A stretch of DNA of 47,686 nucleotides, taken from IMG/VR virus record IMGVR_UViG_3300046167_000194, positions 1 to 47,686 of that record; one strand, given 5' to 3'. Under the pieces are notes generated by a model. It worked only from the letters and a program-made list of their open reading frames with translations, had not been told where the DNA came from and did no database searches. Below, in pieces: positions 1 through 47,686 of the stretch (position 1 is its first letter; the number at the start of each line of letters is the position of its first letter). This stretch comes from a virus. The position numbers and the translations under genes are program-made.

Positions 1-740
1 AAAAGCCAGAATCAAGAATGATGATGGGTTCTTTTGCAAACATGGAATCAATACATCAACATGCTTACAGTTTGTTACTTGATACAGTTGGTATGCCTGA
101 TATAGAGTACAAAGCTTTTGCAGAGTACGAAGAGATGTCAGACAAGCACGACTACGTTGGTAACTTTAAACCTCTTAAGTCTGATAAGACTACCATTGCA
201 AAAACTTTAGCAGTCTACTCAGCTTTTACAGAAGGACTACAGTTGTTCAGTAGCTTTGCAATCTTATTAAACTTTCCAAGGTTTGGTAAGATGAAAGGTA
301 TGGGACAGATAGTTACTTACTCTATCCGTGATGAGTCTATGCACGTTGAAGCTATGACTAAATTGTTTAGAGAGTTCATCAAAGAGAACATAGAGATATG
401 GACAGATGATTTTAAGAAAGAACTCTATGACATATGCAGACACATGGTAGAGTTAGAAGATAAGTTTTTAGATTTAGTTTTTGATATGGGAGATATACAA
501 GGACTAACTAAGAAAGATATGTATGCTTACAATAGATACATAGCAGATAGAAGATTGCTTCAGTTAGGATTAAAGACTAACTTTGACCAGAGAGAGAATC
601 CTCTTGGTTGGATTGATGAAGTAACTGGAGTAGAACATCAGAACTTTTTTGAAGGTAGGGCTACTACTTATATGAAAGCAGGGCTTCGAGGTAGACAGGA
701 CAATATTAAATTTACAAACCTAGAGGAACCTAATGATTAA
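1..740 (+). CDS. nrdB: Ribonucleotide reductase class I beta subunit, C-terminal part (5' end outside window)
   Basis: This is the small subunit that carries the di-iron/tyrosyl radical used with NrdA to make deoxyribonucleotides for phage DNA synthesis. The reading frame is open from the first bases, so the N-terminus lies outside the window. Visible family residues are the ESIHxxxY block (Glu and His iron ligands plus the radical Tyr, codons near 45-68), the TEGLQLF helix (Glu ligand) and RDESMH (Glu/His ligands). All of these match the positions known from E. coli NrdB, so the enzyme should be active and of the Tyr-radical type. It overlaps the next small gene by 8 bases. The alpha subunit sits at the other end of the window, which suggests nrdA-nrdB are adjacent on a circular or permuted molecule. 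Confidence 0.95.
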   Translation, partial: KPESRMMMGSFANMESIHQHAYSLLLDTVGMPDIEYKAFAEYEEMSDKHDYVGNFKPLKSDKTTIAKTLAVYSAFTEGLQLFSSFAILLNFPRFGKMKGMGQIVTYSIRDESMHVEAMTKLFREFIKENIEIWTDDFKKELYDICRHMVELEDKFLDLVFDMGDIQGLTKKDMYAYNRYIADRRLLQLGLKTNFDQRENPLGWIDEVTGVEHQNFFEGRATTYMKAGLRGRQDNIKFTNLEEPND

Positions 741-954
741 TAAATCCGAAGCTAACTTAGTAAGCTTCAAAATACTTTTAACAAGAGATAATAAAATAGT
801 AACAGAGTTTAGTATGCTACCTGAAGACATGGTAGATGAAGTATTCCCTATTGATGATAGACCATTGATGAAAACTATTATTAGAAATGGAAAGGCTAAG
901 TTAGAAAACTTACATGATTACTTTCAAAGAGAACTCAATGTTCTAGTAGTATAA
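733..954 (+). CDS. Small hypothetical protein downstream of nrdB
   Basis: A 73-residue protein that overlaps the end of nrdB (stop and start share bases), so it is probably translationally coupled to it. It is soluble, mixed charged, with no membrane segment and no cysteine pair, so it is not a glutaredoxin, although a dNTP-synthesis role is suggested by position. Its last 31 bases overlap the 3' end of the cyclase gene on the opposite strand; this is where the rightward and leftward transcripts meet. Function not recognised. Confidence 0.75.
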   Translation: MINKSEANLVSFKILLTRDNKIVTEFSMLPEDMVDEVFPIDDRPLMKTIIRNGKAKLENLHDYFQRELNVLVV

Positions 955-2672
955 ATAATTATCTCATCTTTCTTACCCTTTACTTTAATAGGGTCTAGAT
1001 AACGAGTGGGTATATCAGAGTTCATAGCTGTGGTATATCCAATCACTATATCCTCTCCAACTTCTTTAGTAGAACTCTCTAGCCTAGCCGCTAGATTAAC
1101 AGCATCGCCAATAGCAGAATAATCAAATCGTGTATCACTTCCCATATTACCTACAACTGCCTCTCCTGTATTTATTCCGATACCTATCTCTATTCCTAGG
1201 TTGGCTTCTTCCATATCTTTCTTTATTTTCAGGGCTGTTAGGATTGCTTTATTCTCATGGTCTTCAAGGTCTATAGGTGCATTAAAGATAGCCATCATTG
1301 CATCTCCAATATATTTATCTACCATCCCACCGTATTCTTTAACTGCATTAGCTTGTATGGTTAATGCCTTGTTCATTATTTCTGTAACTTGTTCGGGTTC
1401 TAATTTCTCTGACAAGCTTGTAAACCCACGCACGTCTGTAAATAAAAACGTACAACGTCTTCTATCTCCACCTAACTTCAAAAGCTCAGGGTTATCTTGT
1501 AGTTGTTTGACTTGTCTTGGGTCAAGGTAATGTTCAAACTGTTTCTTAATTTGTTGTCTAAGCTTGAACTGTGTTCTAAAGTTTAGATAGAATTGTAAAG
1601 TAGCTATAAGTGTCATACTTGTCATACTCCATGTAACATCAATCAATATATTATTTTGTATGACACTATATCCAAAGTAGCCTACTCCTGTCATTAAACT
1701 ACCGACTGATACTATGCCCCATGTAATACCTAAACGTGCTATTGCAAGAGCTGTTAGCAATCCTGAGAACAATAACAAAAGTAATTCTACAAACAACCTA
1801 TAGTCTGGTATCTGTGGTGTATCCATCAACATGCTTTCTGATAGAGCAGCTTGTATCTTATGAGGTTCTAACAACCCGACAGGTGTTGCTATTTGATTTG
1901 TTATTCCTTTGGCTGTGAATCCTACGAACACAAACTTATCTTTAACATTCATCTCAGTTAGTGTAGTCTGTGGTGTATCTACCCAGCTAATCCATTTACG
2001 ACCTAGACTATCTGTGGCAATGGGTGGAATGCCTCTCACTCTAACCTGTTCTATTCCGTTCAGATTTGTGACAATCTGATAAGTTCGACCACCTCCTAGT
2101 ATTTTTAAAACTTCCGTTCCAAACGAAGCGACCCACCCATTGTTTGTTTGTTGTAGTAAAGGTATTCTCCTTACTAAATTATCTACATCCACCGGTGCAG
2201 ATATACCACCTTGATTAGCTGATTCTTTTAATACATCTATGTTCTCTAAAAAGCCTTGAGCCTTTGGTAAAGATACTATCGGTCCTTTGATAACTGTACC
2301 AACTGTCTTTGGATAGTTATTGTTGTTTACTTCTGGCATAGCTATGACACTTGCAGAGCTTTGTAAGGCTTGAGCAAACTCATCATCTCCACCTAACCTA
2401 TCTGCATGTGGGAATAACATAACCCAACCAACACCTAAAGCACCGGCTTCTATTATATCGTTGTGAATCTTTGCTAAGTCTTGACGAGGTAAAGGGTATC
2501 CTCCCATATCGTCTAGGTTTTGTTCAGTAATGTTGAGGGTTGTGAAGTATCCTGTAGGTTCTTGTGCAGTTACTAAAGCGTCAAAAGTCTTTAGTCTTAG
2601 TACTTCTAATGGTAAACTGTTGAAGAGGAGAGGCAACGTAAGTAAAGATAATAGGGTAATAGACCACTTCAT
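924..2672 (-). CDS. CHASE2-domain class III adenylate/guanylate cyclase
   Basis: A 582-residue membrane-bound nucleotide cyclase. Residues 1-18 form a signal/anchor helix, about 25-280 are a CHASE2 extracytoplasmic sensor domain, about 295-375 contain three transmembrane helices, and about 405-565 are a class III cyclase catalytic domain. The two metal-binding aspartates are present in FTDVRGF and GDAMMAIF, and the GxNTGEAVVGNMGS and NLAARLE motifs are intact, so cAMP or cGMP synthesis is expected; which base is used cannot be told by eye. The start codon follows the FecR stop by one base and is preceded by a strong AGGAG site. FecR-domain genes next to CHASE2 cyclases are a known bacterial arrangement, where the FecR protein is thought to act in the envelope. 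Finding the pair in a phage late operon is unusual. It is the last gene of the leftward transcript. Confidence 0.92.
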   Translation of the reverse strand: MKWSITLLSLLTLPLLFNSLPLEVLRLKTFDALVTAQEPTGYFTTLNITEQNLDDMGGYPLPRQDLAKIHNDIIEAGALGVGWVMLFPHADRLGGDDEFAQALQSSASVIAMPEVNNNNYPKTVGTVIKGPIVSLPKAQGFLENIDVLKESANQGGISAPVDVDNLVRRIPLLQQTNNGWVASFGTEVLKILGGGRTYQIVTNLNGIEQVRVRGIPPIATDSLGRKWISWVDTPQTTLTEMNVKDKFVFVGFTAKGITNQIATPVGLLEPHKIQAALSESMLMDTPQIPDYRLFVELLLLLFSGLLTALAIARLGITWGIVSVGSLMTGVGYFGYSVIQNNILIDVTWSMTSMTLIATLQFYLNFRTQFKLRQQIKKQFEHYLDPRQVKQLQDNPELLKLGGDRRRCTFLFTDVRGFTSLSEKLEPEQVTEIMNKALTIQANAVKEYGGMVDKYIGDAMMAIFNAPIDLEDHENKAILTALKIKKDMEEANLGIEIGIGINTGEAVVGNMGSDTRFDYSAIGDAVNLAARLESSTKEVGEDIVIGYTTAMNSDIPTRYLDPIKVKGKKDEIIIYTTRTLSSL

Positions 2673-2673
2673 G

Positions 2674-3783
2674 TTAATCTCCTTGCGTTATTTTTATGGT
2701 AGAGTCTCCGCCACCGTTGACAATGACTTGTGTACTCTTACCATTTTGAATCATGATAACTGTATAAGCGTTTGACCTATCTAAGTCTAGCCTTACGGTG
2801 TCTTCTAAAGACTTGTAAAAGGTTATAAGGTTATCGTTTAGGAATGTGTTGATTTGTGTGTTAGAGTCAAAGCCTATTTGAGTTCCTTTTAAATCTACAT
2901 CAGTTTTTAAAAGTGATTCAGTATTGTCTAGCTCATTTACGTCTTCTATAATGTTTAGTAAATCTTCTAGAAAGTTTACATCAAGATAATTTATATCTAA
3001 CTCTGTAAACTCTAGCTCATCATTTGCAAGATAGTCTGTATCTAAATCATCGAAATCAAGGAAGTCAACATCAAGAATATTAGAAACGCTACTTCCATCT
3101 TGTCCTTCATCTTCTTGTTCTATTTCCCGTGGTTGATTTACTATTAACATGTTATCAATTAACTCAAGGGTTAAGTCAAGGATAACGGGTTTGGTTGGTT
3201 CAGTCTCGTACATTGAAACTGTAGTAGCTTGGTAAGGCTTGTTAAGTGTTACCTGTCCCATAGCTGTTGCGACAACAATCTCTCCACTTGGAAGACCATC
3301 ATCGTCTGGTAATAATATGACTAGACTCCTACCTAACTCATCTACAGTAACTGTAAAGTCTGTGCCACGAATACCTATCGTAGCACTAGGCGTGTTTATA
3401 ATTATATTTTCTTTATCTATTGTAGCTAACTTACCAGTGATAAACCTTGCAGTACCACTAGCAAACTGAAGTGCCATCTTAGATTTAGATGGGTCGGGGT
3501 CGTAGATAAACTCGTCTATTATTAATTCAGAATGCTCAGTAAGTCTAACTTGACTGTCATCTAAAAAAGTAATGCCCAATCTCCCGTTAGAAGTTTGAAC
3601 ATTATCAAAACTGTTTATGTCAAAAGCCATGGAAGCTTCGTAAGTTTCATCTCTTACAACTCTACCAGCTCCATTAAGCTCTGTTATGTTTCCAATATTA
3701 GCAGCTTGTGCCTGTACCTTGGTCATTTTGAATGACACAAACAGTACCATTATTACCGTTAGATATAATTTTAAGCCAGTCAT
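2674..3783 (-). CDS. Exported FecR-domain protein with acidic tail
   Basis: About 369 residues from the ATG at 3783. I prefer this to the in-frame ATG at 3861 because it places a clean signal peptide (hydrophobic stretch, cleavage near AQA-ANIG) at the N-terminus, with an AGAAGAG-like site upstream. Residues about 30-190 form a FecR domain (beta-rich, with FLDDSQVRL, ATIGIRGTDFTV). In bacteria such domains occur in periplasmic signalling proteins. Residues about 200-300 are very acidic with recurring Asp-Leu/Phe pairs (DVDFLDFDDLD-like). The last 40 residues contain short strands around IMIQNG and VIVNGGGDS that resemble curlin repeat spacing. It overlaps the curlin-like gene by 86 bases and is coupled to the downstream cyclase. 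Probable role: envelope sensor or substrate of the CsgG-like channel; inference only. Confidence 0.85.
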   Translation of the reverse strand: MTGLKLYLTVIMVLFVSFKMTKVQAQAANIGNITELNGAGRVVRDETYEASMAFDINSFDNVQTSNGRLGITFLDDSQVRLTEHSELIIDEFIYDPDPSKSKMALQFASGTARFITGKLATIDKENIIINTPSATIGIRGTDFTVTVDELGRSLVILLPDDDGLPSGEIVVATAMGQVTLNKPYQATTVSMYETEPTKPVILDLTLELIDNMLIVNQPREIEQEDEGQDGSSVSNILDVDFLDFDDLDTDYLANDELEFTELDINYLDVNFLEDLLNIIEDVNELDNTESLLKTDVDLKGTQIGFDSNTQINTFLNDNLITFYKSLEDTVRLDLDRSNAYTVIMIQNGKSTQVIVNGGGDSTIKITQGD

Positions 3784-4414
3784 TATCTTGTGTACTCTTC
3801 TGTTGAATGTTAAATGTTCTGCTGTTTCCTGTTTGGTCAAGATAGAAGTATCCTCCTGCATATCCTGAACCTGTAAAGGTTATAGTGTTATCATCTCCAT
3901 CAACATCTACATAGTTAGTAGCACCATCATAATTTATATCGAAATCAAAAGTGTTATCATCACCTTGAATAATCCAATCTAAATCTAGTGTTGCAGCTAG
4001 TGCAGTTGTACCGTGGTCTAAGGTAAATGTGTTAGAGCTTCCAGTAACATCAACATTATAATTAGAGTTATCAATACCGAACGTATTTGTTGGGTCTCCT
4101 TGTATAGTAAAAACATTACTATCACCGTCGAACTCAAAAAATCCTGTTACAGAATCACCATAAATATCACCTAAAAATTTATTAGCGTTTCCTATTTGAT
4201 TTATATCTAAAGTCATAGTAAGACCGTCTAAATCTAAAGGAGTCATACTTCCTGCCGCAGATTGTAATCCACCTATAATATTGCCTGAACCTAACTGCTC
4301 TAAATCTATATTAGCTGTAGCACCTGATTGGTCAACATATATTTCGTTATCAGCCCCGTATAGCAGCGATGCATTCATCATCACAACTAGGCTCATTAAT
4401 TTTAGTTTGTTCAT
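3698..4414 (-). CDS. Curlin-repeat-like secreted protein (CsgA/CsgB-like)
   Basis: A 238-residue protein with an N-terminal signal peptide (about residues 1-20, ending near LLYGA) followed by repeated strand-turn units rich in Asn, Gln, Gly and Asp: LEQLGSGNI, INQIGNANKF, FDGDSNVFTIQG, VTGSSNTFTL, IIQGDDNTFDF, VDGDDNTITF, LDQTGNSRTFNIQ. The Q-x-G-x-x-N pattern is the hallmark of curlin amyloid repeats. The repeats here are more acidic and less regular than E. coli CsgA. Two cysteines lie in the last 12 residues, which is not typical. It follows the CsgG-like gene with a 65-base overlap. Likely cargo of that channel, forming fibres or a surface layer; amyloid formation itself is inferred from family resemblance. 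Confidence 0.82.
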   Translation of the reverse strand: MNKLKLMSLVVMMNASLLYGADNEIYVDQSGATANIDLEQLGSGNIIGGLQSAAGSMTPLDLDGLTMTLDINQIGNANKFLGDIYGDSVTGFFEFDGDSNVFTIQGDPTNTFGIDNSNYNVDVTGSSNTFTLDHGTTALAATLDLDWIIQGDDNTFDFDINYDGATNYVDVDGDDNTITFTGSGYAGGYFYLDQTGNSRTFNIQQKSTQDNDWLKIISNGNNGTVCVIQNDQGTGTSC

Positions 4415-5207
4415 ATTTCCAATAGCCTCTCTCTATTCCTATATTTATTATATTTAATACTCCAGTCTCTATTGCTTTTTGCAAAGCTATAGAAACACTC
4501 TCATTCTCAGCTACACCACCTTCTATCTCTACAAGCTCTGTTTGCTGTTCGATAAAACGAAATATATCTTGAGAAATACTTGTGGATATAATGCTTTTAG
4601 AAACTAATGTTTCCATTAACACTTCTCCAGTTGATACAGATATTAATCTTAACGATATTGTAACTGTATCTTCTCTGTACTGTTTACTATTACCTATCCC
4701 CAAGTATCTAGCACCAGCACCTCCAGACTTTAGGTTAGCTTCGTAACTAACCACTCCACCCTGAACTAGTAACCCTGCAAAAAGCAAAGGTTGCATCTTG
4801 TTATCTTCTTTAAACTCTTTACGAGTGCTTCTAATAAGTTGTCTTTCTTTTGTTAGGTCATCTAAGCCTACCCTTTCTACAACTCTAAAAAACTTTCCAC
4901 CTGATGTATGTTTAAAAGCTCTTATAAGAAAAGCTTCAGGTGCTTGTGTAATAGCTGTACTAAATAAAGCAAACGTACTATTACTTCTTCTCTGCCCTGT
5001 TAAATCTTTAAAGCTATTAGGGTAGATAGCTATCGTTGGCATCACTGAAGCTGCCGGTAAATTCTTTAGTTCTTCTGATTGTAGTTCTAATATGTCCGGA
5101 GATTGTATCTTCTTTGATAATACTAAATCTTCGTTATGACTTATAACTGCACAACTAGAAATAAAAATCGCCAACAGGCAAAGATATAGTCGTTGTATTA
5201 CCATCAC
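4350..5207 (-). CDS. csgG: CsgG-family curli secretion channel lipoprotein
   Basis: A 285-residue outer-membrane lipoprotein. The N-terminus has a short hydrophobic signal with a lipobox ending in ISSC (residues 16-19, about 19 residues in). The CsgG fold is recognisable from FRVVERVGLDDLTKERQLIRS and from GARYLGIGNSKQYREDTV followed by LRLISVSTGEVL, which align with the equivalent stretches of E. coli CsgG. In the known family nine subunits form a gated pore that exports curlin subunits. It overlaps the upstream CsgF-like gene by 53 bases and the downstream curlin-like gene by 65 bases, so the three are translated as a unit. The C-terminus is extended by a Cys-containing tail. Either of two adjacent ATGs (5207, 5204) could be the start. 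Confidence 0.93.
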   Translation of the reverse strand: MMVIQRLYLCLLAIFISSCAVISHNEDLVLSKKIQSPDILELQSEELKNLPAASVMPTIAIYPNSFKDLTGQRRSNSTFALFSTAITQAPEAFLIRAFKHTSGGKFFRVVERVGLDDLTKERQLIRSTRKEFKEDNKMQPLLFAGLLVQGGVVSYEANLKSGGAGARYLGIGNSKQYREDTVTISLRLISVSTGEVLMETLVSKSIISTSISQDIFRFIEQQTELVEIEGGVAENESVSIALQKAIETGVLNIINIGIERGYWKYEQTKINEPSCDDECIAAIRG

Positions 5208-5631
5208 TATCCGTTATGTTTAAAGTTATTATTCCATCGACAACACTATATTCTATTCTGTTGCCTTCTAATTCTAGTACTCCACTATCGCTAGGAGTCT
5301 CACCAAACAAATTATCTACAAGCTGTCTAGATAACTGTGCATATATTCTAGACTCTAAGTTCCTTATAAACCTTGCAAGTGTTGTGTTCTCTTTGTCTCT
5401 TTCTATCTCATCTTGTAATGCTTTTATCTCTGCAGCCAAAGCTTGTTTACGATTGAACTCTTGGTTCTGGATTGTAAGATAATGTGAAGATGAATTAATA
5501 CCGCTAAAGCTAGGACTCTTAAACTTATGTACCATTTCATCAGCTCTTAATAAACTAATTGAAAACAGTAATACAAAAATAGTAATTACTGAAAATTCAA
5601 ACTTAATCTTTTCTTTGGTCTTTCTTTCCAT
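5155..5631 (-). CDS. csgF: CsgF-family curli assembly factor
   Basis: A 158-residue exported protein: signal peptide about residues 1-30 (hydrophobic FSVITIFVLLFSISLL, cleavage near LRA-DE), then the CsgF N-terminal block VHKFKSPSFSG, which in E. coli CsgF (FQFRNPNFGG) inserts in the CsgG pore. A Q/E/K-rich helical middle follows, and the beta-rich C-terminal segment (IITLNITDSDGNTTTI...) also matches the family. In the known system CsgF caps CsgG and holds the nucleator at the surface. It is the first gene of the cassette and overlaps the preceding small membrane-protein gene by 29 bases, tying the cassette to the phage late operon. The start is supported by the signal peptide; the ribosome site is weak, as expected for coupled translation. 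Confidence 0.9.
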   Translation of the reverse strand: MERKTKEKIKFEFSVITIFVLLFSISLLRADEMVHKFKSPSFSGINSSSHYLTIQNQEFNRKQALAAEIKALQDEIERDKENTTLARFIRNLESRIYAQLSRQLVDNLFGETPSDSGVLELEGNRIEYSVVDGIITLNITDSDGNTTTISLPVGDFYF

Positions 5632-5884
5632 CTGCTCTAGCTATCCTATCTATATCAGGTTTTAAACCCATTGCTGCCCGACACATGGCATCTATTCTAA
5701 TCATGTCGTTATCCATCTGTCTTATTCTATCTATCAATGCAACTATCATGCCTTGTTGAGTATCTAACTTCTTATGTATGTCTGCTATTAAAGACTTGAA
5801 AAGTACCCATACTAAGTACCCTAAACCTGCTGCACCTGCTGCCGGTATACCTATAGTCTCTATAGCTTGTACCCAATCGTTCAT
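5603..5884 (-). CDS. Small single-span membrane protein (holin/spanin-like position)
   Basis: 93 residues with one hydrophobic helix (about residues 9-30, rich in Ala/Gly), a helical charged middle and a very basic, charged end. It follows another membrane protein by one base and lies between virion genes and the csg-like cassette, where podoviruses often keep lysis genes. Topology would fit a holin or spanin component, but no family is recognised. Confidence 0.7.
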   Translation of the reverse strand: MNDWVQAIETIGIPAAGAAGLGYLVWVLFKSLIADIHKKLDTQQGMIVALIDRIRQMDNDMIRIDAMCRAAMGLKPDIDRIARADGKKDQRKD

Positions 5885-5885
5885 A

Positions 5886-6320
5886 TTACTTCTTAACTAA
5901 ACTACCACCAAAGTACATACCTATGATAGCTGATACTAGATTAGTATCTAGTTGTGTTATTACCAAGCCTTGAAAAGTTATCCATTCAAATACATCTCTA
6001 CCTTCTTTGAAGAACCAGAATCCCGGTTGAAAGTTTGTATAACCTACAGTAACATCTACATTAGGATAATACACAGCTACAAGTTTAGGTAACACTACTA
6101 TAGCAAACACTGATGTTAGTGCTATGATTCTTCTTGTCCACTGGAATCCTTTATCTTTAACATCTCTTGCAGCTTTACGAGCTTTCATTTCAAACTCGCC
6201 ACGTGTTATAAGTAACTTCTGGTTGTCTTGTTTAGCCTTACGACTCTCTGCCCAGACACTCATAACTCCACCAAGTACAGTAGAGCCAAGCATAGTTATT
6301 ATCTCAAACGGAAAACCCAT
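5886..6320 (-). CDS. Membrane protein, possible holin
   Basis: 144 residues with an N-terminal hydrophobic stretch (about 6-22), a long basic helix (about 24-60), a second hydrophobic helix (about 64-85) and a third weakly hydrophobic C-terminal segment. Its ATG overlaps the stop of the 45-codon gene upstream (TAATG). Multi-span size and position after the virion genes suggest a holin-like lysis role; this is inference. Confidence 0.7.
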   Translation of the reverse strand: MGFPFEIITMLGSTVLGGVMSVWAESRKAKQDNQKLLITRGEFEMKARKAARDVKDKGFQWTRRIIALTSVFAIVVLPKLVAVYYPNVDVTVGYTNFQPGFWFFKEGRDVFEWITFQGLVITQLDTNLVSAIIGMYFGGSLVKK

Positions 6321-6457
6321 TAAACTACATCCGCCATCAAGTCTTCGTATAGTATTCTAAAATCTTCTAACTGCATAAAGCCTAAGTCTTTTTCTATCTG
6401 GTGGATTCTGTAGACTTTATAAGCCTTTTCAAGTTGTATCTCTGTGTAAAGTATCAT
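6320..6457 (-). CDS. 45-residue microprotein
   Basis: A very short reading frame, MILYTEIQLEKAYKVYRIHQ at its start, charged and helical with no membrane segment. Its ATG overlaps the stop of the giant virion gene (ATGA) and its stop overlaps the ATG of the following membrane-protein gene (TAATG). This perfect double coupling, together with the lack of any gap, is the evidence that it is translated. Function unknown. Confidence 0.75.
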   Translation of the reverse strand: MILYTEIQLEKAYKVYRIHQIEKDLGFMQLEDFRILYEDLMADVV

Positions 6458-9400
6458 TGTACAAGTTGTTGTTGTAATAAAATTTCTTTTTCTTTCTGTG
6501 CTTTATTCCACTTATCTTCCATTACCTGCCTATCAGGTCCTTGATTCCAATGTTCCATCCAAGCTGTTTTACTATCTAACTCTCCTGTCGCTAACTTATC
6601 AAGTGGTAAAGTTCCTCTCTCTGCATCCATATAAAATAAAGTATCTTGTGTTGCTTCTGATAAAGTTGAAAAATCTAAATCTTTACCTTGTTGAGATAAA
6701 GCATATTCAATTTCTTTTGGTTTAGGAGCATTGGGATATTCTTCATAAAAGTTTTTAGCTCTTTGTAAAATAGTTTCGTTTCTACTGCTTCCCTCTCTTC
6801 CTTCTACTTGATAGCTTCCTCTTGCTGGTCCGTTGTTATTTTGAACTGTTGTTGGTCCTGCACCTCTAACTTCTTGCCACTTAACATCATCGGCATATTT
6901 TTTTAAAAATGAAGGGTCTTTATAACCTCTAGCTTGTGCAATAAAAGATAACACATCTTGAGCTATTCCACCTTCAGCTAATCCTAATCTAGCCATTTGG
7001 TCAGAGTAAGGTTTACCTGTGTTAGGGTCTATTCTATCAGCAGGGTTTTCTTTAGTGTATGGTACATCGTCTTTGCCTTTTACTAATCCGCCTGTTGCTT
7101 GTTGCTCTCTTACAAAATCTTGTGGGTTTTGAATAATCTCAATAGCTTCTTCTTGTTGCTGTGTCACATCTATATTATCTAATTCTAATAAAGGAAGGTG
7201 TGAAAGTTTTATATATAAACTATCATATTTTCTTTTAAAGTCTGTAAAATTAATATCTACAAAATTACTTTTTCTATATACTGCTTTCAAATCATTCTCT
7301 GTAAGCCTAATAGGTTGAAAGTAATTGTCTCCAGAAACCATGTTATTTATTTCTTGTTTATTTAAACCGGCTTTAGTTAAGTTCTTTTTTGCTATAGTTT
7401 TAATTTCAGACCTTGGAACATTTAATATCTTAGCAGCCTCTATAGCTTGATGCATATTTACATAGTTTTTATAGTAAGCATTGTTAGCTTCTAAATAATT
7501 AATTAATAAATCATCTGTAGTCTCTGCTTCTTTAACTTCTAATAATTTTTTAGATTCTTCTTGTTGTTTATCAAAATCTGTTATTTTAAAATACAAACTT
7601 GTTTTTAATCTATCTGCATTAATAGTGTAAAACTTTTGTCCGGTAAATTTAGAAGCAAGTTCTTCTCCATAATTTAATTCACCTTCTTTTAACTTTATTG
7701 CTTTTTCACCCCAAGTATAATCAGCACCTTCTTTAATAAATCTAGGAATTAAAACTTCTCCAACGTATTTAGACTTTGCAAAAAAATTATCTATGTCGCT
7801 ATTTTGAGGACTGTATCCTTTTATATTACTACCGTTTTCATCTTTACCGTCAAAAGCTTCTATAACCCTACCAGTAAACAAAGGTTGGTCAGTAAAAGGC
7901 TCTAAAAATGTTCTAAGAGCTTCTTCACCTGCATTTACAAATCTTTTATTAAGAGTTGTTAAAGGTGTTTCAGGGTCAAATATTTCGTTTGTAAAAGCTT
8001 TTATAGTATTTATAACTGGGGCATCTGGGTCTGAGAATGTTAAGTCAACATACATTATATTACCGAACTCATCTCTTTTAAAAGCTAATGTTCCGTTCTT
8101 TGACCAAGGCGGTAAGGCTAAATCTTTAATTGCTTTTTCTTCTTCTTCACTTACTCCATATGCATTTTTAGTATATGTGTTTAAACCTTCTGCTCCCATA
8201 TACCCTATAGCTGTTTTAGCTGCTAATCTTTCATATCCTCTTTCTGCTAATACTGGATTATTAGAATGTATTTCTTCAAACCCTTGTTTTAAACTATGAT
8301 AATTATTTCTCCATCTTTCAGCAAAGAACGAATAGAAGTTACCAAAAACAGGAATAGCTCTTAACTCTCTAGCACCTAACGGAACCAAATCATACGTAGG
8401 AAAAGTATTTCTAATTATTATAGCTGCATCTTTTTCTAACTCTTGTAAAGTTTTATTAGGAAAAGCTTGTTGTAAAGTTTTTAATTCTTTTTGAAAAGAT
8501 GCTATTCTCCATAAGTCATCTTCAGCCACGTAAGTTTTATTAAAAGCTTTATTTACTTCACCGACTGCTTTTTTACCTGTGCCTACTAACGCATTACTTG
8601 AAAATTTATTATCTAGTTTATTAACCCAGTTAGGCTCTGAGTATTCATTAATTAATTTTTTAAATTCATTAACTCTTACGTTTTGATTTACAAGTCCTAA
8701 CTCTTGATACTTAGAATATAAATCAGTTAAAGCTTCATCTTTACTTTTAGTTGTAGTGTATAGTTCGTTCTTTAAAGTTTTAAAAGCGTTTCTAGTTTCT
8801 GCATCAAAAGGATTCATGCCGTTAGAAGCCATTATAACTCCTCCGCCTATAGTATTACGAGCATGAGTAGTTAAACTATAAACAGTTGCAAAGGCTTGTC
8901 CAAAACCTTTCATACCTAAAACAGTATTCATCATAGGTATGTTTCTAATATTATTTATAAAACTTCCTTCAGTTTTATTAAAGAAGTTTGCAATTTGTGG
9001 AGTTGTTTTAACACCGTTTAAATTAGCAAACCTGTCTCCTTTTATAGTAGCTGAAGTTCTAGATTGAGTAGTCGGTACTTTAGTAGCATCATCAAAAAAC
9101 CACTTACCCTTACCGCTTTCGTACAAGTCATCGTACATTTTTGTATCAGTTATATAATGGCTTAAAGTTTCTAAAGTTGTAAAAATAGATTTAGTTGTAT
9201 CTTTTATTTCTCTTTCACCAAATAATTTTCTAAAAGGTTCATCAATATTTTTCCTAGTAGAAAAAAGAATATCTGCTTTAGTAACACCAAACACTTGGTC
9301 TAAGTGAGTATCTATATTTTTACCGTCTTTTAAAATGTCATCAATAATGTTCCTAGCTTCTATAACCCTTTCATCTAAATCTAACCTTCTTCCTTGACCG

Positions 9401-11091
9401 AAAATATCTTGTTGAACAGGTTGTTTTAATTTACCTGCTAATGCTTGTACAGCATCTTCAATAACATCAGCACTGGGTTTATAATTAGGATTTTCAAACA
9501 TCTCATAACTTTTTCTAATATACTTACCCATGTTTAGACGTATAACATTTTGAATTTCTTTAGGTACATGTTTAGATTCAAGCATCATCTTACTTAAATC
9601 ATCAATAGTAGTTCTTGCTTCTTCTGCAATTTCTTTTAATTCTACAGGAAGTTTACTTGATTTAATTTTACCTGTCATAAAATCGTTTAACATTAAATCT
9701 AACTTTTCTTTAGAAATATTTTGTTCTTTAGAAATAGTTTTCATTTTAAAAACTAAATTATCAAATAAATTATTAGCTTTTAATGACCAAGCAATTTTAG
9801 CATTTTCAGAATCTTTTAATACTGAATGCATTTCTGCACTATAATATCCTCTAGTTGTAAAAAATTTTCTTCTAATACCTCCTAATTTATTTGTAATATT
9901 AGTCATTCCTTTTTTGATGAAACCATCTGTAGCATATTGATTAGCTTCTACAAACACATCATCCTCTATAGAGTCTGTAATTTTTCTAGGTAAAAAAGGT
10001 TCTGCTTTATCTTTTATAGGTTTAAGTATTTTTTTAAACTGTTCTACAGCTTTAGGGTTTTGTTTTAATTCTTGTAAAGCAACACTTAGTTTATCTTTTG
10101 AATATTTAGTCCCTCCTATAACTGTACCTGCTAGACCTGTAAAAACTGCACCGTCTAATAATAAACTTAACCTTCTTTGAGCAGCACTACTATCTTCATC
10201 AGCATCTAAATAATTTAAAACTTCACCAAATAAATTATCATCATAACCTGAAGCTTCTAATTTATCTTTTAAATACCCAGCAACGACAAACATTTCTGGA
10301 TTATCTGCAAATACAACTTGAGAAGACAATTCTGCACTAGCTAAATTTTTACCTAGGTTAATTCTTTTATTACGTAATGTTTTTTTAACATCTATTTCTT
10401 TAGTTCCTTTTTTTAAAACTACATTCTTTTTACCAACACCTAATACTTTATTAAATTTTTGCATACCTGCAACAAAAGGAACAACGTCTACAGCTAATTT
10501 ACCTACAATGCCTTCTGGCTTTTGTAAGATTTCTCCATCATAAATATCTTCTCCTACTACAGGCTTTATAACTGAAGTAACTCCTTTTTTAACTAATTCT
10601 TCTCGTTCTTTTTGAAGTTTATTTTTTAACTCATCATAAGAAATATTTTTATCTTCAGCTATTTTTTTATAAACTTTAGACTGCCCAAAAGTATCAAACA
10701 ATCCTGTTAAGTCCATTCCAAGGTTTATAACTCCTGCACCAATGCTTTCACCAATTCCTGCTAAAGTTCTTCTATAATTTTTAAAAGGTGTAACTTTATT
10801 AAAATCATCTTTAGTCATTTTGAATTTACTTTTGTACTCATCTTGTCCGTAATCAATTATAGGCTTAACATAATCTTTTAAGGGGTCTTCTTTTTTAGGA
10901 GTTTTAACCATAGAAAGTATTTCTTTAGTTAAAGGTACATCAGAGTTTTCTGTAGATAAAGCAACAAATTCTGCAAAGCCATACTTTTTATTGTAAGCGT
11001 CATGAGAATTATAAAGCTTACGAAGTTCTTCTAAATCATTTTTAGAAGTTATGTTTTGTTTAGATTTGTAAGTTTCAAATAATGAAGGCAT
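6454..11091 (-). CDS. Giant internal virion protein with C-terminal lysozyme-like domain
   Basis: 1545 residues, the largest gene of the window. It is mostly charged helix with several hydrophobic Gly/Ala-rich patches (about residues 105-130, 300-320, 730-760) that could insert in the host envelope during DNA ejection, as in podovirus core proteins. Near residue 1365 is an ENPADRIDPNTGKPYSDQM segment. The last 180 residues contain GPARGSYQVEG and WMEHWNQGP, which resemble muramidase/transglycosylase-type domains in other phage internal proteins. Likely role: ejected core protein that opens peptidoglycan. The catalytic assignment is by resemblance only. It follows another large virion protein by 11 bases. 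Confidence 0.82.
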   Translation of the reverse strand: MPSLFETYKSKQNITSKNDLEELRKLYNSHDAYNKKYGFAEFVALSTENSDVPLTKEILSMVKTPKKEDPLKDYVKPIIDYGQDEYKSKFKMTKDDFNKVTPFKNYRRTLAGIGESIGAGVINLGMDLTGLFDTFGQSKVYKKIAEDKNISYDELKNKLQKEREELVKKGVTSVIKPVVGEDIYDGEILQKPEGIVGKLAVDVVPFVAGMQKFNKVLGVGKKNVVLKKGTKEIDVKKTLRNKRINLGKNLASAELSSQVVFADNPEMFVVAGYLKDKLEASGYDDNLFGEVLNYLDADEDSSAAQRRLSLLLDGAVFTGLAGTVIGGTKYSKDKLSVALQELKQNPKAVEQFKKILKPIKDKAEPFLPRKITDSIEDDVFVEANQYATDGFIKKGMTNITNKLGGIRRKFFTTRGYYSAEMHSVLKDSENAKIAWSLKANNLFDNLVFKMKTISKEQNISKEKLDLMLNDFMTGKIKSSKLPVELKEIAEEARTTIDDLSKMMLESKHVPKEIQNVIRLNMGKYIRKSYEMFENPNYKPSADVIEDAVQALAGKLKQPVQQDIFGQGRRLDLDERVIEARNIIDDILKDGKNIDTHLDQVFGVTKADILFSTRKNIDEPFRKLFGEREIKDTTKSIFTTLETLSHYITDTKMYDDLYESGKGKWFFDDATKVPTTQSRTSATIKGDRFANLNGVKTTPQIANFFNKTEGSFINNIRNIPMMNTVLGMKGFGQAFATVYSLTTHARNTIGGGVIMASNGMNPFDAETRNAFKTLKNELYTTTKSKDEALTDLYSKYQELGLVNQNVRVNEFKKLINEYSEPNWVNKLDNKFSSNALVGTGKKAVGEVNKAFNKTYVAEDDLWRIASFQKELKTLQQAFPNKTLQELEKDAAIIIRNTFPTYDLVPLGARELRAIPVFGNFYSFFAERWRNNYHSLKQGFEEIHSNNPVLAERGYERLAAKTAIGYMGAEGLNTYTKNAYGVSEEEEKAIKDLALPPWSKNGTLAFKRDEFGNIMYVDLTFSDPDAPVINTIKAFTNEIFDPETPLTTLNKRFVNAGEEALRTFLEPFTDQPLFTGRVIEAFDGKDENGSNIKGYSPQNSDIDNFFAKSKYVGEVLIPRFIKEGADYTWGEKAIKLKEGELNYGEELASKFTGQKFYTINADRLKTSLYFKITDFDKQQEESKKLLEVKEAETTDDLLINYLEANNAYYKNYVNMHQAIEAAKILNVPRSEIKTIAKKNLTKAGLNKQEINNMVSGDNYFQPIRLTENDLKAVYRKSNFVDINFTDFKRKYDSLYIKLSHLPLLELDNIDVTQQQEEAIEIIQNPQDFVREQQATGGLVKGKDDVPYTKENPADRIDPNTGKPYSDQMARLGLAEGGIAQDVLSFIAQARGYKDPSFLKKYADDVKWQEVRGAGPTTVQNNNGPARGSYQVEGREGSSRNETILQRAKNFYEEYPNAPKPKEIEYALSQQGKDLDFSTLSEATQDTLFYMDAERGTLPLDKLATGELDSKTAWMEHWNQGPDRQVMEDKWNKAQKEKEILLQQQLVQ

Positions 11092-11102
11092 TTAGTATCC
11101 TT

Positions 11103-12644
11103 TTATTCTTCAATAAGGTAAGGAGGAAGTTCACCACTAGACTGCACCACATCATTAGCGTATATTGTAGCTAATCTATATTCATTTGTAATGTACTGTT
11201 CTTTTTGAAGTTGTCTAAGAACACCTTGTTCTCTAGCATTAAAAGTATTTATATTACTGTTTAAACTTTGTAAATTTTTAAAATCTTTATATTTAGTAGA
11301 TATACTAGGATAGTTTATTGCTAAATATTCTTCTTTAGCTTTACTTAGTTCAGTAGCGTTAATAGCACTTAAAACATTTGTATCTTCATCAGTTATTTTA
11401 TCTAATAAAGTAGCTATTCTAACTGAAGAAACTTCTACAGCAATTTGGTTTTTACTTAATCCTCCAGTAGCTTTTCTAATATCTTCTTCTAACACTTCTT
11501 GAATAAACTCAGTTTTATTTTTATCTGTTAAGTCATTACTAGCAGCAATATTATATAATTGAGTAGCTCTGTATTTAGCATCTTCAGATAAATTTTTAAT
11601 TCCTAAAGCTTCTCTTTTATTTTGCTCTAATCCTAATTCCCATAAGTCATATGTTTCAGATGTTTTATCTTTAGGTTCTGGATTTGCAGTTATATATTTT
11701 TGTTTAGCTTCTTTTAATTGTGCTTCAATTATTTTAGTATTAAAACCAACTTCAACAGCTTCTATAGCGTCAACAGCAGCTTTATATGTTTTATCTCCCT
11801 CTATCCAAGCTTGTCTAACTTCTTGTCTTAATCTACCAGCATTTAATTCTGAATCCATTAAAGAAGTTCCAGTCATTAAAGTAGTTAAATCTTCACGATT
11901 AATTTTTAATTCTAATAAATCATCTTTAGAAACTTTATCTGCTTGTATTTGTTTAATTTCTGCTTGAGTAAATCCTTGTATTCTTTCTTGATTAATATTT
12001 CTAACTTTTTGAAGTCGTTCAACTTTGTTGTTTAATTCTTCATCTTTATTACCAATGCCTATTTTACTAAACATATTATGAACCAAACTTACATTTTTAG
12101 GATTCATTATTTTTTCTTTTTGAGACTTATAGTAGTCCATATACGGTTTATTAAATTCTTCTTTAACTGTTATACCTTTATCAATTCCTTGATATCTTTG
12201 CATAAAATTATCTTCATACACTTTTGCTTGTTTATTCATCCATTCTAGTTTATAATCAGCTATGTCACCACTAGATAAATTTATTATTTCTTTATTTCCC
12301 ACGTGTGCTTTTGTAAAATCGTCTTCAAGTTTAGTTTGATAAGTTTTAAACGCACCGTCATTTTGAATTTTGTCGTATTCAGTTTGTAATCCTGTTCTTG
12401 TTTCCCACTGCTTGTTAAGCTTTGCAAGTTCTATAGCTTTTGAATCTTCTAACTCTTTTAAATTTTTCATGACTTTATTTTGCATGTTAGCTTCTTTAGC
12501 ATTAAAAAATAACGTAGCTAACATAACATTCCTAGCTCTATTATCTTTCTTTCTACTACCAGATAAGTAAGCACCTGCTATGTCACCCCAACTTTCCCCC
12601 GAGCTTCTACCTAATAAACTTGTATAATCTTTTTTATCTGCCAT
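11103..12644 (-). CDS. Probable internal virion protein, helical
   Basis: 513 residues, almost entirely charged alpha helix with long coiled-coil-prone stretches and very few cysteines. No enzymatic motif is seen. It sits between the giant internal protein and a 199-residue virion-module protein, each separated by only 1-11 bases, so it is probably co-translated and packaged with them. By position it would correspond to one of the podovirus internal core proteins. Confidence 0.75.
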   Translation of the reverse strand: MADKKDYTSLLGRSSGESWGDIAGAYLSGSRKKDNRARNVMLATLFFNAKEANMQNKVMKNLKELEDSKAIELAKLNKQWETRTGLQTEYDKIQNDGAFKTYQTKLEDDFTKAHVGNKEIINLSSGDIADYKLEWMNKQAKVYEDNFMQRYQGIDKGITVKEEFNKPYMDYYKSQKEKIMNPKNVSLVHNMFSKIGIGNKDEELNNKVERLQKVRNINQERIQGFTQAEIKQIQADKVSKDDLLELKINREDLTTLMTGTSLMDSELNAGRLRQEVRQAWIEGDKTYKAAVDAIEAVEVGFNTKIIEAQLKEAKQKYITANPEPKDKTSETYDLWELGLEQNKREALGIKNLSEDAKYRATQLYNIAASNDLTDKNKTEFIQEVLEEDIRKATGGLSKNQIAVEVSSVRIATLLDKITDEDTNVLSAINATELSKAKEEYLAINYPSISTKYKDFKNLQSLNSNINTFNAREQGVLRQLQKEQYITNEYRLATIYANDVVQSSGELPPYLIEE

Positions 12645-12645
12645 A

Positions 12646-13245
12646 TTATTCCTCTTTACCTAATAAACTTTTTGATTGTGTTTGTTCTTCAACTCTTTGT
12701 AACAAACTTGGGGATAGTTCTGTTTGTTCTATTACGTCTCTTACTTCTTGTGGAACTGATTGAGGATTTACTCTACTTGCAGCTACTCGTCTCATTTTAT
12801 CTAATTCATTTATTCCGCTTTGTAATGTTTCTACAGCTTTATCTCCAGACATTTCTGCAGGTGTTTCATCGTCTCCAGCTTCTAATGAGTAAGGTATATC
12901 AGCTTTCTCAGCTAAAGCCATTATCATGTACATAGTTGGTTCCATTAATAAAACCATTAAATCAGGATTCCATTTACCCTCTAAGAAACCTGAATAAAGA
13001 GTAATAGAAGCAATATCCATAACTCCTACACCGTTACTTATAGAAAGTAAAACATTTGTAGTTGTTTCTGGAACTGTTAAAGTTTCAAACACGTACAACA
13101 TTGCTTCTCTAGGATTACTATACTCTGCAGGTTTTTCCCAGTTATAAGGTTGTTTGGGGTCATTAGTAAGACTCTGACCGGGTATAGCTTTACCACGTTC
13201 TAAGCTACCCTGCATGAAATTAACTGCTTTTTCTGAAACTGCCAT
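12646..13245 (-). CDS. Virion-module hypothetical protein
   Basis: 199 residues. The middle (about 50-115) is moderately hydrophobic with two possible amphipathic or membrane helices. The N-terminus is polar with a Pro/Asn-rich segment and the C-terminus is a charged, Gln/Ser-rich tail. It starts 4 bases after the preceding gene and ends one base before the next. A structural or ejection role is inferred from the neighbourhood. Confidence 0.7.
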   Translation of the reverse strand: MAVSEKAVNFMQGSLERGKAIPGQSLTNDPKQPYNWEKPAEYSNPREAMLYVFETLTVPETTTNVLLSISNGVGVMDIASITLYSGFLEGKWNPDLMVLLMEPTMYMIMALAEKADIPYSLEAGDDETPAEMSGDKAVETLQSGINELDKMRRVAASRVNPQSVPQEVRDVIEQTELSPSLLQRVEEQTQSKSLLGKEE

Positions 13246-13249
13246 AATA

Positions 13250-14038
13250 CTATCCTGTTTGATTTGCTAAATATTGAGGTGAAAGTGTACCATACAATAA
13301 AGACTGATTAAGTTGTTGAAAGTTTGTAGCTTGTAAATTAGGTACTTGTGTTTGAACTTCTCTCATGTATGAAGATTGAATATCAGAACCAACTTGTTGA
13401 ACCCCTTTACTTTGGAAAGGTGCTTCATATTCAGGTGCAAGTGCTGATTCAATACCAGACATTGCCATACTTTGAACAGCATCAGGTATAAACTCTTCTC
13501 CTAAATATTCTTTAGTTTTACCAAAAGGGTCAGATGCAAATTCTTTTACGCCTGTTCCAAAGTCTGTAACTTTATTTCCTAGTTGTTGTCCTAATGTAGG
13601 TTTAGGTAAAGGAGAGGGTTTAGATACAACAATATCTTTTACTGTAAATTTAGAAGGTTCAAGTACTTGTCCTTTTAAACCTTCTTGAGTTTGTAAAAGA
13701 AAATTATTGGTTAGAGTATTATCAGCTACTACTTTTTCCATAGCACCCGTTACAGTATTATCTACAATACCTTTTTTTACAACATCTTCAGTTCCTTGTT
13801 TAACTAATTCTTTTGTTCCCTCTTTAACCAATTCTTTTGTTCCTTCTTGAATAGCAGCCTCAGTCCCTTTTTGTGCAGCTCCTGTAAAGACTCCTTTTAT
13901 TCCGTTAAAAGCCTTGCTTATAACTGGACCCATAATCATACTTAAACCTATGCTTCCTATTAAACTTCCTAATTTAGAACTAAAAAGTTTCTTTACACGT
14001 TTTTTTATTTTTCTACCTACTTTTCTTAAAAATCCCAT
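13250..14038 (-). CDS. Virion-module protein with basic N-terminus and hydrophobic segment
   Basis: 262 residues. The first 20 are strongly basic (KVGRKIKKRVKKLF), followed by a Gly/Ile-rich hydrophobic helix (about 22-45), then repeated short units with EGTKEL/VKEGT/KQGTED spacing (about 60-95), and a Pro/Gln-rich tail. The basic-hydrophobic start resembles small membrane-active ejection proteins. No family recognised. Confidence 0.7.
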   Translation of the reverse strand: MGFLRKVGRKIKKRVKKLFSSKLGSLIGSIGLSMIMGPVISKAFNGIKGVFTGAAQKGTEAAIQEGTKELVKEGTKELVKQGTEDVVKKGIVDNTVTGAMEKVVADNTLTNNFLLQTQEGLKGQVLEPSKFTVKDIVVSKPSPLPKPTLGQQLGNKVTDFGTGVKEFASDPFGKTKEYLGEEFIPDAVQSMAMSGIESALAPEYEAPFQSKGVQQVGSDIQSSYMREVQTQVPNLQATNFQQLNQSLLYGTLSPQYLANQTG

Positions 14039-14050
14039 TTTGTTTCCTTG

Positions 14051-15838
14051 TTAAAATATTGAAGTTCCGCCACCGTAACCACCACCAGAATTACCTCCTG
14101 ATGATACTCCAGCACTATATGAAGCACCAATAGACGATAATAAACTTGTTAAATAATCATCGTACTTTTCACCCGGCTTACCTTCGTTAGCTATGGCTGT
14201 TGCTATAATTTGAGCCTTTCTATTCTCTTCGTTCTCTCCGGCTCTAAAATCAAAATCAGCTTGGTCTCTTAGCTCTTGCCATAAAAAAGATTGCGATTGA
14301 CTGGTTAAACCAAAAGCATTCATAGCGTTTTGCATATTGATTTGATTCTGTGCAGCAATATTAACTGTGTTAGATTGTCTTCTCCACTGTACATTAGAAG
14401 CTTCAACAGCAGCAGCATTTTGTGCGTTCCAGCTATTTCTTGCAAAGTCTTGTTGACTGTTAAACTGGTCTACTTGAGTTGTAAGTTGAGCATTAAACTT
14501 TTCTGTATCAGCATCTCTACCAGCTCTTCTAGCTTCTGCAGCGTTCTCTTGAGTAGCGTTAAACTGACCCATTGCGTTAGTCTGTGAAGCATTGTACTGA
14601 CTCATCTGTGCATTAAGATTAGCCATAAATTGATTAGTTTGATTCTCACTAGCAGCACCAAACTGAGCTGCAGCATTTTCAAAAGACTGATTACTTAATA
14701 ATCTTTGTTGGTCTTGTTGAGCTTTTAAAACATTAGCTTGTTGATTGTTGCTTAAGTTAGCCATATCTACTTGTAAAAAAGCTTGTGCATTTTGTGCAGC
14801 TAATTTGGTTCTAGCATCTAAGTTTGCTAAATCCATTGAAGCTAATGTAGTAGCATCTTGCATAATAGCTTGTTGGTCAGCATTAAAATTACTCAAAGTA
14901 GCTGTCTGCATAAACTTACTATTAGCTAAAGCAGTTTGTTGTTCTGCATTAAAGTTAGCCATATCCATGTTAGCATTAATTTGAGCGTTGTTCATAGCTG
15001 AGTTTTGCTCAAAGCTTAATTCAGTTAATCCTAATTGCTGTGCTAAGTCTGCATTCTTTTGTGCAACTGTTAAACGCTTGTTAAGGTTTGCAAGTTCCAT
15101 TTGGTTCTCAGCAGACATGCTTTCACTATCAGCTTGATTTTTAACTGTTAAGTTTGCTAGTTCTATTTTTTCTTCAGACCCTAATTTAGCCATTTCTGCT
15201 CTTTGTCTTATCTCTGCATTTTGTGATAGAACACTTGCAGCAGTTGTAAGTTCTTGTAATCTAAATCTGTTAGCTTCTGTAAAGTTTGCACTATCTGCAG
15301 CAGCTCTTTCTTGCAAGTTTGCAAGTTCCATTTGATTCTCAGCAGACATATTAGCCATGTCCATTTGCTGTGCCATATTAGCATTAGTCTTTTTAAAGTC
15401 TACAAGAACATTAAGATTAGCAAGTCTAGCTTGATTCTCAGCAGTCATGTTTTCTCTACCAGCTTGATTAAGCTCTGTCAAGTTTGCAAGTTCTACTTTT
15501 AAATCATTACTAAGATTTACTTCTTCCATTCGCTGAGTAAGTTCAGCTTGTCTAGCGTTTCTATCTACTTTAGCTTGAAACTCTGTTAATCTTGTTTGCT
15601 GTTCAGCGTTTAAGTTATCTCTACCGGCTGCATTAAGTTGTTCAAGGTTTGCTAAATCAAGTTTAGTTCCTGTATCAAGATTAGCAATAGCTACTTGTTG
15701 TCTTTGTGCAGATTCTTGAGAAGCTTTTTGTTGCTCATTTTGAATGTTAGTCATTCTAACTTGTTGCTCTTGTTGAGCTGTAGTCATTACTGCTTGTTGT
15801 TCAAACTCACCTTGCTTTAATACAATCTGTTGTGCCAT
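14051..15838 (-). CDS. Repetitive Asn/Gln/Ala-rich helical virion protein
   Basis: 595 residues of long helix built from imperfect repeats in which the units MxLANL, AENQ and AEQQ recur (for example SAENQMELANL twice exactly, near 15080-15125 and 15315-15360). The C-terminal 25 residues are Gly/Ser-rich and end in SIF. The frame stays open upstream of the chosen ATG for 11 more codons that read naturally (RQTAASQTAQ), and the preceding gene ends in the same style, so the two may be one protein of about 1165 residues interrupted by an indel. Likely a long fibrous internal or tail-associated component; no enzymatic motif. Confidence 0.72.
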   Translation of the reverse strand: MAQQIVLKQGEFEQQAVMTTAQQEQQVRMTNIQNEQQKASQESAQRQQVAIANLDTGTKLDLANLEQLNAAGRDNLNAEQQTRLTEFQAKVDRNARQAELTQRMEEVNLSNDLKVELANLTELNQAGRENMTAENQARLANLNVLVDFKKTNANMAQQMDMANMSAENQMELANLQERAAADSANFTEANRFRLQELTTAASVLSQNAEIRQRAEMAKLGSEEKIELANLTVKNQADSESMSAENQMELANLNKRLTVAQKNADLAQQLGLTELSFEQNSAMNNAQINANMDMANFNAEQQTALANSKFMQTATLSNFNADQQAIMQDATTLASMDLANLDARTKLAAQNAQAFLQVDMANLSNNQQANVLKAQQDQQRLLSNQSFENAAAQFGAASENQTNQFMANLNAQMSQYNASQTNAMGQFNATQENAAEARRAGRDADTEKFNAQLTTQVDQFNSQQDFARNSWNAQNAAAVEASNVQWRRQSNTVNIAAQNQINMQNAMNAFGLTSQSQSFLWQELRDQADFDFRAGENEENRKAQIIATAIANEGKPGEKYDDYLTSLLSSIGASYSAGVSSGGNSGGGYGGGTSIF

Positions 15839-15870
15839 TTGTGCAGTCTGTGAAGCTGCTGTTTGTCTGA

Positions 15871-17577
15871 TTAGACAAGATTAGTCATTCTTTGTTGCAT
15901 GACTTGATTAGCTTCTTGTAAGTTTGCTTGTTGTTCGTTACTTAAATTTTGTGAAGCTCTTTGTTGTAAAGCTTGTGCGTTACTTTGAGCTATAGGCATA
16001 GCACTTTGAATAATAGCATTAAACAAAGCATCTCTACCGACTGTTGAAGTATTTAAACCTCTTTGAGCCATCATAGCATTAACTGCATCTACAGCAGGTC
16101 TAGCCCATGCAGGAGTCTTACCTTCTTCTAGTCCTCCTAACAATCCTTCCATCTGTGTTGAAACTAAAGCTTCTTTTGGAAGTGCTGCTACTGCTGCTTG
16201 AACATTAACAGGTTGAGTATCTAATTGAGCTTCTACCGTTGCAGGGTCTTCTAAAATAGCTGCAGTTACTTCTTCAGGCATCTCACCAACAACAGCTAAC
16301 ATATCTGCTGCTGCAGTTTTACGAGCTTCTTTAGTTACTGCTTGTCTTGAAGCAGCTTCAAAAGTAGGTACACCGCCTATTTGAGAAGCATTACCTTTAG
16401 CAACTCCATCAGAAGTAATAGCTTCTCTCATTGCTGCATCCCTGCTTGGAGCCTCTCCTAGTTCTTGTGCTATTTTTGTAATAGCATTACCGACTTGTGC
16501 AGTTCTTTGTTTAGCTATTTCGTATTGAGGTATTTGCTCTAAGTCTACACCTTCACCTGTAACATTTTGAAGTATGTCTGTTTTTTGTTTTTCACTTATT
16601 ATTTGAGCTTGTCTTGTTGAAGCATCAGCATCAGTGATAGGAGCAACTTCAACAGCTTCTTTAGATGCTATAGGTTGTACTTGTGAAATAGGTCTTAACT
16701 CTCCTTTTACTTCAGGAGCTAAGGAATCTTGTATAGCTTGTTGAGCTATTTCTGCAGCTTTTGTAGGGTCAGACATTGCAGCTTCTTGAACTTCTGCAGT
16801 TATTCTATCTTTTACTTCGGGAGTTAAATCCATTATAGCTGCTTGTACTACCGCAGGTTGTTCCTTAGTAATAGCATTAAATGTAGCTGCTGTAACTTGT
16901 TTATCTACAACACCTTCTTTAACTTGGTCTACTGTTGAAACAGTTTCTTCTGTGATATCTTGTGCAGTAGTTGCTTGAGCTGTAGTATCTACATATCCTT
17001 CAACATCTTGCATTGCTGTAGTTTGTTGCTTTTGACCCTTTAAAGGTTTACCTTCTGCGTCAACTCCTATTTTCATAGCTGCAGGTATTTTAGCTGCATC
17101 AGGAACATCACCTGTAGCTGCAGCTTCTATTTGTAATCCTGTTTCTCTTATTCTTTCTTGTCTAGCTTCATCAAAATCTAGGTCTCCTTCTTTAGCTGTT
17201 GTAGTTGTTGTAGTTCTCATAGCCTCTGCAGAAGCTGGTTTTAATACTGGAGCTGTAGGAGTTTCTTGAGTTACTGAAGTTACTGGAGTTGTTGTTCCTA
17301 TAGGTGTAGGTTCAGGTGTTGCATTATCGTTACCACCAATACCGCCTATTGATATTTCTTCATTTCCTTTAGGAGGCATTATAGGTTTATTTATAGGTTT
17401 ATTGATAGGTTTATTTATAGGTTGAGCTACAGGTCTGTTAGGTTTATTAATTTTATCTAACCTATCATCAGGTTCAGTAGGTTTAGTATTTACACCACCT
17501 TTAGCTTTTTGTACTCTACCACCTTTACGATAGTCTTGTCTTTTAGATTTATATTTTTGTTTGTATTTCTTTTTCAT
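15871..17577 (-). CDS. Repetitive Ala/Thr/Gln-rich virion protein with Lys-rich head
   Basis: 568 residues. The first 30 are highly basic, followed by a Pro-rich linker holding four tandem copies of the unit INKP (residues about 50-66; DNA repeat near 17380-17430). The remaining 450 residues are helical and Ala/Thr/Glu/Gln-rich with no catalytic motif. The last residues (NLSNEQQANLQEANQVMQQRM) have the same repeat style as the next gene, which supports an original single long gene. Virion component by context. Confidence 0.7.
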   Translation of the reverse strand: MKKKYKQKYKSKRQDYRKGGRVQKAKGGVNTKPTEPDDRLDKINKPNRPVAQPINKPINKPINKPIMPPKGNEEISIGGIGGNDNATPEPTPIGTTTPVTSVTQETPTAPVLKPASAEAMRTTTTTTAKEGDLDFDEARQERIRETGLQIEAAATGDVPDAAKIPAAMKIGVDAEGKPLKGQKQQTTAMQDVEGYVDTTAQATTAQDITEETVSTVDQVKEGVVDKQVTAATFNAITKEQPAVVQAAIMDLTPEVKDRITAEVQEAAMSDPTKAAEIAQQAIQDSLAPEVKGELRPISQVQPIASKEAVEVAPITDADASTRQAQIISEKQKTDILQNVTGEGVDLEQIPQYEIAKQRTAQVGNAITKIAQELGEAPSRDAAMREAITSDGVAKGNASQIGGVPTFEAASRQAVTKEARKTAAADMLAVVGEMPEEVTAAILEDPATVEAQLDTQPVNVQAAVAALPKEALVSTQMEGLLGGLEEGKTPAWARPAVDAVNAMMAQRGLNTSTVGRDALFNAIIQSAMPIAQSNAQALQQRASQNLSNEQQANLQEANQVMQQRMTNLV

Positions 17578-17595
17578 AGTACTTTTATACCTATT

Positions 17596-17838
17596 TTACT
17601 TGACTTCAAAAAGTTTGTCAAGCTTTTCTCCGATTTTATCTATCCTATCCATGAGTCTACCCATGTCATCTTTTAATTCGTTCTTTGTTACGTACTCTCT
17701 TGCAATCTCTTCACGAGTCTTGTTTAAGAGTATGTCAAGGCGTTTAGCCTCTTCTGAATTTGTTCGTATACTGTAAAGCACTGGAGCTAACACCAATGTT
17801 ATGAAGATGTTCCAGAACAAGTAAGGTGTTAGTTCCAT
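17596..17838 (-). CDS. Small membrane-anchored coiled-coil protein
   Basis: 80 residues: one N-terminal transmembrane helix (about 5-25) and then a charged heptad-like helix (about 28-78). This build is like XhlA- or spanin-type lysis helpers, but no specific family can be assigned. It lies between the tail-fibre region and the long helical virion proteins, with an independent start. Confidence 0.7.
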   Translation of the reverse strand: MELTPYLFWNIFITLVLAPVLYSIRTNSEEAKRLDILLNKTREEIAREYVTKNELKDDMGRLMDRIDKIGEKLDKLFEVK

Positions 17839-17843
17839 AGTGT

Positions 17844-18189
17844 TTATCCGATTGTTTTAGTAACGCTTGTAGGTGTGATTAACAATGCTATCTTAGCATC
17901 TAATGCTGCTTTCTTAGCTGCAACGTCATCAGCTCCGAAAGACTCCTTCAACCCATGCTTGTACGTCAGAAGCTTCTAAATCTTGCAAAAGCTGTAAAGC
18001 TTGAGATGTCTGAAGTATCTAAACCACAAGTCCCGTATGAAGTAGCAGTCCAGTTGTTGCCATCAGCATCTGATTAGCATCGTCTTCTGCTGTTAATCTC
18101 CAATGCACGTTATAAATAACGTCTGCATTACCATCTAGTGTTGGGTATGTATCAACCGTTGACACGTTCCAAGTATATCCAATTGCCAT
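17844..18189 (-). pseudogene. Frameshifted conserved gene downstream of tail fibre
   Basis: From an ATG with a good AGGAG site (inside the end of the fibre gene) a frame reads MAIGYTWNVSTVDTYPTLDG and continues about 56 residues to a stop. Coding quality then continues in other frames: DADGNNWTATSYGTCGL, next ALQLLQDLEASDVQAW, next FGADDVAAKKAALDAKIA to a TAA at 17844. Joining them needs three small indels (near 18075, 18010 and 17935) and gives a protein of about 114 residues ending TSVTKTIG. Either the gene is decaying or the sequence contains errors here. An intact version would be a small structural or fibre-associated protein by position. Confidence 0.75.
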
Positions 18190-18190
18190 A

Positions 18191-21100
18191 TTATTCTCCT
18201 TTTAGTTTATTAATTTCAGATTGTAAGGCTTCAATCTGTGTTTGTTGTTCTTTCATTCCTGCAACTAAATGTACTACAAGTTTGCTGTAATCCATTTGAT
18301 ACATCTCTTCTTCAGAACCTGTTACTGCATTTGGTACTATCTCTTGTACTTCTTGAGCTATGAGACCTTCGTCAGCTTTACCATCTGCTTTCCAGTTATA
18401 TGAAACTGGGTTAAGTTTGTTGATAACTTCTAAACCTCTAGCTTCGCCTGTAACGTCTTTTAGTCTTGCATCTGATGATGTGTTGTAGGTTGTTGAAGTA
18501 CCTGAACAAGAAATAGAACCAGCAGCTCCAGCACTTGTAACAAAATAACCTGCAAGACCAGTAGAATTACTAGTTCTATAAATATATCCTGTGCCTGTGC
18601 CATTTACATAAAGACCATCTGATGAACCATGATGTAATGTTAATTTACCAAGCTGTGGAGTTCCGCCCACCAACAAGTTACCTGAAGTGTCTACCCTAAG
18701 AACCTCTCCTGTTCCATCAGAGTCTTCAAGAGTTAAAGCATGAGAGCTACGATAATTTTTAAATGTCCAAGAACCTGTGTCTGAACCTACTTGCAAATAT
18801 GCGTTACCTGTACCACCTTGTGCTGTTAATGATGCAACATTAGCTGTTCCTGAAAGGTGAAGGTCTTGGAATCGGTTGCTACTTCCACCTAATGAAATAC
18901 CGCCATTAGGTAAAGCGTTACTATTTACATAATAGGGCGAAATTCTATTGTTGGTACTATCAAAGTATAGACCTGAATCAACACTACCAATATACATATT
19001 TGTAGTAGTAGAAGTGTGTGAACCAATACTTCCAACTGTTGAGCCGTCTTTTCTAAAACTTACAATGTCTCCATCACCATCTAACCTGTTAAAATATGCA
19101 GTAATGTTGTTAGATTTAGCTAACTGTATAGTTCCATCTGATTCAATTAAAGTTCCTGTGTTACCACCAGCACCATTGTTATATAAAGAGTCATCAGTAG
19201 TCCCCACCAACACGTTACCTGATGAGTCTATTCTCATGGCATCAGCAGTATTAGTTTTAAAGTTCATATAGTTTCCAGAGTGGTCGTATGTAATAACACC
19301 GACATTCTGGTCGTCTATATCACCAAACTCTATACTACAAGCATTAGCTGCTGGACTTACCATTGTAAGCCTTACAGTTGTATTATTTTCTAGTAATAAT
19401 TGACTGTTTGAAGCAGTAAAAGTACCAGCAGAAGCATTTTTAATATGTAAGTTAGCTTCAGGAGAAGTTTCTCCAATTCCAACGTTTCCGCCTAGCTGTT
19501 GAAGGACAAGGCTACCGCTAGTTGTAAAGGTGTCTGTAGATTTTTGATAACTTGAACTGTCTATAGATATATATCTATCTGAACCAGTTGCACCTCCTTT
19601 ATGGGCAACAGCCATACCAAATAAAAAATCATCACCATCATCGCTTGATATAAATTGTGTATAGTTTTTACTGGTATTTGTACGAGCAATACCAGATGAT
19701 ACATGTAATGGAGTAGCAATATTGGTTATCCCAATTCCAACGTTTCCTGTTGAGTCTATTCTCATCTTTTCTGAAATTGAATTGCTATTTATGGTTTCAA
19801 AAATAAGAGAGCCTGATTGAGCGCCTCCTGCTGTGTTATCAAAATTTGCTGATATACCTGCGTAAAATTGAGTTAAAGATGCAGAGTTTAGACCATGAAA
19901 CGCAATACCCGACTTGTTACCTGCTGTGGATGTTGGGTTCAATGTGTTCATTGCGTATTGCGAACTTTCTGAAACTGTTAGCTTTCTTGAAGGATTATCA
20001 GTTCCAATTCCAACGTTACCTGAACCATCTATTCTGAAATGCTCTAAAGTTCCACCTGAAGAACTTGCATCGCCACCTGTTCTAATGGCAAATTCACCAT
20101 CAATGCTTCTTATTTGAGTAGAGCCAACGCTATCAATAAATGGTATTACTACTGTACTGTCTGTTGATTCAAATGTAGCTACTGTGTTTGTACTTCCAGA
20201 ATTAACATGAAGTTTTGTACTTGGCGAAGTTGTGCCGATTCCAACATTTCCGCCAAGCGGTTGTAGTGATAAAGGTTTTAAATTATTTGTACCATCATCT
20301 TGTATAGATTGCATATAACCATAATTGTAACCATTAGAGCCTATCCAAAGTGAAATTGCACCACCATTATTAATTTTTGCAGCAGGTGTTGAAGATGTTG
20401 AAATTGTTGATGTATCTGCTGGTCCTTGTACGTGTAGTCTTGCACTAAGTGATGTTCTTCCAATTCCAAGCGATTCAGCACTAGCATCCCAAAATAAACC
20501 TGCAGTTGAGCCTGTGTCTTCGTAGAAGGATATGTCTCCGTTGGATGCTGCCCTAAATCTTGTTATACTATTTGCTCTAGCAATAAAGTCGTTACCATCT
20601 GCACCTATATAAACAGAAGAAGTAGAAGAAGTGTTATCTTCAAAGCCAATAAATGCAAATTGGTCTGTGGATTTAGTAACAATTCCTATATTTGTTCCGC
20701 CACCATCAACAGTCAAACCATCAGCAGTTACTGTGCCTGTTACGTCTATGCCTGTTGAGGTTGTTGCTAGTTTTAGCGAATTATCTGAATATAGCTGAAC
20801 AGCACCATTGCCAAAGAATTTTGCATAGTCTTCAGTTCCATCACGGCTTCGCATTATAATGTTACTGCCTTCTAAGACTAGATAAGAAGACGTGCTATCT
20901 ATTACGGTATTACCTGAGTCAGAAGCAACTTCAAGATTAGGTAAGGAAATAGCATCCATCGTGGCTGTACCTGTTACGTCTATGCCTGTTGAGGTTGTGG
21001 CTAGTTTGGTTTGTGCATTATGTGATAAAGTAACTGCACCATTTGGTGTAGCACCTATCATTAGGTCTGTACCATTTCCCTCATAAACAGCAAACTCATT

Positions 21101-22744
21101 AGCAAGAATATTTAAATTACCAGTTCCAGTATCTGAAATATAACTATTATTACCATCATGATAAATTTGTAAATCTGAACCTGCTCCAAAGATAGCTTTG
21201 TCGTTATCACCAAAGTTAATGTCAGCACTTGTTGTAAGACCGTCAGTAGTTATAACACCTGTTACGTCTATGCCTGTAGAGGTTGTTTGCAAAACAGTAG
21301 AATTATCGTGATAAATTCTTACTGAACCATTTTCAATACCTCTGAAAAAATTATCGCCATTAGTAGCTTCAAGTAGTAATTCTGAGCCTTGTATTCTTAA
21401 ATGACCTGAACCACTTTCTTTAATGAAACTAGCACCATCAGAAGCATCATGATAAATTTGTAAATCCGAACCAGTTCCGAAGATGGCTTTGTCATTATCA
21501 GCAAACAATATGTCGTTGCCATTAGAAGCTAAATCACCACCAAGCTGTGGAGTTGTATCTTCAACAACTTCATTAGTTGCAGCAACTGTAGTATCTACAT
21601 AAGCTTTAATAGATTCTGAAGATGCTAAAGTACTTGCTGTAGCTGTAGCAAAAGTATCATCGTCAAGGAATGCTGTACCGGATACGCCTGTATTAATTAC
21701 AGGGCTTGTAAGTGTAGCACTTGTAAGTGTTTTATTCGTTAAAGTCTGTGTGCCTGTTAAAGTTGTTACTGTGCTATCAATTGCAAGAGTAACTGCATTA
21801 CCTGTTGCAGAACTATCAAGACCTGTACCGCCTGATACAGTTAATGTTTCACTATCTAAATCAATTGCAATAGTTCCGCTATCTGTTGTAATGTCTAAGT
21901 CTTCTGCAGTAATCTGTGTATCTACATAATCTTTTACTGCTGCTGAAGTTGGTAAACTTGTATCGTTATCGTTAGAACCAATACCTTCTGATTCTAATAC
22001 AATTGCAGAAGCTTTAAAATTATCTACTTCAATATTTGATACTGTGTTGTTATCAACATCTATTGTTTTATTTGTAAGAGTTTGTGAGCCTGTAAGAGTT
22101 GCTACTGTACTATCTATATTAACTGTTATAGTATTCCCTGAACCTACAGTAGCTAAACCAGTCCCACCAGCAATTGTAAGGCTCTCTGAGTCGAGGTCAA
22201 TGCTTAATGCACCACCACTATCGCCTAAGAAATCTAAGTCCTGTGCAGTGACTTGAGCATCGATATAAGCTTTTACAGATTGTTGAGTTACTAAAGATGT
22301 AGCACTATTAGAACTTAAGTCATCTTCATCAAGTACTGCTGTAACTGTAGAACCCGTTGCAAGTACTAAGCTATCTATATTAGCTGTACCGTTTATGTAA
22401 AGGTCTTTGAATTGTAAAGAGCTAGTACCTAGGTCTATGTCGTTATCTGTAACAGGTACTATAGCTCCATCTGCTATGTATAACTGTTGTACAGAAGAAC
22501 TTGATACTTCTATCCAAAACTCTATATGGTCGTTTGTACTGTCTATTAAAACTTTGTTAAGTGGTGTAACAATTCCTGCATCACCAATTAAACCTATTAC
22601 TGGTCCTTCGTTTGCAGTGCCATCGTGTTTGTGACCACTTGTATTGCCGAATGCATTTAAAAGTTGATTGTACTCATTGTTAAATAACGCAGAAGTAATT
22701 GTATCTCCATCTGCGAATGTACTTTGTCTTGTGTAACCTGCCAT
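18191..22744 (-). CDS. Long tail fibre with C-terminal S74 self-cleaving chaperone domain
   Basis: 1517 residues. The N-terminus (about 1-120) is a conserved attachment region. The shaft consists of many beta-rich repeats, including about five copies of a unit ending TSTGIDVTG, repeats of KAIFG-GSDLQIYHD, and GNVGIGT units. The C-terminal 110 residues match an intramolecular chaperone (peptidase S74): SSDARLK with the catalytic Ser-Lys spacing, LNPVSYNW, GLIAQEVQEIVP, then a terminal coiled coil. It would trimerise, fold the shaft and be cleaved off. This is the host-recognition fibre. Low-complexity repeats make it a recombination-prone gene. Confidence 0.93.
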   Translation of the reverse strand: MAGYTRQSTFADGDTITSALFNNEYNQLLNAFGNTSGHKHDGTANEGPVIGLIGDAGIVTPLNKVLIDSTNDHIEFWIEVSSSSVQQLYIADGAIVPVTDNDIDLGTSSLQFKDLYINGTANIDSLVLATGSTVTAVLDEDDLSSNSATSLVTQQSVKAYIDAQVTAQDLDFLGDSGGALSIDLDSESLTIAGGTGLATVGSGNTITVNIDSTVATLTGSQTLTNKTIDVDNNTVSNIEVDNFKASAIVLESEGIGSNDNDTSLPTSAAVKDYVDTQITAEDLDITTDSGTIAIDLDSETLTVSGGTGLDSSATGNAVTLAIDSTVTTLTGTQTLTNKTLTSATLTSPVINTGVSGTAFLDDDTFATATASTLASSESIKAYVDTTVAATNEVVEDTTPQLGGDLASNGNDILFADNDKAIFGTGSDLQIYHDASDGASFIKESGSGHLRIQGSELLLEATNGDNFFRGIENGSVRIYHDNSTVLQTTSTGIDVTGVITTDGLTTSADINFGDNDKAIFGAGSDLQIYHDGNNSYISDTGTGNLNILANEFAVYEGNGTDLMIGATPNGAVTLSHNAQTKLATTSTGIDVTGTATMDAISLPNLEVASDSGNTVIDSTSSYLVLEGSNIIMRSRDGTEDYAKFFGNGAVQLYSDNSLKLATTSTGIDVTGTVTADGLTVDGGGTNIGIVTKSTDQFAFIGFEDNTSSTSSVYIGADGNDFIARANSITRFRAASNGDISFYEDTGSTAGLFWDASAESLGIGRTSLSARLHVQGPADTSTISTSSTPAAKINNGGAISLWIGSNGYNYGYMQSIQDDGTNNLKPLSLQPLGGNVGIGTTSPSTKLHVNSGSTNTVATFESTDSTVVIPFIDSVGSTQIRSIDGEFAIRTGGDASSSGGTLEHFRIDGSGNVGIGTDNPSRKLTVSESSQYAMNTLNPTSTAGNKSGIAFHGLNSASLTQFYAGISANFDNTAGGAQSGSLIFETINSNSISEKMRIDSTGNVGIGITNIATPLHVSSGIARTNTSKNYTQFISSDDGDDFLFGMAVAHKGGATGSDRYISIDSSSYQKSTDTFTTSGSLVLQQLGGNVGIGETSPEANLHIKNASAGTFTASNSQLLLENNTTVRLTMVSPAANACSIEFGDIDDQNVGVITYDHSGNYMNFKTNTADAMRIDSSGNVLVGTTDDSLYNNGAGGNTGTLIESDGTIQLAKSNNITAYFNRLDGDGDIVSFRKDGSTVGSIGSHTSTTTNMYIGSVDSGLYFDSTNNRISPYYVNSNALPNGGISLGGSSNRFQDLHLSGTANVASLTAQGGTGNAYLQVGSDTGSWTFKNYRSSHALTLEDSDGTGEVLRVDTSGNLLVGGTPQLGKLTLHHGSSDGLYVNGTGTGYIYRTSNSTGLAGYFVTSAGAAGSISCSGTSTTYNTSSDARLKDVTGEARGLEVINKLNPVSYNWKADGKADEGLIAQEVQEIVPNAVTGSEEEMYQMDYSKLVVHLVAGMKEQQTQIEALQSEINKLKGE

Positions 22745-22749
22745 TGTGT

Positions 22750-24351
22750 TTATCTCCTACCTGATGGAATGTAATCTATGTATAGTCCGTTTATTGTGTA
22801 TGGTGCGTTTGTATCGTTTGTTAGTACTCTAAAGCTATTAGAATAACCACTACCTTGTAATGCTAACCTAACTAAAGGCTGTTCAGATGCTCCAAACTTT
22901 GCAGTGCCAAATAAAGCACTACCAAATATTGATGGAGCTGGTACGCTGTCTAATATATAATCTTCGGGTTGTGGTGTATCACTACTGTCATAATCAAATC
23001 TAACTCTTACAATAGGCTGTACTTCATTTTCAGGACCTATTGAAAGTTTAACGTAGTGTAAAGTTTTTAAAGTTCCAAAGTCACCATAGTCATAGTCAGG
23101 TGTTTGATATCTAGCATCTACTGTACTACCATCAAAATCATTACCTTCATCATGAATATATACGTAACCATCTGTATCACCATGATAAAACTTTTCTATA
23201 CCTTGATGGTCAAAACCTGAATTAATTGCTGTAACTTCTATACCTAAGATTTCAGACCACTCAAAACCGTTTGGTCTTAATGTACCTATTATACCTCTCT
23301 GTGAAGCATTTGTCAAGTCTGTATCGCTATAAAATAATCTATATTGTGATTTATCTCTTAATACAACACTATTGATTATAAACTCATTGACATTCTCAGA
23401 TAGTTCTGTTATAATAGGCTGAATTGCTTTACTAACTGTACCTAACTCAACGTCACCAATTCTTGATGTACCAGCAATAGTTCTTAAACCATCGGGAGCT
23501 AAGAAGACTAAGTCACCGCCAATCTCTTGAATACTGTAACCACTTAAGCAACCTACGTTTTCAGCTACGGGTACTACAGCAATAGTAGCAACATTGTTTA
23601 TGTTTACTAATTTATGAATACTGTTTTGACAGAATATAAATAAATCTTCACGGAAACCTTTGATGCCTACTATTCTGTCTGATATAGTTATAGCACCTGC
23701 ACCTGTTCCTGAGAAAGTAGAGAAATCATTTATAGCACTATAGTAAATTACGTTTTCATTATCACTTACACCTGCAGCAATTAAATGATGGTCATGAGAT
23801 GTAATGTATTTTACGCCTTCACTTCCTGTCACTGTTATCTGTGATGTAAAGAATGTTCTAGTGTTTAGATTACCTGCTCCTTCCATTCTAAATGTCCAAG
23901 GCTGATTTACTCCGTCTGCTATAACAACAGTACCATAATCTTGGGTAGCTGCTTCAAACATTGCAAACTGTATTTGACCTTGATTAGTTCTAGCTGTAGC
24001 ACTTTTACCTGTAAAGGTTGTGTAGTTATCTCCACTACCATGTGATAGTTTGTTTATCTGTAACCAACTAATACCATCGTTACTAAAATAAATATTAGTA
24101 CTAGCACAAACTATTACACCATCTGCATATGGAAACGTACCTAATATATTTGTAGTGCTTCCTGTAGGTTGTGTAGAGTCAGTTCCACCAAACTTTGTAT
24201 AGCCATTAATACGTCTATATCCTCCTGATGTAGAGGATTCAAAGTTTTGTAAAACTGTAGCAACTCCGGGTGTGCGTAACAAGTCTATAGAGTTAGATGA
24301 TTTAACTAAACCACCACTACATGCTACGGTAAAAGGTTGTGAACGTGCCAT
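22750..24351 (-). CDS. Tail tube/nozzle protein (T7 gp12-like position)
   Basis: 533 residues, beta-rich with blade-like repeats (for example GTFPYADGVIVCAS, ITSHDHHLIAAGVS, GIKGFREDLFIFCQN) that suggest a propeller, typical of podovirus nozzle proteins. It starts 3 bases from the adaptor-like gene and is followed by the fibre. Role: distal tail tube to which fibres attach. Assignment is from fold impression and gene order, not from a conserved active site. Confidence 0.72.
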   Translation of the reverse strand: MARSQPFTVACSGGLVKSSNSIDLLRTPGVATVLQNFESSTSGGYRRINGYTKFGGTDSTQPTGSTTNILGTFPYADGVIVCASTNIYFSNDGISWLQINKLSHGSGDNYTTFTGKSATARTNQGQIQFAMFEAATQDYGTVVIADGVNQPWTFRMEGAGNLNTRTFFTSQITVTGSEGVKYITSHDHHLIAAGVSDNENVIYYSAINDFSTFSGTGAGAITISDRIVGIKGFREDLFIFCQNSIHKLVNINNVATIAVVPVAENVGCLSGYSIQEIGGDLVFLAPDGLRTIAGTSRIGDVELGTVSKAIQPIITELSENVNEFIINSVVLRDKSQYRLFYSDTDLTNASQRGIIGTLRPNGFEWSEILGIEVTAINSGFDHQGIEKFYHGDTDGYVYIHDEGNDFDGSTVDARYQTPDYDYGDFGTLKTLHYVKLSIGPENEVQPIVRVRFDYDSSDTPQPEDYILDSVPAPSIFGSALFGTAKFGASEQPLVRLALQGSGYSNSFRVLTNDTNAPYTINGLYIDYIPSGRR

Positions 24352-24354
24352 ATT

Positions 24355-25122
24355 TTAAAAGTAAGTTCTATCGTCAGTCATATATTTAGGAGCTGGATTC
24401 ATAAGGTTTGATTTCATATACTTCATTCCTTTCTTATAATCATCCAATGCGAAAGCTGCTTGTTGTGGGCTTTCTTTAAACTGCCAAATATAATAACGAA
24501 CTCTAGCTGTTATTATGTTACTGTACTGCTCTGGTAAAACGATTGTATCGTCATAAGCCGATAAAGCAGTCGGTCTTACAAAAGCATAAAAGTGTATATT
24601 ATAAACCTTATCAGGTATTGGACTTAATCCAAATTTTCTAGCGTCTGGAGATTTAATAACAAATCTAGGTTCTCCATGGTTCTGAGTATCTGCATCGTCT
24701 GCATTTTCACTGTCTCTGTAGTATCTTTTCCAATCATCAAGTGTAAGAAACTTCAAGCCTTTAGAGACGTAAGGACTTGTTTCTCCACTTACATTAATAG
24801 TTGTGACATAAAAGTCATCCCAATCTATTGATGCATAGTCTGTAGTAATACTAGAACTACCAGACTTTAAAGTGTACCACCTAGTTCCTGCTGTAGTAGC
24901 AGAAGTTACGTTACCATAAAAAGGGTCTGTAGCTCCACTTGCTCCTGCAGCAAAGAAAGGTAGTTGGGGTTCTTGGTTTGCTATATCAAAGATTGCTTTG
25001 TTTACACTATCTTTAACAAACTTTTGAATACCTGTAGCGTTTGTAAAGTTTGCAGATGTTAATGGAACTTCATTGAGTTCTCTTAGTACTTCGTTAGTTA
25101 TGTCAAGATATGTTGTAGCCAT
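24355..25122 (-). CDS. Head-tail adaptor (tail tube A-like) protein
   Basis: 255 residues. The start (TYLDITNEVLRELNEVPL) and the helical pattern with YYIWQFKESPQQAAFALDDYKKGM near the end are typical of podovirus adaptor proteins that sit under the portal. It precedes the nozzle-like gene and its ATG overlaps the last base of the upstream small gene's stop. Role inferred from these and from gene order. Confidence 0.75.
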   Translation of the reverse strand: MATTYLDITNEVLRELNEVPLTSANFTNATGIQKFVKDSVNKAIFDIANQEPQLPFFAAGASGATDPFYGNVTSATTAGTRWYTLKSGSSSITTDYASIDWDDFYVTTINVSGETSPYVSKGLKFLTLDDWKRYYRDSENADDADTQNHGEPRFVIKSPDARKFGLSPIPDKVYNIHFYAFVRPTALSAYDDTIVLPEQYSNIITARVRYYIWQFKESPQQAAFALDDYKKGMKYMKSNLMNPAPKYMTDDRTYF

Positions 25123-25268
25123 TATTTTTTATGAACCTTTTGAATTGGAAAGTTTGCTTCTAAACTTGCACCTTTGTGTTTTACAAACTTACCTGTGTGT
25201 TTCATTAATTTAAACGTACCATTTTTTTGTTTCATCCAATGGTGTCCTTTTGGTGCTTTAACTTTCAT
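25122..25268 (-). CDS. Small Lys/His-rich protein
   Basis: 48 residues from the ATG at 25268 (MKVKAPKGHHWMKQKNG...). I chose this over an upstream in-frame ATG at 25307 because it follows the preceding stop with a TAATATG junction and gives the compact form usual for this kind of phage protein. It is very basic with a hydrophobic-aromatic motif GHHWM. Function unknown; nucleic-acid contact or capsid decoration is possible. Confidence 0.7.
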   Translation of the reverse strand: MKVKAPKGHHWMKQKNGTFKLMKHTGKFVKHKGASLEANFPIQKVHKK

Positions 25269-25269
25269 A

Positions 25270-25707
25270 TTAGTTAGCTTTAGCTTTTGGACATTCTCCA
25301 TGACCATACATAGGTTGTCCTACTTTAGCATATCCGCCTTTATTATATGTAGAGCGTTTTACTTTACCACCTGTTTTAAAATTTAATTTGCCATCTAATT
25401 GTTTAAAAGCATCTGCTCCTTCTTTAATATTCTTTTCATTTTTTAATTTACTTTGAAAAGTTTTTTCTGCTTTCATCATAGCTTCATTTTCTTTTTTAAT
25501 TTGATTCATAGATTTATCGCGTGTCGCATACTTTCCAGTAGTTTTACCTTCAATTTTTGCTTGAATTGAAGTTTCTCTTTTTTTCATAGCTTCTTGAGCT
25601 TTTTTTACAACTTTAGGTCCGTACTTTTTTGTTGCTTGTCTTGCACCGTTAGCTGCTATAAAACTAGCTGCTCCTTTTAATGCTACAGGTATTACAAATA
25701 ATGCCAT
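25270..25707 (-). CDS. Basic helical hypothetical protein in capsid module
   Basis: 145 residues. A hydrophobic N-terminal helix (about 3-20) is followed by a long Lys/Glu-rich helix and a Gly/Lys-rich tail with one cysteine near the end. It starts just after the capsid terminator hairpin, so it may have its own promoter or depend on read-through. No family recognised. Confidence 0.68.
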   Translation of the reverse strand: MALFVIPVALKGAASFIAANGARQATKKYGPKVVKKAQEAMKKRETSIQAKIEGKTTGKYATRDKSMNQIKKENEAMMKAEKTFQSKLKNEKNIKEGADAFKQLDGKLNFKTGGKVKRSTYNKGGYAKVGQPMYGHGECPKAKAN

Positions 25708-25730
25708 TTTTTTTCTCCTATATTAAATTT

Positions 25731-25758
25731 AAAAAGTGGAGGAGACCGAAGCCTCCCC
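25731..25758 (-). terminator. Intrinsic terminator after capsid gene
   Basis: On the minus strand, just after the capsid stop, GGAGGC-TTCG-GTCTCC forms a six-pair stem closed by a UUCG tetraloop (25741-25756), followed within a few bases by TTTTT (25731-25735). This is a textbook rho-independent terminator placed to set a high ratio of capsid mRNA over downstream genes. Confidence 0.85.
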
Positions 25759-25771
25759 CGAGTTTTGACAA

Positions 25772-26746
25772 TTAGTCAATCACGTAGAATGCACTACATA
25801 AAGCGTCATCTCTAAGTACTTTCGCACCGTAGACATGTAAGCCTCTTACTATATCACCAAATGATGATGGGTCTCTCAACACTTCAGTTGAAAGAATAGT
25901 ATTAGCAGTAGCAGTTGACGAAATGTGACCAGCCATACATTTACCAGTAGCGTTAGATGTAGCAGCAACGTTATTAGATTTGTACATGTCAAATCCTCTT
26001 AGTTTACCACTTGATACTAAACCATTTCTGATAGAACCTTGTCCAGCGTTAAAGTCAACAGACATTAACTTGGAGTCAGCTTTAGCTAATTCTTCATAGA
26101 ATGAAGGAGGAGCTACGAACCATCTACCTTCTTCAGGTACATTCTGTTCGTCTAATAGTTTAGCGAATCTCGCCATAAGGTCAATTGCATCTACACCAGT
26201 TCCGTCTGAGCCTAGTAGGTCTACAGAGTTAGTAGCGTGTCCTAATGTTGCGTCAGCAGTTGCACTGTCTGAACCAATGATATGGTCAGGTGATGAAGCT
26301 GAACAACCTAAGAACATTTTTTCTATAACAGCAGCATCATATGCATCTTTAAGAGCATACGCAGCAGATGATGAAGCTACTTCTTTGAAGTTGACGTGTG
26401 ACATTTTAGTCTCAATATCATCTACGATGAATTTGAAAGCTTTAGCACTATCAACAACAAGAGTTGTTTCAGCATCAGTTAGTTTAGTTGCAGTTGTGTC
26501 AGAACCTCTTGTATAGTCAGATACAGAGATTACTGGTTCACCAATGATTTTTACAGAGTCTCCAAAAGCAGATATCTCACCGGCATAGTCGGTGTTAGTA
26601 ATAGCTTCAACTACACTTGCCTTTCTAAAGAAGTTAAGAACTTTCTTAGAGTATATGGAAGGTAGGAAGAAACTATTAGTTTGTCCACTTACGGAGTTTG
26701 CAAAGTTTGCATTAGTATCAGTTCCGGGTTCAAAAAATTGAGCCAT
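25772..26746 (-). CDS. Major capsid protein
   Basis: 324 residues. It has the organisation of a HK97-fold podovirus capsid protein: short N-arm, FRKASVVEAIT region, an E-loop-like strand segment (GDSVKIIGEPVISVSDYTRG), a spine-like long helix (NFKEVASSSAAYALKDAYDAAVIE) and a P-domain with EGRWFVAPPSFYEELAK. It directly follows the scaffold gene and is followed by a strong terminator, both typical of capsid genes. No separate delta domain or protease is seen nearby. Confidence 0.9.
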   Translation of the reverse strand: MAQFFEPGTDTNANFANSVSGQTNSFFLPSIYSKKVLNFFRKASVVEAITNTDYAGEISAFGDSVKIIGEPVISVSDYTRGSDTTATKLTDAETTLVVDSAKAFKFIVDDIETKMSHVNFKEVASSSAAYALKDAYDAAVIEKMFLGCSASSPDHIIGSDSATADATLGHATNSVDLLGSDGTGVDAIDLMARFAKLLDEQNVPEEGRWFVAPPSFYEELAKADSKLMSVDFNAGQGSIRNGLVSSGKLRGFDMYKSNNVAATSNATGKCMAGHISSTATANTILSTEVLRDPSSFGDIVRGLHVYGAKVLRDDALCSAFYVID

Positions 26747-26772
26747 GATATTTTCCTTTTAAGTTATAATAG

Positions 26773-27645
26773 TTATTTTACGATTCTGCCATACTGCATT
26801 GCTTCTGATATTTCACTTTCGTATTTATCAAATTCCGCAATACTCATAGCAGCAATCTCCTTTTCAGACCAAACCTTTTGTTGATTAGGGTCAATACTTT
26901 TTGTTTTAGTAGACACCATATCAGCAGCAGATTTTCTAGTCTTTTTAGAAGATGACTTAGTTTCGGTAGGTTGAATATTAAAATCCTTTTTAAACAAATC
27001 TAAAGCACGTGAAGCTAAGTCAGCATCAGAAGCGTTTGAGTATATCCAGTCTTGGATAGACTTAGGTTGCTCTTTTGCCCAACCATGAAAATCGTCACTG
27101 TTTCTGATATCTTCAAAATCAGGATGTCTTTCCATTAACCTTTTCTCTGCACTTTGTCGTACTAAGTTGTTTTCACGCTCTTGGAGTTTACTAAGGCGTT
27201 CTTCTAGAACTTTTGCTTTAGTCTCAGATTGTAAATGAGCAACTGTTTCTACGACTTCGTAAACATCAGGATAGTTATTTTTAAACTCTTCTAGTTCTTC
27301 TGGAGATTTAGGAGCTTTGTATTCAGCTCTATTACTAGTAGCTTCTTCTATCAGCTCTTGTTCTCTAGATTTAAACTCGTTAAGTTTACTATCGTAATGC
27401 TTTTTCAAATCATCATATCTTTTCTTATAGTCTGGCTTTTTATAAGGAGTATCCAGATTTTCTGTTTTAACATTTTCTGTAGACTTAACTTCAGTAATGT
27501 CATCACTATCAAAGAGTTTATTCTTTTCAGAAGGCTCTTCAAAATATAATTGATTAGCAGGTGTAAAAGGTTTATCTTCTACATGATATTCTTTCTTTGC
27601 GTTATAAGGATTCGCTTGTTCTTCCTGTTGGACTGTATTAGTCAT
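26773..27645 (-). CDS. Capsid scaffolding protein
   Basis: 290 residues, hydrophilic, acidic in the first half and coiled-coil-rich in the middle (about 75-150, LKKHYDSKLNEFKSREQELIEE), ending in a basic/helical C-terminus that contacts capsid in scaffolds. It lies immediately upstream of the capsid gene. No catalytic residues. The assignment relies on composition and gene order and fits well. Confidence 0.82.
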   Translation of the reverse strand: MTNTVQQEEQANPYNAKKEYHVEDKPFTPANQLYFEEPSEKNKLFDSDDITEVKSTENVKTENLDTPYKKPDYKKRYDDLKKHYDSKLNEFKSREQELIEEATSNRAEYKAPKSPEELEEFKNNYPDVYEVVETVAHLQSETKAKVLEERLSKLQERENNLVRQSAEKRLMERHPDFEDIRNSDDFHGWAKEQPKSIQDWIYSNASDADLASRALDLFKKDFNIQPTETKSSSKKTRKSAADMVSTKTKSIDPNQQKVWSEKEIAAMSIAEFDKYESEISEAMQYGRIVK

Positions 27646-27671
27646 CTTCTATTCTCCTACTCAGGGCTTAT

Positions 27672-27772
27672 TTTACAAGGTAGCTCTATGTCGACTAGAG
27701 GGCTTGTATTGTAAAGGTAGCCTTTCGGTTATTAAAATGATAAAGTGCCTACGCTAATAGGGTGGCTTTATC
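27672..27772 (-). ncRNA. Structured leader upstream of scaffold/capsid genes
   Basis: The 138-base gap ahead of the scaffold gene holds two designed-looking hairpins on the transcribed (minus) strand. One pairs GATAAAG/CTTTATC (27739-27745 with 27766-27772) and encloses CCTA/TAGG (27748-27751 with 27758-27761). The other pairs TTTACAA/TTGTAAA (27672-27678 with 27709-27715) and encloses CTCTA/TAGAG (27684-27688 with 27696-27700). Neither is followed by a T-run, so they look like a processing site, mRNA-stabilising element or translational regulator rather than terminators. Confidence 0.6.
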
Positions 27773-27783
27773 GTTAAGTTTGT

Positions 27784-28431
27784 TTAGCTTCTTACGTAAC
27801 TTGAAGAACCTTGTACCATTCTTTTTTTCAACTCATCTTCAGCAATAGTATCCTCTTGGACAATTCCTGATTGAGTTAATAAACTTTCAGTCTTTGGTTC
27901 TTCTAACATTCCGCCTTCAGCTAAACCTTGTCTTTCATCTGCAGCAGCTTCAGCGTCTTTCATCATAGACATTAAACTGTCTTCTCCGATTTCTTCTACA
28001 GCTTTTGCAGTAAAGACAAATTCTCCGTCAGACAACCTTGCAGGTATACTGTCAGAGACTCCTGAACCGGGACCTTCAACAGGTCCAGACCCAGCAAATT
28101 CTTGAGCAACATCTATTATCTTATCAAATAACATAGATAGTTGTTCATCTTGTTCTAGTTTGGAAGTTAGCATATCTTCTTCATCTTCACTTAATGCTTC
28201 TTCCATTATAAATTTTGTGTAGTTATCTTCCATGTTATCGTCAGATTCCATAGGCATTTCAGATTCTTGTGGTGGTGTCATAACCATTAACATTTGGTTA
28301 TCTATTTCTCCACCTTCTTCGTAACCCATACGTTCAACAACTTCTGGTGCTTCTTTTCTAAGAGCTTCTATGCCCGGTCCACCATCTTTCATTCCGTATC
28401 TGTCTTGGTCTAACATTCCTTTCTTTTTCAT
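27784..28431 (-). CDS. Acidic virion-assembly hypothetical protein
   Basis: 215 residues, very acidic and Met-rich in the first half. The second half contains VEGPGSGVSDSIPARLSDGEFVFTAKAVEEIG, a conserved-looking block found in many phage head-module proteins. Its ATG overlaps the stop of the preceding small gene (TAATG). Located between portal and scaffold genes; probably head assembly, exact role unknown. Confidence 0.72.
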   Translation of the reverse strand: MKKKGMLDQDRYGMKDGGPGIEALRKEAPEVVERMGYEEGGEIDNQMLMVMTPPQESEMPMESDDNMEDNYTKFIMEEALSEDEEDMLTSKLEQDEQLSMLFDKIIDVAQEFAGSGPVEGPGSGVSDSIPARLSDGEFVFTAKAVEEIGEDSLMSMMKDAEAAADERQGLAEGGMLEEPKTESLLTQSGIVQEDTIAEDELKKRMVQGSSSYVRS

Positions 28432-28604
28432 TATTGTTTCGCCTTACCTACGTTTAATGCACACCAGTCTAATATTCTGTAAGCTTTACCTACCCATGCA
28501 TCGTCCTTTGGTGTAGGTGTAAGAGAACAAATTAAAGATGCTCCCATTACTATAGATGGTATTACCGCTATCCATTCGTTTATTGTGTTTATAAAACCTA
28601 ACAT
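28431..28604 (-). CDS. 57-residue small membrane protein
   Basis: MLGFINTINEWIAVIPSIVM begins a one-helix membrane protein (hydrophobic about 12-30), followed by TPTPKDDAWVGKAYRILDW, a pattern I associate with small conserved phage proteins. AGGGATAATAAT precedes the ATG at 28604 and its stop overlaps the ATG of the next gene. Function unknown. Confidence 0.8.
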   Translation of the reverse strand: MLGFINTINEWIAVIPSIVMGASLICSLTPTPKDDAWVGKAYRILDWCALNVGKAKQ

Positions 28605-28608
28605 ATTA

Positions 28609-28839
28609 TTATCCCTCTTGTTTTCTGTTAATTGCTTCCTTAACCTGCTTGTCCAGTTGCTCCAGCCTGACCAGAGAACTCACTCTCCCCTGCAACCGGT
28701 ACATTTCCTGTTCCGATGTTGCCACCGCCAGTGCCTGTAGCTCCAAGTTCTTGAGGCTGTTGAGGTACTCCTTCAGGTCCTCCCATTGGGGGCTGTTGAC
28801 CACCGGGTTGAGCTTCCTCGCCATTTGTTTGTCCAGCAT
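28609..28839 (-). CDS. Small helical protein overlapping portal C-terminus
   Basis: 76 residues, helical and charged (PQWEDLKEYLNSLKNLELQA), with a good AGGA site 7 bases before its ATG. Its first 200 bases are also read in another frame as the Gly/Gln/Pro-rich tail of the portal. Both frames have coherent coding character, so this appears to be a true dual-coding overlap. Function unknown, possibly head assembly. Confidence 0.72.
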   Translation of the reverse strand: MLDKQMARKLNPVVNSPQWEDLKEYLNSLKNLELQALAVATSEQEMYRLQGRVSSLVRLEQLDKQVKEAINRKQEG

Positions 28840-29032
28840 TCTGCATTCCTATTATTTGTGCCATGATTGCAGCTTCTTCAGGGTCATTGAGTATTTCATC
28901 AGGGTCTAAGTCTAAGCTGTAGGCAAGTTCACTTACGAGTTTAGAAATCTTAACAAACGGAGCAATAGCAGGACTTTGTGCAGTTTGTAAGAACATAGTA
29001 AGTCTTTGACTTCTAACTTCTTTCTGCATCAA
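28640..29032 (-). CDS. Portal protein, C-terminal fragment (frameshifted from main portal gene)
   Basis: 130 residues beginning at a TTG/ATG pair. It continues the portal without a gap: MQKEVRSQRLTMFLQTAQ is a barrel-distal helix seen in portal proteins, followed by DPDEILNDPEEAAIMAQ and a Gly/Gln/Pro-rich tail. The main portal frame ends in ATWNK-stop exactly where this frame begins; removing one base at 29045-29048 joins them into one protein of about 733 residues. It could be translated separately or only by frameshift. Confidence 0.8.
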   Translation of the reverse strand: MMQKEVRSQRLTMFLQTAQSPAIAPFVKISKLVSELAYSLDLDPDEILNDPEEAAIMAQIIGMQNAGQTNGEEAQPGGQQPPMGGPEGVPQQPQELGATGTGGGNIGTGNVPVAGESEFSGQAGATGQAG

Positions 29033-29033
29033 G

Positions 29034-30842
29034 CTATTTGTTCCAGGTAGCCTTAACTTCTAAATCACCTTTAACATCCAACTCATCTTCTAAGAATTGC
29101 ATGTTCCACTGGAAGTAAGACTCCCCTAGTGGCTTTAATAAAAAGTCATCAAGATTTTTGATAACTGTTTTAATATTTAAACTTGATGCTCCAAGTAACA
29201 TAGACATACCAGAAGCAGTCCTTGTCATACTTTGAACACCTGTTTGACCGTGTGAATAACTAGGTATACCTGTTTGTTCATCTGCAAGTTGTCTAAACTT
29301 ATCAAACATCATTAAGTTTTCTTGTGATGTATTAGGAAACTTCAAACCGTGTATAGCTTGTCCCGGCATTCCAGCTTGTCTTCTAAAGACTTTACCCGGA
29401 TATATCTCCATTGATTGTCCACCTACTAAGGCAGACTCATCTACATCAAACACTAGAGAACCTGACATTGCCAAGTTATCTATAGCCATTCTTGCATGAC
29501 CATTCATAATTTGTTGTGAATCATCCATATTCTCTGCTACACCAATACCAAAGAAGTTATATGGGTTTCTTTCGTATGGGAAAGCGTTGTACGGTATTCT
29601 ATATGGAGTGAATGGATTTAATACAGCCCTTAACAAGTAAGTGCCACATGTCCATATGTTTACTTGTACTTCATCTAGGTCATCAACAGTGTCGGGTAAG
29701 TCAATTCCTACTTCTCTAGCATATTCTGCATCCATCATTCCCCAGTATTCTAAGACTTCGTAACTACTATTTATGTCTTCGTCACTTCTAGCATCGTCTT
29801 TTAACTGGCTTTCAAAATCTTTTTCTACGTAGTTAGCACCCATCTGGATAGCATTACGTATTGCATCATCATCAAAGTAAGGCATGTTTCTTAATGCTCT
29901 TAATTGACTTCTGTTCATTTTATGTCTGTGAATAATAAATTCACATTCTTCCATGTTAGTAGCGTTAGGGTCTGGATAGAAATCCCAACAACTAACAAAC
30001 TCGATTCTAGGTACTCTAACTTCTAATGGATTATAGGTTCTGTTACCTTCTTCGTCTGTATCCCACTTGTGAAGTTTCTTGTTAAAGTTAAATGGTCCTT
30101 TTACAATCCCTGTGCCTAGTAAAGCAGATTCTAAAAGAGCATTTCGTAATTCTGAATTACCGTTTGATTCTTCAATCTGGTCATGGATAAGTTTCTCCAT
30201 TCTTCTTGCAGCTCTTTGTGCAGGAGATACTTCAATCTTTTGTGGGTCAGGACTTACACCATCTGTAAGAATACCAGCTTCTTCAGCTTGGTCTTCAATA
30301 CTATCTTCAAAGATACCGTTATAAAAACTTGCACCGGGTTTTAAAGTTCTACCGTCTCCTTCGTAACCAACATCATATGGATTATCTATTCTGTTTCCAA
30401 TGTCATCTGGTATCTCAGCTTCTGTAGTTTCTAAACCGGGTGTAGGATTAGCTGTATCAAGATGTGCAAAGTTTGTTTCACCTTCTGCTATTTTAGTTTC
30501 AGCAATACCTATAGGAAACTTACCTGTACCAAAGATAACATCAACAAGTTGTCCGAAGGCTGCTAGTACTTTAGTCTTAGTAACTTTTACAAATACTCTA
30601 GACTTTTCAGATTCTCTAAACTTAACACCTTTGGCATAAAGACCTCTATAGTTCTCATATGCTTTTAACCAACGAGTCTCATCAGTTTGTCTAGCTTCTT
30701 CAGCTTGTGCGTAACGTCCTTTAATAATACCAATAAGATTTCTTTGTTGGTCTTCTTCAAGAGTAAGCGTTACTCCAGACTCACCTTCAACTTCTTCGTA
30801 GATGCTATCAGCGTTTAAAAATGTATTTCTATCTTCTGCCAT
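29034..30842 (-). CDS. Portal protein, main part
   Basis: 602 residues forming the twelve-subunit ring through which DNA enters the capsid (known family role). Recognisable by the N-terminal IKGRYAQAEEARQTDETRW helix, the wing/stem region, ENMDDSQQIMNGHARMAIDN and the distal TGIPSYSHGQTGVQSMTRTASGMSML loop. It lies directly downstream of the large terminase gene, separated by 5 bases. The reading frame stops early at 29034; the expected C-terminal helices continue in the next frame (see fragment 28640-29032). Confidence 0.88.
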   Translation of the reverse strand: MAEDRNTFLNADSIYEEVEGESGVTLTLEEDQQRNLIGIIKGRYAQAEEARQTDETRWLKAYENYRGLYAKGVKFRESEKSRVFVKVTKTKVLAAFGQLVDVIFGTGKFPIGIAETKIAEGETNFAHLDTANPTPGLETTEAEIPDDIGNRIDNPYDVGYEGDGRTLKPGASFYNGIFEDSIEDQAEEAGILTDGVSPDPQKIEVSPAQRAARRMEKLIHDQIEESNGNSELRNALLESALLGTGIVKGPFNFNKKLHKWDTDEEGNRTYNPLEVRVPRIEFVSCWDFYPDPNATNMEECEFIIHRHKMNRSQLRALRNMPYFDDDAIRNAIQMGANYVEKDFESQLKDDARSDEDINSSYEVLEYWGMMDAEYAREVGIDLPDTVDDLDEVQVNIWTCGTYLLRAVLNPFTPYRIPYNAFPYERNPYNFFGIGVAENMDDSQQIMNGHARMAIDNLAMSGSLVFDVDESALVGGQSMEIYPGKVFRRQAGMPGQAIHGLKFPNTSQENLMMFDKFRQLADEQTGIPSYSHGQTGVQSMTRTASGMSMLLGASSLNIKTVIKNLDDFLLKPLGESYFQWNMQFLEDELDVKGDLEVKATWNK

Positions 30843-30847
30843 ATTTT

Positions 30848-32497
30848 TTAATAACCAAAGGTTGAGTCTACTGGTCTATACATGTCACGTTTTAAACCTC
30901 TTATACGTTCTAATGGATTTTCCATTCTTGGTCTACTCATTATCATATAACGTAATGCATCATATGCGTGGTCTGAAGCTTTCGTATCTACATCTTCAGG
31001 GTTAATCTTAGATAATGGTATAGACTGTAATTCTCTTATTAAGTTCGGACATGTATTAAATATCTGTAACTTAGGTCTACCGTTCTCTCTAACCTTTAAA
31101 TACTCGTGTATTTGTATTTTACCTTGTATTCTATTCTTATCGGCTCGTCTTAACTTATGACCAGCCTTAACTAAACTTTCTCCTACAGTTGGACCAGTTG
31201 TTCCTGTTCTTGCCCAAGCTGCAGTATCTAAGACACCGTTCACTGAGAAAGGGTCTTCTGTCTCCATATCAGTTATTATAGCACCTAATTCTTCTCCTGT
31301 CAAGCCTTTTCTATATAATTCTCTATATATTATCAATGTATTATCGTTTATATCCATTATTCCCCATAAACAACAGCTTTCTGCAGCATAACCATAGTCA
31401 ACTGCTTTAACTCTTTCCCAGTGTACAGGTAGCTCAAACGGTGTAATAATGTGGTGTTCAGGACTAAATTCAACAAATGCAGCTCCTTCAGCTACGTCCC
31501 AGTTACCTTCTAAGAGTTGTCTACGTTGTATAGGAGGTAGTGACTTAAGCATCTGCTCGTATATCCCGTCTTCTGCTAGGTATGGGTTATCAGCTAACTT
31601 AGCCGGAATAAACTTACGTGTTAATCCATCTTTACCTTTGAATGATTTGTTTGATTCGTTTGGTTCTATGTATCTTTTCTTTACCCAATTAGAACCAACA
31701 CCACCGGGGTTAGCAGTACAGCGTAAGTACGTTTCTATTTCTTTGTCTGTTGTTCTAAGACGTGAAGCAAGATAGTTCCAACTAAACTCTGTAGGTAAAT
31801 GGGTTATCTCATCAAAGCCTATCCAGCTATATGCTTGTCCTTGATAACGGTATACGTCTGCATCTCTTTCAAGGAATCCAAACTCTACCTTTGCACCGCT
31901 TGGAAAGTTCCAAAGCTTTTCTACTTCTCTGAACTTAGCACCGGGAAATGCTTGTGGATATAGTTCACGAGACTTATCAATCATCTCACGAAGCTCTGGC
32001 ATAGACCTTCTAAGTATTAAAGCTCTGTGTGCAGACCTGTGTGCATATCTTAGTGGGTCAACAATCATGGCATATGATTTACCACCACCAGCAGCTCCAC
32101 CGTATAACACATCTTTCTCACCAGCAGCAAGGAAGTCTGTTTGTGGACCTTCGTTAGCATGGAAGAATACATGATGATTATCAAGTACTTCTTTAACAGC
32201 TTTGGGTAGTGTGTCTAAATCACTTTCTGTAACAATACCTTCTTTAGTATTGTCCAGCTTTTCAAGTGTTGTCTTTTGTTTCTTGAATGATTTCTTAGCG
32301 TTGTTTAGCTTCTCTTCAAGTTTTCTGATGTTCTTTTGTTTACGAGTAATAGTCCTACGTGCTGCATCTTGTGCATCTTTAGGAGGTCTACCACCTTTCT
32401 TACGAGGCGTACCATCTTTGTTCTTTACAAAATTACCTTCGTTATCTTGCAAGTAAAGATGAGGATTCAATTCCCAATCTTTCGCTTCGTAATCCAT
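30848..32497 (-). CDS. terL: Terminase large subunit
   Basis: 549 residues. The ATPase half has Walker A GGAAGGGKS (about residues 134-142) and Walker B WIGFDE (about 225-230) followed by a coupling motif (RCTANPGG). The nuclease half has acidic residues in VKAVDYGYA, NGVLDTAAW and DHAYDALRYM, the RNase H-like pattern. The N-terminal 110 residues are a basic coiled-coil extension (GGRPPKDAQDAARR). It packages DNA into the prohead with the portal. It overlaps the upstream 96-residue gene by 56 bases. Confidence 0.95.
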   Translation of the reverse strand: MDYEAKDWELNPHLYLQDNEGNFVKNKDGTPRKKGGRPPKDAQDAARRTITRKQKNIRKLEEKLNNAKKSFKKQKTTLEKLDNTKEGIVTESDLDTLPKAVKEVLDNHHVFFHANEGPQTDFLAAGEKDVLYGGAAGGGKSYAMIVDPLRYAHRSAHRALILRRSMPELREMIDKSRELYPQAFPGAKFREVEKLWNFPSGAKVEFGFLERDADVYRYQGQAYSWIGFDEITHLPTEFSWNYLASRLRTTDKEIETYLRCTANPGGVGSNWVKKRYIEPNESNKSFKGKDGLTRKFIPAKLADNPYLAEDGIYEQMLKSLPPIQRRQLLEGNWDVAEGAAFVEFSPEHHIITPFELPVHWERVKAVDYGYAAESCCLWGIMDINDNTLIIYRELYRKGLTGEELGAIITDMETEDPFSVNGVLDTAAWARTGTTGPTVGESLVKAGHKLRRADKNRIQGKIQIHEYLKVRENGRPKLQIFNTCPNLIRELQSIPLSKINPEDVDTKASDHAYDALRYMIMSRPRMENPLERIRGLKRDMYRPVDSTFGY

Positions 32498-32732
32498 ATT
32501 TTTTATCTATGTGTTTTTTAAGTCCCGGAGCAGACATGCGTCTGTCCGTTTTATATTCTAACCAATCACATGCAGCCTGTAACGATATCTCTTCGTTGAC
32601 TACCATGTTCTCTGCAATCTGCAAAGCTTCTAACTCATCTTCAATAGGTTTTAAAAAAGAACTAGCTTCTTCAGCTAACTGATACCCAAAAGGTATCGTT
32701 GATGTAGCTCTTTTTATATATCCTTCTTTCAT
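32442..32732 (-). CDS. Small protein upstream of large terminase
   Basis: 96 residues. A helical segment, EISLQAACDWLEYKTDRRMSA followed by PGLKKHIDKKYG, has the look of a helix-turn-helix DNA-contacting unit. Its ATG overlaps the stop of the preceding small basic protein and it overlaps the large terminase start by 56 bases. It could be a second small-terminase-like or packaging-accessory protein; the more typical small terminase is at 33936-34346. Confidence 0.7.
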   Translation of the reverse strand: MKEGYIKRATSTIPFGYQLAEEASSFLKPIEDELEALQIAENMVVNEEISLQAACDWLEYKTDRRMSAPGLKKHIDKKYGLRSERLGIESSSLLAR

Positions 32733-32974
32733 ACTTTTCTATATTGTCTTGTCTTTCTTTTAATTTTATCAGGTTGTGCTACGTGTTGCTTTCCAGCTTT
32801 TGTTCCTTTTCTTTTAGCTCTCGTTGTAGACGCATACTCCGAATCCGAAAGTGATGCAATCGCCTTTTTCGGGAGATATCTTTCACCTGTTTCTGACGAC
32901 TTTTTACCGCTCTTAGTACCCCAGTCTTGTTTGGTCCAAGCTCTAAGACTTCTTTGACTTTCTTTTAGTGACAT
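32729..32974 (-). CDS. Small basic protein (KQDWGT/GERYLP type)
   Basis: 81 residues, strongly basic. It has the ordered motifs RAWTKQDWGTKSGKKSS, GERYLPKKAI and a Lys-rich tail, a pattern I recognise from small conserved proteins in marine viruses without an established function. Ends in a 4-base overlap with the next gene. DNA binding or structural role possible. Confidence 0.72.
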   Translation of the reverse strand: MSLKESQRSLRAWTKQDWGTKSGKKSSETGERYLPKKAIASLSDSEYASTTRAKRKGTKAGKQHVAQPDKIKRKTRQYRKV

Positions 32975-33077
32975 TCTTTTTCTTTGTTGTTGGTGTTAAA
33001 CACTTTTTAAATAACTTAGCGTATACTTTGTTTAGTTTATCCATCATATCTATCATAAATTCTTCTATCCTTTTCAT
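32943..33077 (-). CDS. 44-residue basic microprotein
   Basis: MKRIEEFMIDMMDKLNKVYA starts a helix followed by a Lys-rich tail. The ATG at 33077 has a GGGGGAGG-like site about 11 bases upstream; a longer in-frame start at 33161 would overlap the previous gene and lacks support. It overlaps the next gene by 32 bases. Function unknown. Confidence 0.6.
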   Translation of the reverse strand: MKRIEEFMIDMMDKLNKVYAKLFKKCLTPTTKKKNVTKRKSKKS

Positions 33078-33078
33078 A

Positions 33079-33267
33079 TTATTTATATCCTCCCCCTTTG
33101 GATTTGTACTCTTTTGCAAGGAGCTGGGCTTTTCGAGCTGACCATTGCCCGGCTTTACCACCTTTGGTACCGGCTTTAATCTTCTCGAAAAGTCTCTTAC
33201 GCATAGTTGGCTTGGTATAGTTACCAGCTTTGTTCACGGTTGATTTAGCTTTCTTCTTTGTCGGCAT
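33079..33267 (-). CDS. 62-residue basic protein with RKAQLLAKEYKSKGGGY tail
   Basis: The ATG at 33267 (MPTKKKAKSTVNKAGNYTKP) is preferred over an upstream in-frame one because it gives a typical start and an AAGGAGAT site. The motif order NYTKPTMRKRLFEKIKAG then GGKAGQWSARKAQLLAKEY is characteristic of a small phage protein family of unknown function. Very basic, probably nucleic-acid associated. Confidence 0.75.
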   Translation of the reverse strand: MPTKKKAKSTVNKAGNYTKPTMRKRLFEKIKAGTKGGKAGQWSARKAQLLAKEYKSKGGGYK

Positions 33268-33442
33268 CTTTATCTCCTTTTGACTTTCCAAATATTGCAT
33301 CCCAATTATCTGCATACTGTTTAGAATGTATGTTTACTCTAGGTGCAGAACCTTTACCACCGTCTGACGGTTTGTAAAGTCTACCCTTATTCTTCTTACT
33401 AGACATAAGGACAGGCTTTTCGTTGCTACCTAGTTGTGGCAT
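33245..33442 (-). CDS. Small hydrophilic hypothetical protein
   Basis: 65 residues, Lys/Asp-rich, no hydrophobic segment. The C-terminal tail is acidic/basic alternating. It starts one base after the stop of the upstream basic protein and overlaps the following gene by about 23 bases. Function unknown. Confidence 0.6.
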   Translation of the reverse strand: MPQLGSNEKPVLMSSKKNKGRLYKPSDGGKGSAPRVNIHSKQYADNWDAIFGKSKGDKDADKEES

Positions 33443-33443
33443 C

Positions 33444-33795
33444 TTACCACTTAACCTTATCAGCCCAGTAAGCTGCTGACATTTTGCCTTTGGCTATGTT
33501 CTTACCGTGTCTCGCTTTAAAAGACTTTCTCTTTGCTTTCATTCTAGCTGATTCACCTGCTTTAGGTTTCCCTGCAGTTTCAGCTCCTTTCTGTCCGAAC
33601 CTAATAGTTTTAATCTTATCACCTTCTTTAGCCACAACAATGTGTGACTTCTTAGGATGACTAGGTGTTCTCTTAGGCTTATTAAACCCAGAAACTCCTG
33701 CTCGTTTTATGTAATGCTCATTGGTCTTTTGGCATCCTCGTCCTCCGGGACTTTTTAGTCCTAATGGACTATTTTTTTTATTTCTTGTTCTTCAT
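33444..33795 (-). CDS. Small basic protein with displaced start (apparent frameshift)
   Basis: The C-terminal part is readable from a GTG at 33635 (63 residues: ...KTIRFGQKG... RKSFKARHGKNIAKGKMSAAYWADKV), a pattern I recognise from conserved phage proteins. However, the same frame continues upstream for about 50 more codons with convincing coding sense (NSPLGLKSPGGRGCQ, NEHYIKRAGVSGFNKPKRTP, SHPKKSHIVV) and no usable start. An ATG at 33795 in the neighbouring frame reads MKNKK and joins it if the single T at 33780 is skipped, giving about 116 residues. The full protein is probably this longer one; either a one-base indel or unusual initiation is involved. Confidence 0.68.
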
Positions 33796-33952
33796 GTTGT
33801 AGCTCTTGAATCTCTCCTAGAACTAACAACCCATACTGTATAGCTATTCTACTTGCTTGGGCAATGGTATCTGCTTTAATGTAAGGACCTATTGCAATTC
33901 CTTCATGTGCATCTATATACTCAGTTATCCAAAGCTTATTCATAGCTAACAT
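33761..33952 (-). CDS. Small protein downstream of small terminase
   Basis: 63 residues (60 if the second ATG at 33943 is used), helical, with MNKLWITEYIDAHEGIAIGP at its core start and an acidic-to-basic tail. It overlaps the small terminase gene by 17 bases in another frame. Function unknown. Confidence 0.65.
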   Translation of the reverse strand: MLAMNKLWITEYIDAHEGIAIGPYIKADTIAQASRIAIQYGLLVLGEIQELQHEEQEIKKIVH

Positions 33953-34346
33953 CTTCTGCTTCTATATCAATCGTATGTTTCTCTGGTAGTATAAAGATAC
34001 CACCACTGACATTATGATTAACATCTAGCTTATCGGTCTTAACAACACCAGCCCTATCTAGTATCGTCTGTGCAGCTTGTAGCTTGTTGTTAGCTTGAGG
34101 AACAGGCTTATCAGATTTCATAACCTCTATAAGCTTGAATGCTGCAGTAGGAGCTTCCCTTGCAAGTACGTCACTGGCTAAATCCACTACTTCGTTTTTA
34201 AGTGATTTTAATATTTGATAGTGATTGCCTGAATACCCTGCAAGTTCGGCTGACTTTTTGAAATCCCCACCAGTTTCTACTAAGTGATTCAAGAATGCTT
34301 CTTGTTTCTCAGTTAGATTTCTTTTCTTCTCTGGCAAGTAACTCAT
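33936..34346 (-). CDS. terS: Terminase small subunit
   Basis: 136 residues. The N-terminal LTEKQEAFLNHLVETGGDF-KKSAELAGYSG segment is a helix-turn-helix typical of small terminases, followed by a helical oligomerisation region and a beta-hairpin-like C-terminus (GGIFILPEKHTID). Known role: recognises the packaging site and stimulates the large subunit. It is the first gene leftward of the hub. Its ATG lies only about 6 bases after a consensus -10 box, so the mRNA may be leaderless. Confidence 0.85.
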   Translation of the reverse strand: MSYLPEKKRNLTEKQEAFLNHLVETGGDFKKSAELAGYSGNHYQILKSLKNEVVDLASDVLAREAPTAAFKLIEVMKSDKPVPQANNKLQAAQTILDRAGVVKTDKLDVNHNVSGGIFILPEKHTIDIEAEDVSYE

Positions 34347-34352
34347 GCTATT

Positions 34353-34382
34353 ATTATATAGTATCTTTTAAAGATTTGTCAA
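34353..34382 (-). promoter_or_regulatory. Leftward sigma70-type promoter for late genes
   Basis: Minus strand TTGACA (34377-34382), 18-base spacer, TATAAT (34353-34358). Both hexamers are exact consensus. The small terminase ATG at 34346 is just beyond the -10 box. Confidence 0.8.
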
Positions 34383-34419
34383 GTCTTTTGATGTAATTTA
34401 AAGTAATTGAAGAAAGTAC

Positions 34420-34448
34420 TTGACAAAATTGAAAAGTATGTGTATAAT
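34420..34448 (+). promoter_or_regulatory. Rightward sigma70-type promoter
   Basis: TTGACA (34420-34425), exactly 17 bases, TATAAT (34443-34448): a perfect consensus promoter. It is divergent from the leftward one, with 37 bases between the two -35 boxes, and would transcribe through about 690 bases of non-coding hub DNA before the first rightward gene. Confidence 0.85.
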
Positions 34449-34688
34449 ATAATTGAAAATGTCCCCCGTTTTAAATACCTAATAAAGCCCACCCTAGTCA
34501 TACTGACTACCCACCTTATTCCTTCTTTATTATCCCCCAAACTAACACTAACAACTATAAAATATTAGGAGTTATTCTGTGTTATAAAGTATATAAAAGC
34601 TTATGAAGTTTGTAAAGTTTTAAAGCTTTATAAAGCCCAACTGGTTAATACCACTATTGGGTAGAAATGTATAAGATTTATATATATA

Positions 34689-34722
34689 CCCACCCACCCC
34701 CCGTGTGCATCCTGCCCCCCCC
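34689..34722 (-). repeat. G-rich tract (possible quadruplex) in hub
   Basis: On the minus strand runs of 8, 6, 3 and 3 guanines occur within 34 bases (plus-strand C runs at 34715-34722, 34697-34702, 34693-34695 and 34689-34691). This fits a G-quadruplex with one long loop and lies 35 bases from the DnaA boxes, in otherwise AT-rich DNA. Confidence 0.55.
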
Positions 34723-34828
34723 TACTTGAAAAACTTACTAACAGGATATCAACAACTTATCCACTTTTAAAGTGTGTCGTGTATAACCTGTGGATAACTC
34801 TGTGGATAACTTTACAAACTTCACAAGC

Positions 34829-34867
34829 TTTAAAAGTGTCATACTAGCCCTTTAAAAGTGTCATACT
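34829..34867 (+). repeat. 17-base direct repeat, 22-base period
   Basis: Two exact copies of TTTAAAAGTGTCATACT (34829-34845, 34851-34867) separated by five bases, so spaced about two helical turns. A typical arrangement for a protein-binding iteron. Confidence 0.8.
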
Positions 34868-34964
34868 TTACAAGCTTATCAAGTCTAGTTTATGAGCCTT
34901 TGAAAGTTAATTAAGTGTGTAAAGTTTACTTTACAAGCTTGATACACTTTAAAAGCTTGAATTA

Positions 34965-34987
34965 ATTTGTCACAAAACTTGACAAAT
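34965..34987. promoter_or_regulatory. 8-base inverted repeat, operator-like
   Basis: ATTTGTCA (34965-34972) and its exact reverse complement TGACAAAT (34980-34987) with a 7-base centre. ATTTGTCA also overlaps the -35 box of the leftward promoter (34374-34381) and a related sequence covers the rightward -35, so one regulator could bind all three. Confidence 0.5.
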
Positions 34988-35069
34988 CAAAAAACCTTTT
35001 TTTTCAAAACTCGTCTCGTGGATTTTCACAATAAAAAAACACCTCTGAAACCCTTATAAATAAAGGGCT

Positions 35070-35099
35070 TTGCAAAGCTATATTTTTAATGCTTATAAT
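35070..35099 (+). promoter_or_regulatory. Promoter of first rightward gene
   Basis: TTGCAA (35070-35075), 18 bases, TATAAT (35094-35099), 45 bases before the ATG at 35145, which has an AGAGGG ribosome site. A CCCTT/AAGGG hairpin precedes the -35. Confidence 0.65.
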
Positions 35100-35144
35100 A
35101 CTCATGTCATGACAATAAAGTGATGACAATTTTAGAGGGTAATT

Positions 35145-35474
35145 ATGAAAACATTTAAACACACACCAATAACTAATAACGATACAGATTATTTTGCATT
35201 GTCTTTAATAGATAGAGGGTTAGCTGATACAAGGGCTTTAAAAATAGCTGAAGGATTAAGAGTAAATGATTGGGACAATGTAACAAGTGCAATTTGTAAC
35301 TGTGACTGTTCCAACTTCTCTTTATTATTAAAGATTGAGCCACGCTTAGTATATACAGCATTTGAGAGAGAAGAATGTAACGCTTTAAAGGAAAGGATAG
35401 AGCAAGAAACAGATACTTTTTATAGTGGCGGAGAATGGCTTACAGAATCAACGATTGGAGACACTACCTTTTAA
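35145..35474 (+). CDS. Early hypothetical protein with three clustered cysteines
   Basis: 109 residues. The middle holds CNCDC (three cysteines in five residues), which could bind a metal, within an otherwise helical acidic protein. First gene rightward of the hub, with its own promoter and an AGAGGG ribosome site, followed by a strong hairpin. Probably an early host-interaction protein; not recognised. Confidence 0.7.
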   Translation: MKTFKHTPITNNDTDYFALSLIDRGLADTRALKIAEGLRVNDWDNVTSAICNCDCSNFSLLLKIEPRLVYTAFEREECNALKERIEQETDTFYSGGEWLTESTIGDTTF

Positions 35475-35480
35475 CCCCTA

Positions 35481-35519
35481 ACCACGTTAAACGCCTCCTT
35501 TATTGGGGGCTTTCGTGGT
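35481..35519 (+). terminator. Strong hairpin after first early gene
   Basis: ACCACG...CGTGGT (35481-35486 with 35514-35519) encloses GCCTCC/GGGGGC with loop TTTATT. A long stable stem seven bases after the stop codon, but without a clean T-run, so attenuator, partial terminator or RNA-stability element. Confidence 0.5.
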
Positions 35520-35556
35520 ATAAAGATAACTAAACAAAGCTAGAGGGCTTAAAATT

Positions 35557-36211
35557 ATGAAGATATCAAAGGTTGGAAAATTAAACAGTCGCAGTTGGTC
35601 GCTTGAAGCGTTGGAAACTTGCCCCGCTTCTAAAGGCTCAGATGGGGAACTTAGTCCCCGCTTGTAAGGGTTGCTATGCAGTAGGCGGGAACTATCGCTT
35701 TAAGAACGTTAAAGAAGCTAGAAGCCACAATAAAAAAGATTGGCAACGTAGCGAATGGGTGGCGGATATGATAGAGGAGTTAGATTCTGATAGATATTTT
35801 AGATGGTTCGATAGTGGCGACATGTACAGCCTAGCGTTAGCTGAAAAGATGTATGAGATTTGCAAGGCTACACCATGGACAAGGCACTGGATACCAACAA
35901 GAATGCACAAGTTTAAGAAGTTTAGAGATGTTATTGATAGGCTCAACGCTCTTGACAATGTCGTTGTAAGGTTATCAAGTGATGGTATTAACGGGGAAAT
36001 AATAGAAGAGGCGGAATATTCATCAACTATTATTCCTTTTATTGATAGCGTTACAGTTGCGACTGTATGTAATGCACCGCTTCAAGATGGCAAGTGTAAG
36101 AAGTGCCGTTTATGTTGGAATAAAGACGTTAAGGTTATAGCATACGCAGGACACGGGGCGAAGATGAAGAAACAACAAAGAGAATTAATTCAAGTCATGG
36201 AGGTGGCATAA
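35557..36211 (+). CDS. gp88-type phage protein, requires +1 frameshift
   Basis: Two overlapping frames make one protein of about 217 residues. Frame one starts at ATG 35557 (MKISKVGKLNSRSWSLEALE... CPASKG) and stops at 35665. Frame two (open from about 35603 to 36211) carries CKGCYAVGGNYRF, RWFDSGDMYSLALAEKMYEI, WIPTRMHKF, VVRLSSD and a late CxxCRLCW cluster. The order CP..CKGCY..RWFDSGD..C..CxxCW is that of the phage gene-88 family, in which conserved cysteines probably bind metal; biochemical role unknown. The junction is GAA CTT A GTC at 35647-35656: skipping the A at 35653 restores ELVPACKGCY. The junction sits in the loop of a GGGGA/TCCCC hairpin. Either an indel or a programmed +1 shift. 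Confidence 0.8.
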
Positions 36212-36218
36212 ATAAAGC

Positions 36219-36248
36219 TTGACGAATTTATAGAATGGAATGTAAAAT
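36219..36248 (+). promoter_or_regulatory. Possible promoter for small-gene cluster
   Basis: TTGACG (36219-36224), 18 bases, TAAAAT (36243-36248), 36 bases before the ATG at 36285. The leader then has GCTAGAGGGCT (36266-36276), identical to the element before the gp88-type gene at 35539-35549. Confidence 0.5.
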
Positions 36249-36284
36249 AAAATAATAAATAACTAGCTAGAGGGCTATGATAAT

Positions 36285-36477
36285 ATGAGTATAATAAATG
36301 AAACAGAACTAGAAAGAAAAATAACAGCTACAATTTCAGAAAAGCTTGTATGATAATTTAAGCGAATATAGAAAAGATATTAGAGAATCTAAAAACTTTT
36401 ATGAGCTTAAAGACATCATGGAAAAATTGGTAGATGATTTAATACATATAAACAGAAAAGGAAGTAACAGAGGATAA
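36285..36477 (+). CDS. Small helical protein, apparent +1 frameshift
   Basis: Frame one reads MSIINETELERKITATISEK then Leu and stops at 36351. If one base (G at 36348) is skipped after the CTT codon, the next frame continues YDNLSEYRKDIRESKNFYELK to a TAA at 36477, giving a coherent 63-residue charged helical protein. Alternatively the second half starts at a TTG at 36346. Function unknown. Confidence 0.6.
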
Positions 36478-36480
36478 AGA

Positions 36481-36648
36481 ATGAAAAAATATACAGACAT
36501 TTACGAATACAAGGTGATTAGTTACAAGGATTATAAAAAGCTTAAGGGTGTCCGCAAGTGGAAAAATGTCTGGGTAGTTGTAAAACCTAATGAGATAAAT
36601 GAAAATAAAAATGTAGAAGTAAGGAGATTAAAAGAATGTTTGACTTAA
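36481..36648 (+). CDS. 55-residue hypothetical protein
   Basis: MKKYTDIYEYKVISYKDYKK starts a basic, aromatic-rich protein. AGAGGATAAAGA precedes the ATG. Its end overlaps the start of the next microgene by 13 bases. Function unknown. Confidence 0.65.
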   Translation: MKKYTDIYEYKVISYKDYKKLKGVRKWKNVWVVVKPNEINENKNVEVRRLKECLT

Positions 36649-36719
36649 ACATGGCGGGTGTGTTAGTTTATATAATTGTAGGGCTAATAGTGGCTTACTA
36701 CTTTAACGGGAGGGATTGA
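36636..36719 (+). CDS. 27-residue single-span membrane microprotein
   Basis: MFDLNMAGVLVYIIVGLIVA then a short polar end. One perfect transmembrane helix, with AAGGAGA before the ATG. Possibly a host-envelope modulator; inference. Confidence 0.6.
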   Translation: MFDLNMAGVLVYIIVGLIVAYYFNGRD

Positions 36720-36723
36720 ACGG

Positions 36724-36882
36724 ATGAGCAACGATAACAAATGGATACACGATTATTATGATGAGAGATGGCAACATTATTATGATGAGTTGTGTAAGGA
36801 TATAAAAGACATTGGACAAGTAGAAGAGATGGCTGATAGAATGGCTATGGAAGATGTTGATAACTTAGAAATGGAGGGATAA
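36724..36882 (+). CDS. 52-residue acidic hypothetical protein
   Basis: Starts four bases after the preceding stop, with GGGAGGGATTGAACGG upstream. Rich in Asp, Glu, Tyr and Met; contains two copies of HxYYDE (HDYYDERW, HYYDELC). Function unknown. Confidence 0.6.
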   Translation: MSNDNKWIHDYYDERWQHYYDELCKDIKDIGQVEEMADRMAMEDVDNLEMEG

Positions 36883-36885
36883 GAT

Positions 36886-37041
36886 ATGAATATTACTAGT
36901 GCTTTATTAGATATGTATGATATTAAAAATGCTTTAAGTGATGATATTAAAAATCAATTTAAAGATAACGAAGGAACTGATATAACTATCGGAGATTGTA
37001 TTGATGATGTTATTAAAACTTTAGAGGAGGTAGAAGAATGA
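36886..37041 (+). CDS. 51-residue acidic hypothetical protein
   Basis: MNITSALLDMYDIKNALSDD and an acidic helical end. GGAGGGATAAGAT precedes the ATG; the stop overlaps the next ATG (ATGA). Function unknown. Confidence 0.6.
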   Translation: MNITSALLDMYDIKNALSDDIKNQFKDNEGTDITIGDCIDDVIKTLEEVEE

Positions 37042-37211
37042 AAACATGGAGCAGTACAATAACATATTCTGTATTTGATATGGGTAGGGAATGTGAGACA
37101 GAAGAAGAATATAAAGAATGGGTTAAGGAAACTTTTAGAGAAGACCATAACATAGAACTGAGAGATGATGAGATAACTAATATTGAAAGGGAGGAATTAT
37201 ATAATGAGTAG
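37038..37211 (+). CDS. 57-residue acidic hypothetical protein
   Basis: MKTWSSTITYSVFDMGRECE then a charged helix. Preceded by GAGGAGGTAGAAG, coupled by ATGA overlap to the previous gene and overlapping the next by 8 bases. Function unknown. Confidence 0.65.
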   Translation: MKTWSSTITYSVFDMGRECETEEEYKEWVKETFREDHNIELRDDEITNIEREELYNE

Positions 37212-37419
37212 AACATATAACGATTATTATTTTGAAAAGCTTGACATACTTGACACACTTGACAAGCTTGACATGAGTGTAAGGTTTCTGGACAAGTGGA
37301 TAGATGAGCCAGAAGGCTTAGAGAACGCTAGATATATACTAGAAAAGAATGCCAATAGAAAGTTTAATTGGTTTGATACTAACATGGTAAGAGAATTACT
37401 AGAGGAGGAAGTGAGATGA
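37204..37419 (+). CDS. 71-residue protein with Leu-Asp triplet repeat
   Basis: ATG at 37204 with GGGAGGAATTATATA upstream; an in-frame TTG at 37183 is less likely. Residues 10-23 read KLDILDTLDKLDMS from a 9-base tandem repeat, followed by a helical domain. Its stop overlaps the next ATG. Function unknown. Confidence 0.65.
   Translation: MSRTYNDYYFEKLDILDTLDKLDMSVRFLDKWIDEPEGLENARYILEKNANRKFNWFDTNMVRELLEEEVR
37240..37275 (+). repeat. Four tandem 9-base units CTTGACANN
   Basis: CTTGACA begins at 37240, 37249, 37258 and 37267, exactly nine bases apart, inside a coding frame. The same CTTGACA word forms the -35 of the hub promoters. Confidence 0.85.
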
Positions 37420-37676
37420 GTGATTGGATAGAAGGAACTAAACCTAAGTACATTGAATGTGTTTATGAAACAGTAATAGAGTTTGACTTGGAGGAACTAG
37501 ATATTGATTATGATACGATTAAGGACTACCATATAAAGTATGGCACACTTTATGTTGAGTTTAAAGATGGTACAAGTGAAAGCTATGAAGGTAATCAAAT
37601 AGAAACAGATTATAAATGGGCAGGAAAGGAAAATGTACTTGATGAGAGTTGGACTCTAGTGGAGGGATTAAACTGA
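37416..37676 (+). CDS. 86-residue acidic hypothetical protein
   Basis: Acidic, beta-rich (IECVYETVIEFDLEELDIDY), with a second half resembling a small beta barrel (KYGTLYVEFKDGTSESYEG). ATG overlaps the preceding stop; GAGGAGGAAGTGAG upstream. Function unknown. Confidence 0.7.
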   Translation: MSDWIEGTKPKYIECVYETVIEFDLEELDIDYDTIKDYHIKYGTLYVEFKDGTSESYEGNQIETDYKWAGKENVLDESWTLVEGLN

Positions 37677-37798
37677 TGATAATATATGAAGGTATAACTA
37701 AAGAGATAGAAGATATTAAAGATGCAGTAGCTAGACAAGAGAAGGTACTGCATGAGATACTAGAACTATTAAAACAAAAGGAGGAAGATGATGAATAA
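37676..37798 (+). CDS. 40-residue coiled-coil microprotein
   Basis: MIIYEGITKEIEDIKDAVAR then EKVLHEILELLKQKEED: a single amphipathic coiled-coil helix. Start overlaps the preceding stop (TGATG), GGAGGGATTAAAC upstream. Function unknown. Confidence 0.6.
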   Translation: MIIYEGITKEIEDIKDAVARQEKVLHEILELLKQKEEDDE

Positions 37799-37997
37799 AT
37801 ATAACGTAGCAGTACATTATGAGGAAGGCTTTTCAGTAGAGGTAACAGCACCTAACGTTGAAGAGGCTAGGAAGTTAGCCCAAGAACTTGTTGATACTTA
37901 TTGTGGGGTTAGTGAATCCTTTGATAACGTTGGACAAGATGAGGGTAAGTATTTAGAAACTTATCATAGAGACTGTTGGATAGTAGGAGAAAGATAA
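37788..37997 (+). CDS. 69-residue hypothetical protein
   Basis: Beta-alpha pattern with YNVAVHYEEGFSVEVTAPNV then EEARKLAQELVDT, like small anti-restriction or DUF-type phage proteins. AAAGGAGGAAGATG before the start; ends with overlap to the next gene (TAATG). Function unknown. Confidence 0.7.
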   Translation: MMNKYNVAVHYEEGFSVEVTAPNVEEARKLAQELVDTYCGVSESFDNVGQDEGKYLETYHRDCWIVGER

Positions 37998-38281
37998 TGA
38001 TAAAACTACATTTAGGAAGGAAGACTTTAGCATGTTTAATATTTGAAGATGTTTTTACAGATGGAGGTGGAGTAATTAATTGGGCTTATGGTGTTAATGT
38101 AGAGAGTATAGAAATGAATACAAACTTTGGTACTGATATAACTTTAAAAACTTCAGAAGCTAGAAAGCTATTAGATTATTTTAAAAAGTTAGCACCTAAA
38201 GTAACTGTAGGTTTAAGAACCCAGATGAATAGAAAAGTAGATGATATAATGATACAGTTAATAAAACAAGGAGAGAATTAA
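37997..38281 (+). CDS. 94-residue hypothetical protein
   Basis: ATG at 37997 overlapping the previous stop, with GGAGAAAGATA upstream; a longer in-frame start is inside the previous gene. Starts with two beta strands (MIKLHLGRKTLACLIFED) and ends helical. Function unknown. Confidence 0.7.
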   Translation: MIKLHLGRKTLACLIFEDVFTDGGGVINWAYGVNVESIEMNTNFGTDITLKTSEARKLLDYFKKLAPKVTVGLRTQMNRKVDDIMIQLIKQGEN

Positions 38282-38282
38282 T

Positions 38283-38519
38283 ATGAACAAAACATTATAC
38301 AAAAGACTAGAAGATATATGTGCTAGAGAATATGTCATTAATAAATTAACTAAAGATAAGTTCAGAACATTTGTTGACTTTCTTTATGATGACATAAGAA
38401 CGTGGGACAATCCTACAGAAGTATCAGATAATGATGTAATGTATAGGATAGAAGAGCATCTAAGCCACATGGTTGCACGGATACTAACCAACACACATAC
38501 AGGTACTGCTCATGACTAA
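38283..38519 (+). CDS. 78-residue hypothetical protein
   Basis: Helical, with FVDFLYDDIRTWDNPTEVSD and a His-rich tail. AAGGAGAGAATTAAT precedes the ATG and the stop overlaps the next start. Function unknown. Confidence 0.65.
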   Translation: MNKTLYKRLEDICAREYVINKLTKDKFRTFVDFLYDDIRTWDNPTEVSDNDVMYRIEEHLSHMVARILTNTHTGTAHD

Positions 38520-38712
38520 CAAGCTCTTAGAAAGCCTTAGAAAAAAATTAGATAAAACACTTGACAACATAAATGAAAAGTATAGAATGCTTAAAAAGCT
38601 TAAACAAAATAATAAAATAATTATTGATAAAGATATTAAAGATAATATTCCTAATCATTTAAAAGGTTTAAGTAAACAACAAATAAAAGGTTTGAAAAAA
38701 CTTTATAAATAA
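38512..38712 (+). CDS. 66-residue Lys-rich helical protein
   Basis: Basic coiled-coil-like protein (LLESLRKKLDKTLDNINEKY) ending KQQIKGLKKLYK. Overlaps the preceding gene by 8 bases. Could contact nucleic acid. Function unknown. Confidence 0.6.
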   Translation: MTNKLLESLRKKLDKTLDNINEKYRMLKKLKQNNKIIIDKDIKDNIPNHLKGLSKQQIKGLKKLYK

Positions 38713-38728
38713 AAGAGGGAAAATAAAT

Positions 38729-38965
38729 ATGAAAACTAAAATACTAAAAAGCAAAGTCACTATTGACATGAGTGTTAGTGAGTACGATACTTTGTTTAAA
38801 TACATAAATAAACTAGAGAGTATGTTGAATACTTTACATGAGACAAACGATTTATGGTTGTCTGATGTTCATAACTTAAGCAGTCTTAAGTGGGAATTGA
38901 CACAGCTTTTAGATGCTGAGTGGAATCCAGACACTTATAGATATGTAAAGAGAGGTAGTAAATAA
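38729..38965 (+). CDS. 78-residue hypothetical protein
   Basis: Helical, with DMSVSEYDTLFKYINKLES and SSLKWELTQLLDAEWNPD. AGAGGGAAAATAAAT precedes the ATG. Function unknown. Confidence 0.65.
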   Translation: MKTKILKSKVTIDMSVSEYDTLFKYINKLESMLNTLHETNDLWLSDVHNLSSLKWELTQLLDAEWNPDTYRYVKRGSK

Positions 38966-38966
38966 T

Positions 38967-39335
38967 ATGAAAATGTTTTTAATAAAATTACTAACAACAC
39001 TAGCAGTATTCTTGACAATGTATGTTAGCATTATCATTGTTAATGATGATACTGTAGAGAACAGTGATGAGATAATAACTTTGAACAGGAAGGTACAATC
39101 TTTAGAAGAAACTTTACAAGCTGTTAAAGAACAACAGAACTATCTACAAATTATGCAAAAAGGATTGAGAGATGCTTTAGATAATAGAACTGTAGAAGTT
39201 GATAGGTTAGTAGAACAAGCTGTTGATGATAAGTTCAATGAGCAGTCTGCTACCGGTGGCTTTGGAGTATTGACAGGAGAAATACTACCTGTAGAAGAAG
39301 TGGTAGAGGAAGCTATAGAAGAGGTGGTAGAATGA
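38967..39335 (+). CDS. Membrane-anchored coiled-coil protein with acidic tail
   Basis: 122 residues: transmembrane anchor about 5-26, a Gln/Glu-rich coiled coil (about 40-80) and a Val/Glu-rich repeat tail (EEVVEEAIEEVVE). The build resembles an inner-membrane spanin or a membrane-tethered inhibitor. Overlaps the next microgene by 4 bases. Confidence 0.7.
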   Translation: MKMFLIKLLTTLAVFLTMYVSIIIVNDDTVENSDEIITLNRKVQSLEETLQAVKEQQNYLQIMQKGLRDALDNRTVEVDRLVEQAVDDKFNEQSATGGFGVLTGEILPVEEVVEEAIEEVVE

Positions 39336-39412
39336 GCCATGATGATTTAGTAAACTTTGCAATCTTGGGTATGTTGGTATCGGTTCTGGTACTTAACATA
39401 TTACTTGGGTAA
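39332..39412 (+). CDS. 26-residue single-span membrane microprotein
   Basis: MSHDDLVNFAILGMLVSVLV and LNILLG: one transmembrane helix. ATG overlaps the previous stop and its TAA overlaps the next ATG (TAATG). The double coupling is the main support. Function unknown. Confidence 0.6.
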   Translation: MSHDDLVNFAILGMLVSVLVLNILLG

Positions 39413-39594
39413 TGAAAGAGAATTGTGTGTTGACTCCAATGAGCAAGGAAGAGTACAGGTGTTGGGAGAGTTATATTGTTCAGTACAATTATGACAATCC
39501 TCAAGACCAGATAGCTTACGAGGTCAGTTGGAAAGATGAAATATATAGTGTAACTTTATTAGACTTAAAGGTTGACAGAGGAGTTGAAGTCTAA
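39412..39594 (+). CDS. 60-residue hypothetical protein
   Basis: MKENCVLTPMSKEEYRCWES then a beta-rich end with SWKDEIYSVTLLDLKVDRG. Coupled to the preceding microgene. Last of the small-gene cluster. Function unknown. Confidence 0.65.
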   Translation: MKENCVLTPMSKEEYRCWESYIVQYNYDNPQDQIAYEVSWKDEIYSVTLLDLKVDRGVEV

Positions 39595-40020
39595 TATAAT
39601 AGTTACTTATTTAAGGTATGTCATAAGGTGTAGCCCTCAACTAACCTTCCTTAACCTAAAGACATACGAGTAATCGTGCTAGTTTCTGGTCTAGTGCCTC
39701 TAAAACCAGACTAAGTTTTAAAGTTTAGTGTAAGATGAGTTTACTATAAAATCCTTAAAGGTGGTCGTAGACTAAAGGTTGGAATGAGTGCTAGAAACCA
39801 TCTTCCATCACACTAATAGTCTTCCTAACTATAGCTACTAATAGTTAGATGACTTTAAAAGTGCATGTAGCTAGTCTGATTTTTCCACATTGCGTGGTGG
39901 TTTGCACAGACTATAAACAACAAAGCCACAATTTGCGAGTGTTGACAGGCACTTTAAAAACCTATAGTTCAAGTTGCTGTTGGAGGAGTTGGTAGTTACT
40001 TCGGGACTGAAAAACTACCC
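39595..40020 (+). ncRNA. Structured non-coding region, candidate RNA
   Basis: No reading frame covers these 450 bases, but nested complementary segments do. They are GTATGTC/GACATAC (39616-39622 with 39661-39667), TCTGGT/ACCAGA (39685-39690 with 39705-39710), TAGTCTG/CAGACTA (39872-39878 with 39907-39913) enclosing CCAC/GTGG (39885-39888 with 39894-39897), and GGTAGTT/AACTACC (39991-39997 with 40013-40019). It has no cloverleaf of a tRNA. It could be a leader regulating the replication operon, or a phage small RNA. Confidence 0.5.
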
Positions 40021-40031
40021 GTTTAATTTTT
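39991..40031 (+). terminator. Hairpin plus T-rich tail before replication genes
   Basis: A seven-pair stem GGTAGTT/AACTACC (loop of 15) is followed by CGTTTAATTTTT. It may act as a terminator or attenuator just upstream of the ATG at 40047, which has an ACTGGAGGGTTACT ribosome site. Confidence 0.45.
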
Positions 40032-40046
40032 AACTGGAGGGTTACT

Positions 40047-40340
40047 ATGAAATTATCAGAATGGGTGAGCAAGTTTGACTTACCATTTATGTTTGACTTT
40101 GAATCCAAAGTACTAGACAAGACCATCAAGTGGTCATACACAGACGAGTGCCAAGAGAAACAGTTCTGGGAAACTTGGCTACCTAAGAAGTCTGATATTA
40201 AAATCAGAAGTAAACTACCTAAAGGAAAACTACAAGCAGTGAAGAACGAATTGTGGGAAGACTTATCGGAAGACTTACAGATATTAAAAGATAGATTGAA
40301 TGAAAGAAGAAGACAGAAAAGACTAGACAAGTCTTCTTAA
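40047..40340 (+). CDS. 97-residue hypothetical protein at start of replication operon
   Basis: MKLSEWVSKFDLPFMFDFES at the start and a basic helical end (DRLNERRRQKRLDK). Strong GGAGGG ribosome site. Located before the SSB gene; perhaps replication-associated. Not recognised. Confidence 0.7.
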   Translation: MKLSEWVSKFDLPFMFDFESKVLDKTIKWSYTDECQEKQFWETWLPKKSDIKIRSKLPKGKLQAVKNELWEDLSEDLQILKDRLNERRRQKRLDKSS

Positions 40341-40395
40341 ATATGATAGACTCATGACACTTAATACTAAAAACTAAACCAACGGAGGTAAATAT

Positions 40396-40809
40396 ATGTA
40401 TGAGTATGTAGAAGGAAAAGCTATGTGGGCTAACGTCAGCACACCGAACACTAAGTTCGAGCCACATAAGTATGGAATTGTTGTGTTGACTGATGAAGAT
40501 ACTGCTACTAGATTAGAAAATGCAGGTTTGTCAAGGGTAAGAACCAGAGATGGTCAAGCCAAGTATGATGAACCCGCTTTCTCATTTAGTAGGAAAGTAG
40601 AAAGGCATGACGGGACTACCAATCCGGCACCTAAATTAGTTGACAGTGATGGCAACGCTTTAGATGTTAGCTTGGGTAACGGTTCAGAAGTGACTGTGAA
40701 GATTAAACCTTACACAGGAAAGTACGGTACGTTTGCAGAGTTAATAGCTGTGAAGGTTACTAATTTAATTGAATACACTGAACCAAGTTCAGATAACGAG
40801 GAGTTTTAA
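40396..40809 (+). CDS. ssb: Single-stranded DNA-binding protein
   Basis: 137 residues, beta-rich OB-fold-like pattern (GKAMWANVSTPNTKFEPHKYG, IVVLTDEDT..., VTVKIKPYTGKYGTFAELIAVKV) and an acidic C-terminal tail ending NEEF, the phage SSB hallmark that recruits polymerase and helicase. Good CGGAGGTAAATAT ribosome site, just before the primase-helicase genes. Known role: coats ssDNA at the fork. Confidence 0.85.
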   Translation: MYEYVEGKAMWANVSTPNTKFEPHKYGIVVLTDEDTATRLENAGLSRVRTRDGQAKYDEPAFSFSRKVERHDGTTNPAPKLVDSDGNALDVSLGNGSEVTVKIKPYTGKYGTFAELIAVKVTNLIEYTEPSSDNEEF

Positions 40810-40810
40810 T

Positions 40811-41053
40811 ATGATTATTACTATTAAGAATGACGAAGGTGAATCAGTCTATGATGTTTCAAAGATTGAGAACGAAGAGAGTAAGGCTAACGCTAACGTT
40901 ACTATCAGTAAGATAGGTACGTTGAATGTGTTAGTTGAAGCTTTAAACTTTGCTTCACAAGGACATCAAAGTAATCTCGAAGCTGTATTAAAGGACAGCC
41001 CAGAGGCAGTAGTAGAACAAGAAGAAGTTGTAGACTCAGAAGACGAGTCTTAA
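40811..41053 (+). CDS. 80-residue protein with acidic tail
   Basis: Starts at the ATG at 40811, one base after the SSB stop, with GAGGAGTTTTAAT upstream. MIITIKNDEGESVYDVSKIE at the start, helical middle, and a very acidic C-terminus (EQEEVVDSEDES). Between SSB and primase, so probably replication-associated. Not recognised. Confidence 0.7.
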   Translation: MIITIKNDEGESVYDVSKIENEESKANANVTISKIGTLNVLVEALNFASQGHQSNLEAVLKDSPEAVVEQEEVVDSEDES

Positions 41054-41071
41054 TTCATAGTGAGGGCTAAC

Positions 41072-41833
41072 ATGGATAAAACTTGGGATAAGTTACATCA
41101 ACCTTGTCCGCTTTGCAAGAGCAGTGATGCTGTAGGAATCAACGAAGATGACTCAGCAAAATGCTTTAGCTGTGGAGAGTTTATGCCTAGCTATACTAAA
41201 GCATGTGGAGGAAAGGATATGCAATCAACAACAACAATAACGCAGACTAAACAGCCTGATGTGGTAGGTGAAGGAAAGTTTTCAGCCCTTACGGACAGAA
41301 AGATTTCTATGGCTACTGCTCAGAAGTACGGAGTGAAATGTGTACATGACTTACAAGGTAATGTAGTTAAACATTTCTATCCTTACTTTAACGGGCATGA
41401 ACTATCAGCTACCAAAGTTCGTAACGTAAAGGACAAAGACTTCTTTGTATCTGGAAGTTACAACGACACAGGTTTGTTTGGTCAGCAACTTTTCAAAAGC
41501 GGTAAGTACGTTACCGTTACTGAAGGCGAGTGTGATGCTATGGCTACTTATGAACTCTTGGGTTCTAAGTGGGCTGTAGTATCTATCAAGCGTGGTGCTA
41601 ACGGTGCAGTAAGAGATATCAAGGAAAGCTTAGAGTTCTTTGATGACTTTGAAAACGTTATCATTGCATTTGATAAAGACAAAGCCGGACAAGAAGCTAG
41701 TATAAAAGTTGCTAGACTTTTCAAACCCGGAAAAGCTCGTATCGTTACACTTCCTAACGGTTGGAAAGACCCTAACGATATGCTAAGAAACAACAAGCAC
41801 AAAGAGTTTGTTGAATCCTTGGTGGGCTTCTAA
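41072..41833 (+). CDS. Primase part of a T7 gp4-like primase-helicase
   Basis: Start ATG at 41072 with GAGGG upstream. Residues about 10-35 are a zinc ribbon (CPLC...CFSC), a TOPRIM domain follows (VTEGECDAM, then IIAFDKDKAGQEAS with the metal-binding Asp pair). The frame stops after FVESLVGF, but the expected linker to the helicase continues in the next frame (WWASKVYTPSGVINVSEQRE) if one T at 41819-41820 is removed. With a second one-base correction at 41886-41887 it fuses to the helicase, giving about 556 residues, close to T7 gp4 (566). Makes RNA primers on the lagging strand. Confidence 0.9.
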   Translation: MDKTWDKLHQPCPLCKSSDAVGINEDDSAKCFSCGEFMPSYTKACGGKDMQSTTTITQTKQPDVVGEGKFSALTDRKISMATAQKYGVKCVHDLQGNVVKHFYPYFNGHELSATKVRNVKDKDFFVSGSYNDTGLFGQQLFKSGKYVTVTEGECDAMATYELLGSKWAVVSIKRGANGAVRDIKESLEFFDDFENVIIAFDKDKAGQEASIKVARLFKPGKARIVTLPNGWKDPNDMLRNNKHKEFVESLVGF

Positions 41834-41859
41834 AGTTTATACTCCATCTGGGGTTATAA

Positions 41860-42744
41860 ATGTATCGGAGCAACGTGAGAAGTTTCCATAATCGTGAGAA
41901 GAAACAAAGTGTACCTTATCCTTACGAAGGACTGAACAAGAAATTGTATGGTCTTAGACAAGGAGAACTGGTCACACTTACAGGTGGTACAGGGCTTGGT
42001 AAGTCCAGTGTCACAAGAGAACTTGAACATCATCTCATTAAAAGCACTAACGACAACGTAGGTATCATAGCCTTAGAAGAAGATTGGAGACGTACCATTG
42101 ACGGTATCTTATCCATTGAAGCTAACGCTAGACTTTACGTTGACCAAGAACGTGAGAAGTTTTCTAAAGAAGAATTGGATAAAATGTTTGACATGCTTTA
42201 TGACGGTGAGAATCGTAATAGAGTATGGGTACACTCCCACTTTGGTACCAATGACATTGACGATATCTTTACTAAGCTTCGCTTCATGATTATTGGATGT
42301 GACTGTAAGTGGGTGGTCGTTGACCATCTACACATGTTAGTCAGTGCAGTGCATGAAGGAGATGAAAGGAGAGCAATTGATACTATCATGACTAGGCTGA
42401 GAAGTTTAGTAGAAGAAACAGGTGCCGGAATCGTTTTGGTTTCCCACTTGAGACGTGTTGATGGTAACAAGGGACATGAGAACGGGATAGAAGTATCTCT
42501 ATCTCATCTTAGAGGTTCTAATAGTATTGGACAACTTAGTGATTGTGTGATAGCATTAGAACGTAACCAACAGTCAGATGACCCTGATGAAGCTAGGACA
42601 ACTAGGTTAAGAGTTCTTAAATCTAGATATACCGGTGATGTAGGGATGGCATGTAGAGTAATCTATGATGCTGAAACTGGCAGACTATCTGAACTAACAG
42701 ATGAGGACATAACCTTTGATGCAAGTTTGGATGAGGCATTTTAA
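41860..42744 (+). CDS. Replicative helicase part (DnaB/T7 gp4-like)
   Basis: RecA-type helicase core: Walker A GGTGLGKS, Walker B WVVVDHL, switch VLVSHLRRV and the LKSRYTGDVG near-C-terminal motif, all as in T7 gp4 helicase, and an acidic C-terminus (DASLDEAF) like the one that binds polymerase in T7. The first 9 codons (MYRSNVRSF) are probably not native: the correct upstream sequence is in another frame (see primase entry), so the apparent ATG start is a by-product of a one-base insertion at 41886-41887. Its TAA overlaps the polymerase ATG. Confidence 0.92.
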   Translation: MYRSNVRSFHNREKKQSVPYPYEGLNKKLYGLRQGELVTLTGGTGLGKSSVTRELEHHLIKSTNDNVGIIALEEDWRRTIDGILSIEANARLYVDQEREKFSKEELDKMFDMLYDGENRNRVWVHSHFGTNDIDDIFTKLRFMIIGCDCKWVVVDHLHMLVSAVHEGDERRAIDTIMTRLRSLVEETGAGIVLVSHLRRVDGNKGHENGIEVSLSHLRGSNSIGQLSDCVIALERNQQSDDPDEARTTRLRVLKSRYTGDVGMACRVIYDAETGRLSELTDEDITFDASLDEAF

Positions 42745-44474
42745 TGGACTTAGTATTTGACATAGAAACAGATGACTTAAAAGCAACTCTGGTACACTGT
42801 ATCGTTGCTCAAGACATGGACACTGGGGAGATATTTAAATTCCCACCAGATAAATTGTCTGAAGGTTATGAACTGTTGACTAAGGCAGATACTTTAATAG
42901 GACATAACATCATTGGATTTGACATACCTATGGTAGAGAAGTTCGGTGGTGTTGACTTGTCGCACATACCAGTCATTGATACTCTTGTATTATCAAGACT
43001 GTTCAACCCTAACAGAGAAGGCGGACACAGCCTTGAGAAGTGGGGATATAAATTAGGATATCATAAGATAGATTTCTCAGACTATCTTAACTACTCTAAA
43101 GAGATGATGGACTATTGTGTTAGAGATGTACAACTCAACGCTGTAGTATTAAAGAAACTTAGAGAAGAGAGTAAAGGATTCTCCAAACAATGTATAGCTA
43201 TTGAACAAGGTGTAGCTAGGATAATGAAACAACAAGAAGTAAATGGTTTCAAGTTTGATTTACAATCAGCATTGTTATTACTTGCTGAACTTAGAGAAAA
43301 GAAACAAGTTATTGAAGATGAGGTTCATAATACATTTAAACCTAAATGGGTAGATGATAAATTAGTTACCCCTTACATTAAGAAAGACGGAGACTTATCT
43401 AAGCGTGGACTTACAGATGATGAGTACAAGAGATGTATAGATACTAATAACTTTAAACCTTTTATGAGACAAACACTACAAGTCTTTAATCTTGGTAGTC
43501 GTAAACAGATAGGAGAATATCTTATTGACTTTGGTTGGAAGCCTGAAAGGTTTACACCTACAGGTCAACCTATAGTAGATGAGAAAACTCTATCAGCAAT
43601 CACACATATACACGAAGCTAAACTTATAGCAGACTTCTTACTACTTCAAAAGCGTATAGCTCAAGTTGATTCTTGGGTTGAAGGAGTACAAGAAGATGGT
43701 AGAGTACATGGCTTTGTTATACCTAACGGTGCTATCACAGGAAGAATGACACATAGGAATCCTAACATGGCACAAGTACCGGCAATCTATAGCCCATATG
43801 GAAAAGAATGTAGAGCATGTTGGACTGTAGAAGAAGGTAATGTTTTAATCGGAGTTGATGCTTCTGGTCTTGAGATTAGAATGTTAGCTCACTACATGAA
43901 TGACGAGGAGTACACAAATGAAATTCTCAACGGAGACATACACACCGCTAATCAAAAACTTGCACAGCTTGAATCAAGAGATAAGGCAAAGACATTCATC
44001 TATGCACTCATGTACGGAGCCGGAGATGAAAAACTTGGAAGCGTGGTTGGAGGAAGTACATCAGACGGTAAAAGAGCTAGACAATATTTCTTTGATAATA
44101 AACCTACATTTAAATCTCTTAGAGACAGAGTACAAAGAGCATCAGCAAAAAATTATCTCAAGGGGTTAGATGGTAGAAAGCTATATGTTCGTAACCAACA
44201 TTCAGCATTGAACACTTTACTACAAGGTGCGGGTGCTATCGTAATGAAACAGGGACTGGTTCTATTAGATGATGTACTAAGACTGAACGCTATGGAATAT
44301 AAGTTCGTAGCTAACATACATGATGAGTGGCAGATAGAAGTTCCTAAGTGTCACGCTGATAAGGTAGGACAGTTAGCTGTAGAGAGTATAGTAAAAGCCG
44401 GAACACATTTTAATCTTCGTTGTCCGTTGGATGGCGAATACAAGATAGGAGATAACTGGAGTGAAACCCACTAA
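42744..44474 (+). CDS. polA: Family A DNA polymerase with 3'-5' exonuclease (T7 gp5-like)
   Basis: 576 residues. Exonuclease motifs: FDIETDD (about 5-11), GHNIIGFDIPM and YCVRDV. Polymerase motif A VGVDASGLEIR-type (here IGVDASGLE), motif B RDKAKTFIYALMYGAG, motif C NIHDEWQIE. Tyr occupies the position equivalent to E. coli Phe762, as in T7 (Tyr526). The protein is compact (T7 gp5 is 704), lacking part of the thumb/palm insert; a long thioredoxin-binding loop is not obvious. Replicates the phage genome. Coupled to the helicase by TAATG. No frameshift here. Confidence 0.96.
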   Translation: MDLVFDIETDDLKATLVHCIVAQDMDTGEIFKFPPDKLSEGYELLTKADTLIGHNIIGFDIPMVEKFGGVDLSHIPVIDTLVLSRLFNPNREGGHSLEKWGYKLGYHKIDFSDYLNYSKEMMDYCVRDVQLNAVVLKKLREESKGFSKQCIAIEQGVARIMKQQEVNGFKFDLQSALLLLAELREKKQVIEDEVHNTFKPKWVDDKLVTPYIKKDGDLSKRGLTDDEYKRCIDTNNFKPFMRQTLQVFNLGSRKQIGEYLIDFGWKPERFTPTGQPIVDEKTLSAITHIHEAKLIADFLLLQKRIAQVDSWVEGVQEDGRVHGFVIPNGAITGRMTHRNPNMAQVPAIYSPYGKECRACWTVEEGNVLIGVDASGLEIRMLAHYMNDEEYTNEILNGDIHTANQKLAQLESRDKAKTFIYALMYGAGDEKLGSVVGGSTSDGKRARQYFFDNKPTFKSLRDRVQRASAKNYLKGLDGRKLYVRNQHSALNTLLQGAGAIVMKQGLVLLDDVLRLNAMEYKFVANIHDEWQIEVPKCHADKVGQLAVESIVKAGTHFNLRCPLDGEYKIGDNWSETH

Positions 44475-44880
44475 AGAAGACAGAAAGAAATTTGATATTG
44501 ACTTAGAGTACGGAGAGATAAGAGAAGATAAAATAAAGGACATGCTTACTGGTAAGAAGATAGAAGTTAAATCAGAGAAAGGTATGTGGATGAAGACAGG
44601 TAACATATGTATAGAGTATGAGTCTTGGAATAAACCATCAGGAATTAGAGCAACAGAATCAGACTATTGGTTTCATAACTTATGTGTAGGAGACAACGAG
44701 TTCTGCACTCTTGTATTTAAAACAGATGTACTTAGAACTATTGTTGATGACCTTGATAGTTTTAAAACTGTATGTGGTGGAGACCATAACGCTAGTAGAA
44801 TGTTCTTAGTTAATCTACAAAAACTATTCTCTTCAGATGTCATCAAAGCATTTAAGGAGACTGAAGATGAAAAAAAATAA
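44461..44880 (+). CDS. Small PD-(D/E)XK nuclease-like protein
   Basis: 139 residues from a GTG start (44461) with AGGAG upstream, overlapping the polymerase end by 14 bases. DLEYGEIREDKI, IEVKSEKGMWMKTGNICIEYE and KPSGIRATESDYWFH form a pattern in which E-x-K and preceding acidic residues could be a nuclease core. Probably a DNA processing/junction enzyme; activity not proven. Confidence 0.72.
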   Translation: MKPTKEDRKKFDIDLEYGEIREDKIKDMLTGKKIEVKSEKGMWMKTGNICIEYESWNKPSGIRATESDYWFHNLCVGDNEFCTLVFKTDVLRTIVDDLDSFKTVCGGDHNASRMFLVNLQKLFSSDVIKAFKETEDEKK

Positions 44881-45742
44881 GAAAACACTTGACACATTAG
44901 TAGAAGATATATATAATGAATTATCGGCACTAGGAAAAGGCGAACATCTAAACATAGATGAAGAGTCAATAGAACAGTTTGGAGAGTCAATGAAAGAGAT
45001 TCTCTATGAGTGGTCACACCCTAGCCCTCGTGGTAAACCTAGCTTAAGAATGTCTAACATAGGTAAACAACCTAGACAATTATGGTACGAGATGAACTCT
45101 AAATCTGATAACACAGAGGTTATTTCTCCACCTACTTTTATTAAGTTTTTATACGGACACTTACTTGAAGAGATAGTTTTATTTCTTGTTAAGTTATCTG
45201 GACATGAGGTTACTAGCGAACAGAAAGAGATAACAGTTTCTGGAATCAAAGGACACATGGACTGTGTTATTGATGGAGAAGTTGTTGATGTTAAGACTGC
45301 TTCTAACTATGCCTTTAAGAAGTTTAAAGATGGGACTCTAGCAGAGGATGACCCTTTCGGGTACATGGCTCAACTTGCCGGATACGAATCAGCAGAAGGA
45401 ACTACTCATGGTGGATTCCTTGCACTGAACAAAGAGTCTGGTGAGTTGGCTATGTTTAAACCTGATAACTTTGATAAGCCTAATATTAAAAAGAAAATAA
45501 CTAATATTAAAAAGGCTGTTAAGTTAGCTACACCACCTGAGAAATGTTATGATGATGAACCAGATGGTAAGTCTGGTAACATGAAACTTGCAAGAGGTTG
45601 TACTTGGTGTAGGTTTAAACATGATTGTCATAAAGATGCTAACGATGGTAAAGGATTAAGGGTGTTTAAATATTCAACAGGATATAGATACCTAACTCAA
45701 GTACCTAAAGTTCCTAATGTTATAGAGGTAACACAGATATGA
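44867..45742 (+). CDS. RecB/Cas4-type exonuclease
   Basis: ATG at 44867 with AAGGAGACTGAAG upstream (an in-frame ATG at 44837 is inside the previous gene). 291 residues. The nuclease core shows GHMDCVIDGEVVDVKTAS (D..D-x-K type, about residues 125-142) and a C-terminal Cys group (CYDDE, CTWCRF, HDC) that may bind an iron-sulphur cluster as in Cas4/AddB-like enzymes. In T7-like phages the exonuclease degrades host DNA and processes recombination ends. Confidence 0.85.
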   Translation: MKKNKKTLDTLVEDIYNELSALGKGEHLNIDEESIEQFGESMKEILYEWSHPSPRGKPSLRMSNIGKQPRQLWYEMNSKSDNTEVISPPTFIKFLYGHLLEEIVLFLVKLSGHEVTSEQKEITVSGIKGHMDCVIDGEVVDVKTASNYAFKKFKDGTLAEDDPFGYMAQLAGYESAEGTTHGGFLALNKESGELAMFKPDNFDKPNIKKKITNIKKAVKLATPPEKCYDDEPDGKSGNMKLARGCTWCRFKHDCHKDANDGKGLRVFKYSTGYRYLTQVPKVPNVIEVTQI

Positions 45743-45987
45743 ACGGTAGAAAAGCTAAGAGATTAAGACGTAGAGGAGAAGAGTTACTTATCAATTGGAT
45801 AAGAACAATGGTTCCAGATGGAGAAGATACTAAGAAGATTGGTAAGAAAAACTTACATGAGTTTCTTCCAGAGCAAACACATATCTTTGCAAACAATAAG
45901 TTTATGTTAAGTGCTTATAGTCTGAGATGGTTTTATAAGAAAGTAAAACAGAATCCTAACTTTCATTTAGAAGAGTTAGATGCCTAG
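45739..45987 (+). CDS. 82-residue basic hypothetical protein
   Basis: Begins MNGRKAKRLRRRGEELLINW; strongly basic N-terminus, helical. Overlaps the exonuclease end by 4 bases and the resolvase start by 8. Positioned among DNA-processing genes, so nucleic-acid related; family not recognised. Confidence 0.7.
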   Translation: MNGRKAKRLRRRGEELLINWIRTMVPDGEDTKKIGKKNLHEFLPEQTHIFANNKFMLSAYSLRWFYKKVKQNPNFHLEELDA

Positions 45988-46420
45988 AAGAGTACCAAGA
46001 AAGCCTAGGCCTAAGAAAGTAAATGTTCCCAAAGGCTACGATAGTTTATGGGAAGCAACACTACATGAGACTTTACTACAGGAATGGAAACATCATTGGG
46101 ATAACATTCATTATGTTGTTAAGCATAAGTACGAGCCTGACTTTGTAAAGGTTATAGATGGTAAAACAATTTTACTAGAAGCTAAAGGTAGGTTCTGGGA
46201 CTATGCAGAGTATAGTAAGTACATACATATACGAGAAGCTTTACCTAAAGGTTATGAGTTAGTGTTCTTGTTTCAGAAACCTTTCTCTCCAATGCCGGGT
46301 GCTAAAGTAAGAAAAGATAAAACAAAAAGAACTCATGCTGAATGGGCTGAGACAAACAACTTCACATGGTATAGTGAAGATACATTACCGGAGGAATGGA
46401 AAAGTGGAATACAAGTTTAG
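45980..46420 (+). CDS. T7 endonuclease I-like Holliday-junction resolvase
   Basis: 146 residues, basic N-terminus. The nuclease core YEPDF (Asp), ILLEAKGRFWDYAEYSKY (Glu-x-Lys) and IREALPKGYELVFLFQ corresponds to T7 gp3. Its C-terminal ...LPEEWKSG also matches. Known role: resolves branched DNA before packaging. Overlaps the next gene by 17 bases. Confidence 0.88.
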   Translation: MPRRVPRKPRPKKVNVPKGYDSLWEATLHETLLQEWKHHWDNIHYVVKHKYEPDFVKVIDGKTILLEAKGRFWDYAEYSKYIHIREALPKGYELVFLFQKPFSPMPGAKVRKDKTKRTHAEWAETNNFTWYSEDTLPEEWKSGIQV

Positions 46421-46670
46421 AGAAGATAAAATATTAAATGAGATAAAAGCTTACATAGGTAATACATATAGCCAACACTATGCTAACGGTAAGTATCAAG
46501 CTACTGATATAATATTAGATACAGGACATGGAGAAGGATTCTGTGTTGGAAACATTATGAAGTATGCTATGAGGTATGGAAAGAAGAACGGAAATAATCC
46601 AGATGACTTACGAAAGATTATACACTATGCTATAATAGCTTTACATTTACAGGAACAAGATAATGATTGA
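46404..46670 (+). CDS. DUF3310-like small protein
   Basis: 88 residues from a GTG at 46404 with GGAGG about 9 bases upstream; longer in-frame starts lie inside the resolvase frame. GFCVGNIMKYAMRYGKKNG-NNPDDLRKIIHYA is the conserved core of a phage protein family of unknown or nucleotide-related function. Its stop overlaps the nrdA ATG region by 8 bases. Confidence 0.82.
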   Translation: MEYKFREDKILNEIKAYIGNTYSQHYANGKYQATDIILDTGHGEGFCVGNIMKYAMRYGKKNGNNPDDLRKIIHYAIIALHLQEQDND

Positions 46671-47686
46671 TGACAAGATAGGAAAGAAGCCTTACCTAGG
46701 TATAACAATAGATTACGATAGAGAAAAAACATTTGATAAATTTAGTTTAGATACACTCAAGGATAGATATTTTTGGGAAGGAGAAACACATGCCCAAGAA
46801 GCATTCGCAAGAGCCTCAGTCTTCGGAGCAACTTTCAAAGGCGAGACAGATTTTGAATTGGCTCAGAGACTTTATAACTACAGTTCCCAAAGGTGGTTCA
46901 TGTTTAGCACTCCTATACTTAGCAACGGGGGAACAACTCGTGGGCTTCCTATCAGTTGCTTTCTTAATTATGTTCCTGATAGTAGGGGTGGTTTATCTGC
47001 TCACTATGACGAGAATATTTGGTTGGCAAGTTCGGGTGGAGGCATTGGTGGATATTGGGGAGATATTAGAAGTAACGGTATATCTACTACTCACGGTAGT
47101 CGTTCTACTGGTTCAATTCCTTTCATGCATGTAGTTGATTCTCAGATGTTAGCCTTCAATCAAGGCACTACAAGACGTGGTTCTTATGCGGCTTACATGG
47201 ATATAAGTCACCCAGAGATTGAAGAGTTTATTAACATGAGAAAAGAATCTGGTGGAGACATCAACAGAAAGAATCTTAATCTTCATAACGGTATTAACAT
47301 TACTAACTCTTTCCTTGATGCAGTACAGAAAGATGAAGACTGGAGATTGATAGACCCTAAGACTAACGAAGCTGTTAAAACTATTAACGCTAGAGACTTA
47401 TGGTGGCAGATAATAAATGCTAGAGCAGAGACAGGCGAACCTTACATGGTAAACATTGATACTTGTAACGAGGCTCTACCTAAAGAACAAAAAGAATTAG
47501 GATTAAAGATTAGACAAAGTAACTTATGTTCAGAGATTACTTTACCTACCAACGAAGAACGAACAGCAGTATGTTGTTTATCATCCGTAAACTTAGAACA
47601 CTTTGATGACTGGTCAAAGGATGATGACTTCATACAAGATTTAATAACCATGCTTGATAATGTTTTACAGCACTACATTGACAACG
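46663..47686 (+). CDS. nrdA: Ribonucleotide reductase class I alpha subunit, N-terminal part (3' end outside window)
   Basis: Open from ATG 46663 to the window edge (341 codons). The catalytic motifs are visible: LPISCF (first active-site Cys), NLCSEITLP (Asn-x-Cys-x-Glu, thiyl radical Cys and partner Glu) and CCLSSVNL (second redox Cys). The protein lacks the N-terminal ATP cone present in E. coli NrdA, starting directly at the ten-stranded barrel region, so dATP feedback inhibition would be missing. The C-terminal radical-relay tyrosines are beyond the window. Acts with the NrdB encoded at the left edge. Confidence 0.95.
   Translation, partial: MIDDKIGKKPYLGITIDYDREKTFDKFSLDTLKDRYFWEGETHAQEAFARASVFGATFKGETDFELAQRLYNYSSQRWFMFSTPILSNGGTTRGLPISCFLNYVPDSRGGLSAHYDENIWLASSGGGIGGYWGDIRSNGISTTHGSRSTGSIPFMHVVDSQMLAFNQGTTRRGSYAAYMDISHPEIEEFINMRKESGGDINRKNLNLHNGINITNSFLDAVQKDEDWRLIDPKTNEAVKTINARDLWWQIINARAETGEPYMVNIDTCNEALPKEQKELGLKIRQSNLCSEITLPTNEERTAVCCLSSVNLEHFDDWSKDDDFIQDLITMLDNVLQHYIDN

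Follow-up and report, generated by a model that had tools for sequence, protein, structure and literature searches.

Our results suggest that these marine phages borrow the replication start signal of their host in order to copy their genomes. In particular, judging from nucleotide sequence, we consider it somewhat probable that the gene-free hub at positions 34347 to 35144 of the window is a replication origin that depends on host DnaA, where by the window we mean the whole stretch of DNA analyzed, namely a 47.7-kb linear IMG/VR virus record.

By sequence comparison, the phage is kin of the HTVC103P-type pelagiphages (approximately 75% nucleotide identity in the portal gene), and its large terminase shares 64% amino-acid identity with that of HTVC115P. 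At 36% G+C it would belong with the 'group IV' marine assemblies, the hosts of which are not known (PMC8528129). Terminase, portal and capsid genes are present beside the T7-type replisome that the initial annotation had already recognized and that the assignments given below bear out. That said, the phage is T7-like by its replisome only and is not an autographivirus. Transcription units are oriented to the left from 34346 and to the right from 35145, and the hub, which contains no long ORFs, lies between the leftward packaging genes and the rightward replication genes; as the initial annotation stated, it is the only long gene-free stretch. The genes that matter here are the following:

33936 to 34346, minus strand: terminase small subunit (TerS), left border of the hub (phrog_2538, E 5e-5), with close homologues in 80 relative loci
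35145 to 35474, plus strand: first ORF of the early region, bordering the hub on the right
40396 to 40809, plus strand: Gp2.5-like single-strand binding protein (phrog_112)
41060 to 41833, plus strand: primase part of the T7-type primase-helicase (phrog_239)
41860 to 42744, plus strand: helicase part of the T7-type primase-helicase (phrog_239)
42744 to 44474, plus strand: family A DNA polymerase (phrog_17), 51% amino-acid identity to the HTVC115P polymerase

As a side observation, the primase and helicase parts lie in different frames in the window, whereas relatives whose protein is near-identical to left and right of the junction (e.g. L125) have both parts in one frame, the junction differing in length by 2 nt; this split reflects an assembly error or else a genuine frameshift.

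Four DnaA boxes, exact or near, are clustered within the hub:

34757 to 34765, plus strand: near box TTATCCACT, lying within the TTATCCAC motif that is conserved in relatives
34778 to 34786, minus strand: near box TTATACACG, separated by a 2-bp gap from the box at 34789
34789 to 34797, minus strand: exact box TTATCCACA
34801 to 34809, minus strand: exact box TTATCCACA, separated by a 3-bp gap from the box at 34789

The initial annotation had pointed to two exact boxes 12 bases apart and to a third near match, and all three are confirmed (the exact pair at 34789 and 34801, 12 bp start-to-start, and the near match at 34778), with the box at 34757 now added as a fourth. No further exact TTATCCACA occurs outside the tandem pair in the 47,686 bp; Markov simulations lead one to expect 0.55-0.61 exact boxes per window, and two exact boxes within 30 bp were seen in none of 150 simulated windows. 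With 6 occurrences in the window as a whole vs 7.1 expected, the looser pattern TTWTNCACA shows no enrichment, and the significance of the finding lies in the exact tandem pair together with its recurrence in relatives, and not in the box count alone. What is more, the spacing of the cluster is one that DnaA can use, a feature which is strong in the second lineage described below. Namely, E. coli DnaA in vivo prefers double boxes with gaps of 2-3 bp, and the gaps in the window (2 and 3 bp) reproduce this geometry (PMC11317965). The double box TTATCCACAGAGTTATCCACA is present in 20 of 289 alphaproteobacterial genomes and its reversed pattern in 0/289, and base composition therefore does not account for the double-box signature. 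Given these matches, host DnaA very probably binds the boxes. We also considered mimicry of the SAR11 origin and rejected it: a TTATCCACA or TTATNCACA pair within 20-24 bp is present in 0/15 SAR11 genomes, and a direct copy of the SAR11 origin is consequently not seen. The lack of double boxes in SAR11 genomes weighs against the origin reading, as does the small size of the array in the window, with its two exact and two near boxes.

Close to the boxes lies a second element, which an origin would need for opening of the strands:

34639 to 34702, unstranded: conserved core consisting of an AT-rich block, ACTGGTTAATACC..AATGTATAAGATTTATATATATA, and a terminal C-tract, CCCACCCACCCCCC (34689-34702); candidate unwinding element

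This core is recognizable in the hubs of close relatives, boxed and boxless alike, and in a DNA stability computation positions 34560-34700 fall within the least stable 1.2% of stretches in the window. Easily melted AT-rich DNA adjoins the boxes both in the window and in four loci of the second lineage. The initial annotation had noted AT-rich flanks; the hub as a whole differs only modestly in A+T from the window (69% vs 64%). GC skew, which had been proposed as a check on the origin, did not bear it out: the raw skew flips at 35 kb, where the genes change strand as well, and so follows gene strand, and at fourfold-degenerate sites no origin-type switch is found at the hub. For this reason we discarded GC skew as evidence for an origin, and the missing signal at fourfold sites counts against one.

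How well are the boxes kept among relatives? Using TerS as an anchor, we fetched 80 loci of relatives and counted boxes in 53 non-redundant hubs of the window's clade. These contain 37 exact boxes, compared with 0.22 in shuffled sequences and approximately 0.7 expected at the off-hub rate, the same loci carrying just 7 exact boxes in 327 kb outside the hubs. As to the conservation proposed as a check by the initial annotation, at least one exact box occurs in 22 of the 53 hubs, in differing arrangements, and boxes recur in a second lineage, but 31 of the 53 hubs have none, nor do the hubs of the cultured phages HTVC103P/104P/115P/033P and HMO-2011/CRP. In divergent members both the order and the orientation of boxes vary, and it is therefore the motif that is kept or regained, and not the stretch. 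Two of the boxless hubs (L285 and L287) match the window at approximately 92% up to the C-tract and then continue into an unrelated right half. We also looked for an early-gene partner of the boxes; a linked early-gene cluster, c9, which by eye resembles GP88/DUF7227, accompanies hubs that lack boxes and gives no hint of an initiator, and this candidate was dropped.

A scan of IMG/VR for double boxes returned at least 119 stretches, at least 17 of which belong to the replisome lineages. The second, uncultured lineage, for which no near relative was found among cultured phages, comprises L092 and its relatives. These have the same replisome and a divergent hub with 6-9 exact boxes packed into about 190 bp, the polymerase following 5.5-6.2 kb downstream. 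In 20 loci of this lineage, the hub zone contains 77 boxes and the 280 kb outside it none; in G304, for example, a contig of complete size, all seven are at 18254-18432 of 35,115 bp. The order is AT-rich DNA, the C-tract CCCCTCCCCC and then boxes, as it is in L045, L046, L067 and L113, and in stretches of 13-22 kb from L607, L608, L616 and L637 the 60 bp of lowest stability are located approximately 120 bp from where the cluster begins. Spacings between neighboring boxes include 11, 12, 22, 23, 33 and 44 bp, those on the same strand often being 11, 12, 22, 23 or 33 bp, which fits the expectation if degenerate boxes fill an 11-bp lattice. Several sister phages (L662, L664, L676 and L677) lack an exact box and retain the C-tract, and the two that were read, L664 and L677, retain the AT-rich DNA too. 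This patchiness, which extends over the 31 boxless hubs, these sisters and the cultured relatives, weighs against the origin reading. At 4477-4607 of L664, three copies of an 18-nt repeat, AGTTGGCACGGGTATTGC, stand in place of the DnaA cluster. Outside these lineages, phage Slicky01 has a similar divergent gene-free hub (L701:36305-37956) that is boxless and carries a repeated word of the type TTTAGGGGCTAAAGGG, while five further viral contigs (L090, L100, L118, L032 and L087) with 6-8 exact DnaA boxes share at most one protein match with the lineages described.

One could argue that such clusters serve to titrate DnaA, so that the numerous phage copies sequester the initiator and initiation on the host chromosome stops. 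With 6-10 strong boxes per genome (the second lineage, L046/L067) multiplied by phage copy number, the capacity would be there. However, a decoy has no need of a fixed place, yet every box in the second-lineage loci is in the hub; the boxes adjoin the least stable DNA; and two boxes, as in the window, would make a poor sponge. Titration is, in our estimate, quite improbable.

The hub also contains promoters:

34353 to 34382, minus strand: sigma-70 promoter, TTGACA-18-TATAAT, 12/12 matches, leftward, driving TerS and the packaging genes
34420 to 34448, plus strand: sigma-70 promoter, TTGACA-17-TATAAT, 12/12 matches, rightward, nearly invariant in relatives
35070 to 35099, plus strand: promoter-like site ahead of the first early gene, 10/12 matches

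In the leftward promoter, TTGACA and the -10 region are kept in relatives. The -10 ends at 34353, only 7 nt ahead of the TerS start codon, for which reason the TerS message may be leaderless. A consensus scan found no terminator near the rightward promoter, and elsewhere, in the early region (37241-37273), TTGACA occurs four times with a 9-bp period. Could DnaA act here as a transcription factor, the double boxes tying early and packaging expression to the host DnaA level with no start of replication? Two perfect divergent sigma-70 promoters and the early-gene promoter do flank the boxes, and the published E. coli regulon has the same double boxes at promoters (PMC11317965). On the other hand, the boxes are 340-350 bp past the -10 of the rightward promoter and precede the early one by approximately 260 bp, the second lineage has 6-9 boxes where E. 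coli targets are described with just one double box, and in all lineages the next neighbor of the boxes is the AT-rich core and not a promoter. We therefore regard regulation without replication as unlikely.

Repeats make up much of the remaining hub:

34582 to 34635, minus strand: left part of a nonamer array, in the CTTNTAAAG orientation
34810 to 34954, plus strand: right part of the nonamer array, CTTTANAAG, with words at 34810, 34819, 34828, 34850, 34866, 34929 and 34947
34828 to 34867, plus strand: 18-nt direct repeat CTTTAAAAGTGTCATACT, two copies 22 bp apart, starting at 34828 and 34850

The direct repeats of 17 bases reported initially are thus real and one base longer, the exact 18-mer having a near-copy pair in close boxed relatives; the repeated words noted at the same time were found again (TTTACAAGCTT at 34867 and 34930). 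The nonamer array counts 14 words within 400 bp from 34581, and throughout the window's clade words of the form CTT[TC]A[TCA]AA number 581 in 52 hubs, against 28 in shuffled sequences and 45 at the off-hub rate, with spacings of 8-10, 17-19, 27-28 and 36 bp (a period of about 9 bp). It does not appear to be a known bacterial origin motif, an idea we abandoned on finding tandem pairs in 0/96 alphaproteobacterial genomes and only matches that were not arrays among random IMG/VR sequences. Conceivably, the role of true initiator or regulator belongs to a phage-coded protein bound to the CTTTANAAG array, with the boxes for DnaA as an accessory added by some lineages, and the abundance and regular spacing of the words in boxed and boxless hubs alike would fit such a protein. 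However, the second lineage, where the DnaA clusters are strongest, does not have the array, the hubs of cultured relatives contain at most one word, and no candidate binder is known, which makes this explanation very improbable.

Dense hub repeats and an adjoining terS also invite comparison with a landmark for entry control or packaging, that is, a T5-like injection stop signal or a terminase recognition site by terS. The T5 signal is non-coding and rich in repeats, palindromes and, like the hub, DnaA boxes, which are named among its features (PMC13250531); it differs in that it pauses DNA transfer in another phage, no such process being known for these podoviruses. Moreover, contigs cross the hub, and the records of its cultured relatives are opened close by with no reported end, meaning that no fixed genome end is known, and a terminase site would not need DnaA boxes on 11-12 bp lattices. 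A landmark of this kind is highly improbable.

Returning to the host-DnaA origin, one must ask which initiators the phage itself could supply. The initial annotation had noted that T7-like phages start from RNA polymerase transcripts; the replisome is indeed of that type, but the phage RNA polymerase (PF00940) was not found in the window, the record being a fragment and this absence not absolute, while the positive controls, the RNA-polymerase-coding cousins CRP-143, CRP-804 and HTVC109P, did score. A T7-type transcription-primed origin is for this reason unlikely, and none competes with the hub. Across 168 kb from four cousins that code for an RNA polymerase, there is no exact box. A phage DnaA (PF08299) was not found either, nor was a Rep family among the ten early and replication ORFs scanned, repeats being present in the hub.

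If the hub is the phage replication origin, with the build of a small oriC, then host DnaA would occupy the tandem boxes as a cooperative array and, once bound, would melt the adjacent AT-rich core. The phage primase-helicase would then load and prime the family A polymerase. The T7 primase-helicase assembles unaided on exposed single strands. Transcription from the divergent host-type promoters on the left may aid opening. We infer that DnaA binds in the real host, that the core melts and that the helicase loads. More tentatively, it is quite possible that an oriC mimic serves as the replication start in several uncultured marine podovirus lineages with a T7-type replisome and apparently no RNA polymerase. 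In such a mimic, a conserved AT-rich/C-tract core would be combined with an exchangeable initiator-binding module (host-DnaA boxes in some, another repeat family in sisters).

DnaA-box origins are known for chromosomes and plasmids. With bacterial oriC, the hub shares clustered TTATCCACA boxes, gaps of 2-3 bp and adjoining AT-rich DNA, but it belongs to a lytic phage with its own helicase, primase and polymerase, has few boxes in the window and has neither dnaA nor dnaN alongside. The P1 oriR, F and RK2 origins also combine DnaA boxes by AT-rich DNA with direct repeats, and require a plasmid Rep protein on iterons; the hub resembles these plasmid and phage-plasmid origins in all three elements and differs in that a Rep was not recognized. 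The T7 primary origin, with promoters and AT-rich DNA near the early genes, uses transcripts of T7's own RNA polymerase; promoters, AT-rich DNA and a homologous replisome are shared, whereas such a polymerase was not found in the record. In the DnaA-trio basal unwinding system, tandem boxes are likewise followed by a G+C-rich stretch and then AT-rich DNA, but at least 3 NAN trios (TAG-type consensus) lie within 16 bp of the box, and the box-to-AT-rich spacer in the window is longer than the 16 bp allowed (PMC8287927). Finally, the HTVC103P-type pelagiphages and 'group IV' (PMC8528129) have the same divergent arms, replisome, HMO-2011-type portal and terminase, the cultured members differing in their boxless hubs with at most one nonamer word.

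In the open-access literature, we found no description of a DnaA-box origin for lytic podoviruses with a T7-type replisome, an earlier description being possible; on DnaA-box origins in podoviruses it yielded predictions by software, studies of lambda and DnaA, and the T5 remark, and nothing else. We know of no mechanism by which replication starts in marine podoviruses without their own RNA polymerase. If our reading is correct, these phages would use a hybrid start, in which a host-DnaA origin feeds a phage-coded T7-type helicase and polymerase, and phage copying would be linked to the host initiator and to the growth state of the host. What is more, the boxes would provide a sequence mark for predicting host and replication mode in metagenomes, and the exchange of the box module for other repeats next to a constant core would open the evolution of origins to direct testing.
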